Assembly (NCBI GenBank): GCA_011033025.1
Contig: WFMF01000069.1
Location: 62,001 to 126,000 of the forward strand
Length of the DNA stretch: 64,000 bases
DNA from: Beroe forskalii
Taxonomy: Eukaryota > Ctenophora > Nuda > Beroida > Beroidae
Reading direction: 5' to 3'
The notes beneath the pieces are model-generated. The model searched no databases and was not told the origin of the DNA. It saw only the letters and a list, made by a program, of their open reading frames with translations. Positions 1-64,000 of this stretch are shown piece by piece (the stretch's first letter is position 1; the number at the start of each line of letters is the position of its first letter). The position numbers were made by a program, and so were the translations under genes.

Positions 1-525
1 GCTCGTGCCGATGGCCTATATAATTTATTTCTAATCGAATCAGTAACCACATACACACAAATATTATATTTTTTGATAAATATAACACATAAAATTATAT
101 TTCACAAGTATGCGCATATGTAAGGCACACGGAGGGCAGGCGAGTGAATTCCGAGAAGGAGAAGCAATCCTAATGGCTCATTCAATTGTTGCATATGAGA
201 AATTTCAGTTTGGTTAATAGTAGAAAAAAGTTATAATAATTGTGTTGAACCACCACAAACTTATATATTTCTGTGCAGTTTTTTGAAATTTATTTTAAAA
301 CATATAATTAGCTAAGTTCCTGTGAGAAAATCTTTTTCCTATACTAAATGAGCATTGATGACCACCTATTCAAAATAATAATTTTGAGTTTGCAGTATAC
401 AACTTATCATTATTACTCCCCATAGTTTCGTGGCATCAGACCAGTGGTATACTCAGTAACTTGATATACGCACACATGGTACAAACTATTCGGGTTGCTA
501 TCAGAAGTAGACGTTAGATTCCCAC

Positions 526-565
526 AATTCACCATTCTAAACCATAATTATGACGTCATTATTTA
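526..565 (+). repeat. Dispersed TGACGTCA-type short element, copy
   Basis: Shares the core CACCATTCTAAACCAT followed by a TGACGTCA-type octamer with at least nine other places in this window. No coding content. Family identity unknown. Confidence 0.6.
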
Positions 566-2694
566 CAATCAATCGTTCAGTTCATTGATTGTAGATCGTA
601 GTTATTATTAAGTTGTTAGAAATAATGATGCTGCTATATTCCATATTGCTTCTCAAACTTTGACAATATGATGCAGCAGGGTTGGAGATTACCAACGACC
701 CTCCAGGTGGTTAGTCCGAATAATTCGAATGAATTATGTAGTTAATTAATATATACTAAATTATTAGTTATTCACATAAAATATTATATATTAGGCCCTT
801 TTGTCGGCCCATTCGCATAAATTATAAATTATATAGTTCACGTTGTTATATAATAACAAAACATAAATTATATATTAGGCCCTTTCGTCGGTGTAAATAC
901 CACTCTGTGCACAAACTGTAATACTTTAGCAGCTAAAATACGCCTAGTTCAAGAAGGCTGAGTAGATGAAGTCATCCTCATAGCTCAAAGTGATAAGTTG
1001 ATGAAATCAAAGTGCCCCTTTTCCGCGCGCACGGTTTACATGCTGTTGTAGCTAGCAACAGGTGCATAAAATAAATTTCTCAGGATTAGACTACACAACT
1101 TACACGAACTATTTGTGTGAAGTTTACATCGTTTAAAACCAACGAACAAACACACGCACCAAAACACATCATGAAAACACATCATATTAATTTGGGATTA
1201 TTAGAATATTCAAATAATATTATGCTCATATATTTCGCTCATCTTATGATTGGCAGCACCTGTTATAAATGATAATTGAGTTAGGCTCTAGCAGCTTTGA
1301 TTGGGGTGTGCAATATTGGAAATGATGTAAGGTTGTCGAGTCTATTACTGGCATGAAAAGGGTAGGAGGTTGCAGTATTATTATTATTGAGACGACGGCA
1401 AACACGGCCGTAGCCAAGGGTGAGATGATTTCGGGTTTGGACCACGCCCAAGATATGATGAAAATGGAATCAGATGCCCCGATAATTCGATAGGGATGTG
1501 ACAGGAAGGTGTCATCTTGTAAAGTTGTAATGACTAACAACTTGGGGAAAGAGGGGCTCGTGAAGCGACTGGGTGGATCAAAGAGATTATGGCGATTGGG
1601 GGATCGAGATAAGATTAGCGAAGTTTACCAAAAATAGGATTTTTGATAACTTTGGATGGAATTATTCTTATTCTTTACAAGCTGAGACTAATGTAAAGAC
1701 ACATATATGCTTTTGTTAATTGTTTAGCGATGGAAAACGTCCATTTTTCCAAAATTATATGTCAAATCACATCATGTAACGACGCTAAAAATCCTACATT
1801 TGGTTAGAAGTAATTTAGTTCCAACAAAACTCAATGAAGCTGAACAAGTCAATAAGTGATATATAGACTAGAGATACCACGATGCTGTTCAATGCCATCA
1901 GTTCTTCATCTTAAAACCAGATAATAGCGTCACCCACAACCAACTTTTCGTGGGTACAGCTCATGATGGAATTCAATCCCTGTAAACCTCAGTGTATCAT
2001 TTCACAGTGAAAGGGAACAAGGATGCCATTGTTGTTACACGTGACTAACTCCAACCAATCAGAAGGCTTAGAACCAAACCATTCGATGCTGTTTTATCCA
2101 ATGAGACTTTGACGTTTTAACCAAATGTTATAGTGGAGTAAAACCGGGTGTTCACTTAAATTTTTCACTGGATGATTTCATCCATGCTCAGATTTCCGTA
2201 GCAAGTTGTGATGCGGGCAGCTGGAATTATTCTGTGAAATGATTATGAGAACGAAACAAAGTTGCAGCAGTTCAATGTGGTATGACCGGGTATTTTTAGA
2301 ATGCCCTAAATTTTCGAGTGTGTAGAACTAGATGGGAAAGAAACAAAACATTGTGGCAACAGAGGCACGGACTCGAGTTTATACAATTCGCCTAACATGA
2401 ACAAGTGAAAGTGGTTCAGGCTCGGGTCAGAACATGGCAATGAAGTTTCCTGGGATGAAATGTCGTGAGAAGAAATATCGCACCACCATCCAATTGAATT
2501 CGGCTCAAACACTGTCAATAACTGGCAACAAACTCAGTCAATAAATCGCCCAGTCCACAATCTACACGTCAGTGATTCACGAACCGATTACAACCTAGCA
2601 CGATTCCCTATGGTCCACGACGCAGCAAATATAGAATTCTCCCATGATGATTGAGTGGCATGGGTGGATCTGTGCCACTCTCGCCTAGATGGAC

Positions 2695-2745
2695 GTAAAT
2701 AGTGACGTCATCATCATAGTTTAGAATGGGGAATTGGTGACGTGT
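2695..2745 (-). repeat. Dispersed TGACGTCA-type short element, copy
   Basis: Reverse-strand copy; the reverse complement reads CACCAATTCCCCATTC then TAAACTATGATGATGACG and continues TCACTATTTAC, closely matching the copy near position 526, including the flank after the octamer. Confidence 0.65.
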
Positions 2746-5700
2746 CGGAATACCCATCATTCGTGGTTTACCTATAACATGGAGTATGTATACAGAGCCA
2801 GAAAATATAATTAGTTTATTAATCACGTGGTGGTGTATGAGTGTGTAACCAATGATATATAAAATCCTGATCTGTCGATTAGAGTTATATTGCGAGTCAT
2901 ATATTACTGATGTTCAAGTGTTAATATATTAAAGATATCGAGTGGTGGTGAGGTATAAGTGAAGTTAAACTGCAGGTAACAAAATATCGGGTGAAAATGA
3001 AAATCTTCGAATAAGAATCAAATATCTTCGATAGGTGGCTAGCAAATCAACTGCCCCAATATAAGCAACAGAACCACAACTTTAACTTTAATCGTATTGA
3101 ACGCTAGAAATTAAACCGACTTTATCCACCACATCTTCAAATCAAAAGCTTTTTAAAAACCCGCGTTTAATGGTGAACAGGTGCTTTATTTACTTAGTCA
3201 TCCAGCCAAGAAGGTTATAATGAACCTACATTCTGTGTCTTGGAGTAAAATTAGAATATTAAGGTATTAAGGTATCATTATGCTAAGTTTTCCCAGCTGA
3301 GCTTTGCAGTCAATTAATATAGGTTATGGGGCATAATTTTAGAATAAAATGGAATAAAATAGAATTAGAAAATAGTGTCACGAAAACAATTACAAATTAA
3401 ATGAACAATAAAGGAGGAGAAATTGAAAAAGAACAAAGGTTCTTCTACACAGATAGTGTCAAATCAACATTCCATCATTCCTTGCGAAGCAGAATCATGG
3501 ACATTCCTCTAAAGTAAACAGAGAACGACATCCGTGTATTATACATGATACTCAGAGATAGCGTTGTTACACGTACATTTTATGTAACTAAATATTACAT
3601 CCCCGAATACTAGGCAGGCTGACGTCACCAACTCACCAGCCTGATCTCTTAAAGTGACACTTCTCCAATCACTTTCTGATCTGGTGCGCGCAATAAATAT
3701 TTGTGTTCCATGCCTTGGAAGATTCTAATCTTATCAGATCAACATTTTGCGGTAAGCGGTAACAATCACCGCATGATATCTGGGGTATAGAAGAAGGCTT
3801 GAAATATACAATTCTATTGCTGGTTGAGGCATAAAACGTGCAATACGGAGGAAGTGTACACGCTAAAAATAGGCGAATTAGCCACCTCAACATCCCATTT
3901 TGGAACCTGATAATGACGCCACTCTCAACCACCCATCAATGGGCCATGTCATTTCACCAACCTGCTCCTCCCCTGATTGTACCTTTGTTCTATGAGTTTC
4001 GCTTCCTGATCACCCCTCCCCGGGGTGTCGCCGTATTTTGTTGTTAAAATTTTATCTGAGATTATTAAACACATAATATGCAACATAATTATGAGTAATG
4101 TAGGTGGGAAGATGAGCGTTACATATTCACATTCCGAATATGAAACATGTCTCACTTAATACTGCCACTTTTTGATACCGAATATGGTAAAACAGTCTGT
4201 GATAGGGGTGTAAAAGATCATGATAGAATGCGTGACGTAAACCGTTTGAATAATAGGCTTTCATGAGGGCTGGGGTTAACGAGATTTGGTGATTTATCAT
4301 GAATATTTGAATATTTAACATAATTAGAGATTTGGGAGAAATTTACCATCATGATAATTTTAAAACCGGAAATTTGAAGTAGGTACCTAATAATGTTAAA
4401 ACTTAAAAAGTCTTAGGTTTCAGGACACCGGTTTACGGTTAGGTGTAGATTATGCCTAAGAATATCTTAAGGAAGCTTTTGAATGATGTAATATGGTTTC
4501 ATGCCCCGAAAATTCGTCATAACGGATTAAGGAAGTAACAAGAATCACCAGCAGTCTCAAATTAGATGTGCCGAGCACGCAAAATTATGGCTACAACCGT
4601 TAACCACTCCGATATAAGTTTCAACTTGTCAAGTACAATACTAAACTACTACGACAGCGCACAGACAGAACTGAGAAGATGGCTCCAACACTCGTACAGA
4701 ATATGTCGGATCTACTAAACGCTTAAAAAGCTATAACTCAAATGCTTGAGTAGCTCTGCTTCACAACGCTGAACGTATTTTCCTATCTTAGCATTTGAAT
4801 AGGACTAATTACACATTTTATCTTTACGCCATTTGCCAGCACTCATGAACGTGAAAATTATTTCCCACGACAGAGGACTTGAATCCGTTAATAAGTGGAA
4901 ATATCTTAGATGCCTAAATTATTTTATTTCCATCAAGATGGCGAGATAGAGCAAAGATGATACCAATAACGGACAGTATTCCACTTCTATTCTGTATACG
5001 ACCAGTGACCAGCTCTGTATCTGCTAAAGATTAGGTATATGAATTCGAATTAATAAATAGTGTAAAGTAAATAGATATCATGTAAACGCTATCATGTTAG
5101 ATCTACTACATCATATTCCCACACAGAACAGGATTACTATTATATTCTTCGAGCATGTCAGGGTAGGAAGAGTCATTGGAACTCGTCTTACACAAAAGAC
5201 ATGACCGAGCTGCACATGGTTATAATACGTAGATAAGTCACATTAGATGTTATGTAATTGCTGTGCTGTTGGGTGCCTTTACAAGCACTGAGCTCCCGTA
5301 TCAAAGGGTGCGGTGCATATCTACTACCCCTGTTAGCCGCCTTTTAAGAGCAGCAGAGCAGGACTACCCAACCCTGCATAATATCATGCCCCCCCGGCCC
5401 CCCCTATGAAGATTGGTAGGAATCATCTATTACTATTTCCTTCTAGGTAGAAAGTTAATAGGTATCTGAAATTTACATTCAATTATTCCCTCTTGACTCT
5501 TCCGTAATTTAGCCCCTATTCAAGTATTGATCCCCCCCCCCCAATTTATTATTTATCAATAATATACAGTTTATAATCAGCATCTACTCACGGTTCAGTG
5601 TGATCTCTAGCAGGATAGAGAAAGAGAGAGGAGAGTTGAGGAGGGTATCAGTGTGACATGAACCTCCTCAACATGATTAGGGTTAGAAATAGCCTAGAAA

Positions 5701-8120
5701 TCGGTTGAAAATTCATTGCATGAAATAATCAATAACCAGGAAATATCAATACAAGAGAAAAGTACGAATAACGATAAAAATATAATTGAAAATACGAAAG
5801 ATAAAAAGGCACCAAAAAGCGTATGAAAAGGTCCAAAACAGATCCTAATTTGAACATATTTGAACATGCCATTTACTTTTGACAGAGTTATGTAGCGCGT
5901 TACAGAAACCAAACTACACGTGGGGCAATACAAAACCAGACACACCTTAGAATGACGACATCATCATGCTTTAGAGCGCTAATTTGTTTGCGTCATACCG
6001 CCCACCTATTTGCACTCTAAGATCACAGCCGAAGTGTAAGCTGGTGCTAATCCGCAATGATCATGATAATAGATTACGTTATGGAGGCGTGTTATCTTAC
6101 CCACAGCACGCTGTGTATCAGCCAATCAGCGCGCAGTAACGTTTAAATCCTGTACGGTCATTGGTTAAACCTAAACGCGCGGTTGTGAGAACGTTACTTA
6201 TAAAACCTGATATCAGTGAAGTGAACTGGTATTAAAGGAGCATACCATTTGGTTTGCAATATTCTCACACTTAATCACGGTGTTTAATATTTCGGTTTAT
6301 GTTAAAATATTTTGTCCTAATGACATGACGCCAGTGACCGTCCGATTATCAGTTCAAATTCACAAGTTTTATTCGGAATATTCACAGCAATCAGCACACA
6401 GGGATATATTATAATATTAGAGTTTAAATACAATACGTTTTAAGAACACATAAATATTTAAATTTCGTAAAAACGTCCTAAGTCCGCTACATCTTAGGCT
6501 AGGAAGGTGTTTCAGCTAAGGACGATGCTGGGGTCTCCGGGTTATTTCCAGTGTACACAAAAGATCCAAGGCATAGTAAAACTGTAACGTGAAATAGATA
6601 GGTCCAGACAGAAGCAGTGTGGTAAATGCAGTAATTGTCTGTTGGAGAAATTTGGCTTTGGCCCATGAGGCGGACGTCAATTCAAAGCGGATAATAACAA
6701 TAAAAAATGAAACAGGACATCATGAAAAAATACCGCCTGAATTGTATTACTATTTATAACATGAAATGGCATATTAGAATAAAATATATAACATTTTTGG
6801 TTATTTTTCAATAATAAAAGTGGCATCAAAAGATGCATTTTTAATTATTGCAACCGATATTCAATACATCAATTAATATTTTCTCAAATAATGCAATGAA
6901 CATTTTCCATTAATCTAATTCGTTATGCGTGGTATGCGCTCTACCCTTGGAGGACCTACGATCAAAACAACTCGACAATCGGCAGCGTGATGGCTTACAC
7001 CAACAGGATCCCAAAATCGTCATCAGATTGGACATTGGCCAATAAGGGTGCAAGTTGACGGCCTATTTGTGCGTTGATTGGTCAATTCCAAATGGCTAAT
7101 GACTGCATGCGTATTCCACAGACATCTTCCGTCAGGAAATCGTCGTGATATAACTCAATAACTGATAGGCCACAAAAATCAAATCATAAAAAACACATAT
7201 TATTCGTCCAAAAACTATTGCAAAAATGAAATTTAAGAAGTGTAATAGGTATGCCTCAATGTTTCAAAAGGCGAAGAGTTCATAAGGCTCAAAGGAATTC
7301 TGATGAACACAGGTCGCGTCACAGGTCCTACACTCGATGTAATTTCAGTTGAATTTTGGAACCATCTCTACAAAGCGTGCTTCCTAATTTCTATTCCCGT
7401 GGTTCATCATCCACATCGGTAAATAAAAACTTCAAAAACACTGCTAGAAATGAAATGTGACTCAGCACTTTGAGTTTGCGGTATTTGTACGTTGCACGTG
7501 CATTACGACAGTTTTGGGGTGGGGATTTTGGGAAATGTAATTGAAGAGGTAAGTTTATTTCAGTGAGCCATTACAATAAGGCTTTTGTCATCAAATATTT
7601 ATACGAATAAGGTATGACAGTCAATACTTGTAACTTCGCATAAAATGCTGATAACAATATAACATAATTCAATGCAGTTTTTTATAGTAATGAAACAGAA
7701 TTTTAAGACTCATATTTAAAGTGAGTGTTGTAATTCAACCGATAAGACCAGACAACAAATGAAAATTCTCAATGAAAGAATGAAGGAAGGAGCAGACATA
7801 AAATCATCGCAGCCCTAAAATCTGTGACTGATTTCTCGACCGGGCTATAAATAGAAATAAAATCATTACACAGCTCCATATGGGAACATATTGGGAAACA
7901 AATAATTTATGCGCCACGTTGCTGCTAGAAATATTGCTCTTTTGCCGAACACCGCACACACATTATACAGCGTCCCAGATGTGAAGTTAGTGTCAAATAT
8001 TTGGCGGCAACGTAAGAACTCACGTTTCTAAAATCACATTTCACTGCCACGCTTCATGCAACATATAATATGATATTTGATAGAGGTTGGGAACGAAGGA
8101 GAAACAGTCCGCAGCGATAG

Positions 8121-8152
8121 CATGGTCATGGTTTACAGTGGTGAATTGACGA
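8121..8152 (-). repeat. Dispersed short element, partial copy
   Basis: The reverse complement contains GTCAATTCACCACTGTAAAC followed by CATGACCATG, matching the left half of the family core. The TGACGTCA half is not preserved. Confidence 0.4.
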
Positions 8153-10269
8153 CCTGCAGTCGCCATGTTCTGTGTGTAGGACGGGAATGTAAAGTCATAA
8201 CTCAGAAGAAAAGTAATCGTCTTATAAAGGAAAGAGTTTGATTAACTTAAGATGACTATAATACTCATGTCAAGGAAGGAAGTATCTAAGAAGAATCGCA
8301 TTATGATTAATCGTAATATATAAATGAGACCATACAAATGTAACATCAAAGTGAGATCTGAGGGATGCAGTCAAAGAGAAGATCTTAACATTGGAGACTG
8401 GAGTCAAATCATATACGAAACTGTCATTCCATGAAGAGTTGTAGCACTAACTCGGGAACTTCTGATCAAGTAAACGGCAGTAATTCATATCATAGAAGTG
8501 TGTAGAGAACTGTCGAATATCACGTATAAAACAATATGTTACACTGATATAGCTGATGATACTACATGGTTCCTAGTCCGATATGTTAAACGTACACAAA
8601 TGCTCACAATATTTATCAAACAAACTCCAAATATTACACATTGGGTAATGATGAAGTGGTTGTTACACCCGAATGACTGCGTGTTTACTAACTACAAAGG
8701 TTATACACACTCACACACACAAACTCACTCCTCTTGAGCAGAGGAGATAAGATTTATCAGCCATAAATTAAAGGTTGATAAGAATTATCTGCCTTGTCGA
8801 ATTTAGATTAGATTAGGATTATCAAATGAATCATCTCGAATATAAGTACCTATCTTTTGAAAGTTTTTTGGTTAACTCTATGGTCAATGAAATCTGCTTC
8901 TTTAACAGTCAACGGTCAGAAAATACGTCTTGGTCAAATGTTTTTTATCTCGTACATAAGAAACGATTATGTTTCTTATACCAAAGAGCAAGGCTAGAAG
9001 AATACTATAATTTATCAATACATGAAATCGTTTGATAATTTCCAAAAAGAATGCCAGAGTAAAAACTTTTCACAGGAAAATAGTTCATTGAAATTAAAAA
9101 GTTTAAATAGTGGTAATGAGGGGTCAACAGGAACTTTGATTTGTTTTTGTGCCAACATATTTTACTATTTTACGGCGACGTCTAGGACCAGATGAATCAC
9201 TTTTGTTCCTTTGAAACCTGATAATCATTGACTTATTGAGAATAAAAAGGAAATGAGGGCAGATTAAAGGGCTCATAGATTTTATATTTTTATAGGATGA
9301 TAATAAAATCTGTAAAATAAAACTTTGAAAAAATAGAAAACCGACTAGCGACGCAAATCCATCAGCAGAGCAATAAAGTAACGATAGCACACGAAATCAG
9401 GAACGCTCATTTATCAAATGAATTCCTGAGCCGGGTTGTGTGAGATTTAAATATTCTTAGTGATTCAAACTATGCGTGCAGAAGGTGATGATCTTACTAC
9501 TACCCGCTAGTAACATACCAATCCTGTCAAGCGTGAAGAATAGGCAGTCAAGAGTGACGTAATTATCAGGGATTACCATGGCGAACTGATGATGCAAATC
9601 TCACCACACAGTGACATGTGGATCTCTGCAGTTTTGCAAGTAGTTTACAAGTTGTTACTCCTAGGGCAGGTGTGAGGCTTCCGCTAAATCATAACAACTC
9701 CCTGCTGGAGACAGGTTGGGAAGGGAAATATAAGCGAGGTTTCATCATCAGTTAGACATGATGAGCTATGATGATGTCGTCACTTTCAACCCTCTTCTGT
9801 CATGTGGAACTAACAGCAAAGCACGAAAAGTAAAAGCAGAGTGGTCGTAACAGTCGATGGATAAGCGTCCGTTTATAGCAACGTGTAAGATTAATAACGA
9901 ATATAAGACTTTAAAGCTAGAGTAATGAGACGTATGAAGTGAAGGGTTCGAGGAAAGAGGCCTCTTTTCTATCATTAGCCTAGATGAAAGGATAAACGCA
10001 GCAATTCTCGAACAGTGGATCAAGGAAAAATTAACTCGCATGTTGAAAAGCAAATACGATTGAACTGAGTTGTAGGAAATATTCGCGAAAATATTTTCTG
10101 TATCTAAAATCAGGATGACTGAAGGGAATTGGGAATGGAAGTCAATTATTACTTATCTGTTCATCAAATTGGCAGTACAATGCGAAATCGAAATGCAGTG
10201 AACGCGTTACACGCACGAGAATCCCAGCGAGTTTAGAGGAACCAAATGTACACGCGAATACACAGAAAT

Positions 10270-10510
10270 GTACACTCGGTTAGACAAAATTTTTGGCGCC
10301 CCTTAAGTAATCGTCACGCGCCATTACGTGCCAGTGAGCGGGAACGCGCGCAGCGCTTAATTAAATTGCGTGTCACGTGATCTAGATCATTCCATTTGCG
10401 CTGCAGTGTAGAGTGTTACATTGATGCTACATTTCGTTTCGAGTTTTACGTGACTGGTCGTTCGGGTTATGGCGAGGACAAAGACGTAACGTTTTTCGCT
10501 ATCCTTTTCA
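10270..10510. promoter_or_regulatory. CpG-rich patch with E-box and E2F-like site
   Basis: CpG-dense island in AT-rich DNA with a CACGTG E-box at 10374-10379 and GCGGGAACGCGCGC, whose reverse complement recurs in the patch near 17.6 kb. Both patches are followed by a TAACGTTTTTC or TTACGTTTTTC segment. It could be an orphan promoter of an unseen gene or part of a repeat. No transcript start can be assigned. Confidence 0.3.
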
Positions 10511-10879
10511 CTGTTCAGTTTATATCTACGCCCTAGAAGCTTATGATATAGTTCATCAGTTCACCTAGAAATATATAATTCCGATATTCAAAAAGAGTTG
10601 ATTGATAAATTTTGCCAAATGAGCTGACTACTGACGTCGGTATATTTTCATATTGTAGCGACGTTTTTTAAACTTTTATTTTAATTTGCTGATATTAGGA
10701 AACCAATCCCCGATTCATTACCTCCTTTATTTCTTACTTTTTTCCTAACTTAGTAACTTCAGTAGAATGAAGAATGAAGATAGTATACTTTAGTGCAGTT
10801 GCCATACTCATTTAGCACGTCATTGGACATAGATATGTTAATTTGACCAGTCTGTTGTCCTACCGACAAATGACATCAA

Positions 10880-11395
10880 TCTGTTATTTGCTTGACACCA
10901 GTCCTTTCTATAGTTGTATGTTTGGCATCAGTCGAATGTTTGGTAGACACCAGTCTAGTATTTGGTTGATTTTCTGCTGACACCAGTTTGTTTGTCTGCT
11001 GACACCAGTTTGTTTTTCTGCTGACACCAGTTTGTTTTTCTGCTGACACCAGTCTTCTGCTCTATTGACACCAGTCTGATGTTTGATTGACACCGCAGTC
11101 TCTCAGTCTGGTGTTTGGTTGACACCATTATGGTGTTTAGTTGACACCAGTCTGTTGTTCTGCTGACAAGGTTTTACAAGGTTTACAGGGTTTTTGACAC
11201 CAATCTGGTGTTTGGTTGATACCAGTCTACTGCTCTGTTAAAAGATTGGAGTCAACCAGGCACCAGATTGGTGTCAACTAAACACCAGGTTGGTGTCAAC
11301 CAAACACCAGACTGGAGTCGAACAAACTCCAGACTGCTTTCAATCAAACACCATACTAGTTTTAACAATCTAGTGCCTGGTTGACGCCAGGCAGC
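10880..11395. repeat. Satellite of ~22-bp palindromic unit, block 1
   Basis: Degenerate tandem array of units built on ACACCAGTCTGGTGT, where 7-base arms ACACCAG and CTGGTGT flank a single T. Part of the block near 11250-11350 runs in the inverted orientation (CACCAGATTGGTGTC). The same core forms the much more regular block at 62.6-64 kb. No coding role is supported; the open frame across it is a by-product of the repeat. Confidence 0.8.
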
Positions 11396-11718
11396 TGATG
11401 TACTGATCCAAGTCGTGTTTCTTGATGATCAATCCCGAATCCCGAAACCATTTATTAATTTGTTAAATTTTCAATCAACTATAACTGTATTACTTTTTAT
11501 TTCTATTGATCAACTTTTAATGTAATGACCACAAAAAGATTTGAAACCAATTCAACATAGGATAAACGAAATAGCAACATCACTAAAATGCACCAGAGCA
11601 TCAAACCATAGTAGGAACTCACGCCACGAACACAGTGTGGCTCATTGCAATCTCGAGGCGTGTTATCAATATTACATCGGATCCAGTGCTGAGTAAGTAG
11701 GCGGTTAAATGTCATCGG

Positions 11719-11761
11719 TTCACCATTTTAAACTATGATAATGACGTCACTATCTACCACC
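11719..11761 (+). repeat. Dispersed TGACGTCA-type short element, copy
   Basis: Core TTCACCATTTTAAACTATG then ATAATGACGTCAC, followed by CTACCACCTACTTTTCG, a right flank that recurs beside other copies (near 1938, 39580 and 44975). Confidence 0.65.
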
Positions 11762-12388
11762 TACTTTTCGACCGCAACATGTGTACAATCTCCACAATAT
11801 TATAACATCTGGCGGTGAAATATTACCCAACATACGTTATCTGGGATTGCTGATAACAAATAATAATGAGGGAATACCTACCAAAACTCTTGTACCAGAT
11901 TTGATATGATTCGCATCATGACACGATATTATGATCGTTAATTATGCAATACAATGAAATTTATGTACAGTGTGCGGAAATTTTACCTACCTCTTCTAAA
12001 TTTCAGCTTGGTTGGTACTTACACAACTTTTTGATGTTCTCAAATATAGGCTCTGGAATTATCATTGCGTCAGAAAAATATTGTTTATTCGTGAATATTG
12101 ATGGAAAATTTCAACGACCTATTTTCTTATCTGCCAGTGTCAAATCAATAATCAATAAAATGTGAGCAGCGCTTATTCGTCATTTCATCGATTAAATATA
12201 CCTAACTATTGTGATTTTTAGGTACGATATAAATATAACTATTCATATCGTACAGAAAACAAATTATTTGAGCGTAGAAAAAACGCTCTGTCCGGAACAA
12301 ATCAAATGAATTGAAAGGAATTTGGTCCCTGACAACATTCAATCGTCAAATGAAGGTCTCTTATACGAATAATAGACGAACGAGAATG

Positions 12389-12424
12389 GCGTCATTATCA
12401 CGTGTTATAATGGTGAATTGGTGA
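12389..12424 (-). repeat. Dispersed TGACGTCA-type short element, copy
   Basis: The reverse complement reads CACCAATTCACCATTATAAC then ACGTGATAATGACGC, matching the family core with one insertion. Confidence 0.5.
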
Positions 12425-12893
12425 CATCAAACCGTCAACTTTAGCTGACCAACTGTTCTTGGAGGGTAGGATTTCCATCCCGCAGAATACCGTCAATAAT
12501 CTGACAACGTTTGGTGTAATTCATTGGAGCTTGAGATCGCCAAGAAGTGTAGGGCACGGCAAAGCGATGAGTTGATGATTAATATAATCGTAATGACATA
12601 TTCAATAAAATAGTATAACCTCTAATTACATTTATAGAGTTATAGCTTTATATGTGCATTGACACATGATAGTTAAATGTAAGAAAGGGAGATTTGACGA
12701 CCAAAATGTCACTGATGAAGCCATGGCAGGCCACGAGATTATTAAGATATACACGTACGATCAAATCTTATATTACGACAATTGACGAACAGACGCAAGG
12801 TTTAAGTTTCGTGACATGACATGTGTTACAACTGCAAGTTATGTAGGATCAACTTATAAAAGACCACATATACGAAATCGTAGGTGGTGCGAT

Positions 12894-12930
12894 GATTCAC
12901 CATTCTCAACCATGATAATGATGAGTCATT
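12894..12930 (+). repeat. Dispersed short element, copy
   Basis: Reads GATTCACCATTCTCAACCAT then GATAATGATGAGTCATT: the family core with a broken octamer. Confidence 0.5.
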
Positions 12931-13549
12931 ATATGATGATGCCATCACATTATAAATGGTAATGATATCAAATTTAGGTGATAGGAGACCTCGAACACGA
13001 GCTTATTGTGACGTGATCGATCTCGTAATTCGCGTCACCCAAATAGAGAACGTTACATGTTGGTACGACTACGAGTATGGGTTACAACGTAACTTAGGTA
13101 ACCCACGTTTGACTTAGGTTACACGCTTTACAAAGACTTATGCCACGTTCAAGGAGTTACCGATTAAAAACTTAAAAACAGTGTAACTGGAACCCCTGAA
13201 ATAATTGTCACTATTACCTAATATTTCCTCTCATCGCGTTATTTTATTTCCCATATTTTAATTATCCCCCTGAACCTCTCTCTAAATCACTGGATACAAT
13301 TGAGGACGTGTATGGTACCTGCTTTAATAGGGCGTAGCTGCTGCACCGTAGCAAAAAGTCAAGGGTATCACCACAATTACCGTGGTATCTCGAACTTTTG
13401 AGGCGTTGGTAATACGCCGCACTTGGTGCTTTTTATTTGCGCTGCATCGAAAGTACTTTGCGCGCTGTCACGCGCAGCAAAAAAGCACCTGCGCGGCTTA
13501 ATACGCCGCGCTTTGAAAGGTCGAGACACCTTGGTTATAAATTGTATAT

Positions 13550-14180
13550 CAAAGGTATGAATGACCTACTGCTGACAGAATAACTGACTTACTGACTTAT
13601 TGACGGACTTATTGACTGACAGACGTACTGACCGACTGATTGACTGATTTATTTAATGACTAACTGCCTGATTGACTGGCTGACTGATTGACTGACAGAC
13701 TGACAGAGGGACCAGCTGATTGACTGACTGACTTACTGAATGACTGACTGACTGTCTGAATGAATGAATGATTGATTGGATGACTTACTGAATGACGGAC
13801 TGACTGAATTCAGAGTGAATACTGAATGCATTCGAATGAATGAATGAGTGAATGAATGAATGAATGAATGAATGAATGAATGAATGAATGAATGAATGAA
13901 TGAATGAATGAATGAATGAATGAATGAATGAATGAATGAATGAATGAATGAATGAATGAAGGACGCGCGCCCGCCGAAGGCGAAGGGGTCAGACAACGTC
14001 TGACAATATATGAATGAATTAATGAATCAGTGAATGAATCAGTGAATGAATCAGTGAATGAATGAATCAGTGAATGAATAGAATGGGTGAATGAATGAGT
14101 GGATCAATGAGTGGATGAATGAGTGAATGAATGACTGAATTTACTGAATAAATGATTTAATGACCGACGGACTGACTGAC
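13550..14180. repeat. TGAC/TGAA tetranucleotide microsatellite tract
   Basis: Starts as degenerate GACTGACT-type repeats, becomes an almost perfect (TGAA)n run at about 13836-13960, then decays into interrupted TGAATCAG/TGAATGAG variants. The apparent Phe-Ile-His-Ser repeat peptide on the minus strand is a by-product of the microsatellite. Confidence 0.9.
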
Positions 14181-14382
14181 AATTTGGTATTCCCTTTTCT
14201 ATTAGCCCCTCATTTGCCGCCCCAAATTGATACCCTATACACTTACCCCCCCCCTCCCACTTGAATGAATTTTGATTTTCATACTTTGATTCGAATGCAA
14301 GAAATGAAATGAAGATTATATAAAGGTATAGATGTAAATAACAGATACAAATAAAGCATAAATGTGACTATTTCATATCTTC

Positions 14383-15129
14383 TTAACCTTTCTTGCCCTG
14401 GTAACCCCATCCTCCACCATTACCACCTCCATTTCCTCCACCATTACCACCACCATTACCACCGCCATTGCCACCACCATTGCCGCCTCCATTGCCGCCT
14501 CCATTGCCGCCTCCATTGCCGCCACCATTGCCGCCGCCATTGCCGCCTCCATTGCCGCCTCCATAAACGCCACCATTTCCCCATCCGCCACCTCCATTTC
14601 CCCATCCGCCACCTCCATTCCCCCAGCCACCTCCATTGCCCCAGCCGCCTCCATTTCCCCAGCCGCCTCCATTGCCGCCTCCCTGGTTACCATCCCAAGG
14701 TCCTTTCTCCTGGTAGGGGTTGTTGGTCTTCACCATGACGATCTGCTTGTTGTGGTATGGATCGTCGTCCGCAATATCCTCCTCAGCCAGTGGGTCTCCG
14801 TCTTCATCAACACGGATGAGCTTGTACCTGTAGACTTCTCGCTGGGGTGTCTGAGGAGGCACTGGAAGGATGCCAACGACATTCCCCTGGCCGTAACCGC
14901 CATTCCCGTAACCGCCATTCCCGAGGCCGCCATTACCTAAGCCGCCATTTCCGTACCATTGGGCTCCGCCGCCTGCACCTCCACCTGCACCCCCACCTAG
15001 TCCTCCGCCGCCGCCGCCTCCGCCTCCGTACTGCAGAGCCGCAGCTTCCTCTTCAGTCTCTTCCTCCGGGAGAGGGACACAGTAGAATACCTGGACCAGG
15101 AGGACAAAGATTATCTGTCGTAGTAACAT
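14383..15129 (-). CDS. Secreted glycine-rich repeat protein
   Basis: Single-exon gene of 248 residues. The first ATG in frame is at 15129. The next 17 or so residues form a clear signal peptide (MLLRQIIFVLLVQVF), then a short acidic stretch (PLPEEETEEE). The mature protein has a poly-Gly/Ala block, GNGGLGNGGYGNGGY repeats, a central non-repetitive acidic segment (contains REVYRYKLIRVDEDGD), five GNGGGW-type repeats, about eleven NGGG units, and a basic end (WGYQGKKG). Glycine-rich proteins of this build are common in animal extracellular structures (cuticle, shell, adhesive, silk-like), so a structural extracellular role is inferred. No enzymatic domain is visible. A polyadenylation signal-like AATAAA should lie on the minus strand below 14380 but was not pinned down. 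Homology cannot be assigned from composition alone. Confidence 0.8.
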   Translation of the reverse strand: MLLRQIIFVLLVQVFYCVPLPEEETEEEAAALQYGGGGGGGGGLGGGAGGGAGGGAQWYGNGGLGNGGLGNGGYGNGGYGQGNVVGILPVPPQTPQREVYRYKLIRVDEDGDPLAEEDIADDDPYHNKQIVMVKTNNPYQEKGPWDGNQGGGNGGGWGNGGGWGNGGGWGNGGGGWGNGGGGWGNGGVYGGGNGGGNGGGNGGGNGGGNGGGNGGGNGGGNGGGNGGGNGGGNGGGNGGGWGYQGKKG

Positions 15130-15144
15130 CTTGATAGTGCTCAC

Positions 15145-15767
15145 TGAGAACTGAACTGCTGCACTTGTGTGGAGGTCTTTCTTCCGACCTCGGTATGACT
15201 TTCTTCGAACACCGTCAAAACAATAGTGTTACCGAGTCTAAACATACCACTTTTAGTTTTTGCTGTAATTCCATCGAAGTCAAAACAATGTCAGCCGCTA
15301 CTCACATTGTGTGAAATTTTACCAGGGGCATTGCTGAATCGCTTGAATTTAAATTAGAAAATGTAATTTAAAAATTTAAAAAGGAAATGGTAAACACGCA
15401 CACAAGCTACACAAATCACTATTATCTGATTCGTTCATGCAATTTTTTTGATATACCAAGACGAAAATCAACATAATCCCAATTCCCAATCAACGATACA
15501 CAGATTATAGAAGTGAATTAAAATGAAACAAATGCAGCAGCTGTATTACCTTCCTACTTTCATAACTATCCAACAGATTACAGTCTAAACTTCAAAGCTA
15601 TTCATTAGGTAGGCCTCATTGATTAATCTAATAATGAAGTCTTGACACGCCACTCTCGACTTCAAAAGCACCCTCGCCACAAGAACTTCACCCCCTCGCT
15701 TGAATAACTAAAGTCCTCTCGAATACGGAATACCTCCTCAGAAAGCTAGAATTTACCCTACAGAACA
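15145..15767. other. Spacer between two minus-strand genes
   Basis: About 620 bp, AT-rich, no coding signal. It must contain the promoter of the glycine-rich gene and the 3' UTR of the Ly6-like gene; no TATA box stands out. Confidence 0.4.
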
Positions 15768-16476
15768 TTAGAGCACTAGGTATAGTACAATCAGTAGGAA
15801 AGTGAAGGCCGAGGTACGGTTCGGAGCTGCTGAGCTTTTACACTCCTCCGCGCTAACTGCTGCCGTCTTGTCCGTTATCTGGTCGTCAGGACACGGCGTG
15901 CATGTGGCTGCGTTGGTCGTATTACTGTACGTATTCAACGGGCACACCGCACAGGTCCCAGCTTCCCCCAACGTGTATCCGAGCGAGCAAATGCTCGTCG
16001 GAGCCGGTTTTTTCGTCGTCGGAGCCGGTTTTTTCGTCGTCGGAGCCGGTTTTTTCGTCGTCGGACCCGGTTTTTTCGTCGTCGCACCCGGTTTTTCCGT
16101 CGTCGCACCCTTCTTTCCGGTCTTGTTCTCGGCTACGGTTTCTTTAGGTTGAGTTGATGAAGGAGTAGTTGCAGTTGTTGGCGGCAGCTTTTTGTCGGCA
16201 AGAATATAGTTAGCAACATTTGTTTTGTAACTTCCTCTACTTACATATTCACCAAGTTCACCTTGAGTTGTGCAAAAGAAGGCAATCGATGTGCTACGAT
16301 TGGGAGATCCCTTGATGTCCGTTTCCTTTTTGAGGCGGACTTTATAGCACATAGTATCACCTTCGCATGCCCTGGAAGCTTGCTCATCTTCCACACATTC
16401 GGCTGGGTACGTATCTTTCCCAATATCAAAGCATATGGGGCAAGCATCATTACTGGCTGTCTCCCTCGCCTCGTCA
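15768..16476 (-). CDS. GPI-anchored Ly6/uPAR-like protein with mucin linker (3' exon)
   Basis: About 235 residues in one exon; the 5' end is a likely acceptor near 16476, so the signal peptide is probably on an upstream exon I could not place. Order: a Cys-rich region starting ACPICFDIGKDTYPAEC with later Cys in GDTMCYKV and IAFFCTT, a spacing like the N-terminal part of Ly6/uPAR (LU) domains; a Thr/Pro/Lys linker with at least five TTKKP(A/G) repeats, likely O-glycosylated; a second Cys-rich module (GYTLGEAGTCAVCPLNTYS, then CTPCPDDQ) resembling ephrin-receptor-like/GCC2-GCC3 repeats; and a C-terminal hydrophobic stretch (AFTFLLIVLYLVL) after small residues, typical of a GPI signal. Inference: a cell-surface, GPI-anchored glycoprotein. 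The Ly6 call rests on Cys spacing only. Confidence 0.65.
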
Positions 16477-17539
16477 CTTGCACGAAAAGAAATTGATAAG
16501 TCTTTGCTATGGCCTGAGTGGGATAAAGTAAAAGAGTAAAGTATAATGGTGGTTTGGAGTAAAAAGGCTGAATTTTACTCATTTTAATTTATAGCTGCAG
16601 TGAGGACACATAACAGCTTTTTTTTCGCATTGCTTCCTCAATCCTTAATAAATCTATTTGCTATTTCGCTATTGGTATTTATGGTAATTATATATGGGGG
16701 CAATTATAATAAAATTCTTCAGGTAGCTGATAATGTATGGTTAGTAACCATTGGTTACCTTGAGACGAGAGCACCGCCAAGAACATGAACACTGAGATAA
16801 TCATCGTCTCCTCACGGTTCCAGATGATAAAATGATGACTAATTCTTCTGGGTAAGTTTCTTAGTTTCCTTGCGAAACGTTCCTCAAAGCCGTCTCCCCT
16901 ATAAAGTACAATTTGTAATCAAGGATTCAACGTAGACGAAAATAGGCTAACTGCAATGTTACTGCAATTCAACTTTCGAAGTATAGAAAGGTTGAAAACA
17001 AAAGATTATCAGTTGTGGCAGTGATACGGTTGCTTACATTGTCACTAAATTATAAACTGAATGATTTGTGGACAGGAAAAGGTATAATACTTTTAATTCG
17101 CACCATTGTTCTTCCACTCTTTTTTAATTGGACGAACAAAATTTTCCTCGCAGCTAATATAGACCCAATTATTCTTTTGTAACCTCCCTTCTTTTTATCT
17201 CATTTAAATCCTCCGATGAAACGATCTGTCAGAAAACAATGTGATGTTTAGCAAAAGATGTGAGATAGTGCCAGCGGCAAGAGCGTATGGAGAGATTATT
17301 TAAACAAGAATTGCGCCTGCCGGCGTATTTCTTGTGCCGTTGTTCCCGTATGCAGATTAAAACAATTCAATCTAGGACCGTTTTTGATGTCTTATTTACT
17401 GACATGATGTTGACGACAAAGCAAAAGCATAAACATGACGTTCAAATCATCAAATGAAATAAATTTCCGTGATAAAATGCTCATTGATGATTGAATCAAC
17501 TTTAAATATTCCTCGTTATGCGGGTGCTACTTTCCCGTT

Positions 17540-17720
17540 TGAATCAACGCGCCGCAGATCTAAATATCACGTGGGTGATTTCGTTCCACGTGCCAAATGT
17601 TCGCGCGCGCGTTCCCGCCATTTCGTAGAACTCTGAAGATTCGTTTAGTTGCGCGCCGTTCAGAGTTTCATACGCGTTACGTTTTTCTTTGTGTTGCGTT
17701 GCGGTATCAAACCATTTCAA
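17540..17720. promoter_or_regulatory. CpG-rich patch with E-boxes and E2F-like site
   Basis: Two CACGTG motifs 19 bp apart, then GCGCGCGTTCCCGCC and CGCGTTACGTTTTTC. The sequence motifs match, partly in inverted order, the patch at 10270-10510. Could be a promoter of an unrecognised transcript. Confidence 0.3.
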
Positions 17721-19164
17721 TGTTCGGTATTATTGTACCCGCCTCGATATTTTTAAGATTTAGATAAACACTATGATTAGTGATTACTGTCCAAAATAAA
17801 TGATTCAGATATATCATTATTATCAATCATGAACCGAGAAACTTTCTTAAGATCATTCAAAACTGATTTCACTTATACTGCCCATTGTAAATTGACCGCT
17901 CTTAAACTCTTAAAGAAGGCCAAATGACAATGTGATTGTTCAAATCCAATCAATTATCTGATTAATAACGTGAAAATTGATAAAGTTTTGATTTTAAATT
18001 TTAGAAAAAGAATTAATTTCAACATCAGAATGAACAGAGCATTGAACTCATATACATACAAAGCTAGCTGAAGCCCACAATGCAAAGGATGCCACTATAC
18101 CAAGCTATACTGGCGCGAGTGATATTATAAAGGAGCAGGAAATGATCGAAAAAGTGACATACCACGGATCGCATACGACCAAATTTGGTCGCGCGCAGCA
18201 CCACCACCTATTTCAGATTTAACAGTACGAGTAAAGGTAGTATACACACAACCCCCACAAAACACGATCTCTGCTAACCTTTTCTCAATGCCTTTTTGTA
18301 AAACAAAAACGCGATTGGGAACAGGAAAAAATGGAGAGGTTAAAAGTATGGACCATGTATTACGAATTCTCAGCTGTCCTTGATGGAGAATTTAGAATTT
18401 GTCAAAGAAAATAAGCGCAGACATTGCCGAACTGGCTTTAAGTATAGCTATCGGTGCTTTAGAATATCAGAATTCGAGTATGACCCATGAAACTCACCAC
18501 TTACAAAACATTTACTTTAACTGTTTACAACTTTACAAAACGTTGTTACTTTTTGACAATAATTTCATCAGCTAGGTATAGTATGCATTTCGGATAGCAC
18601 CGTTACGTCGTTACGACACAGTTACACCGTTACAAAACAGTACCACTATTACGAAACAGTTACGAAACTATTACGAAACATGTCAATTACAATTACATAA
18701 TCGTCGAGTAGTTATTCAGTCAACAAAACTTCCACGTTTAGGTTTGGTTTCTTAAATTAATAAAAAACTATTGCTGGGATAAAACAGGAAACATGAATAT
18801 AATTGTTCCTGGTTTCTAGGAAAAATTTCCAACTTTTCAAACTTTTGGAAATCCATCGTATTTTGATGATAGAGTGCTCCGTATTCAGAGCGTTCCAGTT
18901 TTCAGTTTGTTTACATATTTGTATTAAACCCGCTGGCGGCACATTCCAAACCACCCCCTCGTAACCACTCCGGATTCAAAAGTAGAGGTCCTTATTAAAT
19001 GGGCAGCAAATCACACATATGGCTTATGATCAGAATCAGTCAAAAGTATGACTCAGAATCAGGCTCTCCTCTGCCCTCATGTCATGAATTGATGACATCA
19101 AACTGATTTATGTTCATCTTGTCTATTCGCGGTAGAAATTCTTGAGAATGCTGTGATAGTCATA

Positions 19165-19275
19165 GATTAAGCTGGCAGATTAAGCTGGCAGATAGAGCTG
19201 GCAGATTGAGTTGGCAGATAGAGCTGGCAAACTGATTATTGAGAGTGTTGTCATATTCACAGATTGAGCTGGCAA
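19165..19275. repeat. Short tandem repeat, AGATTGAGCTGGC unit
   Basis: Five near-perfect 13-15-bp units, then a spacer and one more copy of AGATTGAGCTGGCAAACT. No function seen. Confidence 0.75.
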
Positions 19276-20226
19276 ACTCAGATGACGTCATCTGTTCTCT
19301 CTGATATGCTTCCCCCAGAAGGGCTACTACGTGAGGGACCTTCTTCCACACTGCCACTGACCGCAGGGGTACCCGAGTCTCTTGCACTTCCCACATCTGT
19401 GATTCCTTGCACCCAAGATCCAGGCTCTGCGGAGTATTACTTTACCCATGGCGCCTTGTGGTCTAACCAATCAGAACAAAGGATTTGAATAATACTGTAC
19501 GCTGATTGGCCGAGGCGTGAATAAGTGCTGTAAGCATGCGAATAAGCGACTACGGTTTCGCCTACTTTAAGTACCAAAATGCCTTATAGATTTTGTCCAA
19601 AGTGCTTACCTACTTGCTTAGGGCCGGTTAAAGTCGGCTCATCTTGAGACCAATAAGAGAATAAGGTGTATGTATATACATCACCTGTGATCTCTCAGGA
19701 CTACTGCTGTCCCGTCCTTGGCTGGTGTTTCCAACAGTACTCTGCAGTGGGTACTGCTCATGCGGGTACACGTCTATTTTACACTTCTTACACTTCTGAA
19801 AGGAGTGAATGTAGTTACTATTGGCCAGTGTAGGTGCATTTTGCCAAGTTCCTACATGGGGCCTTTTTACCTTATCTTACCAGGTTACCATTTTATTTTT
19901 CGCTATCAAGGTAAACGAGTTCTATTCTATTGTACACAATATGAATGAGCTATGAAGTGTGAAAGCCTTCAATTAGCGGATAAGAGCCTATTTGTCAAAA
20001 TTATATTAAATACGACAATTTCATGCACAGTTCGTTCTAGGATGGACTATACCTGTGATTGGTTTGCCCAGGAGTGGCCACTTTGCCAGAGTTGCTTACA
20101 CTTAGCGCACCGGAACACCCCCCAAACTCGATCAGGACCTTGGTATGGGGTCTTCTTGATTTGAACCTGCAAAGCAGCCTTGTCTTGGTATTATAGAACT
20201 CTCTGAAGTTTTCAACGGTGTTTTAA

Positions 20227-22506
20227 CCCATTACTGCCCAGAATACATTTTTTGTCGAGTTTTTTCATGAAACTTTGGGAACCTAGTGAGAATGGTGATA
20301 ATAGTAGGAGTTTAAAATTTCAGCCCTGTACCTTTTTTACTTTTTGAGATATGAAGCTGGTTCGTTTTTGGCCCACTGGGCTGGGCCGAAATTGAACCGA
20401 ACTCTAAATTGGATGTAAACAGACGTAAAAAAGATTTAAATGGCCTTAGAAATAGAAAATCATGTGGTACTGTAGCATGATAAAGGTCATGCATTCGTTT
20501 AAGATACCTAATCACCGATTTGGTGCATTTTCGGCCCACTGGGCATAACTATATATATGGCATTTTAAGTTACAAATTGACTTTTATAAGTATCTACCTT
20601 GTCTTACCAGTTAATTAGCTATACCTTAGCCTTCATAAACACTAGTTGCAAGTTGTAATCCTTGAAAGAGACCTGGTGCATTTTCGGCCCACTAGGCAGA
20701 TTTGCTTTACTGGGTATTAATTGCTCTTATTATTCTGGAAATACTATCTTATTGGTTGTTTTAGTAAATGATAATAACAATTGGTGTAATAATTCAAGAT
20801 AAATGTAAATGGTGCATTTTTGGACCACTGGGAAAGTGTGTTTGTCAGCATCAAAACAAATTCTAATCTTGAAAAAATGAGACTTGTAAGTTTGAATGAA
20901 AACCGTATTAGGCTTACAAAATCGTGTTTCCTAGGTCCTTGCTCTCGGTCCAGGCTCCCAAAAGCATGTTTTATAAGTTCAGGCTCCCTAATCGTGATTC
21001 CTAGGTCTCTACACTCGGTTCAGACACCCTAAATCGTGTTTCCTAGGTCTCTACACTCGGTTCAGGCTCCCTTAATCGTGTTTCCTAGGTCTCTGCAATC
21101 GGTTCAGGCTCCCAAAATCGTGTTTCCTAGGTCTCTACACTCAGTTAAGGCTTCCAAAATCGTGTTTCCCAGGTCTCGACCCCCGCTTCAGGCTCCTAAA
21201 ATCGTGTTTCTTAGGTCCCTGAACTCGGTTCAGGCTCCCAAAATCGTGTTTCCAATGTCTCTACACTCGGTTCAGGCTCCCTAAATCGTGTTTCCTAGGT
21301 CTCAACCCTTGGTTCAGGCTCCCAAATCGTGTTTCCAATGTCTCTACACTCAGTTAAGGCTTCCAAAATCGTGTTTCCTAGGTCTCGACCCCTGGTTCAG
21401 GCTCCCAAATCGTGATTCATAGGTCTCTGCACTCGGTTCAGGCTCCCAAAATCGTGTTTCCTAGGTCTCAACCCTTAGTTCAGGCTCCCAAATCGTGATT
21501 CCTAGGTGTCTACACTCGGTTCAGGCTCCCAAAATCGTGTTCCTAGATCTCAACCTCCGTTCAGGCTTCCAAAATTATGTTTCCTAGGTCTCAACACCCG
21601 GTTTAGGCTCCCAAATCGTGATTCCTAGGTCTCTACACTCGGTTCAGGCTCCCAAAATCGTGATTCCTATGTCTCTGCAGTCGGTTCAGGCTCTCAAAAT
21701 CATGTTTCCAAGGTCGTAAAACCCAATTTAACCTCCTACAATTGTGTTTCGCATGCAGAGAACATGAAAATGAGATCGTGTTTTCATACCTAATCTCTAC
21801 AATTGGGCCGACATTGTTGAGGCCCAGTGGTTCATTTTCGGCCCAAGTGTTGACTTCCATCGGTTTTGCCGTTTTGGTCAAGTTTTTGACGAACCATGGA
21901 GTCCTGAGACAGAAATTCAGTGAAGAGCCTGCAAAATATATCTTAGTGTGAGGAAATTTAGGGTCTGCCCAGTGGGCCTTTTTAGCACCAAGCATGCTTT
22001 TTCGACCAGATTAAGCCTATGAACGAGCAGCTATGTATATTTGTCATCACCTCACTAAGTTTTGAATGTTTTACTCCTTTTTCTATAATAGTTAAGGGTA
22101 AATTCAGGTTTGGTTCATTTTCGGCCCAGTCCAGTGGTTCAATTTCGGCCCAGTTTTTCAAAGCTCTATTTTGGGGACTTGCATTTGAGCCTAAGGTTCG
22201 AGATTTATACCAATATGTAGCCAATAGATTGTTCTTCACAATGAGCACTCTTCAAACATGATGAATTGTGATCATATACCCTCAAAAATCTAATGAAATT
22301 AGGCCTTTAATTTTTGTGTTTACCGCTAATTAATTAATTAATTACTAATGAATGTGATGAGATGGTGACATAAAAACATTGTCAAATAAAATCCCAACTT
22401 GTCTGCTAGTGAATTATGTTACTAAATTGTCCCAAATGAAGGTGCATCATGCTTAGATATGGGCTTAAAGTTGCGTTGTATTATCGGCCCGCTGGGCTCT
22501 AATGGG
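20227..22506. mobile_element. Non-autonomous piggyBac-like element
   Basis: The element is flanked on both sides by TTAA (20223-20226 and 22507-22510), the target site duplicated by piggyBac transposases. Its ends are CCCATTACTGCCCAG and, as reverse complement of the right end, CCCATTAGAGCCCAG: 13 of 15 bases match, starting with CCC as piggyBac ends do. The 2,280-bp interior has no transposase-length frame, so mobilisation would need an enzyme supplied elsewhere. It carries about eight copies of a subterminal motif, GCATTTTCGGCCCACTGGGC or variants, whose GCCCA-C-TGGGC palindrome overlaps the TIR's TGCCCAG. Copies lie near 20371, 20534, 20687, 20811, 21830, 21967, 22115 and 22150. A 42-bp array fills its centre. 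Confidence 0.8.
20925..21725. repeat. 42-bp tandem array inside the piggyBac-like element
   Basis: About 18-19 units containing ATCGTGTTTCCTAGG, a variable TCTCTACAC segment and TCGGTTCAGGCTCCC. Units are 41-43 bp; because 42 is a multiple of three, part of the array reads as a 14-residue peptide repeat, which I regard as incidental. Units mix two subtypes (GTGTTTCC and GTGATTCC). Confidence 0.85.
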
Positions 22507-22519
22507 TTAAATACATGGA

Positions 22520-22640
22520 AACTTGCCTGATCGGGTCCATATTGGTTTGACCCTCGCCCTTTGGGTCTAAACCGGATAAATCACTCGGCTGCTCCCAAAT
22601 AATAGGCCCGAAAGGCGCGTGTCTGAGCATCTTCTTATTT
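22520..22640 (+). repeat. GATCGGGTCCAT MITE-like element, copy A
   Basis: Shares TTGCCTGATCGGGTCCATAT, ACCCTCGCCCT, GTCTAAACCGGATA and AGGCGCGTG, in the same order, with copies at 27.6 kb and 34.6 kb. Begins a few bases after the right TTAA of the piggyBac-like element. Confidence 0.65.
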
Positions 22641-23454
22641 TATGAGTGCCATTAGAATTTTTGGTGCTCCTTCAAAATTTTCGAAATGATGGATTGGGTC
22701 CTTTGAGCAAAAGTTCTAGCTGATTGAATCAGAGCTAACCTTGACTGATGAATACATAACTAGGACTCTAGAACAATGAAAACAATACAACGAATTCTGA
22801 TGACAATAAGTGGGGCTGAGGGGGTATAAATACTTCATTGTTTTGAGTTAAATATAGAAACCCTGATTTTTAGTACGTGATATAAACGCCTGGGCAACAT
22901 CTTCTTATCGTTGAATTTTAAAAACACCGGGATTCTGCCAAAAGTCTCAAATTACTTGAAGTCCTTAATTTCAAAATTTACTCGTTGGACTGGCAGGAAT
23001 GCTGTCTGAAAACAGCTTTTTGTTATTCAGTGGATCTATCTTTACTGACCGATTTCTAGTAGACGGGATTTCTAGTTGAGAAATGACAATAAGTTGAGGT
23101 TCTATCTATTTTTTATCCATCACACCCGTTTTTGAATTATATATCCATCAGTCCAGATGTGTATGATTCTGTACATTTGATCATTTCTTACACAAAGATA
23201 CCAATGTTTTAGTACCTTCCACTTATTTTGAAGCCTGTTGAAAGAGTATTTGAATTCTATTGTGTCACGTCTCAGTGCCATCAATCCAAGTAAAATCTTC
23301 AAGACACAATGATTCTTTAATTCTCTACTAATTGGGAAACAAAGCCTCAATTTAGTTCCCAGTGTGCTGTCCAGAGGATGAGCTTCAACGCTTGAACACA
23401 GAAATACCCATGACAACCACGAGAATTATCCTCGAATAATTTAGTGTTGTCACC
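22641..23454. other. Upstream region of the adhesion GPCR
   Basis: No coding exon seen. It should hold the GPCR promoter and 5' UTR. No clear TATA box or initiator can be chosen. Confidence 0.35.
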
Positions 23455-26400
23455 ATGACAACAGTGTGTACTATGCAATCGTTTCTTATCGTTTTAATAT
23501 CGTTGTTCGCAGTGTTATCAGCGGAAAGGGTTGGCTGCGGAGATGCGAAGTGTAAGATACAGGTGCCTCCCTCGGAGTCCCCACTCGTATCCATCGAACA
23601 TGATATCCGTGATGGAGGTGTGTAGAATATTATGATGAGAAATGATAGGAAATTCTAATGAAATAGGGTGTAACTCTTTAATGACAGTGAAGCAGTGAAT
23701 TAAGTAAATTTCAATGAATGAATAAGATTTACCATCGATTAAAATGTGAAGTTTTTATTGTGTCATGTTCATGCTCGTGTGTTTTAGCTCATATTTTGTT
23801 TCAGGGATGTTATATCTCGACGTTCAATACCAAGATTCCCCGAACATTACCCTGATACAAGCAGGAACTGGAGACGCAACAGAGCATGTTTTTACACTGA
23901 ATTTGTTGGCTGGAGGAAAGCTAGAGTTTGACGTGTCAGGGACTAAAAAGGATGTTAAGACAACCTGCAACAAGCGGTAGGTCGGGGCAAATGAGTCATG
24001 TTTTTAGGTTCTGTGAAAATTTGACGCTGATGTATTCATCTATCTCTCATTGATATAGTTTGTAACTGTATGTCTCATTGGTTCAGTCAAATTTGACTGA
24101 ATAAGTACAGTATTAGCTATAAAGAATTGTGGCCCATCTGTTACTCTCTGATACCAGGTGCAAGTTGAAGGTTGGATGGAGAATGAGATCATGTAACCTC
24201 CACATGGAGGAGAATATAGGAGAAGACTCCATCATTCTTATAATGAATCTGCCATCCTGTCTGAGCCTCCCAGTCATGACAACAAACATCGTGTCACAGA
24301 TGGTCCGCCTGACGATGATCCACTAGGTCCAGGTGATTCTGATGAAGGTGGAGGAATACTGAACATCGTACAATCTCACAGCACACAGGTAGAAAAGCTG
24401 CTTGAAATTCTCCTTCATCGCTATTCCTTCCGATACTAGAGCAGACCATTATAGAGTCATCAAGTTTATTTCGGCCTTAGCACCTGCAAGATATATGTCA
24501 AATCCTGTTTAAGTCCTGCGGAAATTTCTTCGGTAATTTGTAACAACTATGAAGCTATGAAACAACTTTTCACATTCAAAGCTCTTGTTTCATCAGGTTT
24601 TTGTGAGTGGTTTGATAGTTTTCAAACGTTTCACCTCGTTCTACGATTTGGGGAGGATGATCCACAAAGAACTGAGTCCGTGGGAAGATACATCAGAAAC
24701 TGAGGAAGGTGAAAATGGACACATCATGTCTTGGAGAGAAGTTATGGAACAGTGCTGCGAGGGGAAGGCTATGAGTTGGTGAGTTCATGGAATGTTTGCC
24801 ATAACGCTCAGCGTGATTGTGAGATTATGAGATTGTGAGATTGTGAGATAATGAGATTTTAAGATTATGAGATTAGGAGATTGTGAGATTATGAGTCTGT
24901 GAGATTTGTGAGAGTTCCAATCCAGGTGAGCGACCCACACCAGCCTAACGTGCCCTCTTCCTACTCCCCCTTCTCGCCACAAGTGCTGGTCCACAATATC
25001 GAACCAAGTAATCAGACCAGTGTCGACTACACCGGGACCTTCCTATACATGAACATGATTCCCGAACTAGCCTGCCAGCTGGATTCCTCCTACCTCTTAC
25101 AGACTCATCAACCAAGTAAGTCAGAGGCTCATGAAGATTAGATTGCACATGTTTTGTAAATTAGATTTATCGAAAGCCATCTTTGATTGGTATATGTTTT
25201 TTCTCATTTTGATGACTTTTTGTCTGTGTTTGTCTATGATTGCATTCCCCTTTTTAGAGTACTACAGTGTTTGTCTGGAGGTGCATGCATCCCAATCATC
25301 AGCGCAACTTGACATCCTACAGTTTACAGCGAGTCACTGCGAACCAGGTACTGAAAGTTAGTGTTGGTTCAAAGTTTAGGTTTCAAAGTTTAGGGTTCAA
25401 AGTTTAGGGTGCCTGGGCTGAGCTGAAATTCAACCTAATAATAATGGCCCAACTATTCAAATAACTGAAATTCTACGCTAAAACTTAAACTTAACTTAGA
25501 GATACTGATAAGTTTATTTATCTTGTCAAGTGATGATAATACTAAGTAACTGGGGTATCTGCATTCCCAACAGTGCCACTTATTATATCAATTGGAACTT
25601 CCAATGCCTTTCCTCTCTTTGTTGTTTGGTAAAAAGTCAATACCGCAGTAAGGACATCGGTGGTATCGCTTCGAGAAGGGTCTCTTTATCTCATAAGACG
25701 AAAAGTGGAGAAGGAAGTATTAGCGGAGTTTTTCAAATCTGGCAAAGCACGGCTGTGTCTTACCATTTTGGAATCCGAGGAGGAGAAGGACAATCTCATA
25801 CTTAATATGAGGGACCCAGCAAGTGGAGACGAGACTACTGTAACAGGTGAGCTAGTGACGAATGAAGATTTTCATACCTTCATACTTTCATATAGGGCTT
25901 CCCGCCCTATGATTAGGAATTATGAAGACATGAAAAATGTGCACGGCTGTGAAGTGTAAATGTTCACTTACACTACCAATGTATCAAATAAACGGTCTAA
26001 TTAATGATTTCGGCTGGAAAACTATAGATAAATCTATAAGAGCCATGTTAAGATGTTATAAGCTCTGTTGTCTGATGGGTCCCAGCCCTGCAATGGAGAG
26101 CTGAGAGCTGCCATTGCATTTTGCGGTGATTTTGCGGTGTGGTCTGTGGATTTTGCTCAAAAAAGCTGACATCCCGTGATATCCTCTGACATCTGCATGC
26201 CTAGCGAAGCTCTACACCGAGATATGGCTGCTGCCGTATGAGTCAGAACCCCTGAGCGAGGGCGTGGTTAGGATAGGGACGGGGAAAGAGGTGAAGATAA
26301 GGGATGTCGTCCTTTGGGACAATGTCCTGCCCACCGATGAGGAAAAAGAGATGTACCTCAGGGATATGAAGGTACTTTCTTCAAATTTGGTTTCTGAACG

Positions 26401-29400
26401 TTTCTGCTTATTAAAGGAATTGTGTAGAATGACTATAAACATCTTATTTTCTTAGTTGTCTTTTCTGTATGTAGACTATTTGTTTCCGTGATCCCCCTCC
26501 TGAAACAGGCAGATTTCGAGACTGCATCTCATTTTTGGGGAGACCTGCTTTGGAACGTAGTCAATAACGCTGAGTTCACTGAGCACTTCAAGAGTTCTCG
26601 GTTGCAGCTGATAAAGGAAAACCTGCCCAGTAAGCTTCATATAATTGTTGTTAAATCATGAAAATCATGTTTTATTCTCAATCAATGAGTTCATCAATGA
26701 ATCCAAGATTCGTATTTTTACATCTACTTGGTCATATCGGATCTCAATTTTCCATAACAATCAGTAATCATCAAAAGTCGTTACTAATCCATAAAATTCA
26801 TGGACTTTAAAAAGCTCATAATCAAAGTTTTTAATCAAAGTTTCTAATCAAAGAATATAAAATGAATTAATTTCTCTCGATCGCTTCCAATAACAGCTAT
26901 CTTCCACCAGGCGGGGGACTGCACGGATATCTCAACTCCCTGGAAGTTCCAATGCCCGGGGTCCTGCGAGTACATCCCTGCCAAACTGACTTGTGCCACC
27001 TCCTGCATTGACCCTGCTGCTTCTGCTTGTCTTGTGGGTGAGTTATGGCAATTATTAGGGTTTTAGAACATTTCATCTTCCTAATCCTAATCCTAATTTG
27101 CTCGGTGTTGAAATAATACGAGATTAGGTGTCGTGGGAATTCATACACTCTCTGACTTCAGATTCGGCTTCACACAACGAAGCCCTGAACTTATTTTGTA
27201 TGTTATTAGGGCTGTAGAACATTCCATCTTCCTAATCCTAGTCCCAGACCTTTGCTTGGAGTTGAATAATAGCGGAGATTAAATGTCGTGAGATTAAATG
27301 CAGTGATAAGAAATGTCGTGTGATGAAAATATTTCCGTTCCCACTTCTTAGCGCTTGATAATTTTATAGTACTCACATGTGGTTTTAGATATTTTTGGGT
27401 GATCTACTGGCCTTTTAGCTCATAATCCTTCATTCCTTTCCAATGAATTTCCGTTTAATTCAAACTACTATGATTGATTATTATTCATACGCACTCTGAC
27501 TTCAGATTCGGCTTCACATAACGAAGCCCTGAACTTGGATAAGATAACCTCTCCCATCACGATAGCGGGGGATAAGTTGCTGGGACTTACAGGTAAGGAT
27601 GAAAGGTGTATGAAGTTACAAAACCCTCTGACGTTTTAACCGGTCTCATAGACACTTGTTTGATCGGGTCCATATTGGACATTGGTTTAGACCCTCGCGC
27701 TCAGGCTGCCGGTCTAAACTGGATACATCCCTCGAGCTGCACTCTCGGAAAGTATCCCAAAAACCCGATGGGCGCGTATCTATATATTTCATATTTTGCA
27801 AGCTGTTTTCCTTCATCAGACGTAACGATGTGCATATCACTGAAGTACATCTATATGGGCCATCTACTGGACTACAGCCAAGAATCCCTCCTGGTCTTCA
27901 TGCAGTCCCGGGAGTCGCTGATGGTGGTCCTCCACAGGCACCACTACGTCTTCTTCCCCGTCATCATCTTCTACAGGGCCATGCCAGTCCACATGATATG
28001 TGTTAGGTAATGTGGTTATCATATCTCATATCAGTTCACATGATATGTGTTTGCACCAAATGTCAAACGCAAGGAAATGTTTTAATTCTCTAAAAATTGT
28101 GTTTCTCAACATAAGCCCACATAAGGTAATACAGTTATTGCATCGAATTCATAAACTAAACATGTATAAAAGGAATTGGTTAAAAAAAAACTTTCTGGTT
28201 TCATTCACATTCTGAAGATGTGTTGCAATACGGCTTTTAACTGAAGCTTTCCACCCTGACTCGTTCCCAGGATAGATAGCGGTTTCCTGTCAGTTTTTAC
28301 CCCTGACTCTTCCCCAGGATAGATAGCGGTTTCGTGTCAGTGTTTGTGGACGGGGATCCCCTCACTATTAGCACCTATCAGAGCAGCACGCCTCTCAACC
28401 AGCAACTAGGAGGAGGGGATTTGGTGCTGGATTGGGACAAGGTGGAGAGGAAACACGGCAGCGGCATGGTGCTGGGACTCAGTGTGTGGGGCCGAGCCTT
28501 TTCTGATTCAGAGGTGCTCCGAGTCGCTTAGAGCTTTCATTTTTAAACGATTTTTAAATCCTGTTTGATGCATTCCCCGATGGATACCCAATCTTTTATT
28601 TTTTGATGAATCTATTATATTCTGCAATGTGATGTCATTTGATCAAAGTCCGGCAGATAATTTCATCATTCCAACAACATTATTATAATGGATATTTGAC
28701 CGAATCTTTATCTAAATCCCACCTTTATTCCCCAGATGTCCCTGTACACGACACTTCCCAACTGTGTGGACAGCAGTGACCTGGTGTTGTCATGGTCCGA
28801 GGTGCTGGACCACGCCAGACGGACTGATCCTGACAGCATTGTCGCCTCCAACCAGTGCAGTAAGTGCCACTTCCCGAAAGGAGAAACACTACTCAGGTGC
28901 TTTGATTCAATGAAATAAATTTGAAAATTGTCTGAATGCAAGACCTTTTGTCTGACTTACTTTTTCTTCGACATGTAAGTAAAATATATCGATAGTTTTT
29001 GAATTGACACTTCGCATATAAATTACCCTTCATTCGTGTTGTAGGGCACGGTATTTAGGGCATTTAGCTCGAAAAAACTATAGGCTCATTCCCGATCGCA
29101 TTCCTCAGAACTGGACACCCCACTGGAGTTCCACGCTGGTATCCACGACATGGACGGGTTCAGGCCCCCTCAATCCCAGGGCAAAATGATAGCGGTGTTG
29201 GAGGCCCCCTTCGGTGAAGTCACTAGGGAACATGATGACGTCACTAGGCAACACGTCACTAGGGGATACGATGACGTCACTAGGGGATACGATGACGTCA
29301 CTAGGGGATACGATGAAGTCACTCAGCGTGCGTCCCTGTCTACGGAACCCGGGGGAAAGATATGCTTATCGGTAAAGCGAAGTGGGGCCTCTTTTTATTC

Positions 29401-32400
29401 TTTCTTAATTGTCAATAGTTTTTCTCTTATTGTGCCTGAATAGGTAGACTGACTTTAGGTCTGACTTCGATGAACATACTTTTATATTGCTTTTTTGAGA
29501 CATTCTTATTATTATTATTTCAGTTGAAGACGGGCAAGTTTGACCCTGATATGAAGGTTCAAGCTGTTGCTATTGTGGAAAACCCTACGGGACTTTCAAA
29601 CCGAAACTTCAATGTGTTCAACGAAACGGTAAAAGTAATTTGAATTGAACTTTACACTCCATCAAGTAAAAGTTATGCAACTAAAAATTTATGCGCTCAA
29701 TAACTATTGAACGCATCAACTTATAGTTGTACATAACTATTACTGGTGATTTTCGAACAAAGATATTATCCTAGAGAGTTGACAACCTGTGTTACTACTG
29801 CAAAGAAGCTATCATTCAAATTCCAGAGCTGCGCCTCGGAAATGAATCTAAAATCTGCATCACGGATTTCAGAGATAAGTCCGATGTTACGTTGGGGTGA
29901 GTTGAAATTTAGTTTCATAACTCTTTCCGTGCTGCGCCCTCCCACGGGTCGCGAATTGCTTGCACGTCTCCTTAAATGGGTGGGTGCTATTTTGTTGTAG
30001 AAGTTTGAATGATTATCTCATGATTAACAAATCTCTAAGCGTATAGATATTACCAGTCAACTATCAGCCCTGAGTCATGAAATCGTTTGCTCAGATTCCC
30101 CGCCACTAACTTCACCGGGCTGATCATATCCCGACTCATGTTGGTTGAAGTGCAGCGAGAGTGGGCATGTAAAGATGACATACTCGATCACCCTCTCTTT
30201 GGAATATTCAAATGGCCCCCAACTAACACTTCCTCAAACGGTAGGAGAGCGGTGATGTCGTGAAATATAATGATGTCGTGAAATTTGGCCTTTCAAGATA
30301 ATCTTCGGACAAATATTCATGTAGAATTGTTATGAATTAGGAAAATATAGCCCGGCATCGTCAAAAAGTTACCTATAGCATCTGCCAATCTGAGGACCCA
30401 ATGCTTGCCTCGCAATATCCTCAGTTGTTTTGCCTTTCTTCAGGCATCTGCCCGTACGGTAGTAAGATTACAGACGAACATAACATTGCGTACGCATTCC
30501 GATCCTGCGTGGACGGAGTATGGTCTGATGAGGTGGATGCTAGGAACTGCAGGTTCCGGCCCGGTCACAGCAACCTCAGCATGTTGCTCGATATTACCAA
30601 ACAGGTTTGTTCGGGTTCCGGCCCGGTCACAGCAACCTCACCATGTTGCTCGATATTACCAAACAGGTTTGTTCAGGTTCCGGCCCGGTCACAGCAACCT
30701 CAGCATGTTGCTCGATATTACCAAACAGGTTTGTTCAGGTTCCGGTCACAGCAACCTCAGCATGTTGCTCGATATTTCCAAACAGGTTTGTTCAGGTTCC
30801 GGCCCGGTCACAGCAACCTCAGCATGTTGCTCTATATTACCAAACAGGTTTGTTCAGGTTCCGGCCCGGTCACAGCAACCTCAGCATGTTGCTCGATATT
30901 ACCAAACAGGTTTGTTCATGTTCCGGTCACAGCAACCTCAGCATGTTGCTCGATATTACCAAACAGGTTCGTTCAGGTTCCGGCCCGGTCACAGCAACCT
31001 CAGCATGTTGCTCGATATAACCAAACAGGTTTGTTCAGGTTCCGGCCTGGTCACAGCAACCTCAGTATGTTGCTCGATATTACCAAACAGGTTTGTTCAG
31101 GTTCCGGCCCCGTCACAGCAACCTCAGCATGTTGCTCGATATTACCAAACAGGTTTGTTCAGGTTCCGGCCCGGTCACAGCTACCTCAGCATGTTGCTCG
31201 ATATTACCAAACAGGTTTGTGCAGGTTCCGGCCCGGTCACAGCAACCTCAGCATGTTGCTCGATATTACCAAACAGGTTTGTTCAGGTTCCGGTCACAGC
31301 AACCTCAGCATGTTGCTCGATATTACCAAACAGGTTTGTTCAGGTTCCGGCCCGGTCACAGCAAACTCAGCATGTTGCTCGATATTACCAAACAGGTTTG
31401 TTTAGGTTCCGGCCCGGTCACAGCAACCTCAGCATGTTGCTCGATATTACCAAACAGGTTTGTTCAGGTTCCGGCCCCGTCACAGCAACCTCAGCATGTT
31501 GCTCGATATTACCAAACAGGTTTGTTCAAGCATCCGACGCGCTGCTCACAGAGAAGCTTTAAAGCTCAGTTGAAATTAGGTGAAAATTTTAAAACGTTGT
31601 GACGTTGACATTTTCACTAAGCCGAAATCTCTCCGTAACAGTCCGCTCAGTCTGCAATTATCTCAGGGGCAGAACATATTGGACGGGTTTGAGCTGCGAG
31701 ATACCATGGTCAATGCGCTCGAGACTGATCCAATAGATGCCGAACTACTTCGTAGAGCTATGAAGCACATGAAACTTATTTTCCAAAGGGTTAGTCACAC
31801 AGAAACGTACAAAAAACACAATAATGGACCTTACTTAAACGCAACGGAGGAAATTCCAGATGGAATATAAAATTTATGCATATTTTTACCATACTACAGT
31901 ACAGGCAAATGGTTGGTCGATGATCAAGTAACCAACTCATGATATTCTGCAGGAAGCCGAATCAGGACCTCAGTGCTGGTTTTCCGACATCCTGGGAGCT
32001 GCTCACAGATATGCTGACAACTACGTCACCATTTACAAAGAGTAAGTTATTTGTTTGTACACTAAACGTCAGAATGAGGTCAAGAGATTGAAGCTTTAAA
32101 CGATATAGCTGATACGAGAGAATTGTTAATCAGAAGTTTTCGAAAATTTTGTGATTATTGTCGTCAGCTGAGAGTGGAGTTTGGAGAGGTGTGTGAGGAT
32201 GTTTGAACTCATTAGGTGGCTGGGGCCATCCATAAAGACATCTGCAAAATTTCAGTTCAGTTGTTCTTGGCAAAGCACAGAACTGCACTAAACTTTTATT
32301 ATTTTAAATCCTTGTGTTAGACCAGCTCCAAGCTTCAGTGGAGAGAGGACTCATTTCCGGTCCCTTTCATCGACACTCGTAAAATTCTTGGAAATGTAGT

Positions 32401-35400
32401 GGGATTGGGAGATTATCATTACGTTACCCTCATCCCATAATGAGGTTCAGTGGTTCACTGTTCAGATTCAAAGACAACTTGGAGAACTTCACTATTGATT
32501 TGGAATCCTGTCAAGGACCCGTGGCTCAGAGAAACTTATATATTACCTCGGTTAGTTTTCGTTAAAATCTTGCAAACTTACATCGCCATTTCTGCAAGAC
32601 ATTAGTGAGACACAACCATAAGCCATACGCTGGCTTCCCTGTAAAATCCAAACACTTTGATTTCACCTTTCAAAACGGTGATCCGTGTATCAGAATCCTG
32701 AAAAATTTGAAGTTCATCTGATGGAGCTCAAACTGCCTTTTTTCCGCCCTTTATTATTTTATTTGTCATAGCACACTTTCCAGAATAATGAAGGATTCCT
32801 GGAGTGCACCTCGGACCCCAGAGTGTTCCTCAACGTCTGTTTATAACTCAATTGCATCCTTCCCTGTTGAAAAAGCTGGTGATATTCTAGTGGAGTTGAG
32901 GAATGTGAAGGAGGAAGGAGGAATATACAAACGAGGACTTCGCCAGATTGATGTGAGTTGAGGAATTTTTATGATTGTTCAGAAATGGTTCGGAAATGAT
33001 TGTCCTGAATGGTTTTGATTTGATCAAATTGTCTCATCATATCCTCAAAAAATATTCAAACACTTGTCCATGCTGTGTATGATCAGGTTAAAGCGACAGT
33101 TGTCAAGCAGCCTTCTCGATTGCAAACAAAGACGCTTCATGTAAAAGCTACGGAGACTCCAGTGTACATTGCGTCTAACAAAGTCACGTTGGTAGGGAAT
33201 CAGCCCGTGGTGGCAACTTTCACCTTCTTTGGTGAAAAGGTGGAGCGGTTTATTGGGAATGTTGGGGTTGTTTTCCTGTTAGTTCTGCAGTGCTGACAGG
33301 GGGACTTAGGTTAAGACTGTTTAGAAAGCTAGGAGATAGATCTGAAATGACTCTGGACTCAGGACGGCTGCCGGATTGTTTAGAACTGATCTGGGAATAC
33401 CACGGACTGATTACATCAAGTGCTCAGCTTATTAGCTTATTCTTTCAATGCCCTATTGAAACCTTGTAACCCACTGGTACACATCAGGACGAGAGTTTGG
33501 CGAAGTGCTACTGTGCTGTTGAAAATATCAAGGAAAAAGGGCCCTGGGACAAGAGTGGAGTGAAGTTGCTGTACAGAGAATGGGACAAAGTGATCTGCCA
33601 AGTTACAGGGATCAACAGGACTGTTGCAATTGTACAGGTACTATTTCAGTATAAAGTCCTATTAAAGCAACAGGAGCTATGAAAAATAGATTTTTCGCAA
33701 GTTTTTCTCATTACAGGTGTTAATTGTGGATCATTTGATATTATGATTATTGTAAGGTAATATTATCACAACTATTTCCAGAATGTCGCCCCTCACCCTA
33801 TGGAGACTGACATATTTCTTGGCGATCTGATTGAGGGTGTGGTAGTGTGCATTCTCCTCGTCACTGCCGTCATATGTGCTTTCAGGTAAAACGGCTTTTA
33901 GATAGGTACAATACTGTTATGTGCTTTCAGGGAAAGCAAAGTGGCTATAATATGTGTTCTCTGGTGATGTGGCTATTAGAAAGTTAGAAAGTGGCCAGGT
34001 AATGTTGTGGTTTCAGTCAAGGTGTCTGTTCGATGGCACAAGTTAAGTTTTTGCTTTCCAGGTTTGAGCGGGAGTGTGTCACTACGATGTACCTGTTCAT
34101 CATGTTCTGTACAGTGTACTCTGCCTACCACCTCATGAGGATAATGTGTGACACCGCCGAAGCTCGGGATAACACCAGGTTACTGCAATATTAGAATTAT
34201 AGTACTTCACACCCTGGGAAGGTATGATGATACGATCTCAGACCCAAGGGGCAGACTGCAGCCCCCTCCTGCCATAATACTAGACATTACATTTCAAATG
34301 TTTGGTGCGAAAACATATGACTTTTACCTAAGATATCCCAAATTTGTATTAAGAAATTTCAAATAAAACAAAACTTATCAACCTTTACTTTTCCTACTTT
34401 CTTTTGGCCACGCGGTATGTCCCCGTACCAGGGTTAACCAAAGTGCTGGAATCGAAATTATAGGCTGTAGGGTGTCATCAATTGAACACTATAACCTGGA
34501 GTAACAACTACCAGTTCTCAATCCCCTCCCTCATATCTCAGGAATCAGGATGCGTTCTAGTGCCCTCAACACGTCACCCATATTATGCACACTCGAAACT
34601 AATATTATAAAATAGATATCCACGCGCCTATCGGGTCCATTTTGGGATACTTCCCTCGTTATCTCAGGATGTATCCGGTTTTGCCCGTTCGTAGGGCGAG
34701 GGTCCTAAACCAATATGGACCCGATCAGGCAAGCGTCTATATATTATAGACCCGCATGAAAACGTCAGAGGGTTCTATAATTACGTCAACCCTTTTTCAG
34801 GTTGTGTGTTCATTGCAGTGCTTTTCAACTCTTTCTGCTTCACTCCACCACCCTGGTAAGCTGAGACTCGAGATTTCAAACGATTGTGAACACTGATTTT
34901 ATACACTGATTTTATACACTGATTTTATACATTTCCCGACTTTCATGGAACGTGATAATACTAAGATCGTCTTGACATTAAATTGACAAATATTTATTTA
35001 CCCGTCCCTCACTTTATATTGTCCCACTTTGACAATACGTAGGGTTTGATTTTAGCAACTCCGTCCCATTTGTTACTCATAAGAGTAGCACCACCTGGCT
35101 TCAAGGTAAGGGATGCTAGTCAGACCAGCAAACCAGCTGGGTCCCTGTCGAAAGCTCCACACTGGAGCGTTGCCCCACTCACGCGTGGCGTGAGTCGGTG
35201 TTTAAAAAAATAGATCTAAACTCCGTCCCATACAGGTATTGATGTGTGCTGCCGCCGCTACTCATGTCGTTATAGAGGACAGATACGAGGTCAACTTCTT
35301 CCTCACTAAGTCCGTAGCTCTGTCATTCGGTGAGTTAGTAAAGGGAACCGACTTATTGAGCTGCTCTGTATGTCTTGCTCAGAATGGTGATCAATATTTT

Positions 35401-38400
35401 AGATGATTGAGTTTAATATTAGAATCTTACCGCAAATTATTTTAAGCGCGGAATTATTCCATGAACATAATATGCTTTAAGTATTCTTGATCCTTGACAC
35501 TACATTTTACAAATGATTCAGGACTACCTGACACAACTTTTTACAAATAATTCAGGACTACCTATAACTACATTTTACGTGAATAATTCAGGACTACCTG
35601 CGATCCTCCTGGGAATAATGTCTCTGGTGAATCACTATACCTTCTCACAGTTCAGTTCCATCTACGTTACATACGACACCAACACAGACCTCGCTCCTTT
35701 AGGTTACTATTGCATCTGTCCATCTTCAGTCTTAACCTTCTTTTAAGTATATATCCCGGAAATTACTTCTTTATTAATCCCAAATTTTACTCAAACAATG
35801 GCTATCTTCTCATATGTCTCAATACTTTAACAGTTCGGTCAGTACGGAACCCCTAGAATAACTTGTTTGTTCCCTAAATTCCCTACCATTCCTAGAACTC
35901 CTCTCTCTCCCCAGGATGCTGGGCTGGTTTTCCTCTCCGGTACGTCTTCCTTCTCATGCCTCAAGTGTTAGTGCTCCTGGCTGTCTTCATTGCCATGTCA
36001 AGGATGCGTCACAAGATTCTCAGTGAGGTTAGCAATGCGTCAAATTAAAAAGTTCAAAGACATTGATTTTCCCGGGCAAAAAATCCCAGAAACATCCCAA
36101 ATTATGCTTTAAAATTGAAACTAAACATATTATGCTACTGTGTCAAATGAAAATTATTATCTGCCATCTTTATTATGTATCAAAATGTATATAGTAGTCT
36201 CACGACAAGTTTTGACCGATTTAAAGGGTAGTACTATATGCGTAGAGTCGTGTTCTACTCGCGCTTTATATCATGTGTTTGTTATGACACACCAATTTAA
36301 ATACACATCTACGCGACCTTTGCTTTTGCGTTACAAAAATGTGCATATCTCCGAGGTTTTTGAGCAAACTTGATGAAACTTTCAGGATATTTAGAGCTTC
36401 ATAAAAGCAACATCTCAGTGAAGCTTAGATTCATTTTTGAGCTCCAGAAGCGGAGTTATGACCGAAAAGCCAGTTGTTAAGCGGTAACTTTTAAAACAAA
36501 AACACCGGTTTATCTGTCATATCTCAATTTCTGAGGGTCAGAAATGTTAGCTACCCAGGAATGTATTGGTCATATCTTGCCCGTAATATCCTGAAAGTTT
36601 GATCAAAATTGCTCAAAAACGGCTGAGTTATGCGCTTTTTGTTTTGTGTTAACAAGCATTTTCTATTATTACCATATAAGGTAATGTGTGCTTGTTGTGT
36701 ACAGGGTGTTCTTTTGTACACCGTTCGAATTACTATAGGTACTTTAGAAAATTACTCACCGCAAAAATTGTAATATTCAAAACATGTCAGCTTCGCTTCG
36801 CCTCGCACTTCTAGAATATTTAAATGTTATCTCCAGCTACGCTGTCGACATTTAAAATTATAGAGCCTGCTCGGCAGGGCTCTATATTGTCTGCGTGTTC
36901 GTCTTACGCCTCTAAAGTACATGTATTATCGGATCTCTTCAGAAATTCTCGGATGCCAAACAAGACAAGGCTACGCGACTCCTCCCTTTGTGGAGGCGCT
37001 GCTCTGGATAGCCGTGTTCATGGCAGCGAAGGTCACGGTTACCACAATCGCTGCCACCACCACAGAAACGCTCATTGTTATCGTCCACGTGGTAGTTACC
37101 CTGGTCGAGGTGAGGTTGCTTGTATGATTTAAGTTTTCAGATGAAAGCCCGGAGCAATATGTTGCTGACTTTCTGTAGGATTAGATGCAATGTGGAAAAT
37201 AAGCGAGAGTTTTAGTGAATTTATCACCCCTCGGCACGGGATCAGTGAAGCAATATTGAAAATATCCTCCGCTGTACGTATTCTCACCGCAGGCACTAGC
37301 GATTCTCTATCTGATAGGGTGTCACTGCACTGGCTTCATGACCTATCTCTTCGGTTCCGCGCAAACCATGAAAAACGACTTTGTACGGGCGATGGTGGGC
37401 AATGACGATGATGAAGGTATTCAGCTGATATAAGATTGAATAATTTACATTTGACTGTACGGTTTGAAATCAGAGTTGTTTTGAAATCACCAAGTAAATG
37501 TAATTTAGTTTGCACTGACACCTTTTTGGCGTTAATTGGTTTTCAGCCCCAATATCTCCACAGACTCAGACGACTCCTCTACTTCAATGGCATCCTCGAC
37601 CAACTCCATCATTGTGCACGGGTTCTACCACCACGAACTCACCGCCCGGATCAGAGAAAAACGTGAAGCGCGAAGGATATCACGTGACGCGCTCAAAGAT
37701 TCACGTGAGTCATCACGTGACGTATCCAAGGAGCATGAGCTGCAGTTCCCTAGCAACGGACACTCCTAACACGGTGGTGTCTAGTGCGGAATCTCGGGAA
37801 TTAAGTGAGATTTGCTAATTATAAATTGCGTGGTAATGTCTTCAAAGATTAGAAATTTCAATGAATAAACTTATAAAATACAACAATTTCACTTATGGAT
37901 TGATTATTGAAATTTTGTTTTTATCTTTGTAGTAAACCGAAGTTTACTCCAGAAGTGAAACTATCTTCTCCAGCAGATCAGACAGAAGAGGATGACACTC
38001 CCACATCCCATGCTGAATGGATCCCCTCCCCTGTCCCCGAACACTCCTTCACTGACATCCTCAAAGAGTTAGACAACCTTGAAGCGGAAATGGACGCAGA
38101 GCTACTCCAGCAATATAACGATGAAATCGATAGGACGATTGGTTTTCTGGATCTTGAACCCGACTCTGACTCTGAAGATTACGATGAGGCATTCTTTGAT
38201 CCTGTTTTTGATCATGAAGACGAGCTGCAAGTAGATGACAAAGAAATCAGTGTCCCGGTTGAACTGAAACAAACCATAGAAAATACTCAGCCTGTCCAGC
38301 AAACAAGAAGGCAGCCCCGGCTGTCAAACAGATCCGTCAGAAAACGTCTCCTGAGCTCCATTAACAAACACATCCACCAAAACTTACAGTTCCTCTTCAG

Positions 38401-38461
38401 GGGTTACTCTGAATCTGAGGAGATTCCTTCTTCTTCCAGAATACCCTCTACAGATTGCTGA
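23455..38461 (+). CDS. Adhesion-type (class B2) GPCR, ~35 exons
   Basis: Coding exons chosen by GT/AG sites and phase: 23455-23617, 23805-23976, 24158-24388, 24597-24778, 24926-25115, 25258-25347, 25649-25846, 26205-26371, 26509-26629, 26897-27037, 27506-27592, 27820-28006, 28318-28513, 28736-28859, 29109-29371, 29524-29628, 29829-29896, 30095-30240, 30444-30604, 31667-31789, 31953-32041, 32466-32550, 32772-32952, 33087-33239, 33488-33637, 33782-33885, 34062-34178, 34801-34855, 35236-35329, 35592-35702, 35915-36027, 36943-37109, 37293-37416, 37547-37804, 37953-38461. About 1,800 residues: signal peptide (FLIVLISLFAVLSA), two LamG/pentraxin-like regions (about 55-505 and 580-750; DVVLWDNVLP motif), HormR (exons 18-19), GAIN (to about 1,258) with a degenerate GPS, seven membrane helices (exons 26-33), and a Ser/acidic tail. 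Phase breaks by one base in exons 3, 23 and 32. The exon 4/5 join and the tail frame are uncertain. The ligand is unknown; surface location is inferred. Confidence 0.85.
24812..24912. repeat. GAGATTGTGA short tandem repeat at an exon 5 acceptor
   Basis: About ten degenerate 8-11-bp units of GAGATTGTGA/GAGATTATGA in GPCR intron 4, ending right before exon 5. The exon 4/5 phase cannot be closed here, so the true acceptor may lie inside the repeat. Confidence 0.75.
27143..27193 (+). pseudogene. Duplicated fragment of GPCR exon 11
   Basis: ACTCTCTGACTTCAG plus the first 27 or so coding bases (GATTCGGCTTCACA, then AACGAAGCCCTGAACTT) repeat those of exon 11 at 27484-27532, about 340 bp downstream. 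The copy lacks the rest of the exon and runs into intron sequence, so it has an acceptor but no matching donor. Confidence 0.75.
27609..27785 (+). repeat. GATCGGGTCCAT MITE-like element, copy B
   Basis: In GPCR intron 11. Starts CCCTCTGACGTTTTAAC, then GATCGGGTCCATATTGG, GTCTAAACTGGATACATC, AAGTATCCCAAAAACCCGAT and GGGCGCGT. Order and sequence match copy C read on the other strand. The inner ends (GATCGGGTCCAT / TGGACCCGAT in copy C) are inverted repeats. Confidence 0.7.
28268..28342 (+). repeat. Tandem duplication of the exon 13 acceptor
   Basis: A ~50-bp unit CTGACTCNTTCCC(C)AG followed by GATAGATAGCGGTTTC occurs twice; the second copy is the acceptor that gives open phase for exon 13 (start 28318). 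The first provides an alternative acceptor at 28271, which would add bases before the exon. Confidence 0.75.
29216..29325 (+). repeat. In-frame coding minisatellite in GPCR exon 15
   Basis: A 21-bp unit (GTCACTAGGGGATACGATGA plus C) is repeated about five times with one shortened unit, coding Val-Thr-Arg-Gly-Tyr-Asp-Asp repeats. All units keep the frame. Two or three units contain an exact TGACGTCA octamer. The segment sits in the extracellular part between the second LamG-like region and HormR. Confidence 0.85.
30553..31529 (+). repeat. 16-copy 62-bp minisatellite made of an exon/intron junction
   Basis: Thirteen units of 62 bp and three of 57 bp (lacking five bases of GGCCCG). Each starts GTTCCGGCCCGGTCACAGC and ends CCAAACAGGTTTGTTCAG. 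The first unit overlaps the last 52 coding bases of GPCR exon 19 (through LLDITKQ) and its donor CAG/GTTTGT. Each later unit repeats that coding end, the donor, and an acceptor-like TTGTTCAG before the next unit. 62 is not a multiple of three and the unit has no stop in any frame, so the whole block is open in all three frames. Confidence 0.95.
33488..33637 (+). other. Degenerate GPS exon of the adhesion GPCR
   Basis: Codes the end of the GAIN domain just before the first membrane helix. It retains a Cys-x-Cys start (KCYCAVENI), a Trp (GPWDKSGV) and one late Cys (VICQVTGINRTVAIV). The canonical GPS has a Cys after SG, a CxC pair, and His-Leu-Ser/Thr where self-cleavage occurs. Here the SG-Cys is Val, the second Cys of the pair is Val, and His-Leu-Thr reads roughly Ile-Asn-Arg. 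Self-cleavage is therefore unlikely, as in some other adhesion GPCRs. Confidence 0.7.
34612..34790 (-). repeat. GATCGGGTCCAT MITE-like element, copy C
   Basis: In GPCR intron 27, opposite orientation to copy B. Its two inner ends are TATCGGGTCCATTTTGGG and AATATGGACCCGAT, an inverted repeat. The outer part ends AAAACGTCAGAGGGTT, matching CCCTCTGACGTTTT of copy B. Confidence 0.7.
34891..34933. repeat. Three-copy CACTGATTTTATA repeat
   Basis: A 14-bp unit repeated three times in GPCR intron 28. No function seen. Confidence 0.8.
35177..35195. other. Perfect 8-bp stem, 3-nt loop hairpin
   Basis: ACTCACGC-GTG-GCGTGAGT in GPCR intron 28, within a GC-richer stretch (35090-35205) unlike the surrounding intron. 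May belong to a short interspersed element; no RNA family was recognised. Confidence 0.4.
35508..35602 (+). repeat. Triplicated exon 30 acceptor
   Basis: A ~33-36-bp unit ending (A)ATTCAGGACTACCT occurs three times. The third copy is the acceptor for exon 30 (35592), which opens the fourth membrane segment. The two upstream copies provide alternative acceptors with the same first exon bases. Confidence 0.8.
36341..36635. repeat. Fold-back (inverted repeat) element in GPCR intron 31
   Basis: Arms of ~56 bp at 36341-36396 and 36579-36635 are inverted copies at about 75% identity; both contain TTTTTGAGCAA and AAACTTTCAGGATATT (right arm as reverse complement). The loop is ~180 bp. No coding content; a MITE or snap-back element is likely. 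Confidence 0.6.
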
Positions 38462-39560
38462 CAGTATTACAGTAATCTCTTTTTCATCATTTAGCCAATT
38501 CACAACGTCAAAAAGCTTTAAACAATCGCAATATCGTACGCAGCCGCACGTCCTACGTATTTATTTTGCAATACCTATTCGGCAGTCTTGTTTTGTAAAA
38601 GTTGATCGTTTGGTTCACGGTCGACTTCACTTTTAGGTCGTCAGCCTCAACTCTAATAGTCATTGTGCTCCAGGCTCTAGCACTGAGATTTCCCTTCATC
38701 ATCTGCTTAATGCTTTTGGTGGGTGGTTTGAATATGTCACATATTTCTTCTTTTCATCCCGTATTGAACATTCAGCCTTGTCCCGAAACCCGATTAAATT
38801 ACCTTATTATTGTTATGCTTGTACCAGTGTACTTGCTTACTTGCGGCTAAGAAAACTCAGGTAATCGAATCTTTCCGGGTCTGAATGACGGAATGTTTAA
38901 ATGTTTCACGAACTAGGAATTGGATTATTATATACTTTGCATATTTTATCCTCGGATGTACTCAGCGTGTACATTTCACACCCAACAGATTCTCGTCGTG
39001 TGCGGATCTTTCCTCTTTCCTGATGTTTCTTTTGTTTGTGTTTGGTACATCACCTGCGGCTTTTTCAGTATCCATGAAAAGGATTAACGAATATTCGCTC
39101 CCATTAGTTTGCCCCTTACTGGCAACCATTACATAATTTTTAGGAATTTCCATGAGGCCACCATCTATTTTAGTACTATAGATTGCTAGATTGCTGATGA
39201 GCGTATGCTATGCTTTTTAATTAAGTAATAAGTTTGCGCTGGTAGGCCTTGTATAGTGTCATTTATCATTGACATCGTCAAAATTTGTTATCATTATTGG
39301 GGTAATTATTAATAGCTCTGTTCTTCGTCCATCCTTTGATTGACTCTTCAACTTCTATACACCGGTTAAACGACAGCCACTTGCCACTCTATTCTTTGAA
39401 AACGATGTCATCTCAAGTCTCAACTACCTATCAATCTTGCTTTCATCTTAAACAACTCTCTTGTCTTCGGTATATTCTTGTTTACACTTCATCCATTCCT
39501 CTTAATCCCAAGTAAGAACGATTTTAATGGTTCAACGTTATCAATTTACTTAATTGTGCT

Positions 39561-39605
39561 GTAATAATGACGTCATCCTAACCGCCTATTTTTCGTATAT
39601 GGGCA
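39561..39605 (+). repeat. Dispersed TGACGTCA-type short element, partial copy
   Basis: TAATAATGACGTCATCCTAA followed by CCGCCTATTTTTCG: right half of the family core with its usual right flank. Confidence 0.5.
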
Positions 39606-39943
39606 TACCTATGTATTCTACAGCACAGGTTACTGCACAAATACCTGAAGACTATTGTTGAAAAGGTTGATGTATACTTCATCAATTAAATATAAAATAG
39701 TCAATAAAACGTTCAAGACGAGCTATAATATTCATTTGATAAATCCATTCATTGCTGATTGCATTGCAATAATATGAGCTTAATGTCAGACTGCTTCCTA
39801 AATAAGTACTAATTCCTAGGAATAGATAAATTTAGACTCCAGTTGAAATTGGCATGATGAATTTGAAGTTATACTATTGTTTAATAAGTCAACTGAAATC
39901 ATACGCAGTGAAAACGCACGAAATCAGGCGCTGTGGCGTTCTA

Positions 39944-39980
39944 AACTCATCACTTTAAACCATAATAATGACATCCACCT
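39944..39980 (+). repeat. Dispersed short element, copy
   Basis: CATCACTTTAAACCATAATA then ATGACATCC: family core with one mismatch in the octamer. Confidence 0.5.
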
Positions 39981-41492
39981 GTCATTCTACCCATGACATT
40001 GGTACGGGTAGAATTCTCATCGGAGCCGCACTGATCAGTGATCATATCCTCCCTAGAGAACTGGATAATACTGCCCACTAACTTTTAATGATATATTTTA
40101 GTAGTTGAGTGCTCATTGACCTGCCTCGCTGAGATAATAAGAAAATAATTGCACTATATTGAGCTAGGAAATAATATAGGAGCTTAATTATTTGTGTTGT
40201 TGTCTTTGACTTGAACGTTAATCTATATGCGATGTATTACATCTACAATAATAGGCGGTTAATTGTGACGTCAGTTCCACCTTTCAGAGTGAGCAATTGT
40301 TCTCGAAAAGTCGCGTGTTCCACACTTGCGCCGGCTGTTTGTGTTCTTGTTGTTGTCTTTAACCTCATGAAGCCAGGAACAACTGGCTACGCAGTACCAG
40401 TGTTGTAGTATTATTATGTGGGTCGTGTGTTTAGACTGTTTTATGTGTTTTATTTGTACATGGTCAGGTAACGCGTGTGTATACAATGTTTTAGTGTACC
40501 TTTAACATATAAATTTTGCTCCATTTAGGTAACGACATTGTGGTGATATTTATTCAGGTCCATCTTTGATTTTGTGGATAGCTACACGAGCAAAATTTTG
40601 CCAACTTTTCCAATCTTAACATTGAGGAATTCTTTGTTCGGAATCTAAATGCAACTCATAATTCGGCAAAAGATTTTTGTAGTTTATTTGAAATTTTCCG
40701 TGTTGATAGTTTTGAATTTTTGGAAGCTTTCATAATATTTCCAAATGGAAATTTCCTGCAGCTAATATAAAACTGTAATTTTGACCAATCAGGACGTTTA
40801 GCAAGTCCGCAGTATTGAAATTAAACCATAAACTCCACCTTATCAATAGGTTGATGAGATGACGTCATTTTCAGGGTTTTGAGTGATCTATTAACAACAC
40901 CCCTACTTTTTGTGTACGGTCAGTGTGGTGTCTGGCCCACCTGGCGAGTTTAGAACTGTTCAACGACGGGTGATATAATGATATCAGCAGTACCTTCCAT
41001 TATTATTAGCATTATGGTTTACGTTTTAGACTTCGTACGCCAATTTTATGAGCTCAAATCATTGAAACACGTTGAATAGCGACTGAAAACGGCCAAATTT
41101 ACCGATATTTTCCTATCATAGACTCATGCGGTTATGAACTCGTGGTAATTTCATATGAATTTTAGATTTACTTAGATACACTCACTGACTCTTGAAAATG
41201 CCTAAACACAGCTTTCCAGATCTTCAGATTTGATTTTGCTGACCCTTTCAAAAGCAACTGTTGATGAAAATTACCTGGACTCTCAGGAAATTAACTATTC
41301 AAACGTTCAAATTGGCCCTCATTTTGGGTACAGAAGCACCACAAACTCGATTCTCCAGCTGGTTACAACAGTGAACTATTCTCACTCCTAAATCTCCCCT
41401 CCTCGTGTAAACACAGCTGTATTCGCACTCATTTGCCACCGCACTGGAGAATTAGCATAAAATGGGCGTGTTCGAGCAGTAGAATGCTAAAA

Positions 41493-41536
41493 GTGACGTC
41501 ACCTCCACAGTTCTGGTCGTGTGTTGATGACGTCAT
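41493..41536. promoter_or_regulatory. Pair of CRE-like palindromes upstream of the SAM-PTB gene
   Basis: Two 10-bp palindromes, GTGACGTCAC (41493-41502) and ATGACGTCAT (41527-41536), 34 bp apart, followed by a CpG-rich segment and AATATATGA near 41570. They lie about 1.1 kb before the first assigned ATG of the SAM-PTB gene. CREB/ATF binding is plausible; promoter role is inferred. Confidence 0.45.
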
Positions 41537-42608
41537 ACCGTGCTCTGCTCTCATACGCGCGGCAGGGGAATATATGATGATGACTGCGACCGTGTAGTGC
41601 TGTATATAGATTAGTTTTTGTGTGTTTTAGTGCATTTAAATCGCGTTCAGTATATGTTATTTAGTGTTGTTAATGTGTATAACGAGTGTTTTCGAAGATG
41701 TGGTTTTTTTTTGCACAGTTTATATTTTTGTGGGTACTGCGGAGTTTTTATTACGGTAAGCAATGAACGACCTTGGATCAGGTGTGTTGGATATCATTTT
41801 AGTCAATTCTGGATGGTAGTAGCATTATGAAACTATCGATAGCTCTTTTAAACTAAGTACTTTCAAGAATCAGCTCAGATCTTTTAGACCTGAAAGCACA
41901 AAGGTTACCTAGCTCATCTGGTATTCGATTTTGAAAATTTCCAGTTCTGATAATTAACTTATTTTAGAGCTAATAGCACGAAAGATAGTACCATTGATAT
42001 CACAAAAGGATAGCATCTTATGATTCCTGAATAGGGTAGTGTAGCTCGGTGTGGAGTGCATTGTTGACAATGTTATTGTTATCAGAGCACCATGTTTGAG
42101 TGTAATGTGGCTTTGTTTTCTTGTGTGGAGTTAGCCAAAGGCAATGGGCGGTGTGGCTTGTATTATTTGTACAAGTTTGGGAGAGTTGAAAGAAATATTC
42201 GAGCTCTGATTGTAGTAATCGTCTGAATTTGAATCTGTTCCACAGTATTTCGTTACACTATTTAGACTTAGATTCAAAAATAGTGATTTGTGGCTCGCAA
42301 GAATATTCCGCATATCATGCTCATGATTTATTTTTAGGCTGAGACATTTTTATTGAATGGCTGCCGGGGAAATGGAACCTTATTCAATTGAATTGACTCT
42401 CAATTTTGTTTGCAATAATATGCAACTTTTTCCTTTAATTCAGCCATATTATAGTTGTTTCCGAATCAATATTATATTAGTTTTCCTGGGTAAAACCATT
42501 TTCTGAATTTATAATGAAGCTTGTTATTCCAAAAACATTTCTTATGCTCTGTATCATGACACAACTTACTTTTTTTGTTTATCTAGAAAATCTGTGAAGT
42601 TTCAGATC

Positions 42609-45600
42609 ATGACTGAGAAGTGGGAAGTTCTTGCAGACTTATCTTTCATTCATGAAGGTAGAACTAGAAATAGCTTCTCAATATCAATTTCATAGATTCT
42701 TGGGGACATTTTGGTCAAGTTTTGCATGGAAAGCTATTAATTATTTTGTCCCATTTTTTCATCACCCAGGACCGAGGTTCAATCTCAATTCCTCTGACTG
42801 TTTCAGACAATTCATTTGAAGAATGGTTGGTTCAGATAGGGCTAGAAGAGCTCCGGGACGTTCTTGAAGCCCATGGGTGGGACAATGTGGACTTCATCAA
42901 CGGGACCATCCAGAAAATAGACTTCCAGAACATGGGCATCCGAGACAAGACCAAGAAGTAATTCAATTCATAGAACAGCTTTCAGGAATATTCGTTTATC
43001 TTTTGATTCATGAAACTTCGTTCTATTCAGATTTATTTTTCACACTTCCAGTCAATCAATTTCGTGGATTTGACTTCAATTGTTATTTAACGTTGGAATG
43101 ATCTCGCAGGGCGTTGATGTCTTCTATCGACGAAGATTTGGCAGATTTCCACAATAATTCTCTTCCTGGTACAGTGGAGGAGTGGTTGGACACCATCCAC
43201 CTTAGCAGATACCTCAACAGATTCTTATCCAATAGAATATGTGAGTTACTCTTCATCACAGAGTTTTCCTTCGCTTGTAGCAACACTTCACTTTAAAGTT
43301 TAACTAGCAACATCGAAAACAACCTAAAAATAGTGTGCTGTACATCACCAAATTGTCCAAAAAGCTGAAAAACGCCTCTTTTCCAGGTTCATTGAACCGG
43401 GTGGTTAAGATAGTCGAGTCAGATCTGACTAAGGTGTTCGACATCCATCCCATCGGACATCGTCGCAGGATAATGAAGTCTATTCGAGATATCAAGAACC
43501 TCCTACAGCTAGATGAGGAGAACGAGAAAAAGGTAAAACTTTCATATTGACAGTAATTGTGGTATTCAAAATTCTGGTTGGGCTTAAAAAATGGGGATTT
43601 TCAACTAAATCCCTCACCAAATTTTTATGTGATTGATTAGTTAATTGTGGCAGATGTAATGTTGATTGTGGGAAAATAGGATTTTTTGTGGGAATATTGG
43701 ATTTTTTAACGAAAAGTCCAAAAAATTTCACCTCGTAAGGTATACTTTGGCTCGATAGAGCCAATTTATTACTACACCGCGGCTTCTCGTCATCGGTCAT
43801 ATTGATGACTTCACTTTTCATTTTGGGCAGAATCCTGGCCATAAAACCGGTCCTGATTTATATTATTTAGCCCCTTTATTTGATAATAATGACATTATTC
43901 AAAAAACATATAAGATCACCATTCACTATTCGTATGATTTAAACCACTGCGAATACCCTAAAAATGCTAAAACCACTAATGACGTACCAATGTCTGAAGC
44001 TTAGCAATACAAGGGACTGGCCGCTTCTTCATGTGTCCAGTTCATGCCATACATATTAGAGAGATTCCTGTTCAAAAGTGTCCAACAATCGTTATTAAGT
44101 CCAGGAGCATCAAGTACTCTTCTGCAATACTCTCGTGCCTCACATTCAAATCGATCCAGTGCACTACAATGTAGTGCTAGCTGCTGTATACAGGTGTGTT
44201 TTGACTCTCTGGTCCAAGTCTGTTCTCGGATTACAGTTTGTAGTTCTTTAGTGCTGCACAGCCGAGATCATAATAATATGAGATCACTCAAAAACACTGC
44301 TTGGAGTTGGAGTTGAAAATGAAGTCATTGATGAGGTCATGCATCATAGAATGCTGGTATTAGGTCATAGAAAGCAAAATGTCATAATGGGGTCACACAT
44401 CGGAATGTTTAAGCCTTTTAGATTTTAGAATTTCGCTCCATGTATACCACCTAGCCTGGCGTTCTTTCATGACCCGTGCGCGCGCCAGACATCGTCTGGC
44501 AAATGCCTCTCATTTTATTTATCTAAAACCATGTTATATTCCTCAGAGGAGGGTCAGCATAACCCAGAAACGAGTGGTATGGAAACGATCTGAGAACGAC
44601 ATCAGAAAGGGAATATTCTACTGGGTTTGGTGAGTATACTGGGTTATTTCTGAAAGATTGTCTTGATAGTACCGATAAGAAGATGCTTCGAAAATGCAAT
44701 GGAACAATGATACTATGTAGCCGAATAAAATTTCTGTTCTCCAACTTTGTTTCGATCCTTAACTTCTTCTATCATTATTGCTCATATTCAGTTACTTCGG
44801 CTGTGACAAGGTGGAGTCCTCTGATAACTCCGAAGAAGTGAGACGAATCTGCACTAAACAACAGGTATATTTTACATGAGTTTCCATTTACTTCTTAAAA
44901 TGCTGCACCCAAATAATAGGCGCTTTTCTGTCTCTAAATGCGCACATTAACCCTTGATAATGACGCCATCCCCACCCGCCTACTTCTCGTTCGCGGTCTG
45001 TATACCCTCACATGCCTCCCAGAACAAAGCCCGGAAGGAGATCAAGTTCCCCACGGAGTTCAACATGAAGATATCCTCCACTAAGGTGGATCTCATTGAC
45101 AGACTTACCCTCGGTACCATCCAGACTTTCCGTCTAAAAGGTGGAGGATTTTCGAAGCTCCTTGGCAGAATTTCTGATTTAATTCATGATATTTTGGCTA
45201 TTTTTCGATTTTAACTGCATGCCGGAAAGGGTTCCATGTATAAAACATAAAAGTCGTATCAAAATAAAAAATGTTCCCATTAATTCCAAAATCGCATGAT
45301 TTCCTACCCTTGCAGATATCTCCTTCGTATCACGAGCTAAGGGTAACCCTCTCTTTTTCTGTTTCGTGTACAATGCTGACAGGAGTAAGGGTCTCAAGAT
45401 GTGTCACGTGTTCAAGGCTCAAACTCGGGTGAGTAAAAATTGTTTCACAGGATTCAACTCAATCAGGAGGATAGATATTTAACAATAATGTTCTATTACC
45501 CCAACTCCACATCTTAGAAATCCTAAATTTCTATTCTTAGATTCTTACTCTCTTAAACTCCCGTTCGACTTAACGACTTTGAGAGGTTGTAAAAGTTCTC

Positions 45601-45770
45601 AACTCTTCTAAACCTTCTAAGCTTCTAGAACACCTCAATTTACATCCCTGCACAGTGCACCCCCTCAGGATGCAGCATACGGCACCTGTTCCACGATAGC
45701 ACAAGCCTTTGACGTGGGGTACACTGACGAGAGAGCTCTTTCAGAGGACAACGAGGAAATCCCTCCTTAG
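42609..45770 (+). CDS. ANKS1-like SAM-SAM-PTB adaptor
   Basis: Nine coding exons with unbroken phase: 42609-42657, 42807-42957, 43110-43240, 43387-43532, 44547-44629, 44792-44864, 45023-45140, 45316-45428, 45669-45770; 321 residues. SAM1 is about residues 18-70 (FEEWLVQIGLEELRDVLEAH). SAM2 spans exons 3-4 (VEEWLDTIHLSRYL, then HPIGHRRRIMKSI). The PTB domain spans exons 5-9: FYWVCYFGCDKVESS, FRLKDISFVSRAKGN, KMCHVFKAQTR and the C-terminal helix TIAQAFDVGY. Tandem SAM followed by PTB is the C-terminal layout of ANKS1A/ANKS1B (Odin/AIDA-1), adaptors that bind NPxY motifs and ubiquitin or Eph receptors. The ankyrin repeats are absent here: either the gene starts at the ATG at 42609 (an acceptor-like TCTAG lies just upstream), or upstream exons are missed. 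Cytoplasmic signalling scaffold is inferred. Confidence 0.85.
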
Positions 45771-46583
45771 TTAGTACATGTTATACATGCCTTACTCGTG
45801 AAAAGTTGGCGGGAGCCTGGTTATCATGCCATATATGGAGTTATCTCAGAAACGCCTTATATGGAAGTATTTTGTTTGGCTTATTTTTGACATCTATGGA
45901 ATCTATTCATGTCGACCATTCGCATGAAATATATCTACCAAATTTTGCCTGATAGAATTCACCCCGCCAACATTTCACTGGCAACCAATTGTTCAGAGAC
46001 ACTTCGATAAGCCAGCGTCCGAGAAAATGTTTCTCTGGGCTAACGTGGTTTGTTGTGAAAATATTACGTTAAAAGACTTATTTAACGTTTAATAAGACAG
46101 AATATTGCACTCTGTTGGCCTGTTGCAGACTATCCGGGTTTGGTTGCTTTTGTAACCTCATCGCTGGGATTTCGGTGCCCTTATTCTGCAACACAATACA
46201 ATTTTGAAATGAAATTTTTGGGTAACAGTAGGATTTTGTAAAGGACATGGGTGATGAATTGCAAAAAAACTTAAAAAAACCTTTTTATATTTTTTTTGAT
46301 TTAAAAAAAACCAAAAAAAACTTGCAAACACCCCCCCTAAAAAGCGAAACCACTATTGACGTACTACAATGTCTGAAGCTTAGCAATACAAGGGACTGGA
46401 TGCTTCTTCATGTGTCCAGTTCATGCCATCCAATAGAGATTCCCGTTCAAAAGTTTCTTAAACTACGTCTCAATCGTGATTAAGTGCTCTTCAGCAAGAC
46501 TCTCGTGTTAAATTCAAATCGATTAATTGCACCAAGAGTGCTCCGTATACAGGTGTTTTTTTACCTTTTGCCCAAAGGCTGTT

Positions 46584-47109
46584 CCGGATCGGGGGGATCG
46601 GGGACCAAGACACGAGGCCGGGGTGGGTGGTGTTTGGGCCCTTTGGCGAAATCCGCCAGTCCAGTGTACTAACGAGGTGGCCCCTTATGGAAAATAAAAT
46701 CATTGCCCAAATCATATTTTTTCCTATTTGGGCTTTTTTTTTGAATGACCTAATTTTTGGGTCCCAAAAAAATTGTATTAAATTTCAGTTAGTACACAGG
46801 ACAAACTGCTCATGAGATTGGGTCCCTACAAAACGACAAATTTCAGTTAGTACATGGGACAATCTGCAGCGTTTTATGCTCATTTAGGGGTGGGTACCTT
46901 CAAATGGTGACAAATATCCAGTTAGTACAGGGGACAATCTGCCGCTTGGATAGGTTTTTATGCTAATTTTGGGGTGGTCACTACAAATGGTGCCAAATAT
47001 CACTTAGTTCATGGGATTATCTGAAGGGGTGGTGGGTGGTATTTCAAAATTGGGCAAAAAATCACTTAGTACCCCTCGTGTCTTGCACTCAATCCATGAT
47101 CCCCCCCGC
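46584..47109. mobile_element. MITE-like insertion with imperfect terminal inverted repeats
   Basis: Absent from the matching place in copy 1 (44221-44233), so its limits come from comparison. Left end has CGGATCGGGGGGATC then CCAAGACACGAGG; the reverse complement of the right end has GAGCGGGGGGGATC then GCAAGACACGAGG. Inside are five degenerate tandem units containing (A)TCAGTTAGTACA-GGGACAATCTGC at about 46788, 46841, 46917, 46998 and 47060. No coding frame. No clear target duplication beyond two bases. Confidence 0.6.
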
Positions 47110-47939
47110 TCGGATTACAGTTTGTAGTTCTTTAGTGCTGCACTGCCGAGATCATAATATGAGATCACTGAAAAACACTACTTGAGCTTGGAGTTGATTA
47201 TGAAGTCATTGCTGAGGTCATGCATCATAGAATGCTGGTATTAGGTCAGACTGCAAAATGTCATAATGAGGTCACACATCGGAATGTTTAAGCTTTAAAG
47301 ATTTTAGATTTTCGCTCAACTATACCACCTAGCCTGACGTTGTTTGACCCCTGCGCGCGCCAGACAACGTCTGAAGAATTCCGCCCATTCTATTTATCTA
47401 AAACCATGTTATATTCCTCAGAGAAGGGTCAGTATAACCCAGAAACGAGTGGTATGGAAACGATCTGAGAACGACATCAGAAAGGGAATATTCTACTGGG
47501 TTTGGTGAGTATACTGGGTTATTTCTGAAAGATTTCCTAAAAGTACCGAAAAGAAGATGATTTGAAAAATGTTATGAAACATTAACAGTGCTAAGTTGCA
47601 GAATAAAATTCTTGTACTTTTTTCTTGTTTTTTGTCATCATTTATCACTCTGAATATTCAGTTACTTCGGCTGTGACAAGGTGGAATCCTCTGATAACTC
47701 CGAAGAAGTGAGACGAATCTGCACTAAACAACAGGTATATTTAACATGAGTTTCGTTTTACTTCTGAAAATGCTTTTTCAAATTCAATGCTGCACCCAAA
47801 TAATAGGCGCTTTTCTATCTCCAAATGCGTGGCCGTGATGACGCGCTCCCGCCTACTTCTCGTTCGCGATGCCAACATACCCTCACATGCCTCCCAGAAT
47901 AAAGCTCATAGGAGAGATCAAGTTCCCCCATTCAACATG

Positions 47940-50870
47940 AAAAAGGGGTTATTCAATTTTGGTTCCCCTTTTCCCTCTGAAAAGGAGGATTTTTAAAAAA
48001 TTGGGAAACATTTTAAATTTTTTTATTTTTTATTTTTTTTTAAAAAAGGGGGAAAGATGGACCCACTCTGGGTTTACCTAGTTCAAAACTTTTTGGTGGC
48101 TTCTTAACTCCCGTTAAAAATCTTTTTATTATCAAAAAAATTTTTTTTATCTGTATCCCTAATGCCCTTTTACCTTTAGTTACAACTAAAATTTGGACTA
48201 CAGAACCTTTTTCTTTTTTTCCAAAAAAGAAATTTTCCTCAAAATAATTTATATCTCTCTCAATTTTTATTAATTTCTTTTTCTTTTTCCTGGTCTTAAA
48301 AAATTTTATTACAAACCCTTATGATTAATTGAATATTTAAATTTCCCCCTTTTCTTCCGTCTTATCTTAACATCGATAAAACTATCAAATCAAATCACGC
48401 AGGAAAATCACATTGGCACAATAACTTTTTGGGAAAAACCCTTATCTTTGGAAATTTGGGTTTAAAAACCCAATACGTTTCCCAAAGGGAAGGCCCGCTG
48501 TGGGGGAAAGCAGCCAAGCGGCGCTCGGATTTTAAAATACAGAAAAATGAAAGGTTTTTACGCGATAAAATATACAACTTTTTAAAATATTTTTTCCTAC
48601 TAACTTTTTTTGGGGCTAAATTAAAAGGCCGGGGATTTGGAAAAGGGTCGTCGGGGTTTCCCACAGGGCTGTCAAAAACGCTGAAGGGCTTCAACCCCCA
48701 ATTTTTTTTTTTCCTTCCCCTTTTTTTTATTTATTTTAATTAAAAAATTTTTTTTCCCCGAAGGGAAAAATTTTGGAAACAAAATCCCAAATGCAACAGC
48801 GTATACCGAAAAAACTACCAAAATTTGAAAAACGAAAAAAAACCATTTTGGGTGTCCAAAATTCCAAAACGGACCGCAAATTCCCAAAAATTATGGAATT
48901 TTGATTGTTTATCCCTTTTCCCCGATAAATGGGGGAAGACCAAGGTTTTTCACCAACCCCTTTCAAAATTCATGTTTTTGGAAGCGGGTTTTTTTTCTCA
49001 AACCTTTTTTTCGGGCATGTTCCACTGCAGAACCAGATCCAAAATTTTCAAAAAAAGACCTTTTAGCTTTTGCATGCTTTAAGCAAGGGGCCCGTTCCCC
49101 GTACCAGAATTTTTAAAACAACATTAAAACCAACCTTTTATTTGTTGGGGAACCATTAATTTGGGGAAAATAACCATTGTGGAAGCATGTTTCGGAAAAC
49201 TTTTTAATTTAAAAAAAACAACAAAAAAACTAAAACCCCGCACCCCCCCCCACCAATTTTATTTTACACAACTTTGATCTCTTGAAAAAACTCAAAATTA
49301 AAGGACATGAAAATCTATTAAATCGACCCTTCTTTTCTTTAACAAAAAAACCCCAAGATTCGAAACTTGCTGGGCCAAAATTTTTAAAATTTAAAACGAA
49401 ACTCCCCCAAGGGCGACTCTTATTAAAAAATTTAGGCCATCACAAAAAACCCAAACAGTTTAAAAAGGGAAGGGGAACTTTTGGGTCAAACAGTTTTCCG
49501 TTAATTCCAAATTGAATTTTACGATCCAATCCCCATCCAAAATAATTTGGTGGGTTTTAGGCCAAAATTCCAAAATTTCAAAACAATTTAAAATAAAAAA
49601 ACGAACATATATGCCCCCCCCGTAAAAGGACCCTTAACCTTTTGACTCTGTGGCCCCAAAATCAATAGGCATTCGAAAAACTTTTTAATAAATTTGGGGG
49701 GGCTTTGGATCTGTTAAAACATGAATGCTCAATTTTAAGACCTCATTAACGTTATGTGAACCACTTTTCAAACCCCCCCTGTTAAATCCCCCTTTTCTGG
49801 GTTTTTACTAATAACCTCGTTACCGGCAAATAATATAATAACCGATTTAAACAAACCCTCCCCAAAATTTCCGGCCCCAAAATTTTTGCTCGAAAATTTT
49901 AACCCCCAAACCTTTTTCCGGGTGACCATCCCAAGTTTTAAAATTTTCAATAGCAAACGAAAAAATTTCCAAACTTTTTGGGGGCCCGGGGAAACAATTA
50001 ACGAAAAAAAATGGTTTCCAAATTTTAAAGGTTCCTATCCAATTAAAGGAAAAATTCGCACCTTTTCCCGAAAACCCCCAAAGTTCTCGTGGAAAAAGAA
50101 AAAAATTCCCAAATGGTTTTTTAAAGGTTTAAACCGGAAAAGAAAAATTTCCCCTTTTCTGTTTTTCCCTAACTGAAAATTGAAACATACAAAAAATGAA
50201 AAATTCTTGAAGGGGTTTTAACAAAACAAAGAATTTAAAAAAATCTTCGGGAACACGGTGACAACTCAAAAAAAATTTAAATGATCCCAAACCCACGGGG
50301 GAAAAAAAATCCAAGAGCAAACTTCGGGAAAAGAAGGCAGGTTGGTTTAAAAAATGGTTTGGCGTGGCTGAAAGGGTTCAATGATTTTTCTTTAAAATTG
50401 CCCTTCTTAAGCCAAAAAAAAGGTGTAAAATTTGGTCCCGGGGGGCAAAAGCCCTTTTCAGTCCTCCTGCATTTAAAAACATGTATCTGACCAAATTAGA
50501 AAATTTTGAAATAATTAAAGGGCTTTTCTTAAAAGAATAAAGGCAGAAAATTCCCTTCACAAAATATTGCCCGTCTAATAAAAAATTCTTTTTTCGGGCG
50601 TATTTCCCAAAGGGTTTGGCCAGCGAAATTCCCCCAAAAAAGGAAAACAGATTTAAACTACCCCCTTTCACTTGGGTGTTTTTCCCAAAAATTTTTTTGG
50701 AATTCATGAGGCTTTTTTAAATTCTTTGACAAAACAGACCCTCCGGTTACGAAAAGGTTTCGAAGGGCCATTTTGAACGCTTTATTAAAACCCAAAAATT
50801 TTGGAATGGGTTGTCAAAAAAGGGAAAGGGATTTCTCCTTCTAGTTTTTCTTTCGTGACCGATTGAACCT
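47940..50870. other. Homopolymer-rich block, probably low-quality sequence
   Basis: About 2.9 kb made almost wholly of short homopolymer runs (AAAA, TTTT, CCCC, GGGG) with no features, starting abruptly inside the exon 7 copy and ending inside a reverse-transcriptase region. A smaller patch of the same texture is at 46260-46340, exactly where the two gene copies meet. Open frames here are not credible. Confidence 0.6.
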
Positions 50871-50879
50871 ATTCTTCTG

Positions 50880-52455
50880 GTAAAATTTCAGCATTATGGT
50901 GTTGAAAGGGGACTCTTAAAATGGTTCGAGTCATATCTACATCAACGGGAGCAGTATGTTAACTAAAGGACTCAACTCATCAACAAAATCGATACAATAT
51001 GGGGTGCCTCAGGGGTCAATTTGGGGCCTCTACTGTTTTATAATATATATAAATGACATCCCTAACATGTAGCAAAATTTGCCCACTTATACTTTATGCC
51101 GACGACATGAACATATTCATCAGAGCCAAAACTTTACAGAGCTCTTGACAAATTTAACACTTTCGTCTGATTTGCGAAATGGGTAAATTCAAACGGTCTG
51201 TTGTTAAACCTCAAGAAAACAAAATATATGATATTTGCAACCAAAAATATGGAAAACGTCCGCGAAATAAAAATTGGCAGCACAAGTATTGAAAGAAAAA
51301 AGGAAGCACGTTTTCTCGGAGTAATTATTGACGATAAGTTAAACTGGTCCAAGCATATCTCGACAATAAAGAGCAAAATGTCGAGATATATAGGAATTAT
51401 GTATAAAATTAAAAAGAGGCTTCCACTGAACATACGTATTCAAATTTACCATAGTTTTGTCCAATCACATCTTAACTACTGCTCCCTCATATGGGGCTTT
51501 TCGTGCAAATCACAAATTGAACTTTTATTCCGTTGTCAAAAAAGGCAATGCGTGCCATTATGCCTGGATACGTAAATTATTACTATAAAGATGGTAAACT
51601 CCCAGCGCACACAAAGACGAGCTTTTTTGAATACAAAATTCTGACTGTTCACGGAATTATCGCGAATAATGCTTTATTACTCATGCATAGGATTAGGTAT
51701 TTTTCTCAATCTCTTCCCAGGTCTATCAAAAATCTTTTACCGGAGAACGCTCCCACTTCCTACTCTACTGAAGACAGCAACAAAATATGGCTTAACTATT
51801 TTGGTACCGCGAATTACAAAAAATCATTTTTCTATAAAGGTCCCCTACTTGCAATAAGCCAACTAAATATTGACACGACATCTCCAAGCAGTTTGCTCTC
51901 CTTAACTGTCTACAAGAATAACCTTAAACGTACAGCGTTACGCGAGCAGAGTAAAGGCGAACCCGAATCATGGCCTGATTTCATTCTTCACAACACACCA
52001 GGCATCAGAATAAGTAGTAGGAAACGCAACCAAACTCAGTTTTATCAAGCTGGACAAAATTAATGACTGAGCAGTAATCTTAGCAACACTACATTCATAT
52101 CTCCAGCCACTTATCAACTTAATCGCAGAATCACAGCAGCGCACACGTACAATCAACTTTTGACTGCCACCACATAAGTGAAAATCATTTCATTTCAATA
52201 CGCAACGTACAACCATGCACCATTACCATTTACATATTAGGCGCTTTATAACTCTATTAAATAAATACATGTAGCTCAACCAATTAATCTTCTGATTTTG
52301 CATTTTTACATATGAATAATTTTTCGGAAAATATCAAAACATGGAAATAATTAAGTGACTAGATAACGTATTGCGTGCAGGTATTGATGTGAACGTTTGT
52401 GTGATGAAAGTGCATAATATACTGTTTTTGATATAATTGTAATAAAGTTTAAAAG
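50880..52455 (+). mobile_element. Truncated non-LTR retrotransposon (CR1/Jockey-like RT, 3' part)
   Basis: Reverse-transcriptase motifs in order: HYGVERGLLKWFESYL, GVPQGS (51001-51018), YADD (about 51095-51106), LNLKKTKYMIFATKN, FLGVIIDDKLNWSKHI, and HSFVQSHLNYCSLIWG followed by a long C-terminal region to 52063. Frameshifts break the frame between the motifs: one at the A-run in CAAAAAAGGC near 51540 (adding or losing one base joins LFRCQK to AMRAIMPGY), and at least two more before the YADD motif. The 3' UTR ends near AATAAAGTTTAAAA (52442-52455), where homology to the gene copy resumes, so this is a 3'-anchored insertion. The 5' part is missing or lost in the poor-quality block. Confidence 0.85.
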
Positions 52456-53455
52456 CCCTTAGTGGTGCCCCTCGGGGTTTTCAATCAAATAAAGCACAAA
52501 ATGAAAATGTTCCCATCAATACCAAAATCACATGATTTGCAACCCTTGCAGATATCTCCTTCGTATCACGAGCAAAGGGTAACCCTCTCTTCTTCTGTTT
52601 TGTGTACAATGCTGACAGGAGTAAGGGTCTCAAGATGTGTCACGTGTTCAAGGCTCAAACCAGGGTGAGTAAAAATTGTTTCAGGAGGATAGATATTCAA
52701 CAATTTAAATATTATATTACTACAACTCCACATCTTAGAAATCCTAAATTAAAATTACTATTCTTAGATTCTTACTCTCTTAAATTCTTACTCTCGAAAC
52801 TTTTGTTCGACTTTGAGCTTGTAAAAGTTCTCACATCTTCCGACTTTTAAACCTTTTAGAAAACCTCAATTTACCTCCCTGCAACCCCTCTCAGGATGCA
52901 GCATACGGCACCTGTTCCACGATAGCACAGGCCTTTGACGTGGGGTACACTGACGAGAGAGCTCTTTCAGAGGACAACGAGGAAATCCCTCCTTAGTTAG
53001 TACATGTTATACATGCCTTACTCGTGAAAAGTTGGCGGGAGCCTGGTTGTTATGCCATGTATGGTGTTGTCTCAGTAGCGCCTTATATGGAAGTATTTTG
53101 TTTGGCCTATTTTTGATATCATGTCGAGCATTTGCAATGAAATATCTACCAAATTTTGCCTGATAGAATTCACCCCGCCAACATTTCACTAGCAAGCAAT
53201 TGTTCAGAGACACTTCGATAAGCCAGCGTCCGAGAAAACTTTTCTCTGGACTAATGTGGTTTGTTGTGAAAATATAACGTTAATTAAGACTTATTTAACG
53301 TTTAAGACAGAATATTGCACCTTGTTGCAGACTATCCCGGTTTGGTTGCGTATCGCTAGGATTTCGGCGCCTTTATTGTGCAATAAAATACTTATAAAGT
53401 AAAATTTTTGGGTTACAGTAGGATTTTGTAAAGAACATGGGCGATGAATTAAAAA

Positions 53456-54157
53456 AATGAAGACCACGAGCTGTTTTTAAATGCAGAAGTATATTTGACA
53501 TGGTATTTGAAAAGAATATCATACAATAAGAAAAAAATACCAGCATAATGATGACATCCCAACGATTTTTTGCCGAAAAAAACAAAGTATTCTCGTCAGG
53601 ATTGAACATTTAATCAGAATCTTTGTTTTAAAGTTTTAAATACACTTTTTAACCTATTTTATCATTATCTTGAGAATTAGGTATTTCAGATTCTATTTTT
53701 GATCCTTTAACTAAAAGATAAGGTGAATTTAGAGTTATCACGCATGAAAAATGTATTAATGTTAAATTCACAGATTTTAAGAAAATTTCCACTTACATAC
53801 TGGTTCATCCTTGGATTCGAACAACGATAAAATAAACACGTAGTCCATAATATTTCGAATTCAGAAATGATTGTCCATGTTCCCGGGTTCCCCCCGCTGC
53901 TCTCACAGCAATGAATCTAGCAAGAGTTTCTGTAGTTCGAATATACACAGGCCTTCCTCTCATGACTCACCGATCATGATTGTACCGTAGTTGATACAGT
54001 TAAGTAGTTTACACTCGACATTCAACAAGTTTAACTTTCTTCTCAAAAATCCATCTTAACACTGTTCCTCGGCTCGTGCCGTTTTCAAGTCCAGATCCAT
54101 GTAAAGTCCGAATTCCAGATTCAGTGTACCCTCAAGTCTCTACCTCGAATAATGTGT
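53456..54157. other. Spacer downstream of the duplicated copy
   Basis: About 700 bp with no coding signal; contains the 3' flank of the VWD gene on the minus strand. Confidence 0.4.
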
Positions 54158-56980
54158 TTAGTTTCTGTAAGGTAGCTGATCCTGTGGACACCCTAGCGAG
54201 GTAGCCAGCTCCTGTACAAACCTAGTGGAAGGACACCCCTCCTCGTGCAGTGTACTGGCTAACCCCTCCTTCCCTGCTGCCAACTCACACATCTTCAGAT
54301 ACACCACTCCTGTCTGACACTCTGCAGTGTACTCAGTGTTGTCACCATGGTAACTCACTCCTCCGCAAGCTTCCTGGGTACATGTTGCTAAGTACTGCGT
54401 GTTGTCCACGTGCTCCCGACACCTCAGGAAGACTCGGTTGCTGAACATTGCAGTACAGGACTGTATTGCTGCTTGGTAGTCGTCTTGTGAACACTCACTG
54501 TTGCTAGGTGAGAGGATGCGTTGCTCACACCGCTTCTCCGTGTCCACTCTCCAGTCTCTAGTAAACCAGGTGGCTGTCATGTCATCTCCCATATCTCCAG
54601 GCTGCATCCACTGTTTGGTGGACTGCATATCATTCTGTGGGTCCCCGTCATTGTCTCCACACAGTCCACAAGTGGGCACATTCTCACCGAACACCTGCAC
54701 AAAGGCAGAGGATATCCCATTCCACACCACATGTACTTCATACCCCGCCTCCAAAGTTAGAATAGCTGTCAGGTACAACCCGTCAAACTCCAGTGCGAAC
54801 CTGCCGGCAATCACCCTACTCCCCTCCGAGATGGGGATCTTGGTAGCCTCGTATCCGTGAGTCACGACCCAGCCACGGAGGAGAGTAACCACATCCCGTC
54901 CCGAGAACAGGGACACGCTCTCCAAACAGGAGGATCCCTGTCGGGATGGTGACGTCATGTCATCCCCATAGGAACTGCTGCTACCATGGCAACCGTCTGG
55001 AGATATCTTGCTGTATACAAACCAGGAACCCCTCCCACACTCCATGGCCAGCACGTAATCACACGGTTCTGTGACGGAGTAGGAGGCCGAGTCAAACGTT
55101 ACTACCCGGGCCGTACTCCCGAACACGTGACAGATGGAACCTGGGGAGAATGAGCAACTGCAAGTGACATATGGAACCTGGGGAGAAAAGCTTCAGAATT
55201 CATACGATTTTGACCCATTTTAGTATAAAATTCTGATCACTTGAAAACTGTTGAAAATGAACATGTAATAAAACATGAATCTTATCACACTCGTAAAGAT
55301 GCAACTGGAAATAAAGTTAATGATTTCAATTCCACTTAATACCTGTGAAGGGCAGATTGAGAGCTTGGAACACGAGTCTCTGCCTGACCACCACCTCCAT
55401 CTCTCCAGACTCCACCCGGTTCCACATACAGGTCTCCGCCACGCACACATACCTCCCCCCGTCGTCCGTTAGCGTCCTGGAGAAGCGGAGCTGGGCCCCG
55501 GACGCTACACCCTCCGTCCTGCTCCCGTCCGGGAGGATCTTGTCCCAAGTGATGGTGGGGTTGAGATACCCACTGACGAGACACTCCAGAACCATCTCAT
55601 CGTCCTCAAAGAAAAGCAGGGGTCCTGGAGCTCCAGCGATAGAAGCAGAGAGCTCATCCAGGGTATCTGAGCAGGCGCCCTCATACAGTACTGTGATGTT
55701 CTGGTTAGTTTCACATGCCTCGTGTCGGAGTTTACAGGAGGAGAAGTAGGTCTTACAGTCAGACCCACACACTGGGTTACTGGTCAGTGTGTTAGGAATG
55801 TTGATAGGGTTATCTCCTTTGGGATTATTTCCACTGATCTCTTCCCCGCAGAAGTCTCTGCATTGGCAGGTCGGTACCAGGTTGTCAGGGTTTGTCACAC
55901 ACACTTTGTCAGGATGGAGTCCTTGACAGGTCAGCGCACTGCACGGGTCCAGCACGTGCAGATAGGCGTCCGCGGACGCGTCACCATGGGAATTCTTGGT
56001 GTAGCAACGGTACCACCCTTCATCAGACAGGGAAACAGAGCTGACGGGAAGGGTTTAGTGAATTCTAGGTCACAAAGTTTCAATAAAATCACTTTTCTTC
56101 CCATTTTCATTAAAAATAAGGCGCAAATCATCCGTATGATTACTCAAAATTTTCAAGTAGATAACTGGCATTCACCTGATGATATTAGTAACATTTATCT
56201 GGCTGATTTTATCGTCATCCCACCATGGATCCACCTCATTATTCCAACTCTCCTTCTGCTCCGCCTCATTTAGTATGCTGAGTGTATCGGGTGTCTTGCC
56301 CAAGTACCCAATTTCTGTCTGAGGTGATGGGTGCCCCCGAACCAAACACCTGAACTCAACAAAATCTCCAACTGACGCTGTCTGGTTCTTCAGCCCTGAG
56401 GATATTTGCCATGAACTTCCAGAATGAATCCTTCCTCGATTAATATAGGAGGATTAGCTACTGACAAGAGAAGTGAAAAGATAAGAATCGCTTTGTTTTA
56501 CTTTAACACAGTAATGAGCAATGGCTGGAAAATGCATACCTTGCACTATATTGGCTGAACGTCGCTCTTCTTTCCTAGCTTGAGCCTGGTGATCATCGTC
56601 GTAAACCAAATCAGTCAGGAAGCTATACACATCACCCCATTCTCCTCCCCTGCTCTCCCTCGCCTTTCTTCTCCTCCCCTCCTGCCTGGTCTTTCAGCTC
56701 CACTATCTGCTCCATCATCTCCTCCAGGAATCAGTCCCAGTCTCAAACACCGGGATCTGAAATGTCGGAGGATGTTCGGGCATCGTTCCAAGTTCCGGCA
56801 CTTTTCTCTCATCTTCTTCAGCCCGCGACAACTCCCTCCCCCTCCTCCTCTATAACTGAAAGGTGCCCCTCTAAAGTCTGCTTTGTTGAGCCTACTCTGA
56901 ATACCATCAGAGGTGCAGAATACAGCCATCATCAACACGAGGTACATAACGAAATGACTTCTTTGGTATACCTTCGGCAT
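54158..56980 (-). CDS. Secreted Ig-follistatin/Kazal-Ig-VWD-C8 protein
   Basis: Exons on the minus strand: 56980-56540, 56395-56176, 56040-55343, 55140-54158; phases agree between all of them. The first opens with a signal peptide (RSHFVMYLVLMMAVFCTS) and a basic Cys-containing helix region. Its frame then appears to shift twice: EEMMEQIVELKDQ is in a second frame and EWGDVYSFLTDLVYDDD in a third, which alone fits the next exon. Next come an I-set-like Ig domain split by an intron (VEFRCLVRGHPSP, then DEGWYRCYTKNSHG), a follistatin-type Cys-rich stretch and Kazal module (NPVCGSDCKTYFSSCKL, YEGAC), a second Ig domain (MVLECLVSGYLNPTITWDK, DDGGRYVCVAETC), a VWD domain (HVFGSTARVVTFDSASY, CGLCGDNDGDPQND) and a C8-type Cys-rich end. 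An extracellular matrix or mucus-associated role is inferred. The full architecture matches no family I can name. Confidence 0.8.
55136..55187 (-). repeat. Tandem duplication of the VWD exon acceptor
   Basis: CTCCCCAGGTTCCAT(C/A)TGTCAC occurs twice, 37 bp apart. The inner copy (exon start 55140) joins in phase to give SICHVFG; the outer one (55177) would shift the frame. Confidence 0.8.
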
Positions 56981-58081
56981 TCTTGAGTTGTTTTTCAGTC
57001 TGTTCGGGATTAAAATGGTGCAAGTCTAAATTTTAATTACAACATGGCTATGATGCACGGTTGATAGCGAACAAAACGGTCGTAAAAACTGAGTTTTGTG
57101 TACGAAGCTCTAAGTTTTATACGTTTGCCTCGATTGGATTTTCACAGTTTTATGTAATTTTAGAATTTTATCAAGCAGTGAAATCTGAAATTGTAAGCAT
57201 CCATTAAAGGTTCCGTCTATATGTAAGGTTAAATATTGAACTCTAATTTGAGTAATTGGTTTGCTCTGACACAACATTGGCCAGGTTTGATTTGATACTC
57301 TAAGTTGGAACTGAAGTGGTGGAAATTGGCTAAAGCATGCTACCGTGTACAATCCACTGCATACTTATGTGAGAATATTCCTTGAGTTGGAATATCATAT
57401 TTTAATATTTGATTGCTCTCTAACTGCTTTGGACCTGGTGCAGGATTTTTGGTCCAAATTTAATCGCGAATGAGATGGAGATAAGAATTGAACTTGATTC
57501 AAACGGCAATATGAATAAAATATACCCATAAACTCCCTTCGTCAATCAATTTCATCATCGCCTCATCACTGTATGCCCGGACTTTGCTTTGAAAGTGATT
57601 GGCATGTCTATTCTCCCAGTGATTAAGTTTCCTAACTCAATTAAAACTAAATTGCTCGCACCACTCTCCACAATTAATCTTCTTCTCCCAGTTAAGTGCA
57701 AATATTTTAATTCCTCTGCAGCAATTTAAACCCTTTTAGAATATCTAAAATTAATCACCTCAATTTTCATCAGAGCTGTTATAGACTTACAGAGCCCGTT
57801 AAAAACTAAAGCTACTGAAAATTTTATCATATAAAATATTCCACATCTTTCCATATTTTCCCTGGGCATTACGGAAAAATTTCAAGGAGAGGTATTTAGC
57901 TTTACTTATTCTCAATTTAATCTCAAATAACTCTTTAAAAGGTGAGGCACCTCAATACTTATCCTTCAAATAGTTCAAACGCAGTTTAATGAATCTGCTT
58001 CACTTTTGCTAAATCTCTTAGCCCACACTCTCTCGATTACTCCAAGAACTTCCCCTCTTTGAAGGACTACCTCTGAAAGAG
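56981..58081. other. Divergent promoter region, no gene seen
   Basis: Lies between the start of the VWD gene (minus) and the Cupin_5 gene (plus). AT-rich, no coding exon recognised; no clear core promoter element. Confidence 0.4.
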
Positions 58082-58612
58082 ATGGCTGTAGATGCGATGA
58101 CTTCAGACGACCTTATCAAGACCCTGACCCTGCAGCCCCACCCCCTTGGAGGCTATTTCCATGAGACCTACAGGAGTACCACCACTGTCTCCACAGAGAG
58201 TGGAGAGACGCGGTGTTCTGGCTCTGTGATCTACTACCTGCTGACTGCCCAGAGTCCTCAAAACAACTACGTGGAGAACAAGTCAGACAAGATGGTGACT
58301 TGGTGTGGGGGCCACGCCCAGGCCTTCACTGTGATCCTGGCTAACGGCTCCCTCAGAGAACTGGTCGTAGGGCCGGGAGAGGGGCAGACCCGGCACTTCG
58401 TGGTGCCAGGAGGGGCGTGGAGCAGGGCCCGGCTAGTGGAGGGTGGCACCCACTCTCTGGTTACTGAGATAGTGTTCCCTGGGTGGGAGGCGAGTGACAG
58501 TAGCAGCATGACACAGGAGGAGGCAGTGGAGATGTTCCCTCAACACAAAGCTGCCATTGAGATGAAGAATACTCCCTCTACAGCTGACAGCAGAAGGATG
58601 CCATCAAGATAA
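58082..58612 (+). CDS. Cupin_5 (DUF985) family protein
   Basis: Intronless, 176 residues, in a neighbourhood of multi-exon genes. Start ATG at 58082 is the first in frame. Family signatures: LQPHPLGGYFHETYRS near residue 17, SVIYYLLTAQSP, the VVPGGAWSRARLVEGG segment near residue 107, and SLVTEIVFPGWEASD. This is the Cupin_5/DUF985 family, small single-domain beta-barrel cupins of unknown substrate found in bacteria, fungi and some animals. In typical members the segment after YFLL contains a His and SDE followed by a Trp; here it reads NNYVENKSDKMVTWCGGHAQAF, so the usual His and acidic residue are replaced (Asn and Lys). Coding sequence is GC-rich relative to the flanks. Cytosolic, since no signal peptide is seen. 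Function unknown. Confidence 0.85.
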   Translation: MAVDAMTSDDLIKTLTLQPHPLGGYFHETYRSTTTVSTESGETRCSGSVIYYLLTAQSPQNNYVENKSDKMVTWCGGHAQAFTVILANGSLRELVVGPGEGQTRHFVVPGGAWSRARLVEGGTHSLVTEIVFPGWEASDSSSMTQEEAVEMFPQHKAAIEMKNTPSTADSRRMPSR

Positions 58613-58718
58613 AGTAGAGTTTCCGACTGCTGACAGGATGACATCTTTTCATATGATTTCAATGTTTAGCTCAGAAGTATTTAATTTGTGATTATTCTGA
58701 CTTTTTCACATTAAATTA

Positions 58719-58724
58719 AATAAA
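58719..58724 (+). terminator. Polyadenylation signal of the Cupin_5 gene
   Basis: AATAAA about 107 bases after the stop codon, in an A-rich stretch. Confidence 0.6.
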
Positions 58725-59132
58725 ATTTGAAAAGTATGATCATCAGACGTGTCTCAATCTATAGTACTGACTACTGGTTTCATTGATAATTTATGCCCTT
58801 GCCATTTTGCATTTGGGCTTTAATCAATCCAAATCATCAACCAATTAAAACAAGCTCACAACTATTTGCAAATTGACAATATGTTACATCTCATGATTAC
58901 ATAACATTGTCAAACAATTTCGTCTTATATACAAAATATTACAGTGCAAATAATTAACGGTTATCATAGTCCCAATATCATAAAAACAATGAAGTTTCAT
59001 TACCATGGACCTTATATCTCAGCCTAATTTGAAGCGAAACACACGGTAATTGGAGAGAGAAATAGAAAGATAGAGAAAACACATATGAATCACTTAGCAA
59101 CAATCATATTGCATCACTAAGCAACCACCGAT

Positions 59133-59147
59133 GGTTGCTAAGCAACC
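59133..59147. promoter_or_regulatory. X-box-like palindrome
   Basis: GGTTGCTAAGCAACC is a perfect palindrome around one A and resembles the RFX X-box (GTTGCY-N-RGCAAC). A half-site CTAAGCAACC lies 20 bp upstream. It sits in the 3' flank between two convergent genes, so any role is unclear. Confidence 0.35.
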
Positions 59148-59250
59148 CACATGAAGTATGTACATATAACATGTGACATAAGAGCAACAGTGCGAGGTGA
59201 AGACAACACTGCAGTTCCAGCTTTCTCATCTGTGACCAGGGATCCCATGC

Positions 59251-60765
59251 TTATTTGGCAAGCATAATGTTCAGGAACTCTGAAATTTAAGAGGGATTTT
59301 GTTTGAGGGGATTTTGTGGGTTTTCTTAGGTCATGGAGGAAAATTACGCAATGATATCGTCTAATTTTCACCCAATTTAAAGGAAATGAAATTACTAATT
59401 AGGGGTTGAAAAACTCACCATCGTAACTGAGTTTGCCATCTCCGTCCATGTCAGCCTCCTTCATCATGTCAGCAACTGAAACAAACGGAAATAAAAACTC
59501 TCAGAGACAAATTTTTGGGAAAATGGCAACGACTTTCGTTTTAATTCAGTTTCAAATTTCGGACAATTCAACTTCAAATTGCCCTTGAAACTACAAATGG
59601 CAAAGGTCAATTTAACTTACTCTCAGAGTCGACCATGTCCTCTCCGAGGTTGTTCATCACGTGTTTCAGCTCAGCCTGGCAGATGAAACCATCCTTCTTC
59701 TTGTCGAAGATCTTGAAGGCCTTCTTGTACTCGTACTCGGGGTCTGACTTCTCCATCTGACGAGCCATCAGGGTGCAGAACTCGGAGAAGTCGATCTCTC
59801 CGGAACCTGTCGGAGGGAGTTAGTGGGGGGAGATAATGGGGAGTTAGTCCTTCTTCAGTGTGAGGGAAATGGGGAGCTTGAATGGGGAGTTCTGAGGGGG
59901 AATGGGGAGTTAGTGGGAGGGGGGAATGGGGGTCAGTGTGAGGGGAATCCATGTGAGGGGAGTTCAGTGGCAGGGGGGAAGTTAGTGGGGGAAATGGGGG
60001 AGTCAGTGGGGGGAAAATGGGGAGTTAGTGTGAGGGGGAATGGGGAGTTAGTGTGAGGGGGAATGGGGAGTTAGTGGGAGGGGGAATGGGGAGTTAGTGG
60101 GAGGGGGAATGGGGAGTTAGTGGGAGGAGGAATGGGGAGTTAGTGTGAGGGGAATGGGGTTAATTTTACTAATCCCGGGCTGATAAATCATTGATTCATT
60201 AAGCTATGAAATCAAAGTGTCATTGCAGGTGGCTGGATTGATACGGAGTTATCAGTCTAAATAATTCGTCATGTTGAGTCAAATTGTACTATCATTCGTT
60301 CATTATCACTATCAGTGAATTTTGTGCCAAAGTTTCTTCATCCAAAGCCCTAGATATATGAAAAGTGCAACTAAAACATCCTCTCACCGTCATTGTCGAC
60401 CTCAGCGATCATGAGCCCCACTTCCTTCTCGTTGATGTCCTGTCCCAGGGTCCTCATGACAGTGGCCAACTCGCCAGTGGACACCGTACCGGACACGTCC
60501 TCATCGAAGATGTCGAAGGCATCCTTGAACTCCCGGACCTGTTCGTCGTTCAGTCCAAGCTGGGCTTTGAGTTTCTGGGAGGGTTAGTGTTGTTAACAAC
60601 ACAAATTCAAGGAAGTTTTAGGGAGGAAACGCATGTGGGGATCAGAAAAATATCATTTTTGGATGGTATTCACTGGGATAAAATGGCAAAAAAGCCAGTG
60701 GTTGTTTCACTAAGTTTTCTAAAGACTTAATTGACATGAAAATTGGGTCTTACCTCGTCAAGCAT
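59251..60765 (-). CDS. Four-EF-hand calcium sensor (calmodulin/troponin C-like)
   Basis: Five coding exons with matching phase: 60765-60754 (only 12 nt: MLDE), 60574-60388, 59806-59621, 59475-59419, 59279-59251; 156 residues. EF loops: residues 28-39 ([12 protein letters not shown]), 64-75 ([12 protein letters not shown]), 101-112 ([12 protein letters not shown]) and 137-148 ([12 protein letters not shown]). Loops 1, 2 and 4 have canonical Asp/Ser/Glu ligands; loop 3 has Lys instead of Asp at position 3, so binding there is probably weak. Length, a short N-terminal helix and a linker ([13 protein letters not shown]) resemble invertebrate troponin C more than calmodulin (148-149 residues), but the family cannot be split with certainty. 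Likely cytosolic, binding Ca2+ to regulate a target such as the thin filament. Intron 2 carries a G-rich minisatellite; an E-box cluster lies upstream. Confidence 0.9.
59822..60160. repeat. G-rich minisatellite in intron 2 of the EF-hand gene
   Basis: Tandem 20-26-bp units of GGGGAATGGGGAGTTAGTG with GGGAGG or TGAGG spacers; about a dozen units, the last six near-perfect. The G-rich strand is the plus strand, i.e. the template for this minus-strand gene. Starts about 15 bp from the exon 3 acceptor. Confidence 0.9.
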
Positions 60766-61236
60766 CGTGAAGTCAGACTAAATCGCAAACAAACGAGATG
60801 TAAAGAAAAGGTAAAAATATATCCACACACAGCGAATCTGGATGCAAAAGTTAATGAAATGTCCCGTCAACGCTTACAGTCCTGTCGGCCACTGAGATTG
60901 CAGGAATATGCCACGTGACCTCGGACTCCCTCTCGCCTGAGATGCCGTGCTTTCAACGCCTTCGTATATTACATTTTATAAACACTTGTCCTTTTGCAGC
61001 AATAGTATTTGCAGAAAACTCTCCAGCAAACCAAGTTTATTGTAGTCCATGTGCTAGAAGTAGTAGTAGGTTAATCTCACATAATTTTCGTCTCAATAAA
61101 TAATTTTAGATGGATTCAAACAGTAAAACAAGCTGGTCCCAAAAATCAATGGGATATACGAGGATAAATTGGCGCTCAAATCTGAAAATTCCTTGCAATT
61201 GGTCAAACTTAGCACCTAAACGACAGTTAAATCGTG
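60766..61236. other. Upstream region of the EF-hand gene
   Basis: Should contain the 5' UTR and possibly a non-coding first exon. One CACGTG lies at 60912-60917. No coding signal. Confidence 0.4.
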
Positions 61237-61330
61237 CACGTGTGACCACGTGACGCTACAGTTGCTAAGCGACAGGGAAGGTAGGATATGGTCACGTGTT
61301 AGGGCACGTGACTGCTTTCCCTGTCACGTG
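61237..61330. promoter_or_regulatory. Cluster of five E-boxes upstream of the EF-hand gene
   Basis: CACGTG at 61237, 61247, 61293, 61305 and 61325, plus GTTGCTAAGCGAC at about 61261 and a GAACGTGACGTGA just after. They lie 470-570 bp upstream of the EF-hand start. A promoter or enhancer bound by bHLH factors is inferred. Confidence 0.5.
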
Positions 61331-61692
61331 GTGCGATGTGAGAACGTGACGTGAAGCTCTAGAAAATCAGTACAGCGTCTATCATACCTCCCAGTGTAAG
61401 CTGGTCTGCAATTAATAGCCAAGGAACGCTGCAGGGCAAATCTAATGGAATGTTTCACTTTGCGTGTACAGTATCGAGAGTATTGCTATAATAGGCAACA
61501 ATCTGAAAGTTCTCCCATTGGCACTGCCGATCTGAAATTTGATGAGACACCAGACTGAAGCACTAGCGTGGAAATATAGAATATTCGTGGATCTAGCATG
61601 ACAACTATAATCGGGCAAATCACAAAAGTGTACTCCAAAATTTGAGGTGTGTGTCCAATGTGAAATTCTGAAAGTTTAATGGTTTCAGCATT

Positions 61693-62329
61693 CAGGGCCG
61701 TAATTCTCGATTTTGAGTTGGGGGGCTGGATAGGGACTGCAGTGTCAGTGAAAATCTCCAATGGTTTGGGACATCAGCCTGTAATCATTCAGGGGCAACA
61801 CACCAGGGCGGAGGCCCCAGTGGGTTTTTCAATGTCTGAGAATGAATTTTGGGCTACAGAAATGGCTAAGAATCGTGAAAATTATGAGTCGTATACAATG
61901 GTACTTAAACAAGTCTTGAGCAAGTTTTCATGTTAAAAAACCGTGTAGAACATGTGTGCCTCATAATCACCCTTGCCCATCACTTGCATAAATGTATGAG
62001 CATGTTATAACCATGATATGAGCATGATATTTAGTTATTCCTTTCTTTATTATTATTATTTTTCCTACTTACTATGGAGACATGGATGTGGCCACAGCAC
62101 TTCTGTACTGTGGTTTGTAGATAAAAAATACCATCATGAACCTACAAATTAGCCTACATGAAGTGTTGATATGATGTTTGAAACCTTCACAATTGCGAAT
62201 GTTGCATCAATATCATTCCCCATTTAATGAGTGAACTGTAAAGATCAGTTAAGTTGGAAATTTTAATAGGGAGTTAGAATTTTTTGAGTCACCAGTCTGG
62301 GGGGTGTTTCCATTGGAATTACGGCCCTG
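61693..62329. mobile_element. hAT-like MITE with perfect 8-bp target duplication
   Basis: Ends are perfect 14-bp inverted repeats, CAGGGCCGTAATTC. The element (637 bp) is flanked on both sides by TCAGCATT (61685-61692 and 62330-62337), an exact 8-bp duplication as made by hAT transposases; CAGGG ends also fit hAT. No transposase frame inside. A ~65-bp internal segment recurs once just outside (62388-62455). Confidence 0.9.
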
Positions 62330-62387
62330 TCAGCATTTGCCTCTTAGTCTTACAAGCTTACATATTTACATAATTGATGGTACTGGA

Positions 62388-62455
62388 AATGGACTGCAGT
62401 GTCAGTAAAAATCTACAATGGTTTCGGACATCAACCTGCTGTAATCATTCAGGTG
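62388..62455 (+). repeat. Fragment related to the hAT-like MITE interior
   Basis: GGACTGCAGTGTCAGT, AATGGTTTCGGACATCA and GTAATCATTCAGGTGCA match 61730-61800 in order, with small indels. Outside the right target duplication, so it is a separate partial copy. Confidence 0.75.
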
Positions 62456-62614
62456 CAGCCGTACTTCACACCAATCCGATGAATTGGATTCTGACAACAT
62501 CCAATTGGTGTCTGATTCCCGGACACCATGCTGGGGGACACTGTAAGAATAATGTGTTAACACAAGTGTACGATAGCGTACCGGTGTGTACTCAACAACA
62601 TAGCTCATAGAGAT

Positions 62615-64000
62615 CAGAGACTAGACACCAGTCTCATGTTCCACTGCTGTTGATACCAGTCTGGTGTTACGTTGACACCAGTCGTCCAGTTTGGTGTTAC
62701 GTTGGCACCAGCCTGGTGTTACGTTGGCACCAGTCTGGTGTTACATTGGTACCAGCCTGGTGTTACATTGGCACCAGTCTGGTGTTACATTGGTACCAGC
62801 CTGGTGTTACGTTGGCACCAGTGTGATGTTAGGTTGGCACCAGTCTGGTCACTGTTGTTACGTTAATACGTTGGCACCAGTATGGTGTTACGCTGGCACC
62901 AGCCTGGTGTTACGTTGGCACCATTATGGTGTTACGTTGGCACCAGCCTGGTGTTACGTTGGCACCAGTCTGGTGTTACGTTGACACCAGTCTAGTGTTT
63001 CGTTGACACCAGTCTGGTGTTAGGTTGACACCAGTCTGGTGTTAAGTTGACACCAGTCTGGTGTTACGTTGGCACTAGTCCGGTATTGCGTTGACACCAG
63101 TCTGGTGTTACGTTGACACCAGTCTGGTGTTACGTTGGCACCAGTCTGGTGTTACGTTGGCACCAGTCTGGTGTTACGTTGGCACCAGTCTGGTCACTGG
63201 TGTTACGTTGGCACCAGTCTGGTGTTACGCTGGCACCAGTCTGGTGTTACGTTGGCACCAGTCTGGTCACTGGTGTTACGCTGGCACCAGTCTGGTGTTA
63301 CGTTGGCACCAGTCTGGTGTTACGCTGGCACCAGTCTGGTGTTACGTTGGCACCAGTCTGGTGTTACGTTGGCACCAGTCTGGTGTTACGTTGGCACCAG
63401 TCTGGTGTTACGTTGGCACCAGTCTGATGTTACGTTGACACCAGTCTGGTGTTACGTTGGCACCAGTCTGGTGTTACGTTGACACCAGTCTGGTATTACG
63501 TTGGCACCAGTCTGGTGACACCAGTCTGGTGTTACGTTGGCACCAGTCTGGTGTTACGTTGGCACCAGTTTGGTCACTGGTGTTACGTTGACACCAGTCT
63601 GGTGTTACGTTGGCACCAGTCTGGTGTTACGTTGGCACCAGTCTGGTGTTACGTTGGCACCAGTCTGGTGTTACGTTGGCACCAGTCTGGTGTTACGTTG
63701 GCACCAGTCTGGTGTTACGTTGGCACCAGTCTGGGTTACGCGTTATTTGACACCAGTCTGGTGCCGCGTTGACACCAGTCTGGTGTTACGTTGGCACCAG
63801 TCTGGTGTTACGTTGGCTTGTGTTACACCAGTCTGGTGTTATGTTGACACCAGTCTGATGTTACGTTGATACCAGTCTGGTGTTACGTTGACACCAGTCT
63901 GGTGTTATGTTGACACCAGTCTGATGTTACGTTGACACCAGTCTGGTGTTACGTTGACACCAGTCTGGTGTTACGTTGACACCAGTCTGGTGTTACGTTG
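62615..64000. repeat. Satellite of ~22-bp palindromic unit, block 2 (continues past the end)
   Basis: More than 55 units of about 22 bp with the core ACCAGTCTGGTGTTACGTTG and a variable base giving GACACCAG or GCACCAG. Each unit carries a 7-bp palindrome around a T. Occasional inserts (CTGGTCACTG, or a doubled half unit) mark local shifts. The unit length is 22, not a multiple of three, yet units lack stops in all frames; the long open frames are by-products. Confidence 0.95.

Follow-up and report, generated by a model that had tools for sequence, protein, structure and literature searches.

Tandem copies of an exon/intron boundary, each with its own splice donor, raise the question of which donor the transcript uses and whether the number of copies matters for the protein. 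We addressed this question for an array of 16 tandem units at positions 30553-31529 (plus strand) of a 64,000-nucleotide stretch of genomic DNA of the ctenophore Beroe forskalii, referred to here as the window. With a probability of roughly 0.75 we consider the array to be a "mirage", that is a boundary minisatellite, in which donor 1 is used, units 2-16 are intronic and the protein stays unchanged at any copy number.

Structure of the repeat array

A preliminary description of this DNA had reported an exon/intron boundary with its donor amplified 16-fold, and this was borne out by 16 near-identical units in tandem, starting at 30553, 30615 and so on to 31468, each opening with GTTCCGG. The unit had been described as the last 52 bases of an exon followed by the donor CAG/GTTTGT; this arrangement was indeed seen in unit 1, where the exon is open and ends in phase 0. 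Given the predicted exon, a unit is made up of 52 (or 47) exonic and 10 intronic bases. The proposed unit length of 62 bp held for 12 of the 15 spacings and failed for three, which measure 57 bp, 5 bp of a CCGGCCCGG stretch near the unit start having been deleted in each of units 4, 7 and 13.

Compared to the consensus, the 16 units carry 16 substitutions in total, mostly private to a single unit, with one common to units 10 and 16. The donor GT is intact in all units and the donor sequence CAGGTTTGT is present in 15 of them, unit 7 having CAGGTTCGT instead. The 9-base donor takes one of the 16 substitutions, a share in line with chance (P=0.50), and selection on the donors was rejected on this ground. 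An acceptor-like sequence had also been placed directly before each following unit. Its AG is kept at 13 of the 15 junctions, being absent after units 1 and 6, and the exact sequence TTGTTCAG is found at just 10 of the 15. The two AG positions take 3 of the 16 substitutions, above chance (P=0.014), one of the three lying at the native edge of unit 16. No preferential conservation of the acceptor-like AG was observed.

These junctions bear on a reading in which the units are tiny cassette exons or recursive sites, with the acceptor-like TTGTTCAG spliced to a donor two or more units further upstream. The 10-bp gap between neighbouring units is too short for splicing, a 52-bp cassette would shift the frame, and by eye the sequence is without a long polypyrimidine tract. 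The loss of AG after two units and the excess of substitutions at this position argue in the same direction. Consistent with cassette use are the AG/GT found at 13 of 15 junctions, an acceptor-like score of 0.58, which falls inside the low end of the acceptors in our gene model, and the use of such duplications in published models of intron gain (PMC3087553 / PMC3902484; PMC4974935). Taken together we regard cassette or recursive use as very improbable.

Host gene and copy status

The exon that contributes the boundary lies at 30444-30604 (plus strand). It has an open frame and a strong acceptor ttgcctttcttcag and ends at donor 1 (CAG/gtttgttc), so that unit 1 takes its exonic part from the final 52 bases of this exon (30553-30604). 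The next exon was placed at 31667-31789 (plus strand, phase 0); it reads GQNILDGFELRDTMVNALETD..., with acceptor tgcaattatctcag and donor gttagtca, and alternative starts are 31673 in the same phase and, in one gene-finder run, 31642. The gene model is crude: its two gene-finder runs differ on the array and on the next acceptor, and pieces of the array were taken as exons.

By eye, the exons resemble a HormR-GAIN-GPS-7TM receptor, the exon ending at donor 1 being HormR-like. The claim of a "GPCR exon", with the array between HormR and GAIN, found no support from Pfam, which gave no match to HRM, GAIN, GPS or 7tm/7tm_2 among the exon pieces of the host gene. A search of the genome with the HRM profile returned no match anywhere, not even for the controls, and so does not bear on this claim. 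PDB searches with exon pieces gave a single lead, the GPS-TM1-like piece having adhesion GPCR F1 (ADGRF1) as its best match at a non-significant E=0.3. Since there was no Pfam match, and ADGRF1 was reached only at this E-value, the label of adhesion GPCR is unproven for what may be a receptor gene. The gene carries another minisatellite (window 29215-29323), made of 21-bp units (7 codons, DDVTRGY) in a predicted exon and possibly a coding length polymorphism.

When the unit was searched against the assembly (216 Mb, 1,134 contigs), all 16 matches fell inside the array at 30553-31529, and a dispersed or multi-locus repeat was therefore rejected. The exon pair is without a close paralogue; 14 of its 15 assembly matches are at its own locus and one lies elsewhere at E=0.54. 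The 3' flank of the array is single-copy except for a short dispersed element. This element, about 110 bp long at window positions ~32080-32192, has copies that are 83-93% alike and at least 41 further assembly matches, a lower bound because 40 of 465 candidates were scored.

Reading frames and donor joins

The unit had been called stop-free in all frames. This is correct for the consensus unit in its three forward frames and incorrect for the real array, in which two of the three frames hold a stop: TAG in the gene's own frame in unit 14 (31403-31405, plus strand) and TAA in the second frame in unit 8 (31018-31020, plus strand). Only one forward frame runs through the whole array. Base-shuffled units were stop-free in all three forward frames in 3.9% of 20,000 trials, and among 16 boundary segments of 52+10 bp chosen from the gene model none was. 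We rejected the stop-free consensus unit as a sign of selection, as the observation was made after the fact, the real array has stops, and a similar array in a BRG1-like gene, described below, exists without such openness.

A shift of frame with copy number was likewise expected from the 62-bp unit. It occurs at the 62-bp spacings and is absent at the three of 57 bp, and because 57 is divisible by three the frame is not simply set by the copy number. Donors 1, 5, 9, 12 and 13 (5/16) give in-frame, stop-free joins to the next exon and the other 11 lead to a premature stop; donor 16 is in frame with the next exon, but its product would run into the stop in unit 14.

The frames were scored with a small model of codon usage trained on 4,652 codons. 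In this weak model the gene frame gave -4.5 over 266 codons for units 2-13, +7.5 over 54 codons for the exon at 30444-30604 and +4.7 over 41 for the next exon (31667-31789). The model separates poorly, the two exons having 0.14 and 0.11 per codon and random stop-free stretches a 90th percentile of 0.144. A coding repeat was rejected from the stops in two of three frames together with the negative score in the gene frame, the latter coming from a weak model. A tuning of splicing or protein length by copy number, as had been suggested, is possible but unsupported, with 5 of 16 donors joinable and a negative codon score for the array.

Use of several donors would vary the length of a linker between the two exons and truncate some of the transcripts. 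The copies are near-identical and mid-range for the gene model (score 2.3), and the five donors named above join in frame without a stop. Splicing can be altered by the human internal tandem repeats at exon/intron boundaries in segmental duplications, where for 66% of the intron modifications a repeat-retaining transcript is reported as well (PMC2812944). Yet 11 of the 16 donors end in a premature stop, the codon score of the array in the gene frame is negative (in a weak model), and in the BRG1-like sister array the later donors would not be productive. We consider the use of several donors unlikely. In a more elaborate form of it, the array would serve a cell-surface receptor as a length-polymorphic splice switch, with copy number and unit length (62 or 57 bp) setting the isoform mix. 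Donors 1, 5, 9, 12 and 13 would then give full-length receptors in which linkers of 0, 81, 162, 224 or 243 residues separate two parts of the ectodomain, and truncated, possibly secreted, ectodomains would come from the remaining donors; we regard this as very unlikely.

A boundary array in a BRG1-like gene

A BRG1/SMARCA4-like gene was found to carry a mostly 33-bp boundary minisatellite at its QLQ exon (G000:C165:360131-361672, minus strand; L047-L050). Thirty-six residues of the exon matched Pfam QLQ at E=5e-9 and SMARCA4/BRG1 in the PDB at E=6e-7. Here the unit consists of the last 20 bases of the exon and 13 bases of the intron, and the array holds 45 CAGGTGAGT donors over about 1.4 kb with a spacing of 33 bp in 29 of 44 cases. 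Translation in the gene frame gives ...VLMTPGSGE, and TAG TGA follows just after donor 1. Donor 1 itself is in phase with the next exon, which is proline-rich and reads GPGARMPGPPVSYPPPP.

Since the gene frame runs into TAG TGA beyond donor 1, any later donor would put a stop into the transcript. BRG1 is essential in the animals studied. If this gene is functional, splicing has to take donor 1 out of 45 identical ones. Because the later donors all add an in-frame stop, the tolerance of such arrays does not come from an open unit. Carried over to the array at 30553-31529, the same rule would point to donor 1, an analogy that falls short of proof.

Intron reading and proposed origin of the array

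As all 16 donors are near-identical, the sequence by itself does not tell which of them is chosen. Under intron definition donor 16 could be preferred over donor 1, giving an intron of 147 bp. From the BRG1-like array and the published mirages we infer the use of donor 1, which would leave an intron of 1,062 bp (30605-31666, plus strand) holding units 2-16. The transcript most probably joins donor 1, the copy attached to the exon body, to the acceptor at 31666; this join meets the next exon at phase 0. Units 2-16 would act as intron, and the protein would be the same whatever their number.

The array probably arose from the duplication of a segment that starts within the exon (after TGCA, at GGTTCC) and extends 10 bases beyond the exon end (GTTTGTTCA), with CA as a 2-base match at the duplication junction. 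Tandem duplication would have been followed by expansion to 16 copies. The distance from donor 16 to the acceptor, 147 bp (31520-31666, plus strand), would then correspond to the size of the intron before amplification. The array likely has no role other than that of an enlarged intron; we infer both the duplication event and the neutrality of the array.

Minisatellites and further boundary arrays in the genome

The genome is rich in minisatellites. We sampled 200 kb at 20 hand-placed spots on the larger contigs and found 25 arrays with a period of at least 15 and at least 4 copies, with one or more arrays at 14 of the 20 spots. The 64-kb window itself contains 8 arrays of that class. In one motif test a donor-like motif was present in the unit of 2 of these 33 arrays, namely the array at 30553-31529 and one in L030, and boundary arrays are thus a minority of the minisatellites. 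No boundary array was established among the 25 arrays of the sampled 200 kb, the one in L030 being the single one with a donor-like motif in its unit. In another ctenophore, Hormiphora, Tandem Repeats Finder is reported to mark 13% of the genome (PMC8527503).

Other repeats of the window include a 21-bp coding repeat (KKPAPTT-like) at 15995-16105, which lies in a minus-strand ORF (15768-16574) and adjoins an ephrin-receptor-like domain. At 62686-64000 a large 22-bp array (CCAGTCTGGTGTTACGTTGGCA) runs past the window end, and a 44-bp array in L032 looks similar to it.

In the whole genome, three CAGGTRAGT motifs at 40-70 bp spacing gave 532 matches compared to 78 for the reversed pattern, counts that include overlapping copies from a few arrays; single motifs gave 4,109 and 2,504 backwards. 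The corresponding search with CAGGTAAGT gave 135 matches in threes vs 2 backwards, overlapping copies being counted here as well, and 1,734 single motifs vs 1,365 backwards, array copies included. At least 10 arrays, two pairs of which share one contig each, were counted among 100 of the 135 CAGGTAAGT matches listed, compared to 2 backwards (Fisher P=0.08). The enrichment of donor motifs in arrays is suggestive only.

Among the matches listed for CAGGTRAGT (100 of 532) we recognised six arrays, on contigs C2, C77, C110, C122 (two arrays) and C165. From reading their flanks a boundary is present in five of the six, in a set picked for donor motifs; for C77 the flank stretches examined fell inside the array. 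On C2, C110 and C165 the array begins at an exon-like open stretch, and what is repeated is the 3' end of this stretch together with its donor, the unit being 24 bp on C2 (G000:C2:850034-850956; edges L052, L053) and 22 bp on C110 (G000:C110:242551-243911; edges L056, L057). On C122 a 43-bp array lies on the acceptor side, its unit combining the 3' end of an intron with the opening bases of the exon that follows (G000:C122:285854-287608; edges among L045, L046, L058 and L059), and the second array, a partly decayed copy of the first, lies about 27 kb away (G000:C122:313103-313535).

Support for these arrays is uneven, being homology for C165 and splice signals plus an open frame for C110 and C122, with reading phase in addition for C122. 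The codon score of the C2 exon was high per codon (18.2 over 65) and that of its next exon was at the 95th percentile (8.8 over 46). Scores were unremarkable for the C110 exon (4.7 over 47) and, on C122, for the upstream exon (3.4 over 46); they were near zero for the C165 exon (1.7 over 36) and, on C122, for the downstream exon (-0.4 over 37). The C122 exons matched no significant Pfam family. These arrays suggest that boundary minisatellites recur in this genome at five further places, two of which are an array and its decayed copy.

The occurrence of further arrays of like kind also speaks against reading the array at 30553-31529 as an artefact, produced by misassembly or collapse of a repeat that is in truth shorter or longer, as do the mostly private substitutions of the units and the 5-bp deletions in three of them. 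Near-identical units assemble poorly, and the copy number especially may be wrong; an artefact that accounts for the array itself appears very improbable. If boundary arrays are recurrent, the genome would be a natural laboratory for how the spliceosome picks one donor among dozens of identical ones (45 in the BRG1-like gene) and for how such arrays seed new introns. The wider set, above all the BRG1-like array, is a more interesting lead than the locus studied here, for which the practical point is modest: units 2-16 should be annotated as intron until cDNA says otherwise.

Comparison with known boundary repeats

The literature searched contained two parallels, the mirages of amphioxus and the boundary repeats in human gene duplicates. 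For boundary minisatellites in ctenophores no report was found in the literature searched, which consisted mostly of non-subscription papers and was covered in part. Mirages are minisatellites spanning exon/intron boundaries in amphioxus Adh3, the globins BflGb6 and BflGb9, troponin C and PGBD5. They are unstable in length and many contain AG/GT signals, whose cryptic use is mentioned as possible; regular splicing is reported as undisturbed (PMC3087553, PMC3902484). The array at 30553-31529 has the anatomy by which a mirage is defined, with an exon end and an intron start in each unit, minisatellite size and high identity. In amphioxus, too, tandem units cross a boundary, which may be that of the donor or that of the acceptor; in Adh3 and the globins they measure 10-160 bp. 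In contrast to BflGb6, with 3 and 6 copies, the present array has 16 copies and lies in a different gene. Transcripts were examined in amphioxus.

The human repeats likewise sit at boundaries and can be spliced out or retained, with a mean of 30-bp units in four copies over all variable repeats of that study (PMC2812944). They occur in recent gene duplicates, unlike the present locus, which is single-copy and has 16 units. Duplications across boundaries can also create introns; in intron gain by AGGT duplication (the Rogers model), a boundary duplication similarly supplies extra splice signals (PMC4974935). In the present case, by contrast, an existing intron would have been enlarged.

The host also differs from amphioxus in its mitochondrial COX1, which by eye is unlike that of a chordate. 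No tRNA was detected by ARAGORN (bacterial code) in 2,844 bases, a fifth of the mitochondrial contig (G000:C1134). In ctenophores the mitochondrial genome is described as spanning 10 to 11 kb and being free of tRNA genes (PMC7194472), and the contig, although longer than this, points to a ctenophore. It has 13,339 bp in all; the same 2,844 bases have a G+C content of 20% and encode a very divergent COX1 in which TGA was read as tryptophan.
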